The notes below the pieces were generated by a model. That model worked only from the letters and a program-made list of their open reading frames with translations, was not told the DNA's origin and ran no database searches. Below are positions 1-64,000 of a stretch of DNA of 64,000 bases, piece by piece (position 1 is the stretch's first letter; every line of letters begins with the position of its first letter). The DNA lies in the NCBI RefSeq assembly GCF_031195445.1, contig NZ_CP133480.1:4580501-4644500 (forward strand), given 5' to 3'. The stretch is from Acuticoccus sp. MNP-M23. Its GTDB lineage: Bacteria > Pseudomonadota > Alphaproteobacteria > Rhizobiales > Amorphaceae. The position numbers and the translations under genes are program-made.

Positions 1-126
1 CTTAGCAAGCTCCGCGTCATTTGCCTCAAGCGAAAAAGCTAGACTATGGCCTTCTTCAGCTGCCTTAGATTCTTGCTCTTGCGCGACCTTCTTAATTGCG
101 TCAAATATATCAGCCCTACGTGGCAT
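1..126 (-). CDS. N-terminal 42 codons of an unknown protein coupled to the Panacea gene (cut by window edge)
   Basis: Reading leftwards from an ATG at 124-126, the frame stays open for 42 codons to the window edge. The protein begins MPRRADIFDAIKKVAQ and continues as a charged, helical segment rich in Glu, Lys and Ala. Its ATG lies inside the 3' end of the Panacea gene: the two genes overlap by 11 bp, which indicates translational coupling in one operon. Base composition is less GC-rich than in the core genes. I do not recognise the family. Because Panacea proteins usually act as antitoxins for a neighbouring toxin, this reading frame is the obvious candidate partner, but that is inference from position only. 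Confidence 0.6.
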   Translation of the reverse strand, partial: MPRRADIFDAIKKVAQEQESKAAEEGHSLAFSLEANDAELAK

Positions 127-601
127 TGCGGTTGCTAATAAGTGACTTGTAATGGCGAACGATTTCATCGTCACTAATGGTTGTATTCTGCCCGCGGCTA
201 AACGCATTACTCCAAGGGGTTTCACGTTTATGCGTTATCCGAGAGAGAGTTTCACCACTCATATGGCCGTAAGATTGGTAAACTCGCTGGATAAGCGCGA
301 CCTCATCATCGGAGAGATTCGATGATACAGTCTTGGGCGCCCAACCGAGTCCCCTCTTCCGGATCGGCTCGCTGACGGCGCTCCTGCCGTAACTGCGAAG
401 CTCTGCGCGCAGGCTCGGGATGACTGGACCGTAGTCCCACGCCTCAATCCTATCGTTAACCAGAGGGGTCCCCAACAGCGCCAGGGACCATCCGTGCGCG
501 ATGTATACAAGCTTTTGCAGCTGCATCTGCGTCAGGCCATTGCCTTCCGCGTTTGCAAGACGAAGAAATTCATTCGCGATTGCAGCTGAATCATGCGGCA
601 C
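116..601 (-). CDS. Panacea (DUF4065 / SocA-like) domain protein, putative antitoxin
   Basis: The 161-aa product has the hallmarks of the Panacea/DUF4065 family: LQLQKLVYIAHGW-type motif at about residues 27-39, then an I-E-A-W-D-Y-G-P-V block at 52-60, and a C-terminal helix with TH....PW at about 122-130. Family members include phage GepA-like proteins and the Caulobacter antitoxin SocA, and many are paired with diverse toxins. The start is a GTG at 599-601 with GGAG nine bases upstream (611-614). The stop overlaps the start of the next gene by 11 bp. The family call is solid; the antitoxin role is inferred from the family and from the coupled neighbour, whose sequence is mostly outside the window. 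Confidence 0.8.
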   Translation of the reverse strand: MPHDSAAIANEFLRLANAEGNGLTQMQLQKLVYIAHGWSLALLGTPLVNDRIEAWDYGPVIPSLRAELRSYGRSAVSEPIRKRGLGWAPKTVSSNLSDDEVALIQRVYQSYGHMSGETLSRITHKRETPWSNAFSRGQNTTISDDEIVRHYKSLISNRNAT

Positions 602-650
602 GATTAGTTACTCCAAAGATGGCTTGCGAATCACGATAGGGAGTCAAGAC

Positions 651-1100
651 TTAATTTTCAATGCCACCGCCAAACCACACCCATTCCCCCGTCCGCGCCT
701 TCTGCCGCTGCAACTGCCCACGCTGAAACGCCTTGTACAGCGACCGATCCACCCGCTTGGCGACGGCGCTCAACTCCTTGCCGTCGGCCCCGCTGATGCG
801 CTCCGCGATCTGCCGGCATGACAGCGGCCCTGCCTCGCGCAGCGTCGTGTATATCAGCCGCCGCAGTTGCCCGCGCTTGAACATGGGGTTCTGCGCCACG
901 GTGGGCATGGCGTCGTCGGGGTCATGCTCATAGCCGAGGATGCGCAACGTGCGGTCCATCGCGGCAATGTCGTCGTCCAACTCCACCAGGGCGGCACGGG
1001 CTTCTTGCCGCGTCCGGTATAGCTCGGCACGCTTCGTCATTATCCCGTTGATGGTCGGGCCAAAGCACTTCGTCTGGAATCTGTGGCGGCGTATGGTCAT
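651..1100 (-). CDS. hypothetical protein with a C-terminal winged-helix-like segment
   Basis: This 149-aa protein was not recognised. The first 20 residues are basic and not obviously part of the fold; an internal ATG at 1040 (MTKRAELYRTRQEA) is a plausible alternative start giving a 129-aa product. After a charged N-terminal helix, which may be a coiled coil (about residues 21-55), residues 78-103 (LRRLIYTTLREAGPLSCRQI and following) resemble a helix-turn-helix recognition unit, followed by a basic segment and a short W-V-W-F-G strand. It sits next to the Panacea locus, so it may belong to the same accessory segment. DNA binding is a guess from the pattern. Confidence 0.5.
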   Translation of the reverse strand: MTIRRHRFQTKCFGPTINGIMTKRAELYRTRQEARAALVELDDDIAAMDRTLRILGYEHDPDDAMPTVAQNPMFKRGQLRRLIYTTLREAGPLSCRQIAERISGADGKELSAVAKRVDRSLYKAFQRGQLQRQKARTGEWVWFGGGIEN

Positions 1101-1250
1101 GCGCCAAGGGTAAGCGTTTCCGGGGCTTTCTGCTTGGTGCGTTTGCTACCGAAGGCCGCATCGGCGAGATGGAGGGTGCGCGAGGGAGGAAATCCCTCGC
1201 CTTGCCAACAAGAAAGCCGGCGCGCAGCGGCGTCCGGTCATGGCGCCGGA

Positions 1251-3683
<2,433 letters not shown>

Positions 3684-3905
3684 CGGAGAAGCCTTCCGGA
3701 TAAGTCACGCCATGGGGCGGTTGTGCTGGGGCCGACAGTCGAAACCCACGTGGCGGCCGCCGTACAGTCCAGACAGCATTTTGTGCAATAAAACAGATCG
3801 CCGATTGGATTTCTTGCAACCAATTGTGTCTTATTCGTCCCATTCTTTCGGCGCCTTCGCGGCCATTGCGGCCCGCAGCGCCTGCGCCCTGCCATCGGAA
3901 CCTGC

Positions 3906-5267
3906 ATGGACCTGACAATCGCGCTCGAAAAGGTCGACTTCGTGCCGCCCGAGCGGTGCACGGACGACGCGTCCCTCCTCACGCTGAAGACGCTTGCGCT
4001 GGAGCCTTTGCTTACCTGGTCGAACGGGCGTGTCGGTCCCGGCCTCTTTCATCGCCTGACGCACGACGGCACCGGCCGCCGCTGGCGCTTCGAGATCCGG
4101 CCGGGCGCCACGTTCCACGACGGCAAACCCTGCCGTGCCGCCGACATTCTGGCATTCATCGAGGCAATTCTGGTTTCCCGAGACGGGTTCGGCATGACAT
4201 GGGCGTATGCCGACTATCTGGCGGGCACGACACTGAGCGCACCGTCGGACAATGTTGTCGAGGCCGACACGGCCGCGCCGTTTGCCGACCTTCCGGAGAT
4301 ATTCTCGGAATTTTTCGTGGCGCGGGCCGACGAGAACGGACACGGCACCATCGGCACCGGCCGTTGGCGGGTTGAAATGCTGGCGCCTGGCGAGCACACG
4401 GTGCTTGAGGCTGGCGGGCGGAGGCTCTCGTTTCGCGCCATGCCGGATGCTGCAGCACGGTTGCGCGCGGTGACCGACGGCACAGTCGACGCCGCGCTCA
4501 ATCTCGAGCGCGTGCCCGGTCCACCTGTCACCGTCCCGTCGCTCATATTCGGAGAGGCGCTGAATACGCTTTCGGTAATGGCTTATTTCAATTGCCGAAA
4601 AGGTCCGTTCGCCGATCCGGAATTGCGGCGTGCCGCCAACCTTGCGGTGGATCGGGACCGGCTTGTGCGCGACGTGTTTCACGGTCGCGCGGCGCCGGCT
4701 TCAACCGTGGTGAGCCCGTTTCACCACGGCATGGCAAACCGCAGGGTGCCGCCTTTTCCATATAACCTTGCCGAAGCGCGCCGCATTGTGGGCGATCAGC
4801 GCCCCGTGGTGACACTGCGCACCCCAACCCACATGCCCGACCGAGCGCCGGAAATTGCACAAGCCGTGGCGGACGATCTGCGCGCCGCAGGCTTTGACGT
4901 GACCGTGGACCTCATCACCGACCGTCCGGCCTACGCCCGGCAGATCGGCGAAGGCGACATGGGGGATCTGGCGCTGTTCGATTCCTCGCCGCACAGCACG
5001 TACCGGATCCTGCAGGACAAGGTATCCGCCATCCGCAAAGGCACCTGGTGGCAGGGCTACCACAATGACGCCGCCGACCGGCTGATCGAGGCCGCCGCCC
5101 GCGCCGTTGACGACGATGACCGCTGCGAGGCCTACGCTGCAGCGCTGGACCGGCTGGTGGAAGACCCGCCCTGGCTTTTCCTCGTCCATCCGGTGGAGGT
5201 GTTCGCCGCGCGCAAAGGCATCAACGGCCTCTCGCTCGACAACAAGGGCGTTCTCAATATCGCCTGA
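3906..5267 (+). CDS. family-5 extracellular solute-binding protein without a signal peptide
   Basis: The 453-aa sequence follows the SBP_bac_5 (peptide/nickel-type) fold: an early FEIRPGATFHDGKP strand-turn (about 62-76), the central YFNCRKGPFADPELRRAANL hinge region (about 229-248) and the C-terminal DR.EAYAAALDRLVEDPPW motif. Proteins of this family normally begin with a secretion signal. This one starts directly at the first mature strand (MDLTIALEKVDFVPP), and no in-frame upstream extension with a hydrophobic segment exists. There is no permease or ATPase next to it. It resembles the cytoplasmic SBP5-like domains found fused to some transcription regulators, so it may be an intracellular ligand-binding protein, or a decayed transporter component. 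The ribosome-binding site is weak. Confidence 0.75.
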   Translation: MDLTIALEKVDFVPPERCTDDASLLTLKTLALEPLLTWSNGRVGPGLFHRLTHDGTGRRWRFEIRPGATFHDGKPCRAADILAFIEAILVSRDGFGMTWAYADYLAGTTLSAPSDNVVEADTAAPFADLPEIFSEFFVARADENGHGTIGTGRWRVEMLAPGEHTVLEAGGRRLSFRAMPDAAARLRAVTDGTVDAALNLERVPGPPVTVPSLIFGEALNTLSVMAYFNCRKGPFADPELRRAANLAVDRDRLVRDVFHGRAAPASTVVSPFHHGMANRRVPPFPYNLAEARRIVGDQRPVVTLRTPTHMPDRAPEIAQAVADDLRAAGFDVTVDLITDRPAYARQIGEGDMGDLALFDSSPHSTYRILQDKVSAIRKGTWWQGYHNDAADRLIEAAARAVDDDDRCEAYAAALDRLVEDPPWLFLVHPVEVFAARKGINGLSLDNKGVLNIA

Positions 5268-5317
5268 TCGGCGCCAGCGCCTCCTGTCCGAAACAGCTGC
5301 GGTTGCTGCAACGGGCG

Positions 5318-6103
5318 CTAGAATTCCCGGAGCATCCGCTCGACCGGACCGTCCCGGATGATGAGGCTCCGCCGGTTGGAGATCAGCGTCACCACTGCCA
5401 TCGCCCGCCCATGATAGTCCAGTAACGGGCGCGCCAAGGAAAAATAACCTGGCAACATGGTTTCGTCGTTTCGATAGATGGTCCCGTCATTGTCCTGCGC
5501 GCGCATGGCGGCAAGGTCGTGCGTCATGTGCGGTGCTTCGGCCATCAGCACCGGCAGAACCACATGGTCCGGGAGGTGGCCGACGAATGCCCGGCCTGTC
5601 GCGGAGTCGACAACCGGCATCTGCGAGCCAACGGACATGATGGTCGAAAGCGGTGCGCGCTGACGTTCCCAGCGCACCACCATGGCGCCGAGATCCGTCC
5701 ACACCGTGAGGACGCCTGCAGCGTTGCTGCGCTCCACAAGCTCCGGCAATTTTTCCGAAGCGCGGCTGACCTCTTCCACCCGCACGAGCGCTGCCATGCC
5801 GATCTCGCGGGCCAGCGCGCCAAGGTCGTAGCTGCCACTGCGCTGGTGGTCGACCATACCGCTTTCCATGAGGCTGACCATGTACCTGTGCACTTTCGCC
5901 GGTGACATGGATGCAGCAGCGGACAGGTCGCGAAGCGACATGGGGCCGCCACCCCGCGCCAGAGCAACCAGTAGTTTAATTCCTATTTCGACCGACTGGA
6001 CGCCACGACTGCGACTTCCGGCCGGGCCATCGGCCAGCGGGTCATCGTCATCAGGGCGCGATGTTTTTTCAGAAACTTCGCCTTTGGCATAAAATTCTTC
6101 CAT
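5318..6103 (-). CDS. IclR-family transcriptional regulator
   Basis: This is a one-component regulator of about 261 aa. An N-terminal winged helix (R-G-V-Q-S-V-E-I-G-I-K-L-L onwards, then LRDLSAAASMSPAKVHRYMV) is followed by the IclR effector domain, with the typical D-S-A-T-G-R-A stretch and a C-terminal L-L-D-Y-H-G segment. I placed the start at the ATG at 6103 because it has AAGGG six bases upstream; a longer frame reaches an ATG at 6157 but adds only a disordered tail. It is divergent from the FAH-family gene at 6476, the likely target, and an inverted repeat lies between them (6166-6181). IclR proteins typically sense small organic acids or aromatics. Confidence 0.9.
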   Translation of the reverse strand: MEEFYAKGEVSEKTSRPDDDDPLADGPAGSRSRGVQSVEIGIKLLVALARGGGPMSLRDLSAAASMSPAKVHRYMVSLMESGMVDHQRSGSYDLGALAREIGMAALVRVEEVSRASEKLPELVERSNAAGVLTVWTDLGAMVVRWERQRAPLSTIMSVGSQMPVVDSATGRAFVGHLPDHVVLPVLMAEAPHMTHDLAAMRAQDNDGTIYRNDETMLPGYFSLARPLLDYHGRAMAVVTLISNRRSLIIRDGPVERMLREF

Positions 6104-6475
6104 CACAGCCCTTGAATCAACAGATTTCTCACTCGAATTGAGGCCCGGCTCGCACATTGGACATACTTGATCAAAATCAAGTTCCTACCGCTATGCGACC
6201 GTCCGACGATACTAGAAGACGGTTCCGCGCCGCCGCTTGAGAGATGCTCCGAGACTCGACAGGTAGCATTTAGGGTAGAGTGATAAAAGTAACATCGCCA
6301 GCGCAACACCGCCCTTCGGACGGTTTCGACCGGTGTTGTCCTTCTGCAGTCCTGCGCGCCGGAATTTGCTTTTTCCGTGCCGAACCCGATGACCGCCGTC
6401 AAAAATGGTTTAGAAGCGCAGAATGCAAGGCCCATCCGGGTGGAGCCTTTGCAGGATACAGCCAAGGATTGCCGA
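6104..6475. other. divergent intergenic region between iclR-type regulator and FAH-family gene
   Basis: This 372-bp stretch contains no convincing gene. It must hold both promoters of the divergent pair. The only clear structure seen is the inverted repeat at 6166-6181. Frames that cross it are short or are N-terminal over-extensions of the two flanking genes. Confidence 0.6.
6166..6181. promoter_or_regulatory. inverted repeat, candidate IclR operator
   Basis: The sequence CTTGATCAAAATCAAG has perfect 6-bp arms (CTTGAT / ATCAAG) separated by 4 bp. It is AT-rich in a GC-rich genome and lies between the divergent IclR-type regulator and the FAH-family gene, where an operator is expected. Binding is inferred. 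Confidence 0.45.
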
Positions 6476-7171
6476 ATGTACGTCATCGAACCGCCGCAGC
6501 AGGCCTCGGTCGCAGTCAGCGGCCGGGAAGACCGTTTTCCGGTGCGGCGCATCTTTTGTGTCGGCCGTAATTATGCCGCTCACGCCCGCGAAATGGGCAA
6601 CGACCCGGACCGCGAACCGCCATTCTTCTTCACCAAGCCGGCCGACGCTGTTGTCGACACCGGCGTCAGCGTTCCCTACCCGCCCGACACGTCCGACATG
6701 CATCACGAAATTGAACTCGTCATTGCCATCGGCAAGCCTGCCCGCGCGATCTCCGTGGATGATGCGATGTCCGTGGTGTGGGGCGCCGGCGTCGGCATCG
6801 ACCTGACCCGCCGTGACCTGCAGGCCGTCGCCAAGAAGATGGGCCGCCCCTGGGACTTCTCCAAAGGGTTCGACAACTCGGCCCCCATCGCGCCGCTGGT
6901 GCCCATTGCGGATGTGCCGTCCCTCTCGAAGGGTCGCATCTACCTTGAAGTGAATGGCGAGATCCGGCAGGACGCCGACCTGGCGGAGCTGATCTGGCCC
7001 GTGGCTGACACCATCGCATACCTTTCGGCGTCCATTGCGCTGGCCCCCGGCGATCTCATCATGACCGGCACGCCAGCCGGTGTTGCCGCAGTCTCTGCCG
7101 GCGATGTGATGACCGGCGGCATCGACGGGCTTGGCACCATCCGCACCGAAATCGGCCAGCCGCTCGCCTGA
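6476..7171 (+). CDS. fumarylacetoacetate hydrolase (FAH) family protein, fumarylpyruvate-hydrolase-like
   Basis: The 231-aa protein is a compact FAH-family enzyme. It contains F-C-V-G-R-N-Y-A-A-H near the N-terminus, FFFTKPADAV, then HHEIELVIAIGK with the acidic metal-binding residues, KGFDNSAPIAPLV, and the C-terminal GDLIMTGTPAGV motif. Such enzymes hydrolyse C-C bonds of acylpyruvates, for example fumarylpyruvate or acylpyruvate, using Mg2+ or Mn2+. The start at 6476 has AAGGA about 8 bases upstream; longer in-frame versions lack family similarity at the N-terminus. It is divergent from the IclR regulator and 30 bp upstream of the spermidine-synthase gene, with which it is probably cotranscribed. 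The exact substrate is not determinable from sequence. Confidence 0.9.
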   Translation: MYVIEPPQQASVAVSGREDRFPVRRIFCVGRNYAAHAREMGNDPDREPPFFFTKPADAVVDTGVSVPYPPDTSDMHHEIELVIAIGKPARAISVDDAMSVVWGAGVGIDLTRRDLQAVAKKMGRPWDFSKGFDNSAPIAPLVPIADVPSLSKGRIYLEVNGEIRQDADLAELIWPVADTIAYLSASIALAPGDLIMTGTPAGVAAVSAGDVMTGGIDGLGTIRTEIGQPLA

Positions 7172-7201
7172 GCGGCCGCCACGCCGAACGAGGGGGCTAC
7201 C

Positions 7202-8071
7202 ATGCGCGGCAAACGCGAGTGGGTGGACGAGACCATCAACGAGGATGCGGGGTTTCGCACGTTCTACGAAGCCGTCGGCGGGATCCGCATGGTCGACAGC
7301 ACGCAAGACCTTGCGGTGTTTCAGAACCCCACGTTCGGCAAGATGATGATCCTCGACGGTGCCGTGCAGGTCACCGAGCGGGACGAATTCATCTATCACG
7401 AGATGATGGCGCACGTTGCCCTGTTCGCGCATGGCGCGGTGCGGCGTGTCCTGATCGTGGGCGGCGGCGATGGCGGCATTGCGCGCGAAGTGCTCCGTCA
7501 CCGCGCCGTGGCATCAATAACGCTGGTGGAGATCGACGGTGCGGTGGTCGACCTGTGCCGCGCCGAGTTTCCTGCCATTTCAGCTGGCGCGTTCGATGAC
7601 CCGCGGCTTCGCGTCGTCATTGCCGACGGGGCGGCGTTCGTTGCCGGAACCGAAGACCGGTTCGACGTGATCATTGTGGACTCGCCGGATCCTGTCGGGC
7701 CCGGCGCCGTTCTCTTCCAGCCGCCGTTTTATCGCGCCTGCAAGGCAGCCCTTGCCCCCGGCGGGTTGATGGTCACCCAGAGCGGCATGCCGTTTCTGAC
7801 GCCGGGCTGGTTCGCCAGCCACGCAGAGACGCTGAGGACGGTCTTTCCGGCGCGTGAGTTTTTCCTGTCCACCGTGCCCAGCTACACCGGCGGGCCGATG
7901 GCACACGGCCTTCTCCCCGCAGAGCCGGCCGCGGCAACGCCCGCCCTGGAAACGCTGGCGACACGCTACGCGGCTGCGGGGATCGCCACCCGCTACTATA
8001 CACCCGAAATCCACCGTGCCGCCTTTGCGCTGCCGCCCTACATCGGCACGCTGGCAACCGGCACCGCCTAG
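7202..8071 (+). CDS. speE: polyamine aminopropyltransferase (spermidine synthase)
   Basis: This 289-aa protein transfers an aminopropyl group from decarboxylated S-adenosylmethionine to putrescine. The Rossmann-like glycine loop VLIVGGGDGGIAREVLRH (about 81-98), the acidic VEIDGAVVDLCR strand (about 107-118) and the catalytic-region VDSPDPVGPG (about 157-166) are all present, as is the N-terminal Y-H-E-M-M-A-H block. Start ATG has AGGGGG upstream. Its stop codon overlaps the stop codon of the convergent AsmA-like gene within the tetranucleotide CTAG (8068-8071). No SAM decarboxylase gene is seen in the window. Confidence 0.93.
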   Translation: MRGKREWVDETINEDAGFRTFYEAVGGIRMVDSTQDLAVFQNPTFGKMMILDGAVQVTERDEFIYHEMMAHVALFAHGAVRRVLIVGGGDGGIAREVLRHRAVASITLVEIDGAVVDLCRAEFPAISAGAFDDPRLRVVIADGAAFVAGTEDRFDVIIVDSPDPVGPGAVLFQPPFYRACKAALAPGGLMVTQSGMPFLTPGWFASHAETLRTVFPAREFFLSTVPSYTGGPMAHGLLPAEPAAATPALETLATRYAAAGIATRYYTPEIHRAAFALPPYIGTLATGTA

Positions 8072-11000
8072 CGAAATTCGAATATCTTGCGGAAGATGCC
8101 CGGTGCGATTGCCGACATCGGGTTGAGCACCAGCTGCGGATTGTCGATGGGGCCGACCAGGCGGAAGGTCACGCCGAACAGGCCGCCCTTGTTGCCACCG
8201 CCAAGGATGGTCCCCACCAGCGGCACCCGCCCGAACAGATTGTTGACGCCGTATGCCGGGATCAGGGTGCCGTTGAGCAACACCGACTTTTTGCTAAGGT
8301 CGACCACGCCGCTGGCGCTGCCCCCCATGATCGGCCCGCGCACGATGGCCTCGTTGACGGATATGATGTCGCCCCGCTTGGTGAAATCAACCGCCAGCCT
8401 CTCAAACGACATGCCGTCGATCGCTTGATTGGAGCGCACACGGGCCGTCCCGCTGGTAGCGCTCATGCTGGCGTTGCTGGCACGGGCCTGCTGGAGGATC
8501 TTCTCAAGGCTCTTTTCGTTTGTCAGCACGAACTGATCGGCAACCAGCCGGCCGGAGATCACCCCGTCATCGTCCAGGCGGGCATCGAGCTTGGTGCGGC
8601 CGCCGCGCATCCGCTTGTAGATGTCGAACGCGGAGAGGAGCCGGCCCAGCTCGGCAATATCGACCTGCATGCGCCGGGTGCGATTTTCCGCAGCGCCGAT
8701 TTCCACGGCAAACGAGCCGGCATTCACGTCGTCCAGCTTGCCGGAGGCCGACAGCTTCTGAACGCGGTTGCCGGCATACCGCGCCGCAACGGTAAGACCG
8801 GCGACGGTGCTGACATCGGAAATGCGCAGGCGGGCCACATCGGCATTCACCGTCAGCGGCCCCAGGCTGTCCGCACCGGGATTTTGCGGCTTCGTGCCCG
8901 CCGTGCTGCCTGTCTTCAGGCCCTTCAGGAGTTGGCGCGCGTCGAATTGTGCAGCGTCGAAAGTTGCAGTGAGGCCGTTGCCGTCCTTGCTCACTTCAAT
9001 ACGTGCGTCATCGCCTTCGGCCAGCGCAAACGTGCCGAACGAAGCGCGCGCCAGGGCGCCATCGCGCACGTCCACCGCACCCTCTATGCGCACGTTGCGG
9101 CCGGTCACGCGCAGATTGTCGATGCTGAGTTCCGGCGCTTCGCCGCGCACGTCTCCCGCTGCCGTCAGCGTCGTCCCGGCCCGCTTGGCGTAGACGGGAA
9201 GCGCCACGGCAGCTTCGGTCAAGTCGGCGGTGAAGCTGTTCGTCTCCTCCGCGCCCTGCTCCAGCGTGACAGTGACCGGACCGGTCAGGGTAGCGCCGGT
9301 GTCGAAGCCCCGCGCCCGCCGGTCCTTGTCGGTGAGGACGAACCGCGCCGCGCCCGATTTTTCGCCATCGAAGATCTCCGAGTAGTTCACGTCTACCGTC
9401 AGCCCGTCAATCTTGGCGCGGCCTCGGGCGGCAAGGCGCAGCCGGTTGATCAGCACCTCCACGTTGGCATCGGTAAACGTCTGCCCCGCAATGGGCACCT
9501 TCGAGCCGGCATTGGTCAGCCGCGCATCGATCGACCAGCGGCGCGCTTCGTCGGGCACATCGTCGGCAAGGGGGGTGTTGAGGCTGACGGTCGCCTTGAT
9601 CGTGCCTTCCACATCGTCCGGGGTCAGGGGTGTCTTCTTCAGCTCCGGCACCTTCAGCTCGTGAGCAAGGCTCACCACAGCCGACACCGGCCCCTCCAGG
9701 GTTGCGCTGAGGTTGGCTTCGGGCGGGCTCGCGGCAAGGTCGCGAATTGTGAAGCGCCCGTCCGATACCGCGATGGTGCCGCCCTCGCCCGCGCCGATCA
9801 CACCGCGGTCGATGCGCACCGAAAACGCCTTGTCGCGCAGGCGCATGGCACCGCTTGCCTTGCCGACGGCCACCGGCAGTTCCGGCGTTGCAAAGGTGGC
9901 GCCCACAAAACTCAGATCCACCGAAAGGCCACCCTCAATCATGTCGTTGGTGGCAGGGTCGCCGTCGAGTTCCAGCGGGGTCAGCGCAAACTGGAACTCG
10001 GCCCCGCCGACCATACCGCCAAGCACGGTCTCCAACGTGGCAGTGCGCGGCTCGTGCGCCACAACCGGCGGCCACGCACCCAGCAGCGTCGCAATCGTGG
10101 ACGGTCCGATCCGCGCGGCCCCTGTCAAGGTCGGCCCCTTCTCCGAATAATCGAAGGTGAAGATGCCGTCGAAGCTGCCGTTCTGCGCGGCCGCACGCAC
10201 GGCGTCGAAGTGGATGGCCCGGCCCTCAAGATCGAGCCGGCCCACGGCAGTCAGCGCGGAGGGCACCACGGGCGGCAGGTTGACGTCCGGCGCATCGAAG
10301 ATGGCTTCGCTCGTCTCCAGCGAAAAGTCCCACATCGCGGCAGGGTCTTGGGACGGCACAAGGGTGCCTGCCAGCGCAACATGAGTGTTTCCGGCATCGA
10401 GCTGCGCGCCGTGAAGGCGGAAGCTGGCGCCGTCGTCTGCCCGCGTCAGCGTGAACCCGGCCCGATCAATCGCGCGTGGCGGGTCCTTGCCGAACACGAA
10501 GACACCGGGGCCGACGCTGACGTCGAGGTCCGCCGCCATCACCGCGCCGTCTTCCGACAGGCGGCCGGTGAACGCAGCATCGATGGCAAGGCCGGACCGG
10601 ACCGGCTGAACGCGGGTGATATCCTTCGGCGTCATGCCGTTGAGGGCGAGCGTCAGGGTGCGCGCGCCACCCTTGTCACGCATGCGGGTGACCGAGGTGC
10701 TGACGGTCCCGTCCGCCCCCACGGCCTCGATGCGGCCGCTGAGCGCGGCAGGGTCGGAAAGCTGAAAATCGGCGCTGACAGCCTGAAACACCCGCGCTTC
10801 GTTGATGGGACGCCCTGCGCTCACGATGTCGAGGCGGCCATCTTCCACGTTGAGGCTATGAAGCCCGTTTTCGCGCGCAAGCGTCCCGATCGCCCCGAGG
10901 CCTGCATCCAAGGCCTGGATGGCGGCATCGGGGTGGGGCACCGGTGGCGGGCTGCCGGTCTGACCCTGTGAGGGATCGAGCCGCACGGCTGGCCCCTTCA

Positions 11001-11388
11001 GCCGCACCGACCGTCCGGTAAAGCCCTGCAACACGCTGATCCGCTGAATGGAGGCGGAATAGACGTCTGTGCGCACGCGCACATCATCCACCGTGAGCGC
11101 CACGGCACCGAATTCCAGCTGCACGCCCACCGGCCCCAGAAAGACCGGCGCGCCGAGGGCGGACGTCAGCCGTTCGGCAATCCAGCCGGAGACGGGGATG
11201 CTCACCGGTGAAAGCGATACCCGCACCACCGCGAACACGACCACCGCAGCCATGCCGGCAATGAGCAGCGTCTTGCGGCGCGGCCGGAGCGACAGTTCCG
11301 GCAGCAGCAGAAGAGATGACGGTGCGCGGATGGAGCAGATCTCCTGTGAAGGGTTGCACAGCAGCCGTGGACCTGCGCGGCGAGCCAC
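8068..11388 (-). CDS. AsmA-like / DUF3971 large envelope protein
   Basis: The 1106-aa product has one predicted N-terminal transmembrane helix (about 39-58, TLLIAGMAAVVVFAVVRV) followed by a very long periplasmic beta-rich region, as in YhdP/TamB/AsmA-type proteins, which form elongated grooves thought to move phospholipid between membranes. The C-terminal part (about 950-1106) has the AsmA-like block: D-V-S-T-V-A-G-L, then G-S-A-S-G-V-V-D-L, and finally the LVGTILGGGNKGGLFGVTF stretch. The predicted GTG start at 11388 has only a weak ribosome-binding site, and a start nearer the basic R-P-R-R-K before the membrane helix is possible. It converges on speE and is divergent from bcp. Confidence 0.85.
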   Translation of the reverse strand: MARRAGPRLLCNPSQEICSIRAPSSLLLLPELSLRPRRKTLLIAGMAAVVVFAVVRVSLSPVSIPVSGWIAERLTSALGAPVFLGPVGVQLEFGAVALTVDDVRVRTDVYSASIQRISVLQGFTGRSVRLKGPAVRLDPSQGQTGSPPPVPHPDAAIQALDAGLGAIGTLARENGLHSLNVEDGRLDIVSAGRPINEARVFQAVSADFQLSDPAALSGRIEAVGADGTVSTSVTRMRDKGGARTLTLALNGMTPKDITRVQPVRSGLAIDAAFTGRLSEDGAVMAADLDVSVGPGVFVFGKDPPRAIDRAGFTLTRADDGASFRLHGAQLDAGNTHVALAGTLVPSQDPAAMWDFSLETSEAIFDAPDVNLPPVVPSALTAVGRLDLEGRAIHFDAVRAAAQNGSFDGIFTFDYSEKGPTLTGAARIGPSTIATLLGAWPPVVAHEPRTATLETVLGGMVGGAEFQFALTPLELDGDPATNDMIEGGLSVDLSFVGATFATPELPVAVGKASGAMRLRDKAFSVRIDRGVIGAGEGGTIAVSDGRFTIRDLAASPPEANLSATLEGPVSAVVSLAHELKVPELKKTPLTPDDVEGTIKATVSLNTPLADDVPDEARRWSIDARLTNAGSKVPIAGQTFTDANVEVLINRLRLAARGRAKIDGLTVDVNYSEIFDGEKSGAARFVLTDKDRRARGFDTGATLTGPVTVTLEQGAEETNSFTADLTEAAVALPVYAKRAGTTLTAAGDVRGEAPELSIDNLRVTGRNVRIEGAVDVRDGALARASFGTFALAEGDDARIEVSKDGNGLTATFDAAQFDARQLLKGLKTGSTAGTKPQNPGADSLGPLTVNADVARLRISDVSTVAGLTVAARYAGNRVQKLSASGKLDDVNAGSFAVEIGAAENRTRRMQVDIAELGRLLSAFDIYKRMRGGRTKLDARLDDDGVISGRLVADQFVLTNEKSLEKILQQARASNASMSATSGTARVRSNQAIDGMSFERLAVDFTKRGDIISVNEAIVRGPIMGGSASGVVDLSKKSVLLNGTLIPAYGVNNLFGRVPLVGTILGGGNKGGLFGVTFRLVGPIDNPQLVLNPMSAIAPGIFRKIFEFR

Positions 11389-11451
11389 TTCACTCTACCC
11401 CCCGCGCCTCGTATCAGACGATGATGATCCTCTCAGCAAGGAAAACGGCTT

Positions 11452-11919
11452 ATGAACGAACCCGGCGAAGGGACCCAGGCTCCCGACTTCACCCTCCCCG
11501 GTGACAACGGGTCTGAAATCGCGCTGGCCAGCCACCGCGGCTCGCCGGTGATCGTGTATTTCTACCCGAAAGACAACACCTCCGGGTGCACCAAACAAGC
11601 CGAAGCCTTCAACGCTCATTACGGCGAATTTCTGGACGCCGGTGTGACGATTATCGGCATTTCGCCTGACCCGGTGGCCAGCCACGACAAATTCAAGGCG
11701 AAGTACGACCTCGCCTTCCCCCTCGCGTCCGACGAGACCACCGACGTTGCGACCGCCTACGGGGTGTGGAAGGAAAAATCCATGTACGGGCGGAAATACA
11801 TGGGGGTGGAGCGCTCCACATTCCTCATCGCCAGGGACGGCACCATTGCCAAGGCGTGGCGCAAGGTGAAGGTGCCCGGGCACGCCGAAGCGGTGCTGAA
11901 GGCGGTTCAGGAGCTTTAG
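11452..11919 (+). CDS. bcp: thioredoxin-dependent thiol peroxidase, 1-Cys type
   Basis: This AhpC/TSA-fold peroxiredoxin (155 aa) reduces hydrogen peroxide and organic hydroperoxides. It shows the Bcp signature VIVYFYPKDNTSGCTKQA, with the peroxidatic cysteine at Cys46, and a C-terminal K-V-P-G-H-A-E segment. In E. coli Bcp a resolving cysteine lies five residues after the peroxidatic one; here that position is Glu-Ala and the protein contains no second cysteine, so it must work as a 1-Cys enzyme resolved by an external thiol. The start has AAGGAA upstream. The next gene begins 8 bp after the stop. Confidence 0.95.
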   Translation: MNEPGEGTQAPDFTLPGDNGSEIALASHRGSPVIVYFYPKDNTSGCTKQAEAFNAHYGEFLDAGVTIIGISPDPVASHDKFKAKYDLAFPLASDETTDVATAYGVWKEKSMYGRKYMGVERSTFLIARDGTIAKAWRKVKVPGHAEAVLKAVQEL

Positions 11920-11927
11920 GCGAGCCG

Positions 11928-12752
11928 GTGGGAGCGCCCGCATTCCAGTCCCTCGCGGAGGCCGCCGCGCGGATCGTCGGCGCGGCGGACCCTGAGCGCA
12001 AGGTGGCGCTGACGCGCGCTGCCGCGGCCGCATGGCGCGGGCGGACGCTTTCGCTCTCGCGCGGGCTGCTCGACCCGCCAATGCCGCGGCGGCCCGGCCG
12101 CCCGGAGCGCCCTGCCCTGATGCCGCCGCGTGACGTGCCCCGCCGCGGATTTGGCACCACCGCCGGGCGCACCGCCTTCATGCATGCCATTGCCCACATC
12201 GAGCTGAATGCCATCGACCTCGCATGGGACATTGTCGGCCGGTTTGCCCATGTGCAGATGCCGCGCTCCTTCTACGACGACTGGGTGCGCGTCGGCGCTG
12301 AGGAGGCAGGGCATTTCTCACTTCTGGCAGCGCGGATGGCAGAGTTCGATACCGTCTACGGCGACCATCCGGCCCACGACGGGCTGTGGGAGGCGGCAGA
12401 GGCCACCGAGGGCGACCTTTTGGCGCGGCTTGCCATCGTGCCTCTGGTGCTGGAAGCGCGCGGACTGGATGTGACGCCGTCCATGGTCACAAAATTCACC
12501 GCATTGGGCGATACCGAATCGGCCGCCGTCCTCAACCGGATCTACGAGGATGAGAAAGGCCACGTCTATGTGGGGGCCGCCTGGTTCCGCTATCTTTGCG
12601 ACCGGCAGGGCCTTGCGGCGGAGCCGACATTTCACGCCATGGTACGTCGCCACTTCCGCGGCGGGCTGAAGCCGCCGTTCAACGACAAGGCTCGCTCCGC
12701 AGCATGCCTCACGCCGGGCTTCTACCGGCCGATGGAAACCATCCGCACATGA
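11928..12752 (+). CDS. DUF455 ferritin-like domain protein
   Basis: This 274-aa protein belongs to the DUF455 family, whose fold is a ferritin-like four-helix bundle. The expected carboxylate/histidine metal ligands are visible in repeated helices: HAIAHIELNAIDLAWD, GAEEAGHFSLLAARM, PLVLEARGLDVTPSM and YEDEKGHVYVGAAWF. The GTG start at 11928 is preceded by AGGAG about 14 bases upstream, within the end of bcp, and sits 8 bp after the bcp stop; a longer frame running through bcp is an artefact. Its stop overlaps the start of the extensin-like gene in ATGA. A diiron or redox function is inferred from the fold. Confidence 0.88.
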   Translation: MGAPAFQSLAEAAARIVGAADPERKVALTRAAAAAWRGRTLSLSRGLLDPPMPRRPGRPERPALMPPRDVPRRGFGTTAGRTAFMHAIAHIELNAIDLAWDIVGRFAHVQMPRSFYDDWVRVGAEEAGHFSLLAARMAEFDTVYGDHPAHDGLWEAAEATEGDLLARLAIVPLVLEARGLDVTPSMVTKFTALGDTESAAVLNRIYEDEKGHVYVGAAWFRYLCDRQGLAAEPTFHAMVRRHFRGGLKPPFNDKARSAACLTPGFYRPMETIRT

Positions 12753-13699
12753 CACGCCGCGTTCCGGGTCTCACGGCATTTGCAAAATGCAATTTGATCC
12801 GGGCATGCGTTGGCGCGCTTGCACTTCTGGCAGCCGCAGCGGCCGGTGCGCAGCCTCTGCCCGCGCCAAAGCCGGATGGCCCATTCGCAAAGGCAGCCAC
12901 CGCGCCGCAGTTGCCGGAGCCGCAACGGCCAGGGCGTCCTGTTCCCGTGGCCTCCCCCCGCCCTGCCCCGGCAGCGGAGCCGACCAACGTGGTGGAGCCG
13001 GTGACGACGGCAGCAGCGCAAGCCCCTCCGCCCGCCGAAGGCGCGCCACTCCCGCGCAAGAAGCCCGCGCCGCCTCCGGCCCGCAAGGCGAAGCCGGCTG
13101 CGCTCGCTGCAGCGCCGCAGGCCCCCATCAAGGGCCCGCTCCAGACAATGACGGCAGCCGAAGACCGCGCCTGTCTCGCCGCGTTGAAGCAAGCCGGGGT
13201 CGACTTCCGGCCGCGCGGCGAGATTGCAGAGGGAAAGTGCGGCGCCGAAACACCGCTCGAAATTTCGGCGGTGGGCGGGATCAAATTTTCCACCAACGCG
13301 ACCATGCGCTGCGATGCCGCCCGCGCCACGGCAACGTGGCTGAACAGCGTGGTGGTCCCCGCCGCGGCGCGCCACATGCGCTCTGCCGTGACCAGCGTGC
13401 GGGTGGCGGCCTCCTACCACTGCCGCACGAGGCGCGGGAATGGCCGCAGCAACCGCCTCAGCGAGCATGCGGTCGCCAACGCCATCGACATTTCCGCCGT
13501 GACGTTTGCCAGCGGCGAAACGGTGCCGGTGTCCCTTCGAAGGGGTAATTCGCCGGAACGGAAATTTCAGGCAGAGATCCGAAAGGGAGCCTGCCCGATC
13601 TTTACCACCGTCATCGGGCCCGGCACCAACGCTGCCCATGCCGACCATCTCCACCTCGACCGGGCCTACCGACGGGGCGGCTACCGGATGTGCCGGTAG
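12749..13699 (+). CDS. secreted extensin-like family protein (probable zinc peptidase-like domain)
   Basis: The 316-aa protein has an N-terminal membrane/secretion helix (about 15-33, CVGALALLAAAAAGA), a long Pro/Ala-rich low-complexity linker (about 35-125) and a C-terminal extensin-like domain (about 140-316). That domain carries R-L-S-E-H-A-V-A-N-A-I-D-I and A-H-A-D-H-L-H-L-D, the histidine/aspartate pattern shared with M15-type D,D-carboxypeptidase folds, plus several conserved cysteines. It probably acts on or near peptidoglycan in the periplasm. The ATG at 12749 overlaps the upstream stop (ATGA), so translation is coupled to the DUF455 gene. Confidence 0.85.
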   Translation: MTRRVPGLTAFAKCNLIRACVGALALLAAAAAGAQPLPAPKPDGPFAKAATAPQLPEPQRPGRPVPVASPRPAPAAEPTNVVEPVTTAAAQAPPPAEGAPLPRKKPAPPPARKAKPAALAAAPQAPIKGPLQTMTAAEDRACLAALKQAGVDFRPRGEIAEGKCGAETPLEISAVGGIKFSTNATMRCDAARATATWLNSVVVPAAARHMRSAVTSVRVAASYHCRTRRGNGRSNRLSEHAVANAIDISAVTFASGETVPVSLRRGNSPERKFQAEIRKGACPIFTTVIGPGTNAAHADHLHLDRAYRRGGYRMCR

Positions 13700-13714
13700 C
13701 CGCCCTGTCCGGGG

Positions 13715-14843
13715 TCAGTCGATGTCGGCGACGTCGCCCTCGTCGCCATAGGCGCGCTGGGCAAGAGAGGCTTCCATGAAGGGTGTCAGCTCGCCGTCCA
13801 GAACATCGTCCGGCGAGGTGCTTTCAACGCCCGTGCGCAGGTCTTTCACCAGCTGATAGGGCTGAAGGACGTAGGAGCGGATCTGGTGGCCCCAGCCGAT
13901 GTCCGTCTTGGAATCGGCCTCGGCCTGTGCCGCGTCCTCGCGCTTCTTCAGCTCGGCTTCGTAAAGGCGGGCGCGCAGCATGTCCCACGCTGTGGCGCGG
14001 TTCTTGTGCTGTGAACGCTCGTTCTGGCACGCCACCACAATGCCGGTTGGCGTGTGGGTGAGGCGCACGGCCGAATCGGTGGTGTTGACGTGCTGGCCGC
14101 CAGAACCGGAGGCGCGGTAGGTGTCCACCCGCACTTCGCTCTCGTTGATCTCGATGTTGATGGTGTCGTCCACCACCGGGTAGATCCACACCGAAGCGAA
14201 GCTGGTGTGCCGGCGCGCCGCCGAATCGTATGGCGAAATGCGCACGAGACGGTGGACGCCGGACTCGGTCTTCAGCCAGCCATAGGCGTTCTCGCCCTTC
14301 ACTTCGAGCGTGGCGGACTTGATGCCCGCCTCTTCGCCGTCCTGATATTCCAGCGTGTTGACCTTGAAGCCAGCCGCCTCCGCCCAGCGCACATACATGC
14401 GCAGGAGCATCGACGCCCAGTCCTGGGACTCGGTGCCGCCGGCGCCTGAATGCACCTCGATATAGGCATCGTTGCGGTCGGCCTCGCCGGACAGAAGCGC
14501 AGCGATCTGCTTCTTGCCGAGGTCCTTCTTCAGCTGCAGGAGCGCGGCTTCGGCGTCCGTGACGACGGTCTGGTCGTCTTCCATCTCGCCAAGCTCGATC
14601 AGCTCGACGGCGTCGTTCATCTCCTGCTCGATGCCGTTGATGGTGTTGATCTGCGTTTCGAGCGACTGGCGCTCCTGCATCAGCTTTTGCGCGCGCGACG
14701 GGTCATCCCACAGCGAGGGGTTTTCGGCGCTGGCGTTCAGCTCTTCGAGGCGTTTCTGGGCGTTGTCCCAGTCAAAGATGCCTCCTCAGCAGGCTTACGG
14801 CCTGCTTGATTTCGTCGACGAGGTTTTCCGTCTCGGTTCTCAA
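13715..14843 (-). CDS. prfB: peptide chain release factor 2, with programmed +1 frameshift
   Basis: RF2 recognises UAA and UGA stop codons and triggers peptide release. The main frame contains the G-G-Q motif (S-G-S-G-G-Q-H-V-N at about residue 245) and the [11 protein letters not shown] segment. The true gene begins upstream in another frame: a TTG at 14841-14843, with AAGGAG six bases upstream, encodes 23 residues ending S-L-L-R-R-H-L, then an in-frame TGA (14772-14774). Skipping one base there continues into D-W-D-N-A-Q-K-R-L, the normal RF2 N-terminal helix, giving about 375 aa. The AGGAGG element and CTT-TGA-C slip site are described separately. RF2 therefore regulates its own synthesis. 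Confidence 0.96.
14771..14786 (-). promoter_or_regulatory. prfB programmed +1 frameshift site
   Basis: On the minus strand the sequence reads AGGAGGCATCTTTGAC. It contains an internal Shine-Dalgarno-like AGGAGG, three bases, then the slippery CTT codon followed by the UGA stop and C. This matches the E. coli arrangement (AGGGGG, TAT, CTT, TGA, C). When RF2 is scarce, slow termination at UGA lets the ribosome shift +1 and make full-length RF2. Confidence 0.95.
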
Positions 14844-14919
14844 CGGATACTCCTTGCTCAGATGTTGATTGAGAGCTTTATATTAAGGCAATATTTGACG
14901 TGACAGAGGCGAAGTGTCG

Positions 14920-15237
14920 ATGCGGTTTGCCCGTCCAACTCTAGTGGCTTGTCTAACGCTACTCGCGTTCGGATGGCAACTCTCCCTGCCATCCGCGTTG
15001 GCGGGCTGCAAGGGCTGCGGCTGCAAAGGTGGGCCCGGCTTTCGTGAAGACAGCTCTGGCGATTGCGTCGGCTGGGCCAACATCAAATCCGCTTGCGGTT
15101 CACCACCGACTAATTGCTGCACGCATGAGGGCATAACCGACGATGCTATCGTTACCGCCATAGTGCGCGATATGCCTGTCAATCCGGCAGTTTCGATTTG
15201 CGAGCATGACCAGAGTGATGGAAAGCCTGCGTCCTAA
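14920..15237 (+). CDS. small secreted cysteine-rich protein, unknown
   Basis: The 105-aa product has a clear signal peptide (MRFARPTLVACLTLLAFGWQ and on to an A-L-A cleavage site near residue 28). The mature part of about 77 residues holds nine cysteines, clustered as G-C-K-G-C-G-C-K at its N-terminus and again as N-C-C further on, suggesting disulfide bonding or metal binding in the periplasm. I favour the ATG at 14920 (GAGG 10 bases upstream); a GTG at 14914 would add two residues. It is divergent from prfB, with only about 75 bp between start codons. I do not recognise the family and it may be a lineage-specific gene. Confidence 0.6.
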   Translation: MRFARPTLVACLTLLAFGWQLSLPSALAGCKGCGCKGGPGFREDSSGDCVGWANIKSACGSPPTNCCTHEGITDDAIVTAIVRDMPVNPAVSICEHDQSDGKPAS

Positions 15238-15257
15238 CCCTGCTAATCAAACGGGCT

Positions 15258-15737
15258 TCAGGCGAGGCCTGCTTCCGGGCAGGTTGCGGGGCGGTCGGCC
15301 AGCCAGAACCTTGCGTCCCAGCCGGTGCCGGTGAGGCGGTTCATGTAGCTGGCGTTGGGCGTGGTGCGCGGACCGGTGAAATACAGGTCGAAGCAGTTTT
15401 CCGAGCGCTGCCAGACCTCAAAACAGCCAGTATCCATAGGTTGGTCGTAGGCAAAGCATATCTCGCCGTTCTCGATCCGGTAGACACCCGCCGTCTTCCA
15501 CTTGTCGTCCTGATATTGCGTCGTCATGTCGGCGCGCAGCTCCTCGAAGAAGCGCATCCCGTCATTGTAGACGCCCTCGGTCGGGTGGCCGCGCAAGATT
15601 GTCTGCAACGCGCCATCGTCAAGCTGGCGCCACAGACTGCCTCGGTCCCCCGTCCGGCTCATGGCCGGGACCGCGCTCGAAAGCACGGCCAAGGCCAGCA
15701 AGGCCAGGGCCACCGGGTGGCGGAGACGTCCGGTCAC
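15258..15737 (-). CDS. secreted hypothetical protein
   Basis: This 159-aa protein begins with a signal peptide (HPVALALLALAVLSSAVPAM, cleavage near residue 26). The mature domain of about 130 residues contains a Y-Q-D-D-K-W-K-T-A-G-V-Y-R motif followed by I-C-F-A-Y-D, C-F-E-V-W and N-C-F-D-L-Y, with four cysteines likely to form two disulfides. The pattern resembles small periplasmic beta-barrel proteins (DUF995-like) of alphaproteobacteria, but I would not give it a name. It lies 15 bp downstream of the PBP1a gene on the same strand and is probably cotranscribed with it. Confidence 0.75.
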   Translation of the reverse strand: MTGRLRHPVALALLALAVLSSAVPAMSRTGDRGSLWRQLDDGALQTILRGHPTEGVYNDGMRFFEELRADMTTQYQDDKWKTAGVYRIENGEICFAYDQPMDTGCFEVWQRSENCFDLYFTGPRTTPNASYMNRLTGTGWDARFWLADRPATCPEAGLA

Positions 15738-15752
15738 GCCCCGGCCCGCATA

Positions 15753-18236
15753 CTAGTAGAGGCCGCCGGTGCCGGACAGAACCGCCCGTTCCGATTCGCG
15801 CGTGATGCGGCGCTCTGCCGGGGCATTGTCGTTGAGGCCGATGATCGAGAACGTGTCGCCGGGCGCGGTACCGGGCTTGAACGCTTCCAGAATCACACCG
15901 GGGCCCGAACCGGAGACCTGGCGGCCGGACACCCGGTCGATGGGGATGAGCTTGATGCCTTCGGGCGGGCGGAAATCCACCACCGGCGAGCCATCCAGCG
16001 CATTTTGCATGAACTCAAGGAAGATCGGCGCGGCGAGCTGACCGCCGGTGGCGCCCCGGCCCATCGGCTTGGGATCGTCGTAGCCCACGAAGACGCCGGC
16101 CACCATGTCCGGCGTGAAGCCGACGAACCAGGCATCCTTCTCGTCGTTGGTGGTGCCCGTCTTGCCGGCGACCGGACGGCCCAGTGCCTTGACGCGGGTT
16201 GCCGTGCCGCGCTGGACCACGCCTTCCATGATCGAGGTGATCTGGTAGGCGGTCATCGGGTCGAGCACATATTCGCGCTCGTCAATCAGGGTCGGTGCGG
16301 TCTGCTGGTCCCAGGCGAGCACATTGCAGCTGTCGCAGCGGCGGTTGTCATGCCGGAACACGGTGCGGCCGTGGCGGTCCTGAATGCGGTCGATCAGCGT
16401 CGGCTGGAGGCGCTGGCCGCCATTGGCGATGATCGAGTAGGCGCCGACCAGCCGCTTGACGGTGGTTTCGCCCGCGCCGAGCGACATGGGCAGGAACAGG
16501 CCCAGATCGTCATAGATGCCGAAGCGCTCGGCATATTCGGCCACCAGCGGCATACCCATGTCCTTGGCAAGGCGCACGGTCATCACGTTACGCGAGCGTT
16601 CGATGCCGACGCGCAGGGTCGACGGACCGGCAAACTTGCCGCCGTAGTTCTTGGGCCGCCAGATCTCGTTGCCGGCAACAATTTCGATCGGCCCGTCGAG
16701 GATGACGGACGCGGGCGTGTAGCCATTGTCGAGCGCTGCGGCATAGACGAACGGTTTGAACGAGGAGCCCGGCTGCCGGTAGGCCTGCGTGGCGCGGTTA
16801 AACTCGGACGCGGCAAAGCTGAAGCCGCCCTGAAGGGCAAGCACGCGGCCCGTGTGGGGGTCCATCACCAGAATGGCGCCCTGGATCTTCGGCAACTGGC
16901 GCAGCGTCCAGCGGTCGCCGCCCTCGGGTGATTTCTGCACATAGACGGCATCGCCGGGCGACACGAAGTCGCTCACACGGCTCATGCCGCGGTAGCGCTC
17001 CGACCCGTCGCGCGTACCGCGCCGCCACGGAATGTCCGCCGACGTGATGCGACCGCGGTCCCGGCTGGTGGAAATGGCGCCCCACACTTCCCGCCCCGGC
17101 CGCAGGCCGATGTCGGCCTCATTGCCATTGACGGAAAGGACAATGGCCACCTGCCATTCCGGCACGTCAGCCAGCGGCGAAACCGCGTCGATGACCGGCC
17201 CCCAGTCTGCATCGGCGGTGAAGTTCTCCAGCTCCTTCACCGGACCGCGCCAGCCGGTGCGCTGAATGTCGATCTTCGTCAGACCGTCCATCAGTGCCTT
17301 GCGGGCCATTTCCTGCAGCTCCGGATCCAGCGAGGTGCGGACCGACAGGCCGCCACCATAAAGGCTGTCCTCGCCATAAAGGTCGATCAGCTCGCGGCGG
17401 ACTTCTTCGGCAAAATACTCCGACGCGAACAAGAACTGCGACCGGCCGCGCGGCTTGACGCGCAGCGGCTCGGCCACCGCCTCGCGGTGTTCCTCGGGCG
17501 TGATGACGCCGTCCACCATCATCCGCTCCAGCACCCAGTTGCGGCGCTCGATGGCGCGCTCGGGCTCACGGAACGGGTGGTAGTTGTTGGGCGCCTTGGG
17601 GAGCGCGGCAAGGTACGCGGTTTCCGCCAGCGACAGTTCGTGGACCGACTTGTCGAAGTAGACGAGCGCTGCGGCGGCAACGCCGTAGGCGCCGAGGCCG
17701 AGATAGATTTCGTTGAGGTAACGCTCCAGGATCTCGTCCTTGGAGAAAGCGGCCTCGATGCGCAGCGACAGGATCGCCTCCTTCACCTTGCGCTCGTAGC
17801 TGACCTCGTTGGTGAGGAGGAAGTTCTTGGCCACCTGCTGGGTGATGGTGGAGGCGCCGACGGGCCGCGAGTCCGACCCGCGGTTGCGCAGGTTGGTGAG
17901 CAGCGCGCGGATGATCGCCTGCGGGTCGACACCGGAGTGCTCGTAAAAGCCCGAATCCTCGGCCGACAGGAACGCATCGCGGATGCGCACCGGAATTGCC
18001 TGGATCGGCAGGAACAGCCGCCGCTCGCGTGAATATTCGGCCACCATCGATCCATCGGCGGCATGGATGCGCGTCATCACAGGGGGTTCGTAGTCGCGCA
18101 GCTTGTTCACGCTGGGCAGGCTGCTCGACATCTGGGCGATGTAAATGCCGATACCAGCGGCAACCAGAATTCCCATGACGGAACCAATTGAAACCAGATA
18201 GCCGAGGAAGCCGACAAGAAGTCTAATCACGGTCAC
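15753..18236 (-). CDS. mrcA: penicillin-binding protein 1A, bifunctional transglycosylase/transpeptidase
   Basis: The class A PBP (827 aa) polymerises glycan strands and cross-links peptides at the periplasmic face of the inner membrane. A single N-terminal membrane helix (about 5-30) is followed by the GT51 domain with the catalytic A-E-D-S-G-F-Y-E-H motif and T-Q-Q-V-A-K-N-F. The transpeptidase domain has S-S-F-K near residue 490 (SxxK), S-R-N and K-T-G-T-T near 690. An OB-like insertion lies between the two. Starts at GTG 18236 or GTG 18230 (GGAGG just upstream of both) are equally likely. It is downstream of the amidase gene, on the same strand, in the rne / amidase / PBP1a / prfB arrangement seen in Hyphomicrobiales. 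Confidence 0.96.
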   Translation of the reverse strand: MTVIRLLVGFLGYLVSIGSVMGILVAAGIGIYIAQMSSSLPSVNKLRDYEPPVMTRIHAADGSMVAEYSRERRLFLPIQAIPVRIRDAFLSAEDSGFYEHSGVDPQAIIRALLTNLRNRGSDSRPVGASTITQQVAKNFLLTNEVSYERKVKEAILSLRIEAAFSKDEILERYLNEIYLGLGAYGVAAAALVYFDKSVHELSLAETAYLAALPKAPNNYHPFREPERAIERRNWVLERMMVDGVITPEEHREAVAEPLRVKPRGRSQFLFASEYFAEEVRRELIDLYGEDSLYGGGLSVRTSLDPELQEMARKALMDGLTKIDIQRTGWRGPVKELENFTADADWGPVIDAVSPLADVPEWQVAIVLSVNGNEADIGLRPGREVWGAISTSRDRGRITSADIPWRRGTRDGSERYRGMSRVSDFVSPGDAVYVQKSPEGGDRWTLRQLPKIQGAILVMDPHTGRVLALQGGFSFAASEFNRATQAYRQPGSSFKPFVYAAALDNGYTPASVILDGPIEIVAGNEIWRPKNYGGKFAGPSTLRVGIERSRNVMTVRLAKDMGMPLVAEYAERFGIYDDLGLFLPMSLGAGETTVKRLVGAYSIIANGGQRLQPTLIDRIQDRHGRTVFRHDNRRCDSCNVLAWDQQTAPTLIDEREYVLDPMTAYQITSIMEGVVQRGTATRVKALGRPVAGKTGTTNDEKDAWFVGFTPDMVAGVFVGYDDPKPMGRGATGGQLAAPIFLEFMQNALDGSPVVDFRPPEGIKLIPIDRVSGRQVSGSGPGVILEAFKPGTAPGDTFSIIGLNDNAPAERRITRESERAVLSGTGGLY

Positions 18237-18395
18237 ACGCCTCCAAGAAGGGTTGCGGCCCGGGCGCTCCGTTTGCGCCCACCGGCTCTGCGTACGGCCC
18301 GCGTCTCTTCGCAGTGCCGCCCGTCGCTTGTCCCATGGACAGTTCGGGTACTGGAAATGGCCGTGAGCTTCAAGCGCATTGCACAGATCCCCGTG

Positions 18396-19616
18396 TTACT
18401 GAGTGGTGCGAGTTGCATCGGCCCGCCCGACCTGCCGCCCGTTCAGCGGCAGATTGAAAAAGTCCGCGACAGCATCACGCAAGGCTATCGCTGCGTCGTC
18501 CTGCCACGTCACATCCTTGAGGCGGCGGGCGTCGTCCTCGTTGGTCAGGTAGCCAAGCTCCAGCAGGACCGAAGGCATGTCGTGCGCCATCAGGACGCGG
18601 AAGCGCGCGTAGCGGTGCGGGTTGGAGTTCATCTTCATCACGGGGGCGAGCGCACCCACCGCATTGTCCGCGAAGGTGAGGCTGAAGGCCTTGGTTTCGC
18701 GGCGCATCAGATCGGCCAGAATGCCGCTGACGTCTTCCTGAAGGTCCGGCTCGACGGCACCGGACACCTGATCGGCCAGGTTTTCGCGCGCGGCCAGCGC
18801 GGCAGCCTGCGCATCGGACGGCCGCTCCGACAGGGTGTAGATTGTGGCGCCCTCCACATAGTCCTGCGGGGCTGCATCGGCGTGGATGGAAATGAACAGG
18901 TCCGCGCCGTACGCACGGGCAATCCGGATGCGGCGGTTGAGTGACAGGAAGCGGTCGTCGCTGCGGGTGAGATGCACCGTCAGGCCGCCGACTTCCTCAA
19001 GGTGGTCGCGCAGCCGGTTGGCGAACGCGAGTGCAATTTCCTTTTCGAGAATGCCGTCGCGGGCCACGGCGCCGGGGTCGATCCCCCCATGACCGGGATC
19101 AAGCACGACCACGATCTCGTCGGACGGGTCGACCGCAGGCAGCGGCGCGTTGAGATTGGCGACTGCATTGCGCGCGGCTGCGGCGAAGCGGGCCTGGCTG
19201 ACGCGCTTCATGTCCAGCACCAGACGGCCCGGACGCCCTGCCATGGCGGGCAGGAAAAAGTCCCGCGCCAGAAGCGCCGGCTGGTTCAGGTCGAAGACGA
19301 TGCGGCTGGTGTCTGGCCCGAGGGGGCCATAGCGCCAGCCCGACACGACGCCGGCGCCGCTGACGGCCTCCTCCAGCTCGAAGGCGACCCCGTCAAAATC
19401 GATGACCATCCGCGCCGGCTCGTCCACCACGAACACGCGGTGCGATGTCTCGCCGTCAAGCTCCAGCACGAATCGCGTGGCATCCGCGTTGGCACTGAAT
19501 GCCGCGGCGGAGGCCCGCACGTCTGCAGCCGCCGGGCTGGCGGCAACACTGCACAGCACGGCTGCAAAGAGCAGGAATACGGATGCCAGACTGGCAACGG
19601 GCCGATTCGGAACCAT
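18396..19616 (-). CDS. amiC: N-acetylmuramoyl-L-alanine amidase (AmiC-type)
   Basis: This secreted zinc amidase (406 aa) cleaves the bond between N-acetylmuramic acid and the stem peptide, mainly during cell separation. It has a signal peptide (about 1-31), an AMIN domain that targets it to the septum (about 32-130), and an Amidase_3 domain (about 165-390). Metal ligands and catalytic residues are visible as L-D-P-G-H-G-G-I-D-P-G, L-E-K-E-I-A-L, S-I-H-A-D-A and the C-terminal L-L-E-L-G-Y-L-T-N. The ATG has GGAG six bases upstream. The PBP1a gene follows, so these two wall enzymes are probably coexpressed. Confidence 0.93.
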   Translation of the reverse strand: MVPNRPVASLASVFLLFAAVLCSVAASPAAADVRASAAAFSANADATRFVLELDGETSHRVFVVDEPARMVIDFDGVAFELEEAVSGAGVVSGWRYGPLGPDTSRIVFDLNQPALLARDFFLPAMAGRPGRLVLDMKRVSQARFAAAARNAVANLNAPLPAVDPSDEIVVVLDPGHGGIDPGAVARDGILEKEIALAFANRLRDHLEEVGGLTVHLTRSDDRFLSLNRRIRIARAYGADLFISIHADAAPQDYVEGATIYTLSERPSDAQAAALAARENLADQVSGAVEPDLQEDVSGILADLMRRETKAFSLTFADNAVGALAPVMKMNSNPHRYARFRVLMAHDMPSVLLELGYLTNEDDARRLKDVTWQDDAAIALRDAVADFFNLPLNGRQVGRADATRTTQ

Positions 19617-20342
19617 CTGAACTCCAACAGGACGTTGCGTGCTTATAACATACGAGGCGAAACCGCAGGTGAACGCGCCGCGGAAGGTTCGCCTCGCCCG
19701 TATTGAGCCGCAATTTGGTTAGGAAAGTGTCGCACGAGGTGCCGGTCGCTTGTCATTGCGTGCCGCTGCATACAAATCGTATTGTGAAGACCTGACTTTC
19801 TCGATACCTTGCGGTAAGCCCCTTGCGTTAAAGACTCAAGGTCCGGGCAAACGTCGCATTCCCGCGCATGATTGTCCCCCGGCGGAATTTTCGATCCCGC
19901 CAGCTTTGCGACAGGCCGTGATCCGGCACTGCGGAGGCTGGCAATTTACAGTTTTGGCGGCGCCCTGCCGCTTCCTTGCGCAGCACTTCGGCGCGAAAGG
20001 ACGACAACAAGATGGTCCAAACCCAAGCCCGCAGCATAAAGGTGGCGGCCTTCCCGCACCTTGCCTGCGCCGCTGGTTTCGACCTTTCGGTGGTGCGTTT
20101 GCGCGCCCTTCCCGTTTTTGCCGCGTGCACGTCGCGCCTGGCTTTCCCAAAGCGCGCCGCATCACGGCCGCCTTTTCCTGCGGGTCCCGCCCTCCGGGAC
20201 GCCCCGCTTTTCTTCGCGCCGCAGATGGCGCCCGCTTCGACGGGCCGCCAGCGCAGCGCTTCCAGTCAGAACAGACAAGCTCGCTTGAACGCGCCGTGCG
20301 GAGACATCGTCCGCCGCGCCTCGCGAGCGCAGGAGCACTTCA
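19617..20342. other. long intergenic region upstream of rne, probable long 5' leader
   Basis: This 726-bp gap separates the divergent amidase and rne genes. Several open frames cross it, but they are Arg/Pro/Ala-rich out-of-frame translations of GC-rich DNA with no recognisable domain. The segment 19740-19850 is distinctly less GC-rich and is the most likely place for the promoters; it also contains a short inverted repeat (CCTTG at 19821-19825 and CAAGG at 19837-19841). In other bacteria rne has a long structured 5' untranslated region through which RNase E controls its own mRNA, and this region would suit that role. No small RNA can be called from sequence alone. Confidence 0.5.
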
Positions 20343-23099
20343 ATGTCCAACAAGATGCTGATCGATGCGATCCACCCGGAGGAGACCCGTGTGGTCGTCC
20401 TGCGCGACAAGAAGGTGGAAGACTTCGACTTCGAGGCCGCGAGCAAGCGTCCACTTCGCGGTAACATCTACCTGGCGCGGGTGACGCGGGTCGAACCCTC
20501 GCTCCAGGCCGCCTTCATCGAATATGGCGGCAACCGCCACGGCTTCCTCGCCTTCTCCGAAATCCATCCGGACTATTACCAGATCCCGCTGGCGGACCGG
20601 CAGGCTCTCCTCGCCGAGCTGGAAGAAGACGAAGCGCCCGAGCCCGCCCCCAAGCCGAAAGCACGCCGCAGCCGCTCGCGCAATTCGTCGCGCAGCAGCG
20701 ACGACGCGGTCTCCGCCGAGAGCGACACGCCCGCCGATGACGCAGCGCGCGAAGCGGACGCGGCGCCGGTGACCGAAGACGGCGCCAACGCCATCGCCGC
20801 CGTCGAGAGCGTCGAGCCCGAAACCGTCGAGTCGAGCGCCGCTCCGGCCGAACCGGCAAAGGACAACGGACCGGCGGACGACACCGCAGCGGCTGCGGGC
20901 GACAGCGCCCCGGCAACCGAAGCGGCAGCCGAGGCAGAACCCGAAGCCGAGCCGGAAAAGCCCAAGCGCCGCCGCCGCACCACCAAGGTGACAACGGACG
21001 ATGCCGCCCCGGCCAAGAAGCCGCGGACCCGCAAGGCCACCACCAAGAAGTCCGACACCGGCCTTGCCGACCCGCAGGTCAGCGATGACGATTCCGGTGA
21101 CGAGGCCGAGGAAAACCTCACCTCCATGGGCAGCGACGACGCGTTGGAAGAGGTGCCCGAGCGCCGCCGCCGCGCCCCGCGCAAAACCTACAAGATCCAG
21201 GAAGTCATCAAGCGCAAGCAGATCCTGCTGGTGCAGGTGGTCAAGGAAGAGCGCGGCACCAAGGGCGCTGCGCTGACCACGTACCTGTCGCTCGCCGGCC
21301 GCTATTCGGTGCTGATGCCCAACACCAACCGCGGCGGCGGCGTCAGCCGCAAGATCACCGACAATGCGGACCGCAAGCGCCTCAAGTCGCTCGTCTCCGA
21401 GCTGGAAGTGCCCGAAGGCATGGGCATCATCCTGCGCACCGCAGGCGCAGCCCGCACCAAGACCGAGATCAAGCGCGACTTCGAATACCTCATCCGCCTT
21501 TGGGAGAGCGTGCGCGACCTCACCTTGAAGTCCATCGCACCGGAGCTGGTCTACGAGGAAGGCAACCTCGTGAAACGCGCCATCCGGGACCTTTACTCCA
21601 AGGAGATCGAGGAGATTCAGGTGTCGGGCGAAACGGCCTATCGTGAAGCCAAGGACTTCATGAAGATGCTGATGCCCAGCCACGCCAAGAACGTGAAGCC
21701 CTACCGCGAGGCAACGCCGGTCTTCACCGCCTACGGTGTGGAATCGCAGCTGGACGCGATGTTCTCGCCCACGGTGACGCTGCCTGCCAAGGGCTCCATC
21801 GTCATCAACCCGACCGAGGCGCTGGTTGCCATCGACGTCAACTCGGGCAAGTCGAACAAAGAGAGCAACATCGAGGATACCGCGTACAAGACCAACCTGG
21901 AGGCCGCCGACGAAGTGGCCCGCCAGCTGCGTCTGCGCGACCTTGCCGGCCTCATCGTGATCGACTTCATCGACATGGATGACAAGCGCCACATCCGCGC
22001 CGTCGAGAAGCGCCTGAAAGATGCGCTGAAGATGGACCGCTCGCGGATCCAGGTGGGCCGCATCTCCCCGTTCGGCCTCATGGAAATGAGCCGCCAGCGG
22101 ATCCGCCAGGGCATGGTCGAAACCTCGATGGTGACCTGCGAGGAATGCGGCGGCACGGGCCATGTGCGCTCCACCCAGTCGGTGGCGCTCTATTGCCTGC
22201 GCGCGCTGGAGGAGCACCTCCTCAAGCACTCCGATCACCATCTCACCATCCGCACATCGTCGGCGGTGGCGCTCTACATCCTCAACCAGAAGCGCACCCA
22301 TCTGAACGGGCTTGAGGAGCGGTTCCGCCTGACCATCGGCGTTCACGCCGACGAGAACCTCTCCGGCCAGCATATGGAGATCGTCAACGGCGACATCGCG
22401 GACCGCGATACCTCCATCGCCCAGCCGACCGCGCAGATTGCGCCCGACGCCGTGGAGATGGACGACGATTCCAGCGACGACGAAGAGGACGAGACCACGA
22501 GCGCTGCCGAAGAGACGACGCAGGCCGAAGGGTCCGGCGAGCGTTCGTCGCGCGGGCGGCGTCGGCGCCGGCGGCGCCGCGGTGGTGGCGGCGGCGACAA
22601 CAATGCCGACCAGCAGGGCGATAATTCGTCCGACAGCCAGAACCGCGACGCGGCGGCGCAGGACAACGCACCGGCTGAAACCAGCGCTCCGGTGGCCGCT
22701 GTCTCCGAAAGCGACGACGATGGCGACAGCGAGAATGCCAGCGCCGCCGACGACAGCGATGCCGACAGTGACGGCGACGACGATAGCCGCCGCAACCGCC
22801 GCCGCCGTGGTCGCCGCGGTGGCCGTCGCCATCGTCGCGAAGACGAGGTGGCCGCCGAGGGCGAAACCGAAGGTGAAGCCGCCGCGGAGCCCGAGAGCGC
22901 CCCGGTTGCCGCAAGCCCCGTGCGAGAAATCGAGATCGTCGAGGTGACTGCGGAGGCCGACGCCAGCAACGGCGCTGCCGCCGAGGATGAAGCCGAGGCG
23001 GACGCCGAGGACGAAACCCCGCCCAAGGCTGCGCCGGAGGCGAAAGCCGACGCGCCGAAACAGCGTCGCGGCTGGTGGCAGCGCCGCTCGTTCTTCTGA
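20343..23099 (+). CDS. rne: ribonuclease E
   Basis: RNase E is the essential endonuclease that initiates mRNA decay and processes rRNA and tRNA precursors. The 918-aa protein starts MSNKMLIDAIHPEETRVVVL. The S1 RNA-binding domain is split: its first half (about 38-90) is followed by an acidic, Ala/Pro-rich insertion of about 180 residues before it resumes at K-Y-K-I-Q-E-V... and L-V-Q-V-V-K-E-E-R-G. The catalytic DNase I-like part has V-A-I-D-V-N-S-G-K, and the zinc-link M-V-T-C-E-E-C-G-G-T-G lies near residue 598. The C-terminal 220 residues are alternating acidic and Arg-rich low-complexity scaffold. AGGAG precedes the start by 7-8 bases. Confidence 0.97.
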   Translation: MSNKMLIDAIHPEETRVVVLRDKKVEDFDFEAASKRPLRGNIYLARVTRVEPSLQAAFIEYGGNRHGFLAFSEIHPDYYQIPLADRQALLAELEEDEAPEPAPKPKARRSRSRNSSRSSDDAVSAESDTPADDAAREADAAPVTEDGANAIAAVESVEPETVESSAAPAEPAKDNGPADDTAAAAGDSAPATEAAAEAEPEAEPEKPKRRRRTTKVTTDDAAPAKKPRTRKATTKKSDTGLADPQVSDDDSGDEAEENLTSMGSDDALEEVPERRRRAPRKTYKIQEVIKRKQILLVQVVKEERGTKGAALTTYLSLAGRYSVLMPNTNRGGGVSRKITDNADRKRLKSLVSELEVPEGMGIILRTAGAARTKTEIKRDFEYLIRLWESVRDLTLKSIAPELVYEEGNLVKRAIRDLYSKEIEEIQVSGETAYREAKDFMKMLMPSHAKNVKPYREATPVFTAYGVESQLDAMFSPTVTLPAKGSIVINPTEALVAIDVNSGKSNKESNIEDTAYKTNLEAADEVARQLRLRDLAGLIVIDFIDMDDKRHIRAVEKRLKDALKMDRSRIQVGRISPFGLMEMSRQRIRQGMVETSMVTCEECGGTGHVRSTQSVALYCLRALEEHLLKHSDHHLTIRTSSAVALYILNQKRTHLNGLEERFRLTIGVHADENLSGQHMEIVNGDIADRDTSIAQPTAQIAPDAVEMDDDSSDDEEDETTSAAEETTQAEGSGERSSRGRRRRRRRRGGGGGDNNADQQGDNSSDSQNRDAAAQDNAPAETSAPVAAVSESDDDGDSENASAADDSDADSDGDDDSRRNRRRRGRRGGRRHRREDEVAAEGETEGEAAAEPESAPVAASPVREIEIVEVTAEADASNGAAAEDEAEADAEDETPPKAAPEAKADAPKQRRGWWQRRSFF

Positions 23100-23143
23100 G
23101 CGGGCGCTTCCCCCGGATCGCTGCATCAATCGATTGTGAGCGC

Positions 23144-23184
23144 AGCGCGCGGCTTTCTCCTTCTGTGGAGAACGGCCGCGCGCT
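23144..23184. repeat. strong hairpin downstream of rne
   Basis: Perfect 10-bp arms AGCGCGCGGC (23144-23153) and GCCGCGCGCT (23175-23184) enclose a second stem TTCTCC / GGAGAA (23155-23160, 23167-23172) with a 6-base loop. There is no T-run after it, so it is not a canonical intrinsic terminator. It may stabilise the rne 3' end or act as a factor-assisted terminator before the dsbA-like gene. Confidence 0.6.
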
Positions 23185-23221
23185 AGTCACAAGCAACACA
23201 CACACGTCAATGAGGTTACCC

Positions 23222-23968
23222 ATGTTGCGCGCAGCCTTTGCAGTACTGCTCACCATGTCTGCCACCGCGGCAGTTGCGCAGGAGCCCCTTGCACGGGCAG
23301 ATGTGGAAGAGATCGTCCGCGACTACATCCTGACCAACCCCGAACTGCTGGAAGAGGCCTACACCATCCTTCAGCAGCGCCGGCAGGCCGAGCAGGATGC
23401 CGCCGTTGTCACTTCTCTGCAGACCTACCGCGATGCGCTTGAAAACTCGCCGCATGGCGCCATCATGGGCAACCCGGATGGCGACGTCACGCTGGTCGAG
23501 TTCTTCGATTACAACTGCGGCTACTGCAAGCGTGCCATGGAAGACCTCGAACGCCTCATTGCGGACGACCCCAATCTGCGCGTCGTGATGAAGGAATTCC
23601 CGGTCCTCGGCCCCCCCTCCGTGGAAGCCGCCGCCGTGTCGGTCCTCGTCAACGAGATGAAGCCCGAAGCCTACCCCGAATTCCACGACCGGCTTCTTTC
23701 CGAAGGCACACCCGCGAACCCGGCGAACGGTGAACTCGCCCTCAGTATCGCCGAAGAGATGGGCCTGCCGCGCGACGAGCTGGCCGGCAAGCTGCGCTCC
23801 GAGGCCGTCCGCAGCGCCATGCAGGAAAGCTACGATATTGCAAAGGCGCTCGGCCTTTCAGGCACACCGGCTTATGTGATCGGCAACAAGGTGGCGCACG
23901 GCGCCGTCGGGTTCGACGAGCTGAAAGAGCACATCAACACCGCCCGCTGCGGCGAGACGACCTGCTGA
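23222..23968 (+). CDS. DsbA-family thiol:disulfide oxidoreductase (thioredoxin-fold, periplasmic)
   Basis: The approximately 248-aa protein has a signal peptide (MLRAAFAVLLTMSATAAVA) and a short N-terminal helical dimerisation-like segment (V-E-E-I-V-R-D-Y-I-L-T-N-P-E-L-L-E-E), as in Com1/ScsC-type DsbA homologues. A thioredoxin domain follows with active site C-G-Y-C in F-F-D-Y-N-C-G-Y-C-K-R, and the cis-proline loop G-T-P-A-Y-V-I-G-N near the C-terminus. It probably forms or isomerises disulfides in exported proteins. The start at 23222 has GAGG six bases upstream; an ATG at 23210 is an alternative. aroQ begins 10 bp after its stop. Confidence 0.9.
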   Translation: MLRAAFAVLLTMSATAAVAQEPLARADVEEIVRDYILTNPELLEEAYTILQQRRQAEQDAAVVTSLQTYRDALENSPHGAIMGNPDGDVTLVEFFDYNCGYCKRAMEDLERLIADDPNLRVVMKEFPVLGPPSVEAAAVSVLVNEMKPEAYPEFHDRLLSEGTPANPANGELALSIAEEMGLPRDELAGKLRSEAVRSAMQESYDIAKALGLSGTPAYVIGNKVAHGAVGFDELKEHINTARCGETTC

Positions 23969-23978
23969 AGGCGCCACC

Positions 23979-24422
23979 ATGCGGGCAATCCACCTCATAA
24001 ACGGGCCGAACCTCAATCGGCTCGGCACGCGCGAACCCGCCATCTACGGCCACGAAACGCTTGCCGACATCGAGAATGATTGCCGGGCCTTGTGTGAAAA
24101 GAACGGGCTGGGGCTTGTCACGCGCCAGTCCAACGTGGAAGGCGAGCTGGTCACATTCCTCCAACAGGCTGTGGATGAAGGCGCTGTTGGCGTTATCATC
24201 AATGCTGGCGCATACACGCATACCTCAATCGCGCTTTATGATGCGATCCGTAGTATGGACGTGCCGGTGATTGAGACACATCTGTCCAACACCCATGCAC
24301 GGGAGAGTTTCCGTCACCACTCGGCCATCGCGCCGGCGGTGACGGGCGTGATCATGGGGTTTGGCAGCCAGTCATACAGGCTGGCCGTGCTTGCGATTTG
24401 CGAGCGCATGGGCACAAGGTGA
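23979..24422 (+). CDS. aroQ: type II 3-dehydroquinate dehydratase
   Basis: This enzyme converts 3-dehydroquinate to 3-dehydroshikimate in the shikimate pathway. The 147-aa length is typical. Conserved blocks are N-G-P-N-L-N-R-L-G-T-R-E-P-A-I-Y-G, holding the catalytic tyrosine and arginine (about 8-24), then QSNVEGELV, IINAGAYTHTSIAL (about 73-86) and E-T-H-L-S-N-T-H-A-R-E-S-F-R-H-H. It lies between the DsbA-like gene and accB, an order conserved in Hyphomicrobiales. The overlap of an ATGCGGGC start region with the preceding gene end suggests cotranscription with that gene. Confidence 0.96.
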   Translation: MRAIHLINGPNLNRLGTREPAIYGHETLADIENDCRALCEKNGLGLVTRQSNVEGELVTFLQQAVDEGAVGVIINAGAYTHTSIALYDAIRSMDVPVIETHLSNTHARESFRHHSAIAPAVTGVIMGFGSQSYRLAVLAICERMGTR

Positions 24423-24426
24423 TCGA

Positions 24427-24449
24427 GCGGATGCGCGAGGCGCATTCGC
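24427..24449. repeat. hairpin between aroQ and accB
   Basis: Arms GCGGATGCGC (24427-24436) and GCGCATTCGC (24440-24449) pair over 10 positions, one as a G-U wobble, with a 3-base GAG loop. No T-run follows. It may attenuate or process the aroQ-accBC transcript. Confidence 0.45.
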
Positions 24450-24494
24450 GCTGGTAACAAAGGGGTACTGCGCGTCTGTTCGCGCATAACAACA

Positions 24495-24941
24495 ATGGCG
24501 CAATCCAACATCGACGAGGCAGCAATCCGTTCGCTTGCCGCCCTCCTCCACGAGAATGACCTGAGCGAAATCGAGATCGTCGAAGGCGACTCGAAGCTTC
24601 GTGTCACGCGGCAGGTCACCGTTCAGGCGGCTCCTGCCATGCCAGCGGCCGCGGCAGCCCCCGTCGCCGCGCGCACCGACAGCGGGTCAGCCCCCGCCGG
24701 CCGCCCCGAAGGCGCCGTCATCTCCCCCATGGTGGGCACCGCCTACCGCGCCTCCGAACCCGGCAGCCGCCCCTTCGTCGAAGTGGGTGATACGGTCCGT
24801 GCAGGCCAGGTCGTGATGATCGTCGAAGCGATGAAGACCATGAACCAGATCATCTGCGACGTCGCCGGTACGGTGCGCGAGGTGTTCGTGGAAGACGGCC
24901 AGCCGGTCGAGTACGGCGAACCGCTCCTGGCGATCAGCTGA
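24495..24941 (+). CDS. accB: acetyl-CoA carboxylase biotin carboxyl carrier protein
   Basis: AccB carries the biotin that shuttles CO2 between biotin carboxylase and carboxyltransferase, the first committed step of fatty-acid synthesis. The 148-aa protein has an N-terminal domain (I-R-S-L-A-A-L-L-H-E-N-D-L-S-E-I-E), a Pro/Ala-rich linker (about 45-75) and the biotinyl domain, in which E-A-M-K-T-M-N contains the biotinylated Lys114. accC follows after 2 bp. No good Shine-Dalgarno sequence is seen upstream. Confidence 0.97.
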   Translation: MAQSNIDEAAIRSLAALLHENDLSEIEIVEGDSKLRVTRQVTVQAAPAMPAAAAAPVAARTDSGSAPAGRPEGAVISPMVGTAYRASEPGSRPFVEVGDTVRAGQVVMIVEAMKTMNQIICDVAGTVREVFVEDGQPVEYGEPLLAIS

Positions 24942-24943
24942 CG

Positions 24944-26284
<1,341 letters not shown>

Positions 26285-26290
26285 GGCCAT

Positions 26291-26971
26291 ATGAGCGGGG
26301 CCGACAACATTGTCCTGGAGATCACGCCAGAGGTCCTGCTCAAAGCCTACGCGTGCGGCATCTTTCCGATGGCCGAATCGGCGGAGGACCCTGGCCTTTA
26401 CTGGATCGAGCCTGAGCGCCGGGGCGTTCTCCCGCTGGACGAGTTCCACATTCCGCGCCGGCTTGCGCGGCTTGTGAAGCAGGATCGGTTCGAGGTGCGT
26501 GTCGATTCAGACTTTCATGGCGTGCTCGACGGGTGTGCGGCCCCTGCCCCGGGCCGCCAGCGCACATGGATCAACGCGCGCATCCGCCAGCTTTATTCGA
26601 GCCTCTACGAAATGGGTCACGCCCACTCCATCGAGACCTGGCTCGACGGGCAGCTGGTGGGCGGCCTTTACGGGGTGCGCCTGCGCGGCGCGTTCTTTGG
26701 CGAATCGATGTTCTCCACCGTGCGCGATGCGTCCAAGGTGGCGCTGGTGCATCTGGTCGCGCGGCTCAACCGCGGCGGCTTCACGCTGCTGGACACCCAG
26801 TTCATCACCGATCACCTGTCCCAGTTCGGCGCCACCGAGATCAGCCGCCGCGCCTATCAGGGCCGGTTGGACGAAGCGCTGGGCATCAACGCCGATTTCG
26901 GGCCATGCCTGCCGCTGAGCGGCGTGCAGGCGCTCGCACATGCCAGCGTGAACCCCATCCCCCACCCATGA
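26291..26971 (+). CDS. aat: leucyl/phenylalanyl-tRNA--protein transferase
   Basis: Aat adds Leu or Phe to proteins with N-terminal Arg or Lys, marking them for ClpS/ClpAP degradation. The 226-aa sequence has [10 protein letters not shown], then [24 protein letters not shown] and G-G-L-Y-G-V...[10 protein letters not shown], and [15 protein letters not shown] precedes the ATG. Its stop overlaps the start of the next gene as ATGA. The position after accBC is conserved in related alphaproteobacteria. Confidence 0.97.
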
Positions 26972-27909
26972 GCGAACGCGCAATGCAGAGCGAAACAGCC
27001 GACCGGACCACCATCTGCGTGATCGGAGCCGGCCTGATGGGCCACGGCATTGCATGGCTGTTTGCCGCCAACGGCTATGATGTTGCACTGCACGACCCGG
27101 TGCCGGAGGCGCTGGCCGCAGCCCCGGAGCGGCTTGCCGCCATTTCCAGCCTCCTTGGCAAGGGCGAGGGTGCGCCGGCCCGCGTGCGCCTTTGCGCCGA
27201 ACTGGCGGACGCTGCTGCTGGCGCGGCCTTCGTCTTCGAGGCCGCGCCCGAAAAACTGCCGCTCAAACGCGAGATCTTTGCCGCTCTGGAGCGCCACGCA
27301 CCGGCTGACGCCATCCTCGCCTCCAACACCTCAGCCCTCCCCATCAGTGCCATCTGCGACGGCTTTGAAACCGCGCACCGCATGGTGGGCACCCATTTCT
27401 GGAACCCGCCGCACCTCGTTCCGCTCGTGGAGGTGATCGAGGTGGAGGGCATCAACGGCGACGCGATCGGCCCCACAATGGCCGTGCTGGAAGCCGTCGG
27501 CCGGCACCCGGTGCATGTGCGCAAGGATGTGCCGGGCTTCATCGGCAACCGCCTGCACCACGCGCTGAAGCGAGAGGCGATGGCACTGATTGCGGACGGT
27601 GTCTGCGACGCAAAGACCATCGACGATGTGGTGAAGCTTGGCTTCGGGCGGCGCATGTCGGTGCTGGGGCCCATGGAGCAGTGCGATCTGGTGGGGCTTG
27701 AGCTGACCGCGGACATTCAGGCGACCATTGCGCCGGCGCTGGACAACACCGCCGGCATCCATCCCGCCCTGCAGGCGCATCTGGATGCGGGGCACCTTGG
27801 CATGCGCAGCGGTCAGGGCTTTCGCCACTGGGGGCCCGGTGAGGCCGATGCGGTGCGTGAGCGGCTGTCTCGCTTCCTGGCCGAGCAGGCCCGCGAAAGC
27901 GAAAGCTGA
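26968..27909 (+). CDS. 3-hydroxyacyl-CoA dehydrogenase family protein
   Basis: This 313-aa NAD-dependent dehydrogenase has the Rossmann motif [12 protein letters not shown] near residue 17 and the family blocks [33 protein letters not shown] (catalytic histidine) and P-G-F-I-G-N-R-L. A compact C-terminal domain follows. It resembles members active on short-chain or unusual 3-hydroxyacyl substrates (including L-carnitine dehydrogenase-like proteins) more than FadB. The ATG overlaps the aat stop (ATGA). No beta-oxidation partner is adjacent, so the substrate is open. Confidence 0.85.
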
Positions 27910-28173
27910 TCTTGTTTTTTAAGATTGCGGCATTGAACCGGCCAGCATCTCCAGTGATAACGCCTGAACTTTCGGACCAGACTTGCGGGCCATGATTGCA
28001 AGGCTCGATTGGCAGATGAACTGCGCTACGCAACCGTCAAAGACCTTGTGCAACCGCGGTGAAGCCCCGTTTGTTGCGCAATCCCGGCCCGCCGGGCTGC
28101 GTTGTTTTACCCGCCGTCACGGCGCCGCCGTGATGGCTGCGACGATCACGGCCACCGTACGAGGATTTCAGGC

Positions 28174-29283
28174 GTGACCGCCGCGACAACAACCATTCCC
28201 GCGCACTCCAATCCCGTTTGGGTCCTGGTCGTCCCCGTCGCCGCCATGGTGTTTGCCGTGCTGGAATTCATGCACATCATCCCGTCGGACCTGGGTGTTG
28301 TCGAAATTCTGGCGGCTGCCCTTCTGGGCGGCACCGTGTTCGCCGCAGTGCACCATGCCGAGATGATCGCACTGCGCATCGGTGAACCCTTCGGCTCCAT
28401 GCTGCTCGCCGTTGCGGTGACCGTGATCGAGGTGTCGCTGATCATCTCCATCATGCTCGCCAAACCGGAGGCGGGCTCGGATATTGCGCGCGATACCGTG
28501 TTTGCTGCCGTGATGCTGGTGCTGACGGGCATTGTCGGCTTCTGCCTCCTGGCCGGCGGCTTGCGCCACCACGAACAGGGCTTTGGGGTGAACGCAGCCA
28601 GCGGCACGCTCAGCGTGCTCGGCACGCTTGCGACGCTTGCGCTGATCCTGCCGAACTTCACCGTCGCCGAACCCGGCCCCCATTATTCGACGTGGCAGCT
28701 GATCGGCGTCGCTGCGGTTTCGCTTTTCCTTTATCTCCTGTTCCTGTTCGTCCAGTCGTTCCGCCATCGGGACTATTTTCTGGATCCCAATGCGCCCGCG
28801 CACGAGGTTGAGCACGCAAGGCCATCGGCCAGAGCGGCACTGATCAGCCTGCTCTTGCTCATCGTTGCGCTGGTGGCCATCGTTCTCATCGCCAAGGGGC
28901 TGTCGCCGGCGCTGGAGCGCGGCGTTGCGGCAGCGGGCCTGCCGAGCCAGTTCGTCGGCATCATCATCGCCGCCGTGGTGCTGATGCCCGAAGGCGTGAC
29001 CGCCTTCAACGCGGCGCGCAGCAACAACCTTCAGCAAAGCCTCAACCTGGCGCTGGGCTCGGCGCTGGCCAGCATCGGGCTCACCATTCCGGCGGTCGCC
29101 ATGACCGCGCTGGCGCTCGGCATCCCGCTGACGCTGGGGCTGGACTCGGCGGACATCGTGCTTCTGGCACTGGCCCTCTTCACCGCCACGCTAACGCTCG
29201 CAACCGGGCGTACCACCGTGCTGCAAGGCGGCGTCCACCTCGTGCTGTTCGCAACCTTCCTGATCATCTCTGCCATCCCCTGA
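28174..29283 (+). CDS. chaA: calcium/cation:proton antiporter (ChaA-type)
   Basis: The 369-aa membrane protein has about eleven hydrophobic helices and two related halves, each with an acidic alpha-repeat: G-E-P-F-G-S-M-L-L-A-V-A-V-T-V-I-E-V (about 70-87) and V-L-M-P-E-G-V-T-A-F-N-A-A-R (about 268-281). This is the Ca2+:cation antiporter layout of ChaA, which exchanges Ca2+, Na+ or K+ for protons. The GTG start at 28174 is supported by GAGG nine bases upstream; the longer frame adds only a non-homologous basic tail. It stands alone, with 264 bp of non-coding DNA before it. Confidence 0.9.
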   Translation: MTAATTTIPAHSNPVWVLVVPVAAMVFAVLEFMHIIPSDLGVVEILAAALLGGTVFAAVHHAEMIALRIGEPFGSMLLAVAVTVIEVSLIISIMLAKPEAGSDIARDTVFAAVMLVLTGIVGFCLLAGGLRHHEQGFGVNAASGTLSVLGTLATLALILPNFTVAEPGPHYSTWQLIGVAAVSLFLYLLFLFVQSFRHRDYFLDPNAPAHEVEHARPSARAALISLLLLIVALVAIVLIAKGLSPALERGVAAAGLPSQFVGIIIAAVVLMPEGVTAFNAARSNNLQQSLNLALGSALASIGLTIPAVAMTALALGIPLTLGLDSADIVLLALALFTATLTLATGRTTVLQGGVHLVLFATFLIISAIP

Positions 29284-29313
29284 GGATGGCAGGTCGCAGC
29301 GACGACCGCGGCG

Positions 29314-31260
29314 TCAGCGGCGGCCAGCGGCTGCAAGCTGGCTGAAGAGCTCGGGCGGGCCCGCGCCCGGCCCCGCCGGTGCGGTGCCCCCTGTGTTTGG
29401 CGTATCGCCGGTGACGTAATTGATCTGCGAGGGCAGCGCGAAGCTGCTGCCGGACTCCTCGACGGTTTTCAGAACGCCGATCAGAAGCTCCTGCTGGATG
29501 CGCAGAAATTCGGTCCAGTCCGCACTCTTCACGTAAGCCCAGATTTCCACGTTCAGCGCGTATTCGCCAAAGCTGCGGAAAACCACACGCACCGTATCGT
29601 CCTTGACCCGGTCGTCGGCCTTCAGCATCGCCTCGAGCCCGGCGCAGACGTCCGTCATCTGCGCAGGCGTCGTGCCGTAGCGAAGGCCGACGGTGGTGTG
29701 CACAAGGTTGGAGTCGCGCCGGGTGAAATTGGTGATCGACATCTGGGCGAAGTCGGAGTTCTGGACCGTCATCAGGGTGCGGTCGAGGCCGCGCACCTTG
29801 GTGGAACGCAACCCGATGGCCTCCACAGTGCCCAGCTGGTCGCCGAACATGCAGAAGTCGCCCACCTTCACCGGCCGGTCCGCATAAAGGATGATGCCGC
29901 CGATGAAATTTTCCAGTGTCGGGCGGACCGCAAGCGCGATGGCAAGACCACCGACACCGAGGCCGGCAACAATGCCGTAGACCGGAATACCCACGTCCCG
30001 CGCACCGAGGAACAGGATGTAACCGGCAAAGATGATGCCGATCACCCGCAGAAGCAGGCGGATCAGGCTGGCGTCCAGGCTTTCCTGCTTGAACCGCGGC
30101 GATGCGATGACGAGGGCCGCAACAAGGTTGAACAGGAACACCGCAAGAAGTGCGAAAGCGAACGCATCCGCAAGCTCGATCGCCAGCTCGAACGAGGCCA
30201 GCACGGCTCCGGTGAGGTTGATGATCTCATCGACCACCCAGTGGTAGATACTGAGCGTCGCAATGATGAGCAGCGGTACGAACACACGGTGAAAGGCCCG
30301 GCGCAGCGGACTGATCGACTGCGCCCGCCGCACCTCCCAGCGCAGGAGCCCGGCAACAAGCGCCGCAGTCACCGCCGTAATGACCACAAGGGCAATCCAC
30401 TGCCACAGCGCCTGCTCATAGTAGTTTTTGAGCATGGCAGGCGGCAGCTGCAGCACGTAGCGGTAAAGCTCGATAGGCGTCGACAAGCCCGGACCCGTGA
30501 CGAAGTGCTGATAAAAGTCGATCGCGTCAGCCGAAAGCCGGGGCGAATCCTGCACCAGTGCATAATATTCCGGCAGCGCCTGAAGCGTACTGGGCGAGAA
30601 GCGGAACTCCGGCTCACCCGACGGGCTTTCGCTGCGCACCATGCGGATCTGTGTGCCGGGCACGGTCCAGCCGGTGGCGGCTGCGCCCTCCGCAACCTCT
30701 GCACTCCCGGGGATCGACGCAAGATCGGGCAGCACAATCCGGTCCATCACCTCTTCCAGAAGAAGGACCGAATTGACGCCGACTGTGCGCCGGGTTGCCG
30801 GAGGCACCTGCGACAGGTCCAACGTGGTGGTGGCGCGCGCCAGACGATCCAGCGCCTGATCCTTGAGCTCCAGGACTTCGGGGGTGTCGAAGATGGCGTC
30901 GTTATCAGCCGACACGTCAAATGCGGCCATCAGGGAGTCGGCCGCCCCCTGTGCCAGCGATCGGAAGCTGACAAAGGTTTGCCGCGGCGATGAGACGGGC
31001 GCAGGCGAAAGCGGCGAGATGGTGTCGAGCGGGTCGACAACGCCATTGGCCTGAACGGTCGGTTGCACCGCCGGGGCTACGGTCCGGTCTGATACAGTGG
31101 CAGGTTCGGAGGCGGGGCTCTGCTCAGTGTCTTGTGCCTGGGCGGATGCGTGGGCGACCGCCGCAATACAAGCCAGAGCCAGAAGAAGCGTCCCGATGGT
31201 GCGGCGCGCCACTGCCGCTCCGACAACCATCGACTGAGGAACCCCCATCGAATACGCCAT
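29314..31260 (-). CDS. MscS-family mechanosensitive ion channel
   Basis: The protein of about 648 aa has an N-terminal signal/membrane helix (about 19-40), a long periplasmic region (about 40-265), several membrane helices and then the MscS pore and beta domain near residues 430-480: G-L-G-V-G-G-L-A-I-A-L-A-V-R-P-T-L-E-N-F and I-L-Y-A-D-R-P-V-K-V-G-D. Such channels release solutes when the inner membrane is stretched by hypo-osmotic shock. Alternative starts at 31281 (GTG), 31248 and 31227 cannot be excluded, because none has a strong ribosome-binding site. Confidence 0.9.
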   Translation of the reverse strand: MAYSMGVPQSMVVGAAVARRTIGTLLLALACIAAVAHASAQAQDTEQSPASEPATVSDRTVAPAVQPTVQANGVVDPLDTISPLSPAPVSSPRQTFVSFRSLAQGAADSLMAAFDVSADNDAIFDTPEVLELKDQALDRLARATTTLDLSQVPPATRRTVGVNSVLLLEEVMDRIVLPDLASIPGSAEVAEGAAATGWTVPGTQIRMVRSESPSGEPEFRFSPSTLQALPEYYALVQDSPRLSADAIDFYQHFVTGPGLSTPIELYRYVLQLPPAMLKNYYEQALWQWIALVVITAVTAALVAGLLRWEVRRAQSISPLRRAFHRVFVPLLIIATLSIYHWVVDEIINLTGAVLASFELAIELADAFAFALLAVFLFNLVAALVIASPRFKQESLDASLIRLLLRVIGIIFAGYILFLGARDVGIPVYGIVAGLGVGGLAIALAVRPTLENFIGGIILYADRPVKVGDFCMFGDQLGTVEAIGLRSTKVRGLDRTLMTVQNSDFAQMSITNFTRRDSNLVHTTVGLRYGTTPAQMTDVCAGLEAMLKADDRVKDDTVRVVFRSFGEYALNVEIWAYVKSADWTEFLRIQQELLIGVLKTVEESGSSFALPSQINYVTGDTPNTGGTAPAGPGAGPPELFSQLAAAGRR

Positions 31261-31460
31261 ATAAATTACCCACGCCCACACAGATTGAAGCTTTGCTGTC
31301 CAAAGGACGGTTAAGGGGCAAAGGTGGTCATTTGCAAGGCTGCGACGATTTTCTGCAAATCTGACGACGCTGATTATAGCTCGCCTGCATTATGTGCATG
31401 AAGTTTGAAGCATGCACCGTCTACCTGCGAGAACGAGCCTCGAAGGTCTTGCTCCGCGAT

Positions 31461-33203
31461 CTATTCTTTCACAGCCTGAAGGAATATCGCAACTTCCTTG
31501 CGCAGTTCGGTTTCTTGTCTCGTCAGGCCGGCTGCGGCCTCCAGCATTCGGTTGGCCGCCTCCCCGGTCTTCCGGGCGCCCTCCTGAACGTCGGCGACTG
31601 ACGTGTTCATCGACATTGTCGCGCCGGACGCCTGCTGCGCATTGCGGGCAATTTCGGCCGTAGCCGCCGTCTGTTCTTCCACCGCTGCGGCAATGCTGGA
31701 GGCGATCTCGTTGATCTTGCCGACCGTGTTGCCGATGGATTGGATTGCCGTGACAGAGGTGCGCGCGGCGTCCTGAATGCCAGTGATACGGCCGGTGATC
31801 TCTTCAGTGGCTCGGCTCGTCTGCATGGCGAGGTTCTTCACCTCGGAGGCGACGACGGCAAAACCCTTGCCCGAATCGCCCGCGCGCGCAGCTTCGATGG
31901 TGGCGTTCAGAGCCAGCAGGTTGGTCTGGCTCGCAATGTCCGAAATGAGGCTGACCACCGCGCCGATTTCCTGCGCCGCCGACGCGAGAGCCGCCATTTC
32001 CTGATCCATGCTGCGCGCTTCGTCCACCGCGCTGTTGATGGTGCGGACCGACTGGTTCACCTGCTCGCTGATCTCGGAGATGGATGACGACAGCTCCTCG
32101 GAGGCACTGGCGATCATTTCGACGTTGCTCGATGCCTCCTGCGTGGACCCGGCGGCGCTTGTCGCCTCCTCCTCTGCGTCTTCAGCGGTGCTCGCAAGGG
32201 AGCGCGCAGTGTCCTGGATGGTTTCTGCCGACCCCGAAACCTGTTCAACGATGGAGCCGACGGAGCGCTCGAAATTCGTCGCCAGCTCAAGGCGGCCCTC
32301 CCGGGCCTCTTCCGCCGCACGCGCTTCGGCTTCCCGCTGCTCCTCTTGCAGTGCGATCACCTTGTCCGCACCATCCTTGAAGATTTGCAGGGCGCCTGCC
32401 ATCGCACCGATCTCGTCCCGGCGGTCGCGCTCGGGAACGGTGATGGTGCGGTCACCGGCGGCAAGCGCGTTCATCGCGGCGGTCATCCGCTGGACAGGCC
32501 TTGCGATGCTGAAGATCAGCGCCACGCCAACCCCGATCGCCATCACGAAGGTGCCCACGGCACCCAGCAATGTGGCAAGCTCCGAGCTGCGGTTCGCGGC
32601 CTCGGTCTGAGCGTCCAGCTCGGCGAGTTCGGCCAGCGAGATGGCAATCACTTCGTCCACAAGTGTCAGAATCGAGCGCACCGCAGAGCCGGCGGCCTCC
32701 GCTGCGACGACAATCTCGTCCCGGTCCAACCGAACATCTTCCGGCTCGAAGTGGCCGTCCGCGAATGTCTCGCGCCAGCTGACACCGCGCTGCTCAATTT
32801 CGCGGATGCGCCGGTTCAGGGCGGGGTAATTTTCAGTGAGAGCAAGCGCAGTGGCAATCCGCTCTGTAAACACGACAACAAGCTTGTCATATTGCTCGCT
32901 CGTATCCTGGCCGGGCGCGATGAAGTGCTCGACCAGATAACTGTCCTGACGGCTGAGCGCGTTGTAGCTCTGCTCCAGCGCGAGCGCCAACTTCGCCATC
33001 CTGTCCATTTTTGCGGAACTGGTCTGTGCCAGTTGCAGCTGCATGATGACAAACGCGCTGACACAACTTGTCAGGACGAGAAGAGTGGCGAAAGCAAAGA
33101 CAAACTTTTTCGAGATGCTGATATTCCGAAACAATTGAAAGCGAGCACGCCCTGCGCCATGCGAGGATGACGCAGCGGCGACCATCTCGTGTTCATGTTT
33201 CAT
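31461..33203 (-). CDS. methyl-accepting chemotaxis protein
   Basis: The 580-aa receptor has a cytoplasmic N-terminal tail, a first membrane helix (about 33-53), a periplasmic four-helix-bundle-like sensor (about 54-208), a second membrane helix (about 209-234), HAMP (about 235-287) and a signalling coiled coil (about 310-580). The conserved tip [17 protein letters not shown] contacts CheA/CheW. No CheR-binding pentapeptide is obvious at the C-terminus (ends F-L-Q-A-V-K-E). The ATG at 33203 has GGAGAG seven bases upstream; longer frames are not credible. No che or flagellar gene is adjacent. Confidence 0.93.
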
Positions 33204-33363
33204 CCAGAATCTCTCCACTCGCACAAACGAAGTCGCGACAGCCGAATCGAATACACACGGGCGCTTTCGCGGAGATTGCGGCAGATTCCACCAGCTTATG
33301 GACTTTGCCGGCAAATCCAGGGCAGATGATTGCACCCATCTCCTGCAGCAGGATCTGGCGATC

Positions 33364-34443
33364 ATGCATGTCATCATCTGCGGCGGCGGCATCATTGGCG
33401 CGGCAACGGCGTTGTTTCTGGCCCGCCGCGGGGTGCGCACCACCGTTGTGGAACGCACCGGCGTGGCCGCAGCCGCGTCAGGCAAATCCGGCGGCTTTCT
33501 TGCGCGGGACTGGTGTGACGGTACGCCGGTGGAACAGCTTGCCCGGCGCAGCTTCGCACTGCACGCAGAACTGGCCGCGGAGGGTTTTAGCCCCTGGGGC
33601 TATCGCGGGTTGACCACCTATGCCGGCACCGCTGATTTCATGCGCATCGCGGCCCGCCCGGCGCCCGCGATCGACAAACCCGCCCGCTGGATGTCGCCCG
33701 AAGTGCAGATCACACAGACCATCGGGCTTCCGGTGGACACTGCGCAGGTTCACCCCGGCGCCCTGACCGACGCGCTGATGCGCGCTGCCGTCCACGCGGG
33801 CGCCACCCTCCTGGCCGGCGAGGTCACGCGGGTCTCCCACAGCGCAGGTGCTCTTGAATCCGTTGAGGTCGACGGCCAGCCCATGGCCTGCGACAAGGCC
33901 GTCCTTGCCATGGGTCCCTGGACAAATCTTGTGGAAGGGGCGCCCGTTGCGCCCGTCTTCGGGGTGAAAGGGCACAGTCTGGTGTTCCAGACCGGCGGCG
34001 ACATTCCGCCCGAGGCGCTCTTTCTGCAATGCCGCGACCAGACCGGCGCCATCCTCTCGCCTGAGATCTTTCCGCGCGCCGATGGCACCACCTACGTCTG
34101 CGCAATTTCGAGCGAACCGCCGCTGCCGGCCCACGCCGCCGCCGTGGAACCCGACCCTGCCGCCAGCGCACAGCTGGAACGGTTGTGCGCCGCCCTCTCC
34201 CCGCACCTGACGCCGGAATGGATCATCGCGCGGCAGGCCTGCTTCCGTCCCATGGCCGCCGACGGGTTGCCGCTGATCGGCAAGGTGCCGGGTGTCGCCG
34301 ATGTGTTTGTGGCAACCGGCCACGGCGTCTGGGGCATTCTGAATGGTCCGGCCACCGGCGAGGCGATGGCGTGCCTCCTCGTCGACGGCCACAGCGGCGC
34401 CGTCGACCTTGCCCCCTTCGACCCGGCACGCCTGTCGGCCTGA
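33364..34443 (+). CDS. FAD-dependent oxidoreductase (DAO / D-amino acid dehydrogenase-like)
   Basis: This 359-aa flavoprotein begins almost directly with the FAD-binding motif [21 protein letters not shown]. The rest follows the DAO fold, with G-A-T-L-L-A-G-E-V in the middle and the C-terminal [23 protein letters not shown] block that closes over the flavin. Such enzymes oxidise amines or amino acids. The ATG at 33364 has AGGA upstream. It is monocistronic and divergent from the chemoreceptor. The substrate is unknown. Confidence 0.88.
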
Positions 34444-34688
34444 CCGCCACGGCATTCGTGCAATGCATCCGCGGGGGGTCTGGATCCCACGCAAAACCTT
34501 GCGGCAACAGGGGGCATCGTCTATCTACCGAACAGTGTTTGCGCGTGGACGGTCGATTATCGTCTGGCAAATGCAAGCTTCTCGTCGTGGTCGTCGGTTT
34601 GTGTCGTCGGATCGTTGCCGGGAAGGGTGCCCGTAGGGGTGCGTCAATCCAAGGCAGCTGATCTACGCAAGCTTCCATCGCCGAAGAC

Positions 34689-36026
34689 ATGCCGCTGCGC
34701 TGCACTTCAGTGTGTGCCACGGCTGACGAAAGATTTAATTTGACCAAGTTTACCGACCTCGGCCTTGCCGAGCCGCTTCTGCGTGCCGTCACTGCCGAAG
34801 GCTACGAGAGCCCCACGCCCATTCAGGCGAAGGTGATCCCGCCGCTGCTCGAAGGCCGCGACGTTCTGGGCACCGCGCAGACCGGCACCGGCAAGACCGC
34901 CGCGTTCGTTCTCCCGCTCCTCAACCAGATCCACGCAGACGGCGGCCGCCCGGCCTCCAAGTCCTGCCGCGGTCTGATACTAACGCCGACCCGCGAGCTC
35001 GCCACGCAGATCGCCGAGGAAATCCGCCGCTACTCCAAGTTCATGCGCGCTTCGCTCACCGTCGTCGTCGGCGGTGTGAAGCCCGGCCCGCAGATCCGCA
35101 ATCTGGCACGCGGCGTTGATATCGTCGTCGCAACGCCTGGGCGTCTGCTCGACCACCTGCAGACCGGCGCCATCGACCTGTCGCTCACCAAGTTCGTGGT
35201 GCTCGACGAGGCCGACCAGATGCTCGACCTCGGCTTCCTGCCGCCGATCAAGAAGATCCTCGCCAAGGTGCCGCGTTCGCGCCAGACCGCACTCCTCTCG
35301 GCCACCATGCCGAACGAGATCCGTGGTCTCGCCGCGCAGTTCCAGAAGGACCCGGCAGAGGTTGCCGTTGCGCCGGTCTCCCGCCCGATCGAGCAGATCG
35401 AGCAGTCGGTGATTGCAGCGGACGCGTCGACCAAGAAGGACGTGCTCGCCAAGCTTCTGACCGAAGCGGACGTGACGCGCGCCATCGTGTTCTGCCGCAC
35501 CAAGCACGGCTCGGACAAGCTGACCAAGCACCTCAACAATGTCGGCCTGCGCGCTGTCGCCATCCACGGCAACAAGAGCCAGAACCAGCGTGAGCGTGCG
35601 CTTGACGACTTCAAGAAGGGCGAGACGCCCATTCTGGTCGCGACCGATATTGCAGCCCGCGGCATCCACGTGAACAACATCTCTCACGTGTTCAACTACG
35701 AGCTGCCGGAAGTGGCGGAAGTCTACGTCCACCGCATCGGCCGGACTGCCCGTGCCGGCACCACCGGCATTGCGGTCTCGCTGTGCGATCCGGCAGAGCG
35801 CAAGCTCCTGCGTGCGATCGAGCGGCTGACCAACATCCCGCTGACCCGCGCCGGCGGCACCACGGCGGGCTTCCTCGCCGACGAGCCGGACCGCAGCGGC
35901 CCGTCCCGCAACAGCCGCCGCCGTCCAGGTGGTGGCAACCGCCGCCCCGGCGGCCCCGGCGGCCGCCCCCAGGGCGCGTCGCGCGGCGAAGGCCGCGGCC
36001 GCTCTCCGCAGGCGGCCTACAACTAG
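34689..36026 (+). CDS. DEAD-box ATP-dependent RNA helicase (RhlE-like)
   Basis: The 445-aa protein carries all helicase motifs in order: Q-motif (F-T-D-L-G-L...P-T-P-I-Q), A-Q-T-G-T-G-K-T, P-T-R-E-L, T-P-G-R, D-E-A-D, S-A-T, then R-T-K, T-D-I-A-A-R-G-I and H-R-I-G-R-T-A-R-A-G. A basic Arg/Gly-rich tail (about 400-445) probably binds RNA nonspecifically. A TTG at 34740 immediately before the Q-motif region is an alternative start. The 245-bp leader upstream has no gene. A strong terminator follows at 36054. Confidence 0.94.
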   Translation: MPLRCTSVCATADERFNLTKFTDLGLAEPLLRAVTAEGYESPTPIQAKVIPPLLEGRDVLGTAQTGTGKTAAFVLPLLNQIHADGGRPASKSCRGLILTPTRELATQIAEEIRRYSKFMRASLTVVVGGVKPGPQIRNLARGVDIVVATPGRLLDHLQTGAIDLSLTKFVVLDEADQMLDLGFLPPIKKILAKVPRSRQTALLSATMPNEIRGLAAQFQKDPAEVAVAPVSRPIEQIEQSVIAADASTKKDVLAKLLTEADVTRAIVFCRTKHGSDKLTKHLNNVGLRAVAIHGNKSQNQRERALDDFKKGETPILVATDIAARGIHVNNISHVFNYELPEVAEVYVHRIGRTARAGTTGIAVSLCDPAERKLLRAIERLTNIPLTRAGGTTAGFLADEPDRSGPSRNSRRRPGGGNRRPGGPGGRPQGASRGEGRGRSPQAAYN

Positions 36027-36053
36027 GCTTCGGCTTTATGGGCCAAAGAATGC

Positions 36054-36084
36054 AAAACGGCGGGGCCTTGGCCCCGCCGTTTTT
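36054..36084. terminator. bidirectional intrinsic terminator
   Basis: Arms 36054-36067 (AAAACGGCGGGGCC) and 36070-36083 pair perfectly; the outermost pairs are A-T, so both strands end in a T-run. It lies between the convergent helicase and permease genes and can stop transcription from both sides. Confidence 0.95.
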
Positions 36085-36132
36085 GTTTGTCCCTGACCCG
36101 GTGGCCGATGCTGACAACGAGGCGATCCCGTT

Positions 36133-37185
36133 TCAGGACGCCACCGCCTGAAAGATGAGCCCGGCCGCAAACGAACCCGTCAGCGCCAGCGCAACGTAGA
36201 GCGCAAACACGGTGCGCTTCACGAGCGCGAAGACCGCGATGGCCGCCGGAATGGAAGTAACGCCGCCGGCAACCAGAAACGCCAGCGCAGCGCCAGGGGC
36301 CATCCCCTGCTCGATCAGGCCCGACACCAGCGGCAGCGCCGCGTACCCGTTGAGGTAGGCTGGCACACCGACCACGGTTGCCGCAGCAATCGGCACGATC
36401 CCCGCGCCGCCGACGACGGACGACACAAGGTCGGCCGGCAGGTACGCGATCATCAGGCTTTCCAGAAGGAATGCGAGCGTCAGCCATTTGCCCAGGAACA
36501 GTGTGGTTCTGCCCGCCTCCCGCCAGAACTGCCGAAGCCGCGCGTCATCGTGCCAGAAGGACCACACCACATCCTTGCGGGTCCGCACGATGGATCCGCC
36601 GCACGCGCCGTTGCCGACGCCCTCGCGCAGCGGCTCGGCCAGCCCCCCCATCCGGACGATCGCGAGTGTCGCAAAGCCGCCGAACAGCCCGAGGCCGACC
36701 GCGGCGATCGTCTTTGCCACGGCAAATTCACTTCCGAGCAGGCCCGCCGTCATCATGAACATCGACGGGTCCATCACCGGCGAGGCCAGCCAGAACGCCA
36801 TGACGGCCGAAAGCGGCACTCCCATCGCCAGCAGCGCGGCAATCAGCGGGATGACCCCGCACGAGCAAAATGGCGAAAGGCCGCCTGCAAGGGCTGCCAG
36901 CAGGATCATCACAGCCGGCGCACCGGTAAATGCGCGGGCGATGAGACCATCGGCGCCCGTTGCCCGTGCCCATGCCGCAATGAGGATGGAGAGCAGCAGG
37001 TAGGGCGCGGTGTTCACGAGGCTCTGCGCCGTGAAGACCGCGCTTGCCGCCCCCTGCGCAGGGCTGAACAGCGCTATTGCGGCAAGCAGAGCCGCGGAGA
37101 CCAGCCATATGCGCACGCCCGGCCCCACCCGGCGCACGAAACCGGCACTAATCGCACGGGTGTTCAGATCGGTAACAGTCATCAT
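36133..37185 (-). CDS. metal(loid) permease of the ArsP/SO_0444 (DUF318) family
   Basis: The 350-aa protein has two groups of four to five membrane helices. The first group contains G-G-L-S-P-F-C-S-C-G-V-I-P-L, the cysteine signature of this permease family, and M-D-P-S-M-F-M. Relatives export trivalent organoarsenicals or other metals. The start at 37185 follows AGAGG; longer frames would overlap the arsR gene. A copy of the putative ArsR site (37184-37199) covers its start and ribosome-binding region. The ArsR-family gene is directly upstream on the same strand, with 52 bp between them. Confidence 0.85.
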   Translation of the reverse strand: MMTVTDLNTRAISAGFVRRVGPGVRIWLVSAALLAAIALFSPAQGAASAVFTAQSLVNTAPYLLLSILIAAWARATGADGLIARAFTGAPAVMILLAALAGGLSPFCSCGVIPLIAALLAMGVPLSAVMAFWLASPVMDPSMFMMTAGLLGSEFAVAKTIAAVGLGLFGGFATLAIVRMGGLAEPLREGVGNGACGGSIVRTRKDVVWSFWHDDARLRQFWREAGRTTLFLGKWLTLAFLLESLMIAYLPADLVSSVVGGAGIVPIAAATVVGVPAYLNGYAALPLVSGLIEQGMAPGAALAFLVAGGVTSIPAAIAVFALVKRTVFALYVALALTGSFAAGLIFQAVAS

Positions 37186-37199
37186 CACGATACCTCTAG
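37184..37199 (-). promoter_or_regulatory. putative ArsR operator, copy 2, at the permease start
   Basis: The plus strand reads ATCACGATACCTCTAG. It matches the copy upstream of arsR at 13 of 16 positions; only the three central bases differ. It overlaps the permease ribosome-binding site and start codon. Confidence 0.55.
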
Positions 37200-37237
37200 T
37201 AAAGTCGTTATGTTGGACGTGCAAACGCGGCTCTTCA

Positions 37238-37552
37238 TCAGGCGGCATCGTCTTTGACGAGGGTGACGCCGGTGCAGCACTGGTCGGTCAGGAAGGCGAC
37301 GGTCCGGCTCATCACATCGTAGTCTGCGCGGTTGATCACCTCGCGGCCGCGGCGCTCCTGCGCCACCAGCCCGGAGGCGACCAGCGCCGACAGGTGGTGC
37401 GCAAGGGTCGACGGCGGCCGCCCCAGCTGCGCCCCGATGTCGCCCACATTGAGCCCATCATGGCCCGCGCGAACGAGCAGCCGATAAATCTCCAGCCGCA
37501 CTTCATGCCCGAGGGCGGCCAGGGCCTGCGCCGTCTGTCGTGTTCTGTCCAT
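37238..37552 (-). CDS. arsR: ArsR-family metalloregulator
   Basis: This 104-aa winged-helix repressor has A-L-G-H-E-V-R-L-E-I-Y-R-L-L at the N-terminus and R-P-P-S-T-L-A-H-H-L-S-A-L as its recognition helix (about 45-58). Near the C-terminus is a vicinal cysteine pair, D-Q-C-C-T-G-V, a plausible arsenite or metal site. Like other ArsR proteins it should leave DNA when metal binds. No Shine-Dalgarno sequence precedes the ATG and the predicted promoter places the transcript start at or next to the ATG, so it may be leaderless. It is followed by the permease gene. Confidence 0.9.
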   Translation of the reverse strand: MDRTRQTAQALAALGHEVRLEIYRLLVRAGHDGLNVGDIGAQLGRPPSTLAHHLSALVASGLVAQERRGREVINRADYDVMSRTVAFLTDQCCTGVTLVKDDAA

Positions 37553-37554
37553 AG

Positions 37555-37570
37555 ATCACGATATAACTAG
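37555..37570 (-). promoter_or_regulatory. putative ArsR operator, copy 1, upstream of arsR
   Basis: The plus strand reads ATCACGATATAACTAG. It begins 2 bp upstream of the arsR ATG and overlaps the predicted -10 element. The same pattern ATCACGATAnnnCTAG recurs at 37184-37199. Confidence 0.6.
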
Positions 37571-37587
37571 ATTTGTCGTTTCGTCAA
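37560..37587 (-). promoter_or_regulatory. arsR promoter (predicted)
   Basis: On the minus strand TTGACG (37587-37582) and TATATC (37565-37560) are separated by 16 bp. The expected start point is within a few bases of the arsR ATG at 37552, which fits a leaderless mRNA. Confidence 0.5.
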
Positions 37588-37639
37588 CAGCATCGCGATT
37601 GCGTGGCAACCAGTCCGGGGGAGCCGGCAAGCGGCCCCC

Positions 37640-38491
37640 TCACCCCCCTTCCGCAAACCCCGGATAACACGTCATCCCGCCGTCCACGAACAGCGTCACC
37701 CCCGTAATATAGTCCGCCATGTCGGACGCGAGGAAGATTGCCGCCTGGGCGATGTCTTCCGGCTCGCCGATGCGGTTGTAGGGGACGAGCTCCATCAGCT
37801 TGTCGTAGGCTTCGGGGGTGTTCCAGGCGTCGGTGTTGATGGGGGTGCGGATGGCGCCGGGGCCGATGGCGTTGACGCGGATGCGGCGCGGCGCCAGCTC
37901 CTGCGCTAGGCTCTTCATCATCATCTGGATGCCGCCCTTGGAGGCCGCGTAGTTGATGTGCCCCGCCCACGGGATCACCTCGTGCACCGAACTCATGCAG
38001 ATGATCTTGCCCGCCGCCACCGACACTTCCTGCTTCACGCCGCGGCGGTCAAACTCCTTCACCGCCTCGCGGATGCACAGGAACTGGCCGGTGAGGTTCA
38101 CGTCCATCACCTTCTGCCACTCGGCCAGCGTCATGTCGGTCACCTTGGCGTCGCGCTGGAGGCCCGCGTTGGGAACCAGAATGTCGATGGTGCCGAGTGC
38201 CTCGATTGCCGTCTTGAACATCGCGGCAACGTCGTCCTCCTTCGACACGTCGGCGTAGACGGCAACGGCCTTGCCGCCTTCCTTCTCGATGGCCGCGACC
38301 ACGTCGTTGGCCGCCTCCTCGCCGACGACCCAGTTGACGGCGACCCTGGCACCGGCGCGCGCAAGACCGATGGCGACGGCGCGGCCGATGCCGGAATTGG
38401 CGCCCGTCACCAGCGCGGCCTGCCCCTCCAGAAGCTGCGGCTGGCTGCGATAGTTCGGAAGCGTCGTGTTGAAAGGTCCGTTGCTGGACAT
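37640..38491 (-). CDS. SDR-family oxidoreductase, glucose 1-dehydrogenase-like
   Basis: The 283-aa short-chain dehydrogenase has the cofactor motif T-G-A-N-S-G-I-G-R-A (about 29-38), N-A-G-L, the catalytic serine in M-S-S-V-H, Y-A-A-S-K (catalytic Tyr and Lys), and the C-terminal T-L-F-V-D-G-G-M motif. The overall pattern, including the N-terminal extension and G-M-T-C-Y-P, is that of NAD(P)-dependent glucose 1-dehydrogenases. The ATG has GGAG seven bases upstream. It is divergent from the GH15 gene, 96 bp away, so the two may share control: the hydrolase could supply the sugar. Confidence 0.9.
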   Translation of the reverse strand: MSSNGPFNTTLPNYRSQPQLLEGQAALVTGANSGIGRAVAIGLARAGARVAVNWVVGEEAANDVVAAIEKEGGKAVAVYADVSKEDDVAAMFKTAIEALGTIDILVPNAGLQRDAKVTDMTLAEWQKVMDVNLTGQFLCIREAVKEFDRRGVKQEVSVAAGKIICMSSVHEVIPWAGHINYAASKGGIQMMMKSLAQELAPRRIRVNAIGPGAIRTPINTDAWNTPEAYDKLMELVPYNRIGEPEDIAQAAIFLASDMADYITGVTLFVDGGMTCYPGFAEGG

Positions 38492-38587
38492 CTGGATCTC
38501 CGTTCGTCTGTCAGGTCGTCTCGCATCGCGGGGCGCGTTCCACTACCGTGTCACGTCAATTGAACGAGACGAAGGGGACGAGCCTCA

Positions 38588-40429
38588 ATGGCGTACCAAC
38601 CTATTGATAACTACGCCATCATCGGCGACATGCATTCCGCCGCGCTGGTCAACCTCAATGGCTCGATCGACTGGCTGTGCCTGCCGCGTTTCGATTCGCC
38701 CTCCGTCTTCGCCCGGATGCTCGACGATCAGAAGGGCGGCTTCTTCCAGATCAGCCCGGTTGAAGAGGCCAACACCAACCACCGGCAGAATTACTGGCCG
38801 GATACCAACGTGCTGGTCACGCGCTTCCTGCTCCCTCTGGCTGCTGCCGAGCTGGTGGACTTCATGCCGGTGGGTGACGGCTCCCACTACAAGAGCTCGC
38901 ACCGGCAGGTAATCCGGAAGGTCACCGCAGTGCGCGGCTCCATCGACCTGCACATGTCCTGCCACCCGGCGTTCAACTTCTCGCGCGACACCCATACGGT
39001 GGAGATTCAGGACGCAGGCGCGGTCTTCCGGTCCGAAGGCATCGGCCTTGCGCTGGTATCCTCCGTGCCGCTGGCCGTGGAAGGCGGCGCCGTCACCGCC
39101 AATTTCACGCTGAATGCGGGCGAAAGCGCCACCTTCATCCTGCGCGAGTTCGTCGATGAGGCCGACATTCCGCACCGGATGAGCGACGTCGACTGCGAGG
39201 CCTCGTTCAGGGCCACGGTCGAATATTGGCGCAACTGGTTGTCCCAGAGCACCTATCGCGGCCGCTGGCGCGAGATCGTCGACCGTTCGGCGCTGGCGCT
39301 GAAGCTGATGACCTACGCACCCACCGGCGCCATTGTCGCCGCGCCCACCACCAGCCTGCCGGAAGAGATCGGCGGCGAGCGCAACTGGGACTACCGCTAC
39401 ACCTGGCTCCGCGATTCTGCGTTCACGGTGTTCTCGCTTGCCCGCCTCGGCTTCATGGACGAGTGCGTCGCCTTCGCCGAGTTCCTGCAGAACGTGGCGC
39501 AGCACCCCAACGACGACGGGTCGCTGCAGATCATGTACGGCATCGACGGCCGCTCGAACCTTGAGGAAGAGACGCTCGACCACCTCGACGGCTACATGGG
39601 CTCGCGCCCCGTGCGCACCGGCAACGGCGCCTACAACCAGCTCCAGCTCGACATCTACGGCGAGCTGATGGATGCGCTCTTCCTGCTGAACCGCGAAATC
39701 AAGCCCATCGGCTTCGACGGATGGAAGACCGTGGTGAAGCTGGTCGACTTCGTGATCGACCACTGGCAGGAGCCCGACGAGGGCATCTGGGAAACCCGAG
39801 GCGGGCGCAAGCACTTCGTCTATTCCAAGGTGATGTGCTGGGTCGCCATCGACCGCGGGCTGAAGATCGCCGCCGACCGCTCCCTCCCCTGCGACTTCCT
39901 CAAATGGACCGAAACGCGCGACGCCATCTACAACGAGGTGATGGAGAAGGGCTGGGACGAGAAGCGCGGCCTGTTCCTCCAGAGCTACGGCAGCGATGCC
40001 ATCGACGCGTCCAACCTGATGATGATCATCACCGGCTTCCTGTCGCCCAGCGAGGAACGGACCGACCGGTTTCTGGACGCCGTGATGAAGTCACCCAGCG
40101 AAGGCGGCCTCGTCGCCAACTCGCTGGTCTACCGCTACAACCACGAGCATACGTCGGACGGGCTTCAGGGCACCGAAGGCACCTTCAACCTGTGCACGTT
40201 CTGGCTGGTGAACGCGCTGGCGCGGGCCGGGTGGCACAACGAGGAGCGGCGCGATCAGGCGCGGCTGATCTTCGAGCGGATGCTGGGCTTTGCCAACCAT
40301 GTCGGCCTTTATGCCGAGGAGACGGGGCCGAGCGGCCAGGGTCTCGGCAATTTCCCGCAGGCGTTCACGCACCTTGGGCTGATCACGGCGGCGATCAATC
40401 TCCAGCGCGCCCTCGACGGCGACAGCTAG
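38588..40429 (+). CDS. GH15 family glycoside hydrolase (glucoamylase/trehalase-like)
   Basis: The 613-aa cytoplasmic protein (no signal peptide) has the N-terminal domain usual in bacterial GH15 enzymes, I-G-D-M-H-S-A-A-L-V...G-S-I-D-W-L-C-L-P-R-F-D-S-P, followed by an (alpha/alpha)6 barrel. Catalytic-site motifs are N-W-D-Y-R-Y-T-W-L-R-D, D-E-G-I-W-E-T-R-G near residue 400 and G-T-E-G-T-F-N-L-C-T-F-W-L near 528, with the expected glutamates. The family includes glucoamylases, glucodextranases and intracellular trehalases; which applies here cannot be read. AAGGGGACGAG precedes the ATG. It could act with the glycogen phosphorylase encoded at 1.3 kb. Confidence 0.92.
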   Translation: MAYQPIDNYAIIGDMHSAALVNLNGSIDWLCLPRFDSPSVFARMLDDQKGGFFQISPVEEANTNHRQNYWPDTNVLVTRFLLPLAAAELVDFMPVGDGSHYKSSHRQVIRKVTAVRGSIDLHMSCHPAFNFSRDTHTVEIQDAGAVFRSEGIGLALVSSVPLAVEGGAVTANFTLNAGESATFILREFVDEADIPHRMSDVDCEASFRATVEYWRNWLSQSTYRGRWREIVDRSALALKLMTYAPTGAIVAAPTTSLPEEIGGERNWDYRYTWLRDSAFTVFSLARLGFMDECVAFAEFLQNVAQHPNDDGSLQIMYGIDGRSNLEEETLDHLDGYMGSRPVRTGNGAYNQLQLDIYGELMDALFLLNREIKPIGFDGWKTVVKLVDFVIDHWQEPDEGIWETRGGRKHFVYSKVMCWVAIDRGLKIAADRSLPCDFLKWTETRDAIYNEVMEKGWDEKRGLFLQSYGSDAIDASNLMMIITGFLSPSEERTDRFLDAVMKSPSEGGLVANSLVYRYNHEHTSDGLQGTEGTFNLCTFWLVNALARAGWHNEERRDQARLIFERMLGFANHVGLYAEETGPSGQGLGNFPQAFTHLGLITAAINLQRALDGDS

Positions 40430-40448
40430 AACCCGGTGCGCGGTGCGG

Positions 40449-41171
40449 TCAGGTGGCCTCCGGGCCACCTCTCCAGCCGTGCATGATGACGACGCGCATC
40501 GCCGCTTCGGCGGCGTCGTCGTCGCGGGCCTCGATGGCCTCGCCCAGCGCCCGGTGGCGGCCGGCCACCCGCACAGTCTCCGCCGGGTCGGACGCCGGCG
40601 ACGAGTTCTGCAGGACGTTCATGAGCACCGCCTCGATCACATTGCCCGTGCAATGCAGCAGCGGGTTCTTTGTGGCCTCGAACACCGCTCGGTGAAATTC
40701 AAGGTCGACCAGCGCAAAGCTCTCCGTGGTGTGCGGCTCCAGCATCCGGTCGGCCAGCGCCAGAATTGCCGCAGCGTCGCCGTCTTCGCGGTTTTGCGCG
40801 GCGAGACGCGCCGCCGACGGCTCCAGCGCAAGCCGCATTTCGTAAAGGTGGCGGATGAAATTCTCGTCCACCCCCAACTCGAAATGCCACTTCAGAAGAT
40901 CGGCATCGAGGTAGTTCCACAGGCGCTTGTCGGTGACGCGGGTCCCGATGCGGGTGCGCGGAACGACCATGCCCTTGGCGGCAAGGGTTTTCATCGCCTC
41001 GCGCAACACACTGCGCGAAACACCGAACTTCTCTCCCAGATCCTGGTCACCCGGCAGAACGTCGCCCACAGCATACGTGCCACCGACAATGGCAAGGCCG
41101 AGACCGTTCACCACATGCGAGTGGCTGGTTTTCGGACCGCCGCCGGACAGCACGGATTTCAGAAGTGTCAT
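40449..41171 (-). CDS. GntR-family (FadR subfamily, FCD domain) regulator
   Basis: The 240-aa regulator has a winged helix (about 15-80; L-G-E-K-F-G-V-S-R-S-V-L-R-E-A-M-K-T-L) and an FCD effector domain (about 105-225). The metal-binding pattern of FCD domains is recognisable: L-E-F-H-R-A-V-F in the middle and R-V-A-G-R-H-R-A-L near the end. Such proteins sense organic or sugar acids. GGGAA lies upstream of the ATG. The gene is alone, so its targets are unclear; an AT-rich inverted repeat just upstream could be its own operator. Confidence 0.9.
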   Translation of the reverse strand: MTLLKSVLSGGGPKTSHSHVVNGLGLAIVGGTYAVGDVLPGDQDLGEKFGVSRSVLREAMKTLAAKGMVVPRTRIGTRVTDKRLWNYLDADLLKWHFELGVDENFIRHLYEMRLALEPSAARLAAQNREDGDAAAILALADRMLEPHTTESFALVDLEFHRAVFEATKNPLLHCTGNVIEAVLMNVLQNSSPASDPAETVRVAGRHRALGEAIEARDDDAAEAAMRVVIMHGWRGGPEAT

Positions 41172-41224
41172 CTAAGGTTCCCTGCGACGCCCGCAGGCTC
41201 CAATGTGTTGTGAGCCAGAGCAGC

Positions 41225-41241
41225 AACATTAGCAAAATGTT
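41225..41241. promoter_or_regulatory. inverted repeat upstream of the FCD regulator
   Basis: AACATT (41225-41230) and AATGTT (41236-41241) are perfect arms with a 5-base spacer, in an AT-rich patch 54 bp upstream of the regulator start. An autoregulatory operator is possible. Confidence 0.35.
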
Positions 41242-41342
41242 AAAGGCAAATAGCAAGAGCTAGCTTAGTTTGCGGGCCTTCCTGGAAGCGCGCTGTCCGC
41301 ATCAAGTTCAGCCGGACCCGCACCAATTAACCTTCGATCCGG

Positions 41343-43532
41343 TCAGGTATCGCCGCCCGGCTGGCCGGCAAGCTGCCAGTAGCGTGCCGCCCGTTCGGGC
41401 CGGGTGGATGCTTCGTACTGGACGGCGACAAGCTCCGGCTTGGTTTCGGCAATTTCAGGGAAATTGCGTTCCAGCGTTTCGGCCACCTTGCGGTGCCGCT
41501 GCCGCGTTTCCTGCGGCACGATCGAGCCATACGCCGCATCGCGCATCAGCACATGGCGGAAGCTGTAGGCGGGGTGCGCGGAAAACTGGTCCTCTTCAAA
41601 AATGTCGTGGGCGGTGAGCTTTTCCATCGCCTCGTCAAATTCCGCGTCCCCCAGTTCGCTCAGCATCTGAAGGAGCGGGCGCGGGCATTCCTCCCCCACC
41701 ACCGCAGCCCACTGGGCCAGCGGGCGCGCGGTGCCGCATTCCAGAAGGCGGCTGAGGAGGAGCCCCTGAAGGCTGTCCGGCACCAGGTCCGGCGCCAGCA
41801 CCGCGCCCCCCGCTGCCGCCGATCCGCGAGAGCCGGCAAGACGGGTGATTTCGCGCAGGTACAAAGGCACACCGTCGCTGCGGCCGATGATCGTATCGAT
41901 CAGGCGGGCCGGCAGCCCCGCCTCCTCTTCCAGGCTGCCGAGGAGCTTCAGGCTCTGGCTCCGCGTCAGGCGGGACAGCTTGAACTCCAAGGCAGTGCGG
42001 CCGTGGTCGGCAACGTCTTCCACCGGCGTGCGGCTGGTCAGGACGATCATCAGCGGAAGCGACGAAAAGCGTTCGATCAGCGCCCGCAGCGTTTCCTTGG
42101 TGGCCCGGTCGCCCCACTGCATGTCGTCGATCCACAGGACATGCGGGCGCGCTTCCACCGCTGCCGTGATCATCAGGAGAATGGTCTCCATGGTTCGCTC
42201 GTAGCGCCGTTGCGGACTGAGCCGCAGGGCGGAAAGCTCGCTGTCGGCGGCAGTCACGGTCAGGAGCGAGGCGAGCATCGGCAAATGGTCTTCCGCCGGC
42301 CTGCCGGTCACCTCCAGATAATGCTCGATCTTGGTGAGCGCCTCCAGCCGCGGGGTGCGCAGGTCTATGCCCAGAAGCGCACGCACCAGAATGAGCAGAG
42401 GATAAAACAGCGTGTTGCTGTGGTGCTGAGAACAGCGGCCGACCAGAACCTCCGTTTCCGCAAGCCCCGCACGGTGGATGAACCGCTTCACCAGCTCGCT
42501 CTTGCCGATCCCCGCCTGGCCGAGGATGGTCGCGATCTGGCCGTGCCCGGCCTTGGTCTTGCGCCACGCCGCCTCGAGCTGAAGGAGCTCGTGGTCGCGG
42601 CCGACGAACACCGCGTCCTCCGCGCCAACGGCATCCAGCACCGGGGTAGCGTTGTCGAGGCGCAGCAAGTCCGCGTCTTCGCCGGTGGCAAGCTGCCGCG
42701 TCACCTTGGAAAAGGTGGCTCCATCGCGCACCAGATCGGCGGTGCGCTGGTCCAGGAAGATTTCGGATTGGGTGCCAAGCGGGCCGGTCACCCGCAGGGG
42801 CGAAACACCCAGAAGCGCGGTCACATCATCGCTGTCGGACACCGGACCGAGAATTGCACGGCCGGATGTGACGCCGGCGCGCATGACGATTTCCAGCTCG
42901 TCGGCCCGCGCAAGGCAGGCGTTTGCGGCGGCTGTTGCCACGAGGGCCGGTTGCTCCAGCGCCGCCGGGTAGCCAGCCTGAATGATGAAGTTGGACCCCA
43001 GCGACCCCACCATCACGCAGGCATGGTGCATGGCGATGGCGCGGCATTGCTGAAGAAAGTCGAAAAGATCGCCCGACCGGTCGACCATGCTGCCGCCCAG
43101 CGGCGCAAAGCTGATGTCGACGATGGCCACGAAACGGCGCTCCGGCCCGCTGACCTGCTCGGCCAGCGGCGCGGCAGCCGCCGGCTCGTCGACATCGGGC
43201 GTGCCCTGTCGCTGCGGCGCGTCATCGGTCGTCACGTTGCCGACGAAGCGGTAACCGACGCCGTGCAGCGTCTGGATCGGCACGTCCGCATCCCGCGGCT
43301 GGCCGAGAGCAAGGCGGATGCGGCTGAGACAACGGCTGAGCGTGCCGTCACTCACCACCGCATTGGGCCAGCAGTGCGCCAGCAGCTCCTCGCGCGCCAC
43401 AACACGTTCACGGTTCTGCAGGAGAAAGTGGAGAACGTCGAACACCTTGGGTTCAACGGGAATGAACGTATCCCCATCCAGCAATCTGCGTTGGCCGACG
43501 TTGAGCGTGAACGAGCCGAAATGAAATGCCAT
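41343..43532 (-). CDS. large regulator: OmpR-type winged helix, cyclase-like domain, AAA ATPase
   Basis: The 729-aa protein joins three modules. Residues 1-97 form an OmpR-type winged helix (P-K-V-F-D-V-L-H-F-L-L-Q, L-S-R-I-R-L-A-L-G). Residues about 125-290 resemble a class III nucleotidyl-cyclase domain (V-A-I-V-D-I-S at its start) but without a clear pair of metal-binding aspartates, so it is probably non-catalytic. A P-loop ATPase follows, with Walker A G-Q-A-G-I-G-K-S near 340 and Walker B L-W-I-D-D near 465. Relatives usually end with long TPR repeats; this one stops shortly after the point where they should begin (E-R-A-A-R-Y-W-Q-L-A-G). GAGGA precedes the ATG at 43532. Confidence 0.88.
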   Translation of the reverse strand: MAFHFGSFTLNVGQRRLLDGDTFIPVEPKVFDVLHFLLQNRERVVAREELLAHCWPNAVVSDGTLSRCLSRIRLALGQPRDADVPIQTLHGVGYRFVGNVTTDDAPQRQGTPDVDEPAAAAPLAEQVSGPERRFVAIVDISFAPLGGSMVDRSGDLFDFLQQCRAIAMHHACVMVGSLGSNFIIQAGYPAALEQPALVATAAANACLARADELEIVMRAGVTSGRAILGPVSDSDDVTALLGVSPLRVTGPLGTQSEIFLDQRTADLVRDGATFSKVTRQLATGEDADLLRLDNATPVLDAVGAEDAVFVGRDHELLQLEAAWRKTKAGHGQIATILGQAGIGKSELVKRFIHRAGLAETEVLVGRCSQHHSNTLFYPLLILVRALLGIDLRTPRLEALTKIEHYLEVTGRPAEDHLPMLASLLTVTAADSELSALRLSPQRRYERTMETILLMITAAVEARPHVLWIDDMQWGDRATKETLRALIERFSSLPLMIVLTSRTPVEDVADHGRTALEFKLSRLTRSQSLKLLGSLEEEAGLPARLIDTIIGRSDGVPLYLREITRLAGSRGSAAAGGAVLAPDLVPDSLQGLLLSRLLECGTARPLAQWAAVVGEECPRPLLQMLSELGDAEFDEAMEKLTAHDIFEEDQFSAHPAYSFRHVLMRDAAYGSIVPQETRQRHRKVAETLERNFPEIAETKPELVAVQYEASTRPERAARYWQLAGQPGGDT

Positions 43533-43626
43533 TGGCGTCCTCAACATCCCCGACGCTGGCTGCGTGAAACGGGCCACCGCGCGTTCCGACGCCCGCAAAT
43601 CCCGCGCGGCCCGCTCGCTTGATGTC

Positions 43627-43980
43627 TCATGCGGTGTCCAGGCTGAGCGAGGCAACGGCGTCCGCCACCGTGCCGTACCGCTCGAACAGCTTGTCGAATC
43701 CGGTCAGAACCAGAATGTCGTCAACATCGGGGCGCATGGCGGCGAGCGCGAATTCGCGGGACTGGGCGCGCATCCGCTTGTTGAGCTTCAGAAGAACCCG
43801 GAGGCCCGCGCTGCTGATGTAGTGGACGCCGCCAAGGTCGAGGACCATCGGCGTGCCGGTCTCGCCGACGAGCGCGATCGCCGCGGCCTCGAACTCGGGC
43901 GACGTCACGCTGTCGACCCGGCCGTCCACCTTGACCACGGCCACGCCGCGCTGTGTCTGGTTCGTGACCTCGATCGGCAT
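43627..43980 (-). CDS. STAS-domain protein (anti-sigma factor antagonist)
   Basis: The 117-aa single-domain protein matches the STAS family: V-V-K-V-D-G-R-V-D near the N-terminus and V-L-D-L-G-G-V-H-Y-I-S-S-A-G-L-R-V-L-L-K, in which the conserved serine before Ala-Gly is the usual phosphorylation site. STAS proteins switch partner proteins by phosphorylation, for example releasing a sigma factor from an anti-sigma kinase. The ATG at 43980 has GGAG 11 bases upstream; a GTG at 43986 (spacing 5) is equally good. It precedes the large regulator gene on the same strand, and no kinase or phosphatase partner is nearby. Confidence 0.9.
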   Translation of the reverse strand: MPIEVTNQTQRGVAVVKVDGRVDSVTSPEFEAAAIALVGETGTPMVLDLGGVHYISSAGLRVLLKLNKRMRAQSREFALAAMRPDVDDILVLTGFDKLFERYGTVADAVASLSLDTA

Positions 43981-44050
43981 CGGCACTGTTACTCCGTGAG
44001 CATCGCCAGCCTTCTGAGCCGGCACCTTGCTTCTAGCTTCACAGTCCGTT

Positions 44051-44926
44051 TCAGCCAAGCCCGGCTGCACCGCGGGGTCCTGCCCCGTCATCGAACACAA
44101 CGGCCGCGCCAATTCCGTATTCGTCGGCCACCACAAGCGTATCGCCACCGTCAACGAACGCGACGTTCTGTGCCGCCAGTGTCGTGCGCAGACTGTCCAG
44201 CGCGGCGACCCTGAAGCCCACCGCATGGAAACCGGGCACCGCAGGATCCGCCGCGACAGACGGGAACATGGCAGCCCATCTTGCCGGTGACAGCATCGTG
44301 ATCCGGGCGGTTCCCGTGGCGACGGAGAGGCGGTCCGCATCCTCGGTTACGCTGTCTGCGTAAAGCGCGCGCCAGGCGCCGGCCAGTGCCATGGGATCCG
44401 GCGCAAGGCCCCACAGGTCGGTGAGTGCGCCGGCGCCGTTGGAATGCTTCAGATAGTCAGGCCGCCAGACAACGTCCGGCGTATGGTGCTCGCAGACGAA
44501 GGTGTAGAGCGCCGGCAACGCACCGGCGCGCATCGGCGCGATGGAAAACGAGGCCTCCCGCTGCCCGCCCGGCAGCTCCACCGGACGTGAAAAGTCGACC
44601 GGATCGCCCTGTTCGATGCCCAGTTCGGCAAAGCGGCCATGGGCTGCCGCCGCCTCGCCCTTGAACGCGGCGCCGAATGGATGGCGCCCGCGCGCTGCAA
44701 AAAAGGCCCGCTTGTCCGCGTTGGCATCGGCAGGCTGCCGCACCACCATGATTTCGAAGTAGGTTTCCCTGTCCGGCAGCATGATGGTCACGTTTTCGGT
44801 GCCAAGCGCATCGCCGTGGTAACCGGGCGGCGTGGGGCGGAAGCCGAGGCGGTGCAGGCCCGTGACGGCGGTGCCCAGATCGTCATGCAGGATCAGGACG
44901 TGATCCAGTGGCATCGTCACGCGCAT
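44051..44926 (-). CDS. VOC-superfamily (glyoxalase-like) protein
   Basis: The 291-aa protein is a two-module glyoxalase-like fold of the type that begins P-L-D-H-V-L-I-L-H-D-D-L. Its first module has the T-E-N-V-T-I-M-L-P and Y-F-E-I-M-V strands, the second F-H-A-V-G-F-R-V. Metal-dependent dioxygenase, isomerase or resistance activity is possible within this superfamily and nothing more specific can be said. GAGGAG lies 8 bases before the ATG at 44926. The ABC ATPase gene is 63 bp upstream on the same strand, and the two are probably cotranscribed. Confidence 0.82.
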   Translation of the reverse strand: MRVTMPLDHVLILHDDLGTAVTGLHRLGFRPTPPGYHGDALGTENVTIMLPDRETYFEIMVVRQPADANADKRAFFAARGRHPFGAAFKGEAAAAHGRFAELGIEQGDPVDFSRPVELPGGQREASFSIAPMRAGALPALYTFVCEHHTPDVVWRPDYLKHSNGAGALTDLWGLAPDPMALAGAWRALYADSVTEDADRLSVATGTARITMLSPARWAAMFPSVAADPAVPGFHAVGFRVAALDSLRTTLAAQNVAFVDGGDTLVVADEYGIGAAVVFDDGAGPRGAAGLG

Positions 44927-44989
44927 GGGTGTGTCTCCTCGTTCGGGCCGGCTTGTCTGCACTGTAGCATTTTCGGAAGGCGCCCGGCA

Positions 44990-46111
44990 TCAACCCGGCG
45001 GCAGGGCCCAGCCCCCGGCGAACCCGAGGCGCACCGGCCCATCCCCCGGCGGCTGACGGGTTTCCGCTGCAATCGAAAACGTGCCGGTGTCCACATACAT
45101 TTCGAACATGCCGCCGCGGTAGGCCGTGCGCTGCACCGTGCCCGAAAGCGGCCCGTCTTGCGAAAACACGACATGGTGCGGCCGGATCACCACCCGCGCC
45201 GGCCCCGCCGATGTGCCCGCCTCGCACGCCACCGGCCAGGTGGCACCGCCAGCGTCCGCCGTTGCCATCGTGCCGTTCACGTCCCGCAGCGTTGCGTCCA
45301 CAATGGTGGAGCGGCCGATGAAGCGGGCGACCGGCTCGCTCGCAGGTCGCTCGTAAAGCGCCTGCGGGGCGGCCACCTGCAGGATGCGCCCGCTCTGCAT
45401 CACGGCAACGCGCGTGGCGAGCGCCATGGCCTCGCGCTGGTCGTGGGTGATGTAGAGCGTCGTTGCGCCGGATGCGGCGTGAACCCGCGCCAGCTCGTCT
45501 TCCATGGTGGCGCGAAGATGCACATCGAGGTTGGCGAGCGGCTCATCCATCAGCACCGTGGACGCACGGGAGGCAAGGCACCGGGCCAGCGCCACGCGCT
45601 GCTGCTGACCGCCCGACAGGCCCGCGGGCTTGCGTTCGGCAAACGGCTCCAGCGCCACCGCCTTCAGCGCACCATCCACAATGGCAGCCGCGTCCTTGCG
45701 GGAGAAATTCCCACTTTCCACAGGAAAGGCGACATTCTTGCGCACACTCATGTGCGGCCACAGCGCGTAGGACTGAAACACCACCGCAACGCTGCGTCCC
45801 TCCGGCGGCACGCTGTGGCCGTCTCCGGCCACCGGTGCGCCGGCAAGGCTGATGGTGCCGCTGTCTGCCGTCTCAAGCCCCGCAATCAGCCGCAACAGCG
45901 TGCTCTTGCCGCAGCCGGACGGGCCGAGCACCACAAAAAATTCTCCGTCCGCGATATCGAGCGTCACGTTATCCACAGCGGCCGTCTTGCCGAAACGCTT
46001 GGTCAGGCCGCGCAAACTGATGCCGGCCGGCCGCCCTTCCGGTCCTGCATCGCAGAAATTTTCGCGTTTTCCGTCATTCGGGTGCGTGACCCGGGTTGTC
46101 TCAATCACCAT
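44990..46111 (-). CDS. ABC transporter ATP-binding protein (Fe3+/spermidine/putrescine type)
   Basis: The 373-aa ATPase has Walker A G-P-S-G-C-G-K-S-T, Q-loop V-V-F-Q-S-Y-A-L-W-P-H, signature L-S-G-G-Q-Q-Q-R, Walker B V-L-M-D-E-P, and the switch histidine in Y-I-T-H-D-Q. The C-terminal 130 residues are a TOBE-type regulatory domain, as in FbpC and PotA. No permease or binding-protein gene is next to it, so it either serves a distant transporter or is an orphan. It starts 32 bp to the left of tRNA-Glu, on the opposite strand. Confidence 0.9.
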   Translation of the reverse strand: MVIETTRVTHPNDGKRENFCDAGPEGRPAGISLRGLTKRFGKTAAVDNVTLDIADGEFFVVLGPSGCGKSTLLRLIAGLETADSGTISLAGAPVAGDGHSVPPEGRSVAVVFQSYALWPHMSVRKNVAFPVESGNFSRKDAAAIVDGALKAVALEPFAERKPAGLSGGQQQRVALARCLASRASTVLMDEPLANLDVHLRATMEDELARVHAASGATTLYITHDQREAMALATRVAVMQSGRILQVAAPQALYERPASEPVARFIGRSTIVDATLRDVNGTMATADAGGATWPVACEAGTSAGPARVVIRPHHVVFSQDGPLSGTVQRTAYRGGMFEMYVDTGTFSIAAETRQPPGDGPVRLGFAGGWALPPG

Positions 46112-46143
46112 GCCTGCCTATAAACCGCCCTGCCGCGAGTGAT

Positions 46144-46218
46144 GCGCCCTTCGTCTATCGGTTAGGACGCCAGATTTTCATTCTGGAAAGAGGGGTTCGA
46201 CTCCCCTAGGGCGTGCCA
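46144..46218 (+). tRNA. tRNA-Glu (anticodon UUC)
   Basis: The acceptor stem GCGCCCT pairs with AGGGCGT (first pair G-U), the anticodon stem CCAGA / TCTGG encloses TTTTCAT, which gives anticodon TTC, and the T-loop is GGTTCGA. The gene encodes its own CCA end (46216-46218). The single isolated tRNA is between the ABC ATPase and arsB genes. Confidence 0.97.
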
Positions 46219-46400
46219 CCCGCGGCTCTCCAACACATCCACACGACCCTCCCCGCGGCCCTAGCGCCGTGCGCGTGACAGGCGTGTGACACAGCCCGCG
46301 CCGCGCGCCAACAGCGGCCGTGTGTCATCCAGCCTTCACAATCGCATGGAATGAGGGGGCGCTGTCACAATCCCCCCAACGCGACCGAGGTTGCTTCCAC

Positions 46401-47705
46401 ATGCTCGCGTTCGCGATCTTCATTGCCACTCTCGTTCTGGTCATCTGGCAGCCCAGGGGACTGGGCATCGGTTGGTCGGCTCTTGCAGGCGCCGGTGTGG
46501 CGCTGGCGACCGGCGTGGTGGGCTTTGCGGACGTCGGCGTCGTCTGGGACATCGTCTGGGATGCCACGTTCACCTTCGTGGCGCTGATCATCATCTCGCT
46601 CATTCTGGATGAAGCCGGCTTCTTCGCGTGGGCGGCGCTTCATGTGGCGCGCTGGGGCGGCGGACGCGGGCACATCCTGTTTCCGCTGATCGTCCTTCTG
46701 GGCGCGGCAATTGCGGCGGTGTTCGCCAACGATGGTGCAGCGCTGCTCCTCACCCCGATCGTCCTTGCCATCATGTTGCGCCTTTCGGTGCCGCCGGCCG
46801 GCGCGCTGGCCTTTGTGGTGGCGTGCGGTTTCGTGGCCGACACCACCAGCCTGCCGCTCGTGGTGTCCAACCTCGTCAACATCGTCACCGCCAACTATTT
46901 CGACATCTCGTTCGGTCGCTACGCCGCAATCATGGTGCCGGTGAACCTCGTCTCGCTGGCGGCAACGCTTCTGGTCCTCTGGCTCTATTTCCGCCGCTCC
47001 ATCCCGGCAACCTACGAGACGGCCTCGCTGGAAGCGCCCCGCGATGCCATCCGCGACCGCGCGGTCTTCCGGGCCGCCTTCCCGCTCCTCAGCCTCTTGC
47101 TCCTCGCCTATTTCGTGACGGGGCCGCTGGGTGTGCCCATTGCCTTCGTCACCGGCGCCGCTGCGCTGATCCTCATGGCCATTGCCGGCCGCTGGGCCTC
47201 CGGCGGGCGCGGCGCCGTCGTTCCGCAGATGAAGGTCCTGCGCGGCGCGCCGTGGCAGATCGTGCTCTTTTCCATCGGCATGTATCTGGTGGTCTACGGC
47301 CTCGGCAACGCGGGTCTGACGGACATTGCCGCCGGCGTGCTGGAATGGCTGAGCCGGCAGGGCACCCTCGCCGCCACCGTGGGCACCGGCTTTGTGGTGG
47401 CCGCCCTCGCCTCGGTGATGAACAACATGCCGGCAACACTCGTCGGCGCGCTTGCGGTGGACCAGGCCGACGTGCCCGCCCTCACCCGCGAGCTGATGAT
47501 CTACGCCAATGTGGTCGGCAACGATCTGGGGCCGAAGTTCACGCCCATCGGTTCGCTGGCAACCCTGTTGTGGCTGCACGTTCTCGCCGGCAAGGGCCAG
47601 CGGATCACATGGGGCCAGTACATCAAGGTCGGCGTCGTGCTGACCCCGCCGGTGCTTCTGGCGACCCTCGTCGCGCTGTGGATCTGGCTGCCGCTTTCCA
47701 GCTGA
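46401..47705 (+). CDS. arsB: ArsB-family arsenite/anion pump membrane protein
   Basis: The 434-aa protein has about 11-12 membrane helices and belongs to the ArsB/NhaD ion-transporter superfamily. Diagnostic segments are F-A-N-D-G-A-A-L-L-L-T-P-I-V in the first half and N-N-M-P-A-T-L-V-G-A-L-A-V...N-D-L-G-P-K-F-T-P-I-G-S-L-A-T-L-L in the second, which match arsenite:H+ antiporters closely. The ATG at 46401 has GAGG 10 bases upstream. It is monocistronic: no arsA, arsC or arsR is adjacent. The ArsR-permease pair lies 9 kb away. Confidence 0.92.
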   Translation: MLAFAIFIATLVLVIWQPRGLGIGWSALAGAGVALATGVVGFADVGVVWDIVWDATFTFVALIIISLILDEAGFFAWAALHVARWGGGRGHILFPLIVLLGAAIAAVFANDGAALLLTPIVLAIMLRLSVPPAGALAFVVACGFVADTTSLPLVVSNLVNIVTANYFDISFGRYAAIMVPVNLVSLAATLLVLWLYFRRSIPATYETASLEAPRDAIRDRAVFRAAFPLLSLLLLAYFVTGPLGVPIAFVTGAAALILMAIAGRWASGGRGAVVPQMKVLRGAPWQIVLFSIGMYLVVYGLGNAGLTDIAAGVLEWLSRQGTLAATVGTGFVVAALASVMNNMPATLVGALAVDQADVPALTRELMIYANVVGNDLGPKFTPIGSLATLLWLHVLAGKGQRITWGQYIKVGVVLTPPVLLATLVALWIWLPLSS

Positions 47706-47943
47706 CACCAGCCCCGCCTGCCCCTTCGCGCTAGGGATTGTTTCCGAACCGGTGGGAACAAACGCTGCGTTCAAAGATTAGTGAGTGACAATGCTCGCTG
47801 CCGGGCACGGACACACCCGCGGTGTCCTGACCGGATTATTTCAGAACTCAGCGCCTCGCAAACCGCACCACAGTTCAGTGTCGTGGCGGGCGGGTGGCGT
47901 CACCATCTGCCGCGATGGGAAGAAACATGCACAAGGAACTCAA

Positions 47944-48987
47944 ATGAGCGAAACCTACACATCGGCACCGCTCGGCGCCGTTGCCACCGGCGCGATCGCG
48001 CGGCGCGTGTCCTGGGGCGCCATCGGCGCAGGCTGCGTGGCCACTGCCGCGCTGATGATCCTGTTCACGACGCTCGGCATCGGCATCGGCGCGGCCAACT
48101 TCGACCCGCTTTATGACGCAGATCCCACCTCCGGGATGGGCATCACGTCGGCCATCTACGTCGTGGTCACCCAGCTTATCGCGCTCGGCGCCGGCGGTTA
48201 CATCGCTGCACGTCTGGCCGGCATTCCCCGCACCACCGCGTCCGTCCTGCACGGCGTGTCGGTCTGGGCCGTGACGACGATCGTGTTCGCCTATGTCTCC
48301 ATCGCAGGCGGCGGTGCCATGCTCGGTGCAGCAAGCAACGCCATCGGCAAGACCGCAGGCGCTGTTGGCAGTGTTACCCGCGCCGTCGTGCCGGATGATC
48401 TGTCCCTGCCGAACCCGTCCAACATCGTGGACAGCCTCTCGATCGATGCCCTCCCGCAGGAAGTTCAGACCACGCTGCGTGAAAAAGGCATCACCGAGGC
48501 GAACATCCGCCGCGAAGCGAAAGCCGCCTTCCGGAACGTGTTCAGCCAGCAGGAGCAGCAGGCAGCGATCACAGAAGCACGCCAGACGCTCGGCGACATC
48601 CTGCGGACCCCCAGCGACGCCGGTGCTGACATCGAGGCATTCTTCGACAAGATGGTCGAAGGCCCGAACGCAATCCTGAACGAACAGGACGCCAACCAGG
48701 CGATGACCGTTCTGGAAAACCGTCTCGGCATCACCCCGGCGGAAGCTGAAGGCATCGTCAACAACGTGCGCGAAAGCGTCAACTCGGCGATCGAAACCGC
48801 CAAGAACGCTGTTGAAGAAGCGCGCCAGCAGGCAGTGGAAACCGCGCAGCAGACCAGCGAAGCCATTGCGGCAGCAGCTCTGATGCTCACCCTGCTCTCG
48901 GTCATGGGTCTTCTTGCAGCCGGCATTGGCGCCTATTTCGGCCGCGCCGACACCCTGGTCGGTGACCGCGTCAGCGACCACGTCTGA
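47944..48987 (+). CDS. membrane protein of unknown function
   Basis: The 347-aa protein has about three N-terminal hydrophobic helices (about 22-50, 68-90 and 98-125), a large soluble middle region rich in Gln, Glu and Ala (about 145-315) that is probably helical coiled coil, and a final membrane helix (about 318-340). The start ATG has AAGGAA seven bases upstream. The layout matches a family of hypothetical envelope proteins in alphaproteobacteria. It has a 238-bp upstream region and its own terminator, so it is transcribed alone. A stress role is only a guess. Confidence 0.8.
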   Translation: MSETYTSAPLGAVATGAIARRVSWGAIGAGCVATAALMILFTTLGIGIGAANFDPLYDADPTSGMGITSAIYVVVTQLIALGAGGYIAARLAGIPRTTASVLHGVSVWAVTTIVFAYVSIAGGGAMLGAASNAIGKTAGAVGSVTRAVVPDDLSLPNPSNIVDSLSIDALPQEVQTTLREKGITEANIRREAKAAFRNVFSQQEQQAAITEARQTLGDILRTPSDAGADIEAFFDKMVEGPNAILNEQDANQAMTVLENRLGITPAEAEGIVNNVRESVNSAIETAKNAVEEARQQAVETAQQTSEAIAAAALMLTLLSVMGLLAAGIGAYFGRADTLVGDRVSDHV

Positions 48988-49018
48988 TAGGCATCAACGC
49001 CCTCAGGGCCTGATGATG

Positions 49019-49052
49019 AGCCCCGCCGCTTTCCCAAGCGGCGGGGCTTTTT
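49019..49052 (+). terminator. intrinsic terminator after the 347-aa membrane protein gene
   Basis: A 13-bp GC-rich stem (49019-49031 with 49036-49048), a 4-base loop and a T-run at 49048-49052 form a typical Rho-independent terminator on the plus strand. Confidence 0.93.
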
Positions 49053-49064
49053 CGTGGCTGGGCC

Positions 49065-49874
49065 TCAGCTGCGCTTGCGCGGAGTGGTGCGGCGCACGGG
49101 ACGCGCCGTGGCCGGCGAAGGCCGCCACTGGCGCGAGCCGATTTCCCCGTCCCGCACCAGCTCCATCTGCATGGTGAACCGCTCGGGGTGGTAGAGCGCG
49201 TGAAGGTGCTCCATCCCCTCGCTGTTTGGCCCGTAGACAACGCGGGTCAACGAGACGAGCGGCGCCCCCGTGTCCACATCCAGCGCTTCGGACACTTCCG
49301 GGCCGGCAAGAACCGCGCTGATGTCCTGCCGCGCGAACTCGGTCTTGAGGCCGGAGCGCTCCATCAGCTCCAGAAGCGGCATCTTCGCAAGGTCGCTCTC
49401 GGAGTAGACCGAACCGATGCGCCCCGGCACGTGCGCGGTGAGGTAGGAAAATGGCTGATCGTCCACCAGCCGCACGCGCACCGAACGCTGGACGACTTCA
49501 CCGCTCTTGAGCCCGAGCGCCACGCGCACCGGCTCCGGCGGTTTTATGTATTCAAACGAGATCAGCCGCACATTGGTGGTGCGGCCCATGGTGATCAGCC
49601 CGGTGAAGACATTGGCCACATCGGTGATGAGCGCACGGACCTTGGCCGGCTGGCGGGTGACGAAGGTGCCGGACCCGGCCCGGCGTTCGATCATCCCCTC
49701 TTCGGCAAGGCGGGCCAGCGCCCGGCGGATGGTCACACGCGAGACGTCGAATTCGCCGGCAAGCTTCGGCTCGCCGGGCAGGCGCGCGTCCGGTTCAAGT
49801 TCCCCCGCCACGATGCGGTCACGCAGGACGAGATAGACCTTCTGCGTCTTCAGAGGGTCTGTGGAAAGCCTCAC
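49065..49874 (-). CDS. GntR-family (HutC subfamily, UTRA domain) regulator
   Basis: The 269-aa regulator has a winged helix (about 8-78; L-A-G-E-F-D-V-S-R-V-T-I-R-R-A-L-A-R-L) and a UTRA effector domain (about 95-240) with R-S-V-R-V-R-L-V-D-D-Q-P-F-S-Y-L-T-A-H-V-P. HutC-type proteins respond to small metabolites of the pathway they regulate. The GTG at 49874 has GGAGG 10 bases upstream; a longer frame to 49958 adds a Gly-rich tail without similarity. It is the last gene of the leftward unit and the probable regulator of the whole island. Confidence 0.88.
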   Translation of the reverse strand: MRLSTDPLKTQKVYLVLRDRIVAGELEPDARLPGEPKLAGEFDVSRVTIRRALARLAEEGMIERRAGSGTFVTRQPAKVRALITDVANVFTGLITMGRTTNVRLISFEYIKPPEPVRVALGLKSGEVVQRSVRVRLVDDQPFSYLTAHVPGRIGSVYSESDLAKMPLLELMERSGLKTEFARQDISAVLAGPEVSEALDVDTGAPLVSLTRVVYGPNSEGMEHLHALYHPERFTMQMELVRDGEIGSRQWRPSPATARPVRRTTPRKRS

Positions 49875-49927
49875 CTTGAATGTCCCTCCTGGACCCTGGC
49901 GGCTCAGCGTGGCGGCCGGGAGCGGGG

Positions 49928-49949
49928 TTTGGCGGTTTCGGCCGCCAAA
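49928..49949. repeat. perfect 8-bp inverted repeat in the leftward operon
   Basis: TTTGGCGG (49928-49935) and CCGCCAAA (49942-49949) are perfect arms with a 6-base spacer. It lies between the 107-aa protein gene and the HutC regulator gene. It could be an RNA hairpin or a second operator. Confidence 0.5.
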
Positions 49950-49964
49950 AGCAACCATTCAGTG

Positions 49965-50288
49965 TCAACCACCGCGTGAGGCCTGCGGTACGCTGCGCGA
50001 CCCGGCACGCAGCGGCGTCCGCCGGTCGCCTCGCTCGGCCAGAATGTCGAAGAGCCGGGCCTGCGCCGCGTCCAGCGCAGCGCGGGCGTCGGCGGTAAAC
50101 GCCGCGTCGCCGGCCAGCGCCTTCAACGCTTCCGGGTCAACGCTTGCGGACCGGGTCAGCACCGTTTCGAGCGCCATGCGCCGCTGCCGCTCCTGATGCA
50201 GCTGCGCCGCCAGGTCGAACACCAGCGCGGCGAGCTTGTCGATGTCGGGATCCGCAAAGAAGCTCAGCTCCTTCAATTCTCCGCTCAT
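49965..50288 (-). CDS. 107-aa protein of unknown function
   Basis: The protein (start MSGELKELSFFADPDIDKLA) is predicted to be mostly helical: a segment D-K-L-A-A-L-V-F-D-L-A-A-Q-L-H-Q-E-R-Q-R-R-M-A-L followed by alanine-rich helices. It has no signal peptide and no cysteine. Its ATG overlaps the stop of the methyltransferase gene as ATGA, so it is translated with the enzyme and may be a small subunit or partner. I do not recognise the family. Confidence 0.7.
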   Translation of the reverse strand: MSGELKELSFFADPDIDKLAALVFDLAAQLHQERQRRMALETVLTRSASVDPEALKALAGDAAFTADARAALDAAQARLFDILAERGDRRTPLRAGSRSVPQASRGG

Positions 50289-51346
50289 GACGCTTTCTCC
50301 GCTTCCAGCACAGCCCAGGGGAAATGCCACTCCGTGCGCTCGGGCCAGGCCAGCGCATCGAGGCGGCCGGCGCCCCGCTCGTCAAACGCGCGCCAGCCGG
50401 CATTCTTCAGCCCCGCCGCCTCACACATTGCCACCGTGTCCGCGCTCATGGCGCCGGGCATGAACGGCTCGTTGTTGCGCGCCCCGTGGCAGGCGATGTG
50501 GTGATCGCGGAACGGATCGCCGGTGAACTGGAAGTCCAGCATCCGCAAGAGACCGCCGGGCTTGAGGAGCCGTGCCGCCTCCGCAATGGTCGCCTCCAGA
50601 ACCGGGCGCGGCACTTCGTGCAGAAGCATGGTGGAAGCGACCAGATCGGCCGACCCTGCCGCCAGCTCTGTCTTCCGGCAATCGGCCTGTCTGTAGTCGA
50701 TGGCAAGGCCCAGCGCCTCGGACTTCTGGTGCGCCATCCTGAGGCACGGCGCAGCAAGGTCGATGCCGATCACCTCGGCATCCGGAAACGCGCGCTTCAT
50801 GGGCCAGGTGGACTTGCCGAACCCGCAGCCGAGATCCACCAGCCGCGTCACCTTCTGCCCGTGCAGCGGCCCGAGACACGTGTCAACAAAGGCGCGGTGG
50901 AAGGTGTAGTCGTCGTTGCCGCCCAGCATGACGAGCTTTGCCCCCAGCTCGTAGGTGTGGGCCGACATGTCGCTCTGCCACACGCCGCCGGGCTGCACAT
51001 GAATGTCCCAGTCGGTGTACCAGGACGGCATTGCAAGGTCGGGGTCGAGCGTCAGGCTTCCGGCGGGCGCGTGCGGCGGCTGGATGGGTGCGATATCCGC
51101 CACCGCGCTTTCGACCGCACGCCACAGCATTTTCTGCGAGCCCCGCTCCATCCATGCAAACCAGGGGTAGATGGACAGCGTTTGAGCGGCCTCGCCTGCG
51201 GCGGCGCGGTTTTCTGGCGGTGCGCTGGCGGTGGCGTCGTCATACTCGGCGCGCAGGGCGGAGTAGAGCCGGTCCGCCCAGCGGCGGCGCAAGGCCAGCA
51301 CGAAATCGAGTTCGGCGGCCGTGTCGAGGGGATGGGGTGTCGCCAT
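50285..51346 (-). CDS. class I SAM-dependent methyltransferase
   Basis: The 353-aa protein has a helical N-terminal part (about 1-140) and a Rossmann-type methyltransferase domain (about 165-300), with motif I V-D-L-G-C-G-F-G-K-S, acidic G-I-D-L-A-A and M-L-L-H-E-V-P in the position of motif IV. The ATG at 51346 has AGAGGA five bases upstream. It is 28 bp after the flavoprotein gene on the same strand and overlaps the next gene by 4 bp. A methyltransferase beside a demethylase-type flavoprotein suggests methyl-group chemistry, but the acceptor is unknown. Confidence 0.85.
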   Translation of the reverse strand: MATPHPLDTAAELDFVLALRRRWADRLYSALRAEYDDATASAPPENRAAAGEAAQTLSIYPWFAWMERGSQKMLWRAVESAVADIAPIQPPHAPAGSLTLDPDLAMPSWYTDWDIHVQPGGVWQSDMSAHTYELGAKLVMLGGNDDYTFHRAFVDTCLGPLHGQKVTRLVDLGCGFGKSTWPMKRAFPDAEVIGIDLAAPCLRMAHQKSEALGLAIDYRQADCRKTELAAGSADLVASTMLLHEVPRPVLEATIAEAARLLKPGGLLRMLDFQFTGDPFRDHHIACHGARNNEPFMPGAMSADTVAMCEAAGLKNAGWRAFDERGAGRLDALAWPERTEWHFPWAVLEAEKAS

Positions 51347-51374
51347 GTGGTCCTCTTGTGGTGCCTGCAAACGG

Positions 51375-53390
51375 TCAGAGCATGGAAGCGGCCTGATGGC
51401 CTTCGAAGACGGCTTCAAGCGCCGTGCGGGGTGCCTCGGCATCGCCGATGACGTGGACCGGCAAGGCATTCTCCCCGGGCCGGTCGGCTCCGGCCAGCTC
51501 GGCTGCCAGCTGATTGCGCGGAACGCCGTGGACCGGCGCGACCACCGCGTCCACGCCGTCGAGGTTCTGGCTGGCTCCGGTGGAGAGGTCCGTGATTGTC
51601 GCCGTGCCGTTCGCAAAGCCGGTGAGTGTGGCCAGCGCACGGATGGCAACGCCCTTGTCCTTCAGCCGCTGGCGAAGGGCGAAGCTGGAATAGACCGAAA
51701 TGGTCCACCCCGGCACGCCGGTGGGCGCCAGAAGCGTGACCGTGTGGCCGCGATCCGCCAGCCATTCGGCAACGGCAACCACAGTCCAGGTGCCGAGCCT
51801 GTCCTCCAGCACCACATTGCGGCCGAGCGCTGACCCTGCGTCCATGGCCGCTTCCACGGTCATCGCCGCGCCGGTTTCGAGCGCCAGCGCGCGGGGCGCG
51901 GCCCCGGTCGCCAGGATCACCGCATCGGCGCCGGCCGCGCGCAAAGCCTGCGCCGTTGCGGCGTGGCCTGTGCGAAGCGTCACGCCTGTGCGGTCGAGCT
52001 TTGCTGCCTGATATTCGAGGAGGCGGGCAAAATCGGCCCGCAGCGGCATCGCCGCCACGCGCGCCAGCGCGCCGCCGACGGCTGGCGCTTCATCCCACAG
52101 CTCCACGTCGTGGCCGCGCTCTGCCGCCGTGGCGGCGGCTTCCAACCCGCCAGGCCCCGCCCCCACCACCACAACGCGCCGGGCTGCCCCTTGCGCAAGC
52201 TGTGGGGCGGCCAGCATCTCGCGGCCGGTGGCGGGGTTGGTGAGGCAGGTGATGGGAAGGTTCAGCGCCAGAAAGCCCGCGCACCCCTGGTTGCAGTTGA
52301 TGCAGGGGCGGATTTCGGCGTCCCGGCCCGCCCGGCTCTTTGCCACAAGGGCAGGCTCGGCAATGTGGGCACGCGCCATGCCAACCATGTCTGTCCCGCC
52401 CGAAGCAATCGCCGCCTCGGCCTCGTCCATCGTGCGGAACTTGCAGACTGCCATCACCGGCGGCGGCACCGGCAGGTCCGACAAGGCAGCCTTGATGGCT
52501 GGCGCAAAGTGGCGGAACGCATCGTTCGCAAAGGCCATGTCGGCCATCTGCATCGAGATGGTGGCACTGCCGTGATAGGCTGAATGGCTGACGTTGACGA
52601 AGTCCACCTTCACCGCGCCGGCAAGCTGGCGGACGATCCGCGTCATGTCTTCAAGGCAAAGGCCGCCGGGCAGGAACTCGTCCGCGCTGATGCGGATGCC
52701 GAGCGTGGCATCGCCCACCGCCGCGCGCACGGCTTCAAGGGTTTCCAGCGAAAACCGGAGCCGGTTGTCAGCACTGCCGCCATAGCGGTCGGTCCGCACG
52801 TTGACCGCGGGCGACAGGAATTGCTGCAGCAAATGGCCGTGGGCCATCTGCAGCTCGATGCCGTCGAGACCGGCTTCCAGCATGTTGAGCGCCGTGCGGA
52901 CATGACCGTCCACCACCGCTGCAATCTCCGCCTCGCTCATCGGGTGCGGCGGGGGCGCAGTCGTCGTCCACGGCGTTGGCGACGAACTCCACGCCGCGGT
53001 GCGGGTGAAGTTGCCGTCGATGTGGCGGCCGAGATGGATGATCTGGCCGAACAGCTTCGCCCCGCCCTCATGGACGGCATCGGCCACCCTTGCGAACGCC
53101 GGCACTGCCGCATCCTCGTAGCCGTTCACCCCTTGCGCGCGGCCGAGCGAACTTTGGTGAACGCGAATGCCCTCGAAGATGATGAGCGCAACGCCGCCTT
53201 CGGCGCGCGCCCTGTGATAGGCTGCATGCCTGTCAGTCGGCAGGTTGGCATGGCCAAAATTGGTGGTGTGCGCCGGCACGAAAATCCGGTTCCGCAAGAC
53301 CGTCCGGCCCACGGCAATCGGGGCCAGCGCGGCACTGAACCGGCTGGAAGGGTCATTCGCGCTGGCGTCTGCGATCGGTGCGATTGCCAT
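51375..53390 (-). CDS. TMADH / 2,4-dienoyl-CoA reductase-like flavoprotein (FMN, 4Fe-4S, NAD(P)/FAD domains)
   Basis: The 671-aa protein starts with an old-yellow-enzyme FMN barrel (about 20-355; N-R-I-F-V-P-A-H-T-T-N-F, then M-A-H-G-H-L-L-Q-Q-F-L-S-P-A-V-N and D-R-Y-G-G-S). An iron-sulfur motif C-I-N-C-N-Q-G-C plus a fourth cysteine follow near residues 363-383, then a dinucleotide-binding domain starting V-V-V-V-G-A-G-P-G-G-L-E (about 396). This is the layout of trimethylamine dehydrogenase, dimethylamine dehydrogenase, N-methylproline demethylase and dienoyl-CoA reductase. All four Fe-S cysteines are present. It heads the leftward operon, with GGAAAG before the ATG. Confidence 0.9.
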   Translation of the reverse strand: MAIAPIADASANDPSSRFSAALAPIAVGRTVLRNRIFVPAHTTNFGHANLPTDRHAAYHRARAEGGVALIIFEGIRVHQSSLGRAQGVNGYEDAAVPAFARVADAVHEGGAKLFGQIIHLGRHIDGNFTRTAAWSSSPTPWTTTAPPPHPMSEAEIAAVVDGHVRTALNMLEAGLDGIELQMAHGHLLQQFLSPAVNVRTDRYGGSADNRLRFSLETLEAVRAAVGDATLGIRISADEFLPGGLCLEDMTRIVRQLAGAVKVDFVNVSHSAYHGSATISMQMADMAFANDAFRHFAPAIKAALSDLPVPPPVMAVCKFRTMDEAEAAIASGGTDMVGMARAHIAEPALVAKSRAGRDAEIRPCINCNQGCAGFLALNLPITCLTNPATGREMLAAPQLAQGAARRVVVVGAGPGGLEAAATAAERGHDVELWDEAPAVGGALARVAAMPLRADFARLLEYQAAKLDRTGVTLRTGHAATAQALRAAGADAVILATGAAPRALALETGAAMTVEAAMDAGSALGRNVVLEDRLGTWTVVAVAEWLADRGHTVTLLAPTGVPGWTISVYSSFALRQRLKDKGVAIRALATLTGFANGTATITDLSTGASQNLDGVDAVVAPVHGVPRNQLAAELAGADRPGENALPVHVIGDAEAPRTALEAVFEGHQAASML

Positions 53391-53411
53391 GTTGACTTTC
53401 CGTTATGCACC

Positions 53412-53440
53412 ATCATAGCCTTGTACTAAGTTTAATACAA
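53412..53440 (-). promoter_or_regulatory. predicted promoter of the leftward operon
   Basis: On the minus strand TTGTAT (53440-53435) and TATGAT (53417-53412) are 17 bp apart. The palindrome at 53420-53441 covers the -35 element and most of the spacer, so a bound repressor would block polymerase. Confidence 0.55.
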
Positions 53441-53441
53441 G
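53420..53441. promoter_or_regulatory. 22-bp palindrome, candidate operator of the HutC-type regulator
   Basis: The outer arms CTTGTA (53420-53425) and TACAAG (53436-53441) are perfect, and nine of eleven symmetric pairs match over the whole site. It is AT-rich, lies centrally in the 89-bp space between the two divergent units, and is the best operator candidate in the window. Confidence 0.7.
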
Positions 53442-53479
53442 AAACTGCAACAAGCGTGCGAACGGAGCAGCGGTGAACA

Positions 53480-54544
53480 ATGTCTGAGGCCCTCGCAAAC
53501 GACGCCCGCATCGCACCGGCAGCGGTTCCGCTGGCATTCAACCCGGTTCCCGGCCGGGACTGGACGCGCGCCGACCTCGACGCCCGCGCCGACCAGATCG
53601 TCCGCCCGGTCCCCGCAGCATTGAACGCGGAAATTGCCCGGATGCTTGAGCGTTTGCGCCGGCAGGGGCTGACGCTCGACACGGTGGAAACCGAAGACAC
53701 CCTCCTCCCCGCGCTGGCCGCCATGGCGCCCCAGCTGCGCGCCGAGCTGGACACCGGCTCCGGCGTGACCGTTCTGCGCGGCCTTGCGGTGGACGGGTTG
53801 TCCGGGGAGGACGCCAGCATTGTCGCCTTTGCCATCGGCAATCATCTCGGCCGCATCATGCGGCAGGGCATTGCCACGGACAGGCGGATCTTCACCGTCA
53901 CCAACACCGGCGCTGAAACCACCGACCCGATCCGGATCGGCGCCACCGCCAAACGCTCCGCCATGCACTCGGACAATGGCTGCCTGGAACGCCGCGCGGC
54001 GGATTATCTGGGCCTCCTGTGCGCCGAAAATGCCGCAGCTGGCGGCGAGAGCACGCTGGTGTCCGGCCAGACGCTGTACCGCACCATCGTTGCCGAGCGG
54101 CCGGATCTCCTGCCCCATTTTCACCGCGCGTGGCATTTCCTGCCGCCGCGGCTGCACACCTGGCCCGAAGGCCCCGAAACCATCGCAAAGCCGATTTTCG
54201 ACACCGAGGACGGCGAACTGCACGTCCACTACGCCCGTGTGATGATCGAGCCTGGCCAGAAGCTCGCCGGCGCACCGCTGACGGACGCCGAGCGCGACGC
54301 GTTCGACTGGTTCGATGCGCTGCTGGAGCGCGACGAGATCGTCTGGACCTACACGCTGGAGCCCGGCGATCTGCTTCTGACCCACAACCTTGCGACGCTC
54401 CACGGCCGCCTTGCCTTTTCCGACGACGGCACCAAGCGCCGCGTTCTGAAACGCATCTGGATGCGCCAGCGCGGCCGCGGCATGCGTGATGACCCCGCCC
54501 TACTCGCCCTCGACCTCGACCGTTACGGGAGCCAAGCCCTTTGA
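53480..54544 (+). CDS. TauD/TfdA-family Fe(II)/2-oxoglutarate-dependent dioxygenase
   Basis: The 354-aa enzyme should use Fe(II), O2 and 2-oxoglutarate to hydroxylate or oxidatively cleave a substrate. The iron-binding H-x-D is in M-H-S-D-N-G (about 156-160), the distal histidine in T-L-H-G-R-L-A-F-S-D and the 2-oxoglutarate arginine in R-V-L-K-R-I-W-M-R. It has no N-terminal DUF971 domain as in gamma-butyrobetaine hydroxylases. It begins the rightward operon. Its stop overlaps the TTG start of the DUF2848 gene, so the two are translated together. Confidence 0.9.
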   Translation: MSEALANDARIAPAAVPLAFNPVPGRDWTRADLDARADQIVRPVPAALNAEIARMLERLRRQGLTLDTVETEDTLLPALAAMAPQLRAELDTGSGVTVLRGLAVDGLSGEDASIVAFAIGNHLGRIMRQGIATDRRIFTVTNTGAETTDPIRIGATAKRSAMHSDNGCLERRAADYLGLLCAENAAAGGESTLVSGQTLYRTIVAERPDLLPHFHRAWHFLPPRLHTWPEGPETIAKPIFDTEDGELHVHYARVMIEPGQKLAGAPLTDAERDAFDWFDALLERDEIVWTYTLEPGDLLLTHNLATLHGRLAFSDDGTKRRVLKRIWMRQRGRGMRDDPALLALDLDRYGSQAL

Positions 54545-55293
54545 GCCGCACACTCGACCTCACCGCCCAATCGCGAGATGGGGCCACCGCGCCGCTTTCG
54601 CTGGACCTTGCGGCCGTCATGAACATGGGGTCGGCCACGCGCGACCCCGCCGTCGCCAAGCTCCACCAGGACGAGGTGGCGCTCCACGGCGTTGCCATCG
54701 CCACCAATGTGCCGGCCCCGCGCCTTTACCCCATGGCGGTCGATGGCCTTTCCACCGGGACCCGTGTGGAGGTCCACACCGGGGAAACTTCCGGCGAGGT
54801 GGAGATCGTCCTCATTTTCGCCGACCAGCTTTATGTGGGCGTCGGCTCCGACCACACCGACCGCCTCCTCGAAAAGGCGTCCATTCCCTATTCCAAGCAG
54901 GCTTGCGCCAACGTGATCGCGCCCACGGTGTGGCCGTTCGCCGAGATTGCCGACACCTGGGACCAGTGCATCCTGCGCTCCTGGGTGGACGGGCGGCTTT
55001 ACCAGGAGGTGGGCGTCGATGCCTTCCTGCGCCCCGAGGACATTGCGGCGATGCTGGCCGACCGCGCGCCGGGCTTTGCGCAGAAGGACACCGTTGCCTT
55101 CTGCGGCACCATCGTCAGCGTCGACAAGCGTCTCGGCTTCGGCTCCCGCTGGGAGTTCGAGATCGAAGACCCCGTCGGCGGCCGCTCCATCCGCCACGCC
55201 TACGACGTGGTCGACATGTTTCAGATGATCCGTCCCGAGTACCGCGTACCGGTGCTGACCGGCACCATCGGCCCCGACTCCCTCAAAACCTGA
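54541..55293 (+). CDS. DUF2848 protein
   Basis: The 250-aa protein is a DUF2848 member. It includes V-H-T-G-E-T-S-G-E-V-E-I-V, V-G-V-G-S-D-H-T-D-R, the S-K-Q-A-C-A-N stretch and a C-terminal G-S-R-W-E-F-E-I-E-D-P. From memory I think the family may be related to FAH-type hydrolases, but I cannot confirm it. The start is a TTG at 54541 with GGGAG upstream, within the dioxygenase stop. Coupling to the dioxygenase suggests it acts on that enzyme's product. No biochemical function is established that I know of. Confidence 0.8.
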   Translation: MSRTLDLTAQSRDGATAPLSLDLAAVMNMGSATRDPAVAKLHQDEVALHGVAIATNVPAPRLYPMAVDGLSTGTRVEVHTGETSGEVEIVLIFADQLYVGVGSDHTDRLLEKASIPYSKQACANVIAPTVWPFAEIADTWDQCILRSWVDGRLYQEVGVDAFLRPEDIAAMLADRAPGFAQKDTVAFCGTIVSVDKRLGFGSRWEFEIEDPVGGRSIRHAYDVVDMFQMIRPEYRVPVLTGTIGPDSLKT

Positions 55294-55305
55294 CGAGGCG
55301 ACGAC

Positions 55306-56886
55306 ATGATCAAATACGCCAAGGCCGCCGCTTTATCGGCCCTCCTCCTCTCCGCAACGGCGCTCACCACAATTGTTCCGGGCTCGGCACAGGCGCAGAC
55401 GCTGGTGATTGCCGCCCCCGCGGTCCCCGAAGGCTTCGACGGTGATGCGCTGCGCCCCGGCACGCAAAGCGTGGTGACGCAGGTTTACGAAAACCTGATG
55501 CGCTACGGCCGGACCGAGCGCGACGGGCGCCCGTACCTCGACGCGTCGGTGATCGAGCCGCATCTGGCCGAAAGCTACGCGGTGTCGGACGACGGCCTGA
55601 CCTACACCATCAAGCTGCGCGAAGGGGTGATGAGCCCCTACGGCAACGAGTTGACCGCCGACGACGTGGAATGGTCGTGGAACAAGTCGTTCGACCAGAA
55701 GCGCACCGGCAACTTCATCGCCCGCGTGGCCAACGTGGAAAGTGTGAACGCCAAGTCCAAATACGAGGTCGAGTTTCACCTCGGCGCGCCCAGCTCCATC
55801 TTCCTGTCGGCGCTGACGCTTTATGTGCCCGGCATCTACGATTCCACCGAGGTGAAGAGCCACGCCACCGAGGACGACCCGTGGGCGCTGGAGTGGCTGG
55901 CCAGCAACACCGCCGGCTTTGGCGCCTACCACCTGCAGCAGGTGCGGCCCGACGAGGCGGCGATGTTTACCGTCAACCCCAACTACTTCGGCGAAAAGCC
56001 CTATTTCGAGCGGGTGATGTACCGTGAGGTGCCGTCCGCCGCCAGCCGGGCAACACTTCTCCTCTCCGGCCAGGCGCAGTGGATCGACCGTCCGTCGATC
56101 CAGCAGGTGGTCGACCTGCGCGACGACCCGCGCGTGAAGGTGGAAGACTCCCCCGGTCGCGCCATGCTGGCTGCCCGCATGAACCCCACCTTCAAGCCGT
56201 TCGACGATGTGAAGGTGCGTCAGGCACTCAACTATGCGATCGACCGCGAAGAGCTGATGGCGAGCGTTCTGCGCGGCACCGGCGATACGGGCGATTCTCT
56301 CGTTCCGCCGATTGTCGACGGGTACGATCCGTCCTTCTTCGACTACACCCACGACCCGGAGAAGGCGAAGGCGATGCTGGCCGAAGCCGGCTACCCGGAC
56401 GGCTTCGAGGTGGAGCTTCTTTATTCGGACCTGTGGTGGTGGCTGGAGCCGCTCTCGATCCAGCTCGCCAGCCAGCTTGCCGACGTCGGCGTGACGGTGA
56501 AGCCGATCCGCATCACCGGCTCCGACATGCGCTCGCGCGGCTCGCCCGGCACATCGGACATGCCGTTCTTTGTGTTCGAGGACGGGCCGATCGTGCTCGA
56601 CCCGGTCTACACCTTCTATCTCCTCGCGCACTCCGATGGCGTGTCGAACCGGATGAAGTACAGCAACCCCGAGCTTGATGCGCTGATCGACGAAGCCCGT
56701 CAGACGCTGGACCGCGACAAGCGGCTCGCCCTGATGACGCAGGCGCAGGAGCTTTGGATGGCCGAAGCGCCGTGGCTGACGGTCGCCTACCCGCGCGTGT
56801 TCGAGGCGATGTCCCCCAACATCGTCGGCTGGACCCCGTACCCGGACGACCACGAACGCTGGGCCGACCTCAGCATCGAGGAATAG
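55306..56886 (+). CDS. ABC transporter substrate-binding protein, family 5 (paralogue 1)
   Basis: The 526-aa protein has a signal peptide (cleavage near residue 30, A-Q-A) and the full SBP_bac_5 fold, with F-D-G-D-A-L-R-P-G-T-Q, L-R-E-G-V-M-S-P-Y-G-N-E-L-T-A-D-D-V and E-L-L-Y-S-D-L-W-W-W-L-E-P. It captures the ligand in the periplasm for the transporter encoded downstream. GAGG precedes the ATG. The next gene encodes a very similar protein, sharing these blocks almost unchanged. Ligands of this family include peptides, opines, nickel complexes and various amines. Confidence 0.92.
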   Translation: MIKYAKAAALSALLLSATALTTIVPGSAQAQTLVIAAPAVPEGFDGDALRPGTQSVVTQVYENLMRYGRTERDGRPYLDASVIEPHLAESYAVSDDGLTYTIKLREGVMSPYGNELTADDVEWSWNKSFDQKRTGNFIARVANVESVNAKSKYEVEFHLGAPSSIFLSALTLYVPGIYDSTEVKSHATEDDPWALEWLASNTAGFGAYHLQQVRPDEAAMFTVNPNYFGEKPYFERVMYREVPSAASRATLLLSGQAQWIDRPSIQQVVDLRDDPRVKVEDSPGRAMLAARMNPTFKPFDDVKVRQALNYAIDREELMASVLRGTGDTGDSLVPPIVDGYDPSFFDYTHDPEKAKAMLAEAGYPDGFEVELLYSDLWWWLEPLSIQLASQLADVGVTVKPIRITGSDMRSRGSPGTSDMPFFVFEDGPIVLDPVYTFYLLAHSDGVSNRMKYSNPELDALIDEARQTLDRDKRLALMTQAQELWMAEAPWLTVAYPRVFEAMSPNIVGWTPYPDDHERWADLSIEE

Positions 56887-56972
56887 CGCATGCTGGCGGC
56901 GGCGCCTTCCCGCGCCGCCGCCATCCCGACCCGTCCGCCTTTTGCCGCGCCAGCCCCAGGGACCACACCGCC

Positions 56973-58538
56973 ATGAAACTCCGCGCCGCCCTTCTCGCCG
57001 CCGTTGCCGCCACCGCGCTTTCAACCGCAGCGCCCGCCCTTGCCGAAACGCTGGTCATTGCCGCCACCGATGTGCCGGAAGGTTTCGACGGCGACGCGCT
57101 GCGCCCCGGCACGCAGGCCGTCGTCCCGCAGATTTACGAGAACCTCACAAAATATGGCCGGAAGACCGACGAGAATGGCCGCGAGGTGCTGGACCCCGGC
57201 GTGATCGAAGGCAGCCTTGCCGAAAGCTGGACCGTGTCGGACGACGGCACGCGCTACGTCTTCAAGCTGCGCGAAGGGGTGATGAGCCCCTACGGCAACG
57301 AGCTGACCGCGGACGACGTGGTCTGGTCCTGGGAAAAGTCGCGCGAACAGAAGCGCACCGGCAATTTCATCGGCAATGTCGCCAACGTCGACACGGTGGA
57401 GGCGGTTTCCGACTACGAGGTGGCGTTCAACCTCAAGGCACCCAGCTCGATCTTCCTCAACACGATGACGCTTTATGTGCCCGGCATCTACGACAGCACG
57501 GAGATGAAGACCCACGCCACCGAGGCGGACCCCTTCGCCATCGAATGGCTGGTGGACCACACCGCCGGCTTCGGCCCCTACACCTTGAGCGAAGTGCGGC
57601 CCGACGAGGTGGCACTGTTCGTCGCCAACCCCAATTATTACGGCGAAACACCCTATTTCGACCGGGTGATCTACCGGGAAGTCCCCTCCGCCGCGAGCCG
57701 GGCAACGCTGCTCCTCTCCGGTCAGGTGGACTGGATCGACCGGCCGTCCCAGCAGCTCGTCAACGAGTTCATTGACGATGACCGCGTGAAGGTGATGGAC
57801 GCCCCCGGACAGGCCATGATGGCCGCCTGGATGAACCCCAACGTCCCGCCGTTCGACGATCTGCGCGTCCGGCAGGCGCTGAACTACGGCGTCGACCGCC
57901 AGTTGATGATCGATTCGGTGCTGGGCGGAGAAGGCGACATCGCAAAGTCCGTGGTCCCGCTTTTTGTGGACGGCTACGACGACAGCTCTTTCCCCTACAA
58001 CTACAACCCCGAAAAGGCGCGCGAACTTCTCGCCGAAGCCGGCTACGCCGACGGGCTCGAAATCGAGCTTCTGTATTCCGATCTCTGGTGGTGGCTGGAG
58101 CCGTTCACCATCCAGCTCTCCGCCCAGCTCGCCAAGGTTGGCGTGACGGTGAAGCCTGTGCGCCTCACCGGGTCTGACATGCGCTCCCGCTCGGCGCCCG
58201 CGGTGCGCGACATGCCCTTCTTCGTCTACGAAAGCGGCCCCATCGTCCTCGATCCCGGTTACACGCTGTATCTGCTGGCCCACACCGAAGGCGTCTCCAA
58301 CCGCGGCGATTTCAAGAACGAGGAGTTCGACACACTGGTCGAACAGGTGATTGCAACGCCTGACCGCGACAGCCGCCTTGCGTTCGTGAAGCAGGCGCAG
58401 AAAGTCTGGGTCGAGAATGCGCCGTGGGTGATGGTCGCCTACCCCAAGACGTTCGAGGCGATGAAGCCTGACATCGAGGGTTGGGTCTTTCACCCCGACA
58501 ATCACGAGCGCTGGGCCGACCTGACGCGCGCCCAATAG
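56973..58538 (+). CDS. ABC transporter substrate-binding protein, family 5 (paralogue 2)
   Basis: The 521-aa protein has a signal peptide (MKLRAALLAAVAATALSTAA, cleavage near residue 24) and the same fold and motifs as paralogue 1, including F-D-G-D-A-L-R-P-G-T-Q, L-Y-S-D-L-W-W-W-L-E-P and M-P-F-F-V-Y-E-S-G-P-I-V-L-D-P. Differences are scattered, so this is an old tandem duplication rather than a recent copy. AGGGA lies about 11 bases before the ATG. The two proteins probably feed one permease and may bind related ligands with different affinities. Confidence 0.92.
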   Translation: MKLRAALLAAVAATALSTAAPALAETLVIAATDVPEGFDGDALRPGTQAVVPQIYENLTKYGRKTDENGREVLDPGVIEGSLAESWTVSDDGTRYVFKLREGVMSPYGNELTADDVVWSWEKSREQKRTGNFIGNVANVDTVEAVSDYEVAFNLKAPSSIFLNTMTLYVPGIYDSTEMKTHATEADPFAIEWLVDHTAGFGPYTLSEVRPDEVALFVANPNYYGETPYFDRVIYREVPSAASRATLLLSGQVDWIDRPSQQLVNEFIDDDRVKVMDAPGQAMMAAWMNPNVPPFDDLRVRQALNYGVDRQLMIDSVLGGEGDIAKSVVPLFVDGYDDSSFPYNYNPEKARELLAEAGYADGLEIELLYSDLWWWLEPFTIQLSAQLAKVGVTVKPVRLTGSDMRSRSAPAVRDMPFFVYESGPIVLDPGYTLYLLAHTEGVSNRGDFKNEEFDTLVEQVIATPDRDSRLAFVKQAQKVWVENAPWVMVAYPKTFEAMKPDIEGWVFHPDNHERWADLTRAQ

Positions 58539-58559
58539 GCCCGCGGCAGCGCATTCCCG

Positions 58560-59576
58560 ATGTCAGTCAAGAGTTTCCTCCTCCGGCGTGTGGTCTTCAT
58601 CCTGCCGCTCCTCATCGGCATCGTGTTCTTCACGTTCATGCTGGTGCGGCTCGGCGGGCAAGACCCGGTGGAGATGCTGGCCGGCCCCACGGCAACGCAG
58701 GCACAGATCGACATGATCCGCGGCGACCTCGGCCTCGACCAGCCGCTTCTGACCCAGTTCTGGATCTATCTGGGCAACGTGGCCCAGGGCGACCTCGGTC
58801 GCAGCTGGATCTCCTCCCGGCCCGTGCTCACCGATATTCTCCAGCGCATTCCCATCACACTGGAGCTTCTGTTTCTGGGCATCGGCCTTGGCGCGCTGAT
58901 CGGCATTCCGGCCGGGATGCACGCCGCCGGACGGCCTGACGGGTGGTTCGACCAGGCAGCGCGCGCGGTGTCGCTCGTCGGCTTCTCGATCCCCACCTAC
59001 TGGCTGGGGCTCGTGCTTCTCTTCGTGTTCTTCTACCTCCTTGGCTGGGCACCGCCCGGTGTCGGGCGGATCGGGATGATGGTGTTCCCGCCCGAGCGCA
59101 TCACCGGCTCCTACCTGATCGACAGCCTGATTGCCGGTGACATGGAAAGTGCCCGTTCGGCCGCCGCCCACCTCGTCCTGCCTGTCATCGCCATCGCGAT
59201 CATCTCGGCGGCCCCCATCATCAAGCACACCCGCGCCATCGCGCTCGACGTGTTCGGCGGCGATGCTGTGCGCTATGCGCGTGCCTGCGGCCTGCCGGAC
59301 CGCACGGTGCGCAAGATCGTGATGCGCAACGCGACCGTGCCGGTGCTGACGTTCGTCGGCGGCGAGATCACCGGGCTCATCGGCACGGCATCTCTCATCG
59401 AGTTCGTGTTTGCCTGGGGCGGTCTCGGCCAATACGGCCTCAACGCCATTGTCTCCGGCGACTTTGCGGCAGTGCAGGGCTACGTCCTGTTTCTGGCGCT
59501 TTTCTCGGTGGTGGTGTTCCTGATCGTCGACCTCTGCGTCGTCATCCTGGAGCCGCGCAACGTGGAGGCGGCATGA
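58560..59576 (+). CDS. ABC transporter permease, DppB/OppB type
   Basis: The 338-aa inner-membrane protein has about six helices. The N-terminal helix (F-L-L-R-R-V-V-F-I-L-P-L-L-I-G-I) and the Asp-Pro-rich loop after it are typical of the DppB subfamily. The cytoplasmic EAA-type loop appears as D-A-V-R-Y-A-R-A-C-G-L-P. It starts 21 bp after the second binding protein and ends within the next permease gene (ATGA overlap). Confidence 0.93.
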   Translation: MSVKSFLLRRVVFILPLLIGIVFFTFMLVRLGGQDPVEMLAGPTATQAQIDMIRGDLGLDQPLLTQFWIYLGNVAQGDLGRSWISSRPVLTDILQRIPITLELLFLGIGLGALIGIPAGMHAAGRPDGWFDQAARAVSLVGFSIPTYWLGLVLLFVFFYLLGWAPPGVGRIGMMVFPPERITGSYLIDSLIAGDMESARSAAAHLVLPVIAIAIISAAPIIKHTRAIALDVFGGDAVRYARACGLPDRTVRKIVMRNATVPVLTFVGGEITGLIGTASLIEFVFAWGGLGQYGLNAIVSGDFAAVQGYVLFLALFSVVVFLIVDLCVVILEPRNVEAA

Positions 59577-60442
59577 GCGACACCGCGATCCCCCGCCGCC
59601 GCAACCCGTTCGGCCGCATCGCCGGCATTGCCCGGCGCAGCCCCACCGGCGCCATCGGCTTTGCCATCATCGCACTGTTTGCGCTGGCGGCTGCCCTTGC
59701 CCCGTGGATCACGCCATACAACCCCATCGAGGCGTTCCCGCGGCAGATCCTTGCCGAACCCGGCGCCACGTTCTGGTTCGGCACTGATGGCAACGGCATG
59801 GATATATTCTCGCGCGTCATCTACGGCGCCCGTTACGCCTTCGCCATCGCGGTGCCTGCGGTGCTGCTCTCGATGCTGATCGGCGTACCGCTCGGCCTCT
59901 GGGTCGGCTATGTGGGCGGCACGCTGGACGAAGCCACGATGCGCATCTTCGATGCGCTGCGCGTGTTTCCCTCCATCATTCTGGCGCTGGCGGTCGTTGC
60001 CGCCGCCGGACCCTCGGTGCTGAACGTCGTGCTGGTAATCGGCGTTCTGGACAGCCCGATCTTCGCCCGCGTCGTGCGCTCCGAAGTGCTCGCGCTGCGC
60101 TCGTCCACCATGGTCGAGGCGGCACGGGCGGCGGGCAACCCCACATGGCGGATCGTCCTCGTCCACCTTCTTCCCAACACCATGCAAGGGGCGATGGCAC
60201 AGTCGGCCGTGCGCGCGGCGTGGGCCGTGCGGATTTCCGCAGCGCTTGCCTTTCTGGGGGTCGGCATCCAGGTGCCGACGCCGGAATGGGGCGTGATGAT
60301 CCGCCAGGGCGCAGAGTTCATGGTCACCGGGCAATGGTGGGTCGCCCTCTTCCCCGGCCTCGGCCTGATGCTGATGATGCTCGGCCTCAACATGCTCGGC
60401 GACGGTGCGCAGGACCTCCTCAACCCGCGGCGGGTGAAGTGA
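59573..60442 (+). CDS. ABC transporter permease, DppC/OppC type
   Basis: The 289-aa permease has an N-terminal cytoplasmic segment, a first helix (about 22-43) and a periplasmic F-G-T-D-G-N-G-M-D-I-F-S-R-V-I-Y-G-A-R motif characteristic of DppC. The EAA loop is V-E-A-A-R-A-A-G-N-P, and four further helices complete the channel half. The start overlaps the previous stop by 4 bp, and the stop overlaps the next start by one base. Confidence 0.94.
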   Translation: MSDTAIPRRRNPFGRIAGIARRSPTGAIGFAIIALFALAAALAPWITPYNPIEAFPRQILAEPGATFWFGTDGNGMDIFSRVIYGARYAFAIAVPAVLLSMLIGVPLGLWVGYVGGTLDEATMRIFDALRVFPSIILALAVVAAAGPSVLNVVLVIGVLDSPIFARVVRSEVLALRSSTMVEAARAAGNPTWRIVLVHLLPNTMQGAMAQSAVRAAWAVRISAALAFLGVGIQVPTPEWGVMIRQGAEFMVTGQWWVALFPGLGLMLMMLGLNMLGDGAQDLLNPRRVK

Positions 60443-61434
60443 TGACCACGCTCCTTTCGATCCAGAACCTCGAAACCCACTTCGTTGCCCGTACGCTGGA
60501 CAACGAGATCCGCACGGCCCGCGCCCTCAACCGCGTCTCGTTTGATGTGGCACGCGGCGAAATTGTCGGCCTCGTCGGCGAAACGGGCGCGGGCAAGTCG
60601 CTCACCGCGCAGTCCGTGCTCGGCCTCTTGCGTGCCCCGGCACGGGTGGTCGGCGGCACCGCCGCGTTCGGCGGGCGCGACCTTCTCGCCCTGCCGCCCG
60701 GCGAGATGAACACCTTGCGCGGCAACGAGATCGGCCTCGTGGTGCAGAACCCGCGCACCTCGCTGGACCCGCTGTGCCAGATCGGCCGGCAACTTGTCCG
60801 CATCCAGCGCGCGCATCGAACCATGTCGCGCAGAGCCGCCTGGACGCGCGGGATCGAGATGCTGTCCGCCGTCGGCATCCCCGAGCCGGAAAACCGGATG
60901 AAGGCGTGGCCGCACGAACTTTCCGGCGGCATGGCCCAGCGCGTCCTGATGGCCATGGCGCTCGTCAACGAGCCGCGCCTCCTCATTGCCGACGAGCCCA
61001 CCACTGGCCTCGATGTGACCGTCCAGGCCCAGATCCTCGATCTTCTGCGCAAGCTCGTTCTGGAACGGCAGATGGGCGCCATCATCATCACCCACGACCT
61101 CGGCGTGGTGGCGCACTATTGCGAGCAGCTGGCCGTGATGTTCGCCGGCTCCATTGTGGAGCGCGGCCGAACGGCAGACGTGTTCGCCAACCCCAGCCAC
61201 CCCTACACCCGCGCACTCCTGTCGGCGACGCCGGAGCGGTTGCGGCTCGGCACCGGCAGCATCGTCGGCGGTGCCCCGCCCGACCTCTACAACCTGCCGG
61301 ACGGCTGCCACTACCGCGACCGCTGCAAGCGCGAGACTGACCTGTGCCGCACGGCTCCGCCCATGGCCGAGCTTGGCGAGGGCCACGGCGCGCTCTGCCA
61401 CTTTGCCCAAACGCTCAAGGGAGAGCCGATTTGA
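60442..61434 (+). CDS. ABC transporter ATPase, DppD/OppD type
   Basis: The 330-aa ATPase has Walker A G-E-T-G-A-G-K-S, signature L-S-G-G-M-A-Q-R, Walker B L-L-I-A-D-E-P-T-T-G-L-D and the switch H-D-L-G-V-V-A. The C-terminal oligopeptide/dipeptide domain contains the cysteine cluster C-H-Y-R-D-R-C...C, which in relatives binds an Fe-S cluster. The start is joined to the previous stop (TGATG), and the stop overlaps the next TTG start. Confidence 0.94.
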   Translation: MTTLLSIQNLETHFVARTLDNEIRTARALNRVSFDVARGEIVGLVGETGAGKSLTAQSVLGLLRAPARVVGGTAAFGGRDLLALPPGEMNTLRGNEIGLVVQNPRTSLDPLCQIGRQLVRIQRAHRTMSRRAAWTRGIEMLSAVGIPEPENRMKAWPHELSGGMAQRVLMAMALVNEPRLLIADEPTTGLDVTVQAQILDLLRKLVLERQMGAIIITHDLGVVAHYCEQLAVMFAGSIVERGRTADVFANPSHPYTRALLSATPERLRLGTGSIVGGAPPDLYNLPDGCHYRDRCKRETDLCRTAPPMAELGEGHGALCHFAQTLKGEPI

Positions 61435-62432
61435 CCGCCGCCGCAACCGGCACGCAGAGCGCCCGCCCGATCCTCGATGTAGAGAACCTCGTCAAGCACT
61501 TCCCGGCGGGCGGCAAGACCGTTCACGCAGTCAACGACGTCAGCTTTTCCATCCGCCCGTCCGAGATTGTCGGCATGGTCGGCGAATCGGGGTCCGGTAA
61601 ATCCACCATCGGGCGCCTTGCGGTGTCGCTGCTGGGCGCGACCTCGGGCAAGGTCGCGGTGGAGGGCGCCGACCTTGCCGGCCTCAAGGCTGCCGACCTC
61701 CGCGCACTCAGGGCACGAATGCAGATCGTGTTTCAGGACCCGTGGAGCGCCCTCAACCCGCGCATGTCCGTTGGCCGGCAGATCGGCGAGCCGCTGGTGC
61801 TCCACACCGACCTCTCGCGCTCCGCCCGTCGGCAGAAGGTGGAGGAGCTCGCAAAGCGTGTTCAGCTTCCCATCGAATTCCTGTCTCGCGCGCCGTCCGA
61901 GCTGTCGGGCGGGCAGCTCCAGCGGGTCTGCATCGCGCGCGCCATCGCCACCGACCCGGCGCTGATCGTGCTCGACGAACCCACGTCCTCGCTGGACCTC
62001 TCGGTCCGCGCCGGAATTCTCGATCTGCTGGCAAAGCTGCGCGCCGAGCTTGGGGTGGCGATGCTGTTCATCTCCCACGACCTTGGCACGGTGAAGCTGG
62101 TGTCGGACCGGATCGTCGTCCTCTACCTCGGCACGGTGGTGGAGGAAGGCCCCGCCGCCACCGTCTTCAACGATCCGGCGCACCCCTACACGCAGGCGCT
62201 TCTTTCCGCGCACCTGCCGCCGGACCCTGCCGCAAAACTCTCCCGCCACGTGCTGGAGGGCGAAGTGCCAAGCCCGATCAACCTGCCTGAAGGGTGCCGC
62301 TTTTCCTCGCGCTGCCCGCTGGCGATCGACGCCTGCCGCCGCGAACTTCCAAAGCTCATTCCCGCCGGACCGGACGGGCGCCGCGCCGCCTGCCTGCGCA
62401 TCGAAAGTGGCGAGAACCGCCTCTCGCTCTAG
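61431..62432 (+). CDS. ABC transporter ATPase, DppF/OppF type
   Basis: The 333-aa ATPase has Walker A G-E-S-G-S-G-K-S-T, Q-loop V-F-Q-D-P-W-S-A-L-N-P-R typical of DppF, signature L-S-G-G-Q-L-Q-R and Walker B L-I-V-L-D-E-P-T-S-S-L-D. It also ends with the cysteine-containing oligo/dipeptide C-terminal domain. The TTG start at 61431 overlaps the previous TGA and has AGGGAG upstream. It completes the transporter with DppD-type partner and the two permeases. Confidence 0.93.
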   Translation: MTAAATGTQSARPILDVENLVKHFPAGGKTVHAVNDVSFSIRPSEIVGMVGESGSGKSTIGRLAVSLLGATSGKVAVEGADLAGLKAADLRALRARMQIVFQDPWSALNPRMSVGRQIGEPLVLHTDLSRSARRQKVEELAKRVQLPIEFLSRAPSELSGGQLQRVCIARAIATDPALIVLDEPTSSLDLSVRAGILDLLAKLRAELGVAMLFISHDLGTVKLVSDRIVVLYLGTVVEEGPAATVFNDPAHPYTQALLSAHLPPDPAAKLSRHVLEGEVPSPINLPEGCRFSSRCPLAIDACRRELPKLIPAGPDGRRAACLRIESGENRLSL

Positions 62433-62461
62433 GACGCCCGCGACAACAGGACCGAAAACAA

Positions 62462-64000
62462 GTGCAAGCCATTGCCCCCCGCTCCCCGTACAAAACGCTG
62501 CTGAGCCCCATGAAGGTCGGCCCGCGGACCTTGAAGAACCGCGCCTGGATGCTCGCCCATGCCACGCTGCTGGTGAAGGACAACCTCTTCACCGACGCGC
62601 ACGTCGGCTACTATGTGGCGCGCGCCAGGGGCGGCGTTTCCGCCATCACCATGGAAGCGATGGCTGTCCACCCCACAACGCAGCCCTACAAGGGCAAGGC
62701 GTTCGCGTTCGATGAGCGGATGGTGGAACAATATCGCAAGATTGCAGCGCCCGTGCAGGCGGAGGGGGCGCTCCTCCTGATGCAGCCGTGGCACCGCGGG
62801 CGGCAGACGAACTCGGTCGCCAACGGGCTGCCGGTGTGGTCGCCGAGCGCCGCCCCCTGCGCCGTTTACCGCGAGATGCCGCATGTGATGACCGGCGCCG
62901 ACATTGCCGAGATCATCGAGGGTTATCGCCTCTCCGCCCGCTACGCGAGGGTCGGCGGACTGGACGGCGTGGAAGTTGCCGGCATGGCGCACGGCTATCT
63001 TCTCAACCAGTTCCTGTCGCCGGGCATCAACAACCGCACCGACGCTTATGGCGGCTCGCTGGAAAACCGCCTGCGCATCGTCGAGGAGATCCTCGCCGCG
63101 ACCCGCGAAGAGGTCGGCGACGACATGGTCATCGGCGTGCGGATGAACGGTGAGGACGGGCACGACAGCGGCAACCACCCGGAGGCCTGGGCCGAGATTG
63201 CGCAGCGGCTGGAGGCCACCGGCAACGTCGATTATTTCTCGGTCTCGCAGGGCACCTACATCAACCGGATGCTGATCTACCCGACAAGCCCCGAGGGCCA
63301 CGGCTACCAGCTTCCCGCCACCCAGCAGATCGCCAACGCCGTGTCGGTGCCCGTGATCGGCGCCGGCCGGATCGTCACCCACGCCGAGGCCGAGCAATAT
63401 CTGGTGGATGGCAAGTGCGAGATCATCGGCATGGCGCGCCAGCTGATCGCGGACCCCAACTGGGTCGCCAAGGCGAAGGATGCGGACGCCGAGCCGATCC
63501 GCCCCTGCGTCGGTGCCAACTGGTGCATGTCGTCGATCTTCGCGCAGGCGCCGATTGCGTGCATCCACAACCCCGCCGCCGGCGCCGAAACGCATTTGTC
63601 CGACGATACGCGGCAGATGGCCGACAAGCGCAAGCGCGTTGCCGTGGTCGGCGGTGGCCCCGCTGGCCTGCAAGCGGCACTGACCGCCGCCAGGCGCGGC
63701 CATCAGGTCACGGTGTTCGAAGCACGGGCGAAGCTTGGCGGGCAGGTGCGGCTCTGGGCCGAGGCCCAGTCGCGCCGCGAGCTGGTGCAGATCGTCGACT
63801 GGCTGATCGACCGCCTTGCCGAGACCAACACCGAGGTCCGCCTCAACACCCACGCCGATGCCGCCATGCTGAGCGAAATGGGCTTTGATGCCGTGGTGGT
63901 CGCCGCCGGTGCCAGGGGCCTGAAACACGGCTGGTCGCCGCTGCGGCCCGAACACTGGGTCGATGGCACCAGCGTGGAGGGGGCCGAGGGTCCCAACGTC
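62462..64000 (+). CDS. second TMADH-like flavoprotein, cut by the right edge
   Basis: A GTG start at 62462, with AGGA about 10 bases upstream, opens a frame of 513 codons to the window edge. The FMN barrel (about 10-345) has N-R-A-W-M-L-A-H, H-G-Y-L-L-N-Q-F-L-S-P-G-I-N and T-D-A-Y-G-G-S. The Fe-S region reads C349-V-G-A352-N-W-C355 with C367, so the position of the second cluster cysteine (Cys348 in trimethylamine dehydrogenase) is alanine. The dinucleotide domain starts V-A-V-V-G-G-G-P-A-G-L-Q. It is only distantly similar to the other flavoprotein of the island (51375-53390). Confidence 0.9.
   Translation, partial: MQAIAPRSPYKTLLSPMKVGPRTLKNRAWMLAHATLLVKDNLFTDAHVGYYVARARGGVSAITMEAMAVHPTTQPYKGKAFAFDERMVEQYRKIAAPVQAEGALLLMQPWHRGRQTNSVANGLPVWSPSAAPCAVYREMPHVMTGADIAEIIEGYRLSARYARVGGLDGVEVAGMAHGYLLNQFLSPGINNRTDAYGGSLENRLRIVEEILAATREEVGDDMVIGVRMNGEDGHDSGNHPEAWAEIAQRLEATGNVDYFSVSQGTYINRMLIYPTSPEGHGYQLPATQQIANAVSVPVIGAGRIVTHAEAEQYLVDGKCEIIGMARQLIADPNWVAKAKDADAEPIRPCVGANWCMSSIFAQAPIACIHNPAAGAETHLSDDTRQMADKRKRVAVVGGGPAGLQAALTAARRGHQVTVFEARAKLGGQVRLWAEAQSRRELVQIVDWLIDRLAETNTEVRLNTHADAAMLSEMGFDAVVVAAGARGLKHGWSPLRPEHWVDGTSVEGAEGPNV

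Follow-up and report, generated by a model that had tools for sequence, protein, structure and literature searches.

We report here a cluster of catabolic genes at the right-hand end of a 64,000-nucleotide stretch of Acuticoccus sp. MNP-M23 DNA (positions 4,580,501 to 4,644,500 of contig NZ_CP133480.1; hereafter the window, with its own numbering). The cluster can, with about even confidence, be regarded as an accessory catabolic island of approximately 28 kb, extending from 49065 to about 76863, the window holding its upper part. That these genes form a dedicated import-and-degradation pathway is well supported, because A. mangrovi keeps nearly all of them, and because orthologues of the TauD-type dioxygenase each lie within 1.8 kb of an orthologue of the left flavoprotein, FlavL. 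An earlier note on this DNA had proposed a dedicated pathway for one imported compound, a proposal that gains from both the A. mangrovi conservation and the FlavL-TauD linkage in relatives. In the open literature searched (titles and the beginnings of abstracts), we found no pathway that combines these genes.

The island is organized as two divergent units that share an 89-bp control region (53391..53479). The left unit, on the minus strand, reads outward from FlavL (51375..53390; 671 aa, with Pfam Oxidored_FMN and NAD(P)/FAD domains) through a class I SAM methyltransferase (50285..51346; 353 aa, Pfam Methyltransf_25/11 above cut-off) and its partner p107, a 107-aa protein with neither a Pfam nor an NCBIfam match (49965..50288), to a GntR/UTRA regulator of the HutC type (49065..49958; 297 aa, UTRA 94 bits, GntR 75 bits). 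The right unit, on the plus strand, begins with the TauD-type Fe(II)/2-oxoglutarate dioxygenase (53480..54544; 354 aa) and a DUF2848 protein (54541..55293; 250 aa, Pfam DUF2848 160 bits), followed by two family-5 solute-binding proteins, SBP1 (55306..56886; SBP_bac_5, 265 bits) and SBP2 (56973..58538; 269 bits), which are 68% identical to each other. The transporter is completed by DppB-like (58560..59576) and DppC-like (59573..60442) permeases, assigned by reading and by their A. mangrovi orthologues (81% and 84% identity, respectively) without a Pfam scan, and by DppD-like (60442..61434) and DppF-like (61431..62432; start codon uncertain) ATPases, both with Pfam ABC_tran and oligo_HPY domains. 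The second flavoprotein, FlavR (62510..64474; 654 aa, Oxidored_FMN and NAD(P)/FAD domain), comes last. Gene content and order in both units are as the earlier note described them, and so is the tight packing: neighbouring genes overlap by 1-4 bp at five of the 12 junctions running from the regulator through FlavR, and are spaced by 6-89 bp at the other seven. Its description of positions 49065-64000 as self-contained does not hold, because FlavR stops beyond the window end at 64000 and is followed by genes for CMD, EamA and a second block, in the order GMC, an isochorismatase-type amidase, HyuA, HyuB, an isocitrate-lyase-type enzyme (ICL), an SDR-like protein, LeuC and LeuD, the last ending at 76863.

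Inside the divergent gap, between FlavL and TauD, we found a perfect palindrome, CTTGTA-N10-TACAAG (53420-53441). It is the sole instance of the pattern TTGTA-N(0-12)-TACAA in the 89.4 kb examined, and none of 60 first-order Markov simulations produced the pattern. The corresponding gap of A. mangrovi carries TTGTACTATTGTTGATACAA. As far as seen, the palindrome is an Acuticoccus feature, because it is absent from the loci of five free-standing HyuAB operons, from G437, and from the scanned loci of G290 and G219. The HutC-type regulator would control the divergent operons via this palindrome. It should be noted that the regulator scores 114 bits against the NCBIfam model of the HutC histidine-utilisation repressor (TIGR02018), under the cut-off of 220. 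It is 46-57% identical, over the parts present (59-267 aa), to the regulators adjoining the five free-standing HyuAB operons.

Comparison with other genomes allowed us to ask which parts of the island travel together. In A. mangrovi nearly the whole island is kept at 55-87% identity, and only TauD and the regulator are missing from the locus (a 70% regulator homologue is on another contig); therefore, these two are not indispensable neighbours. Of 385 genomes sampled from the class, four have a TauD orthologue, the genome analysed here being one of them, and all seven other genomes of the same genus lack a TauD match at E<=1e-30, which weakens TauD as the defining gene of the island. The earlier note would have counted it against a single pathway if relatives carried the two halves far apart. 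The halves adjoin in A. mangrovi; FlavL and TauD are divergent and 123 bp apart in G290, whereas in G089 and G219, which belong to one genus of another family (f81), 1.7 kb separates them within a single operon-like run. The order TauD-DUF2848-SBP-DppBCDF recurs in these three genomes, i.e., in three families counting that of Acuticoccus sp. MNP-M23.

A possible alternative, to which we give about half the weight of the single-pathway reading, is that two separate pathways happen to be neighbours: one compound would be imported and broken down through the genes at 49-65 kb, and the HyuAB-LeuCD block would degrade a different one, a small cyclic amide or imide. The two units can occur apart, because HyuA above 38% identity is missing from G219 and G089, where the upper unit is present, and from G395, where FlavL is present. 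It should be noted that HyuA has many paralogues, with 16 matches found in A. mangrovi. The lower genes of G290 are on a different contig from the upper unit, and free-standing lower operons, found in Azospirillum, Roseomonas, Neorhizobium and Sulfitobacter, have transporters of their own; of the five such operons examined, three include LeuCD and two have PrpD in its place. Conversely, the two blocks are physically linked in G022 as well as in two Acuticoccus species, the transporters being different, and the left-operon regulator is a relative of those beside the free-standing lower operons. G022, from another family of the same order, joins FlavL, GMC, CMD, the methyltransferase and p107 to lower genes (a HutC-type regulator, ICL, the isochorismatase-type amidase, HyuAB and LeuCD) with a TRAP transporter; in G437, p107 and the methyltransferase are joined to lower genes, with a LeuC that is only 38% identical.

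The flavoproteins bear on the nature of the substrate. In the trimethylamine/histamine dehydrogenase (TMADH) family a cysteine binds FMN covalently, and trimethylamine dehydrogenase has an aromatic bowl for trimethylammonium. Trimethylamine and histamine dehydrogenases share the domain order of FlavL and FlavR and rank with the best PDB matches for each; the nearest solved structures of FlavL are NCR (6qkg), histamine dehydrogenase (3k30) and FadH (1ps9). This two-domain architecture, together with weak NCBIfam matches of TauD, far under cut-off, that include two trimethylammonium-compound dioxygenases, would fit a pair of TMADH-like enzymes that oxidatively remove N-methyl groups from an amine, amino acid or betaine. 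We consider this quite improbable on the residues: the position aligned with the flavin-binding cysteine of 3k30 is Thr in FlavL and Ala in FlavR (LAHATLL), and cysteine is absent there from both proteins and from the other 19 aligned sequences (an alignment that holds repeats, L064 = L013 and L073 = L050, from the same contigs). All four [4Fe-4S] cysteines are present in FlavL, whereas FlavR has three of four, the second being lost from its motif CVGANWC, and the island genes named do not include a formaldehyde-handling gene. We reject TMADH-type demethylation on the residues, and the N-methylated substrate suggested as probable in the earlier note is not supported.

Likeness in the Oxidored_FMN and NAD(P)/FAD domains extends to FadH (2,4-dienoyl-CoA reductase), BaiCD, BilR/BilV and NCR, and FlavL resembles the two-domain flavoenzymes of the OYE family, such as FadH, in having all four Fe-S cysteines. 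The site of FadH Tyr166 differs, however, and reads AHGH in FlavL and AHGY in FlavR. Bilirubin reductase BilR carries an HGDR motif, according to a passage of PMC10769871; the corresponding residues are HGHL in FlavL and HGYL in FlavR, and FlavL scores under the NCBIfam cut-offs for BaiCD, bilirubin reductase and mycofactocin OYE 2. On the missing HGDR and the low score, we reject FlavL as a bilirubin reductase. In BilV a motif AHAH occupies the place of HGDR, as stated in part of PMC13252198; it is therefore not residue-for-residue equal to the AHGH of FlavL, and we place no weight on this likeness.

TauD scores 103.5 bits against Pfam TauD (cut-off 27) and has the HxD...H metal triad (HSD at 163-165, i.e., H163 and D165, with His308). 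The predicted model of the DUF2848 protein (pLDDT 89.4) has a fumarylacetoacetate-hydrolase (FAH) fold: the best PDB matches are FAH-family proteins, and all 50 matches listed are members of this family or relatives (TMq 0.50-0.60). Two acidic residues that do not vary across 18 sequences, Glu86 and Glu88, are candidate metal ligands. Selenocysteine was considered for two DUF2848 homologues with in-frame TGA and was dropped, as the stops are only at the alignment tail (in two of three aligned homologues, at residues 231 and 244 of 250). The solved structure nearest to TauD is that of FrbJ (5eqn), an antibiotic-biosynthesis enzyme, and several antibiotic enzymes are seen among the fold matches of the methyltransferase. 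Both would suit a natural-product tailoring cluster, in which the methyltransferase, dioxygenase, GMC and OYE enzymes are not catabolic. Such a cluster is very improbable here: the genes named between 49 and 77 kb do not include a core synthase, and the island has an importer with binding proteins as well as ring-opening, amidase and C-C lyase genes.

The methyltransferase model (pLDDT 91.2) gave general class I matches only, with TMq not above 0.51 among the 50 PDB matches listed. We compiled 82 methyltransferase loci (47 + 35: the window, L064-L140, L014, L054, L055 and L058), some of which share a genome; the related-locus search took in 80 of 188 matches, corresponding to 77 loci. The controls were 38 stretches from three genomes (G000, G074 and G437), all three genomes having a methyltransferase homologue of their own; 42 random positions were drawn and 40 taken forward, of which one was dropped for overlap with a methyltransferase locus and one for overlap with another stretch. 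Using a p107 profile built from 32 homologues from loci in this study and the window's own protein, we found a p107 homologue no more than 1 kb from the methyltransferase, in the same orientation, at 65 of the 82 loci among the matches listed, compared to any p107 match in 1 of 38 controls; the two genes are a recurrent pair. One or more of four hydrolase families, which we read as cyclic-amide-opening, occurs near the methyltransferase at 24/82 loci among the matches listed versus 1/38 controls, and LeuC at 15/82 versus 0/38, the query families having been picked from the same loci that were then counted. Within the matches listed, such a hydrolase is present at 11 of the 15 LeuC loci versus 13 of the 67 others. 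Taken singly, the four families are not enriched (p 0.06-0.21; 82 loci listed, 38 controls), nor is ICL (3/82 loci among the matches listed versus 1/38). MFS, TonB and TRAP neighbours were assigned by reading.

In the lower block, HyuA and HyuB come closest, among NCBIfam models, to the subunits of ATP-dependent caprolactamase CapAB; both subunits are present in the island, as in CapAB and related HyuAB, but score far under the cut-offs (488 and 311 bits versus 1000). ICL shares its lyase family and the KRCGH motif (KRCGHL) with PrpB of the 2-methylcitrate pathway; it differs in that its PrpB score is 268 bits (cut-off 354), and the island would use LeuCD as hydratase. LeuC exceeds its NCBIfam cut-off (648 versus 560 bits) and is a second copy in its own genome. 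Cyclic imide degradation proceeds through imidase, half-amidase and dicarboxylate, nicotinate fermentation ends via dimethylmaleate, and LeuCD acts on alkylmaleates. The proposed order of ring opening, half-amide hydrolysis, hydration and C-C cleavage resembles these routes at the level of chemistry; HyuAB replaces the metal imidase, and ICL matches methylisocitrate lyases with higher scores than it does 2,3-dimethylmalate lyase (3fa3). Alternatively, HyuAB could open hydantoin or another ureide to a carbamoyl compound that is then stripped by the isochorismatase-type enzyme. The nearest NCBIfam models of this amidase are biuret amidohydrolase and RutB (both under cut-off), and the methyltransferase neighbours include, among the matches listed, ureidoglycolate-lyase-family proteins (four members), amidohydrolase-family proteins that are dihydropyrimidinase-like by reading (7/82 loci) and polysaccharide-deacetylase-family proteins related to PuuE allantoinase (10/82). 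We regard ureide opening as unlikely, given that a carbamoyl-amino-acid product leaves LeuCD and the C-C lyase without an obvious role.

At about even probability, then, we propose that one bulky imported compound is degraded in two stages, an upper and a lower pathway. What we observe are the gene content, its recurrence and linkage, the predicted folds of the methyltransferase and the DUF2848 protein, and the palindrome; every reaction and the substrate class are what we infer. The family-5 ABC transporter with its two related binding proteins would take up a bulky, peptide-sized compound. The upper enzymes (the GMC oxidoreductase, the TauD-type enzyme, the FAH-fold hydrolase, the two OYE/FadH-type flavoproteins, CMD, and the methyltransferase with p107) would oxidise, reduce and fragment it, with no step order proposed. 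HyuAB would then spend ATP to open the ring of a cyclic imide or lactam, the isochorismatase-type enzyme would hydrolyse the half-amide, LeuCD would hydrate the resulting alkylmaleate, and ICL would split the hydrated compound, yielding a small acid together with pyruvate (or glyoxylate).

A more specific and rather doubtful extension of this two-stage scheme is that the island mineralises pyrrole-type tetrapyrrole fragments, i.e., bilins or chlorophyll or haem breakdown products. The Dpp transporter would import linear or dipyrrolic fragments, to be cut by the OYE-type flavoproteins and oxidases; the alkylmaleimides or hematinic acid released would pass through HyuAB opening, ammonia release, LeuCD hydration and cleavage to pyruvate and a small acid. 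By our own chemical reasoning, hematinic acid as a tricarboxylate would be a methyl-homoaconitate, a form that would suit a LeuCD-type hydratase and a methylisocitrate-lyase-type enzyme. Passages of PMC7318184 report hematinic acid in leaves, and chlorophyll made and degraded at a scale of 10^12 kg yearly.

The island provides a shared, testable context for a family-5 importer, a DUF2848 protein, a TauD-type enzyme and a methyltransferase with its 107-aa partner, and its two defined blocks indicate where to look for the substrate. If the tetrapyrrole reading is true, it would offer a genetic handle on the consumers of chlorophyll-type fragments.

The gene content that the earlier note had assigned to the divergent island is borne out by gene calls, families and spacing. 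The right flavoprotein, FlavR, extends beyond the end of the window (G000:C1:4580501-4644500), and the island goes on downstream. Family searches name a CMD gene (64501-64908), then on the reverse strand a GMC oxidoreductase (66375-68111), an isochorismatase-type amidase (68044-68637), HyuA (68634-70691), HyuB (70688-72418) and an isocitrate-lyase-type enzyme, ICL (72415-73374), and on the forward strand LeuC (74813-76237). EamA (65391-66347), an SDR-like gene (73755-74753, forward) and LeuD (76234-76863, forward) were named solely by reading, as were DppB and DppC. An apparent sugar-acid gene run 3' of LeuD (77286-82017, outside the window; translations read) was taken as the island border.

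The same arrangement is kept in Acuticoccus mangrovi B2012, the named strain with the closest methyltransferase (77%, among 80 of 188 matches listed). The order there is 107-aa protein (p107)-methyltransferase-left flavoprotein (FlavL) / DUF2848-SBP1-SBP2-DppBCDF-FlavR-CMD, followed by a second GMC gene, EamA, GMC-amidase-HyuA-HyuB-ICL, the SDR-like gene, LeuC and LeuD, with identities from 55% (SDR-like) to 87% (CMD). TauD and the GntR/UTRA regulator are absent from the A. mangrovi island; a regulator homologue (70%) lies on a separate contig, and searches of the seven other same-genus genomes gave no TauD match at E<=1e-30. At E<=1e-60, A. mangrovi has 16 HyuA-family matches versus 4 in our genome, a large paralogue expansion.

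Across 385 genomes of the class, own genome included, TauD orthologues occur in four (E<=1e-45) and FlavL in six (E<=1e-130), and FlavL lies within 1.8 kb of TauD in all four TauD genomes. In comparison genome G290, the two are divergent and followed by DUF2848-SBP-DppBCDF-FlavR-CMD-GMC; the methyltransferase and p107 genes converge on this run. In G089 and G219 (both of one genus in another family, f81), FlavL-GMC-TauD-DUF2848-(c31 protein)-SBP-DppBCDF all run in one direction. The G290 FlavL/TauD gap (L216:6440-6720) holds a different short palindrome, TGTCA-ATA-TGACA, spotted by eye, which suggests another regulator.

The block of HyuAB, amidase, ICL and LeuCD also recurs. Five regions examined share a GntR-type regulator, a transporter (branched-chain-type ABC or TRAP), ICL, HyuB, HyuA, an amidase and an FAD oxidoreductase, with LeuCD in three and PrpD in two. 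The LeuCs of those three operons are 65-67% identical to the island LeuC, against 57% for the second copy in the island's genome and 38% for the G437 LeuC. Among 20 of 181 matches listed, HyuA (61-76%) lies on plasmids of Azospirillum, Roseomonas, Neorhizobium, Allorhizobium and Sulfitobacter. In G022 the block, with regulator and LeuCD, directly adjoins CMD-GMC-FlavL-methyltransferase-p107 and a TRAP transporter; in G437 it is adjoined by p107 and the methyltransferase; in G290 it is on a separate contig, with no LeuCD within the 8.7 kb examined.

Same-strand p107 homologues no more than 1 kb away accompany the methyltransferase at 39 of its 47 closer loci and at 26 of the 35 more distant ones; among 38 control loci, one has any p107 match. 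The transporters adjoining the pair, named by reading, are family-5 ABC, TRAP, or MFS with TonB receptors. At L065, L066, L068, L070 and L051 a family-5 ABC operon lies between two methyltransferase paralogues in opposite directions. One or more of four hydrolase families, grouped as cyclic-amide-opening by our own reading, was found at 24/82 methyltransferase loci versus 1/38 controls (one-sided Fisher p 3e-4); the query families were picked from the same loci, some of which share a genome, and the controls are stretches of three genomes (G000, G074, G437), each with a methyltransferase homologue. The families (HyuA, 4 loci; polysaccharide-deacetylase type, 10; amidohydrolase type, 7; cyclase type, 6) do not singly reach p 0.05 against these controls. 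The corresponding counts are 15/82 versus 0/38 for LeuC, 17/82 versus 0/38 for the regulator type and 3/82 versus 1/38 for ICL. Two further recurring neighbour families (L127:11103-11621, 11 loci; L115:5390-6040, 6 loci) have no Pfam match at E<=0.001.

FlavL and FlavR, 32% identical, are both built from an Oxidored_FMN and an NAD(P)/FAD domain. None of 21 aligned flavoprotein sequences, two being repeats, has Cys at the flavin-binding site. The FadH Tyr166 site reads HGHL in FlavL and its 14 nearest rows, HGHL with a different flank in two more, and HGYL in FlavR and its three rows; these last four also lack the second Cys of the Fe-S motif (CVGANWC in FlavR). The FlavL homologues L014, L118 and L128 lack it as well (CIAHN-FC, CVAHN-FC, CVANN-FC). 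The methyltransferase, modelled with high confidence (pLDDT 91.2), carries a DLGCGFG motif, with TMq <=0.51 among the PDB matches listed. For the DUF2848 model (pLDDT 89.4) the structural matches belong to the FAH family, with 3s52 the best (E 3e-9); the protein thus probably acts on oxo acids as a C-C hydrolase, decarboxylase or isomerase.

The best use of these gene families, which we regard as evenly balanced between right and wrong, would be a pathway that imports a bulky compound, oxidises and reduces it in an upper part, then opens a cyclic imide or lactam ring, hydrolyses the half-amide, and ends in hydration and C-C cleavage. Against this pathway, close HyuA orthologues are missing in G219, G089 and G395 (best 38%) and G283 (best 48%), and HyuAB, ICL and the regulator do not reach the score cut-offs of the named models nearest to them. 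Alkylmaleimides and hematinic acid arise when chlorophyll and haem are oxidised. That these feed the island is a guess from chemistry, and an improbable one. One study reports hematinic acid in leaves; it detected no maleimides in the samples it analysed, and refers to previous publications for the occurrence of both in senescent leaves and lake sediments (PMC7318184).

Among the matches listed, methyltransferase homologues from Actinomadura, Pseudonocardia, Blastococcus and a Chloroflexota MAG (L094, L096, L098-L101, L105, L108), which are 45-56% identical, point to wide transfer of this gene. Within the genus, it was found (E<=1e-20) in A. mangrovi alone among the seven other genomes searched, and the island is therefore accessory.
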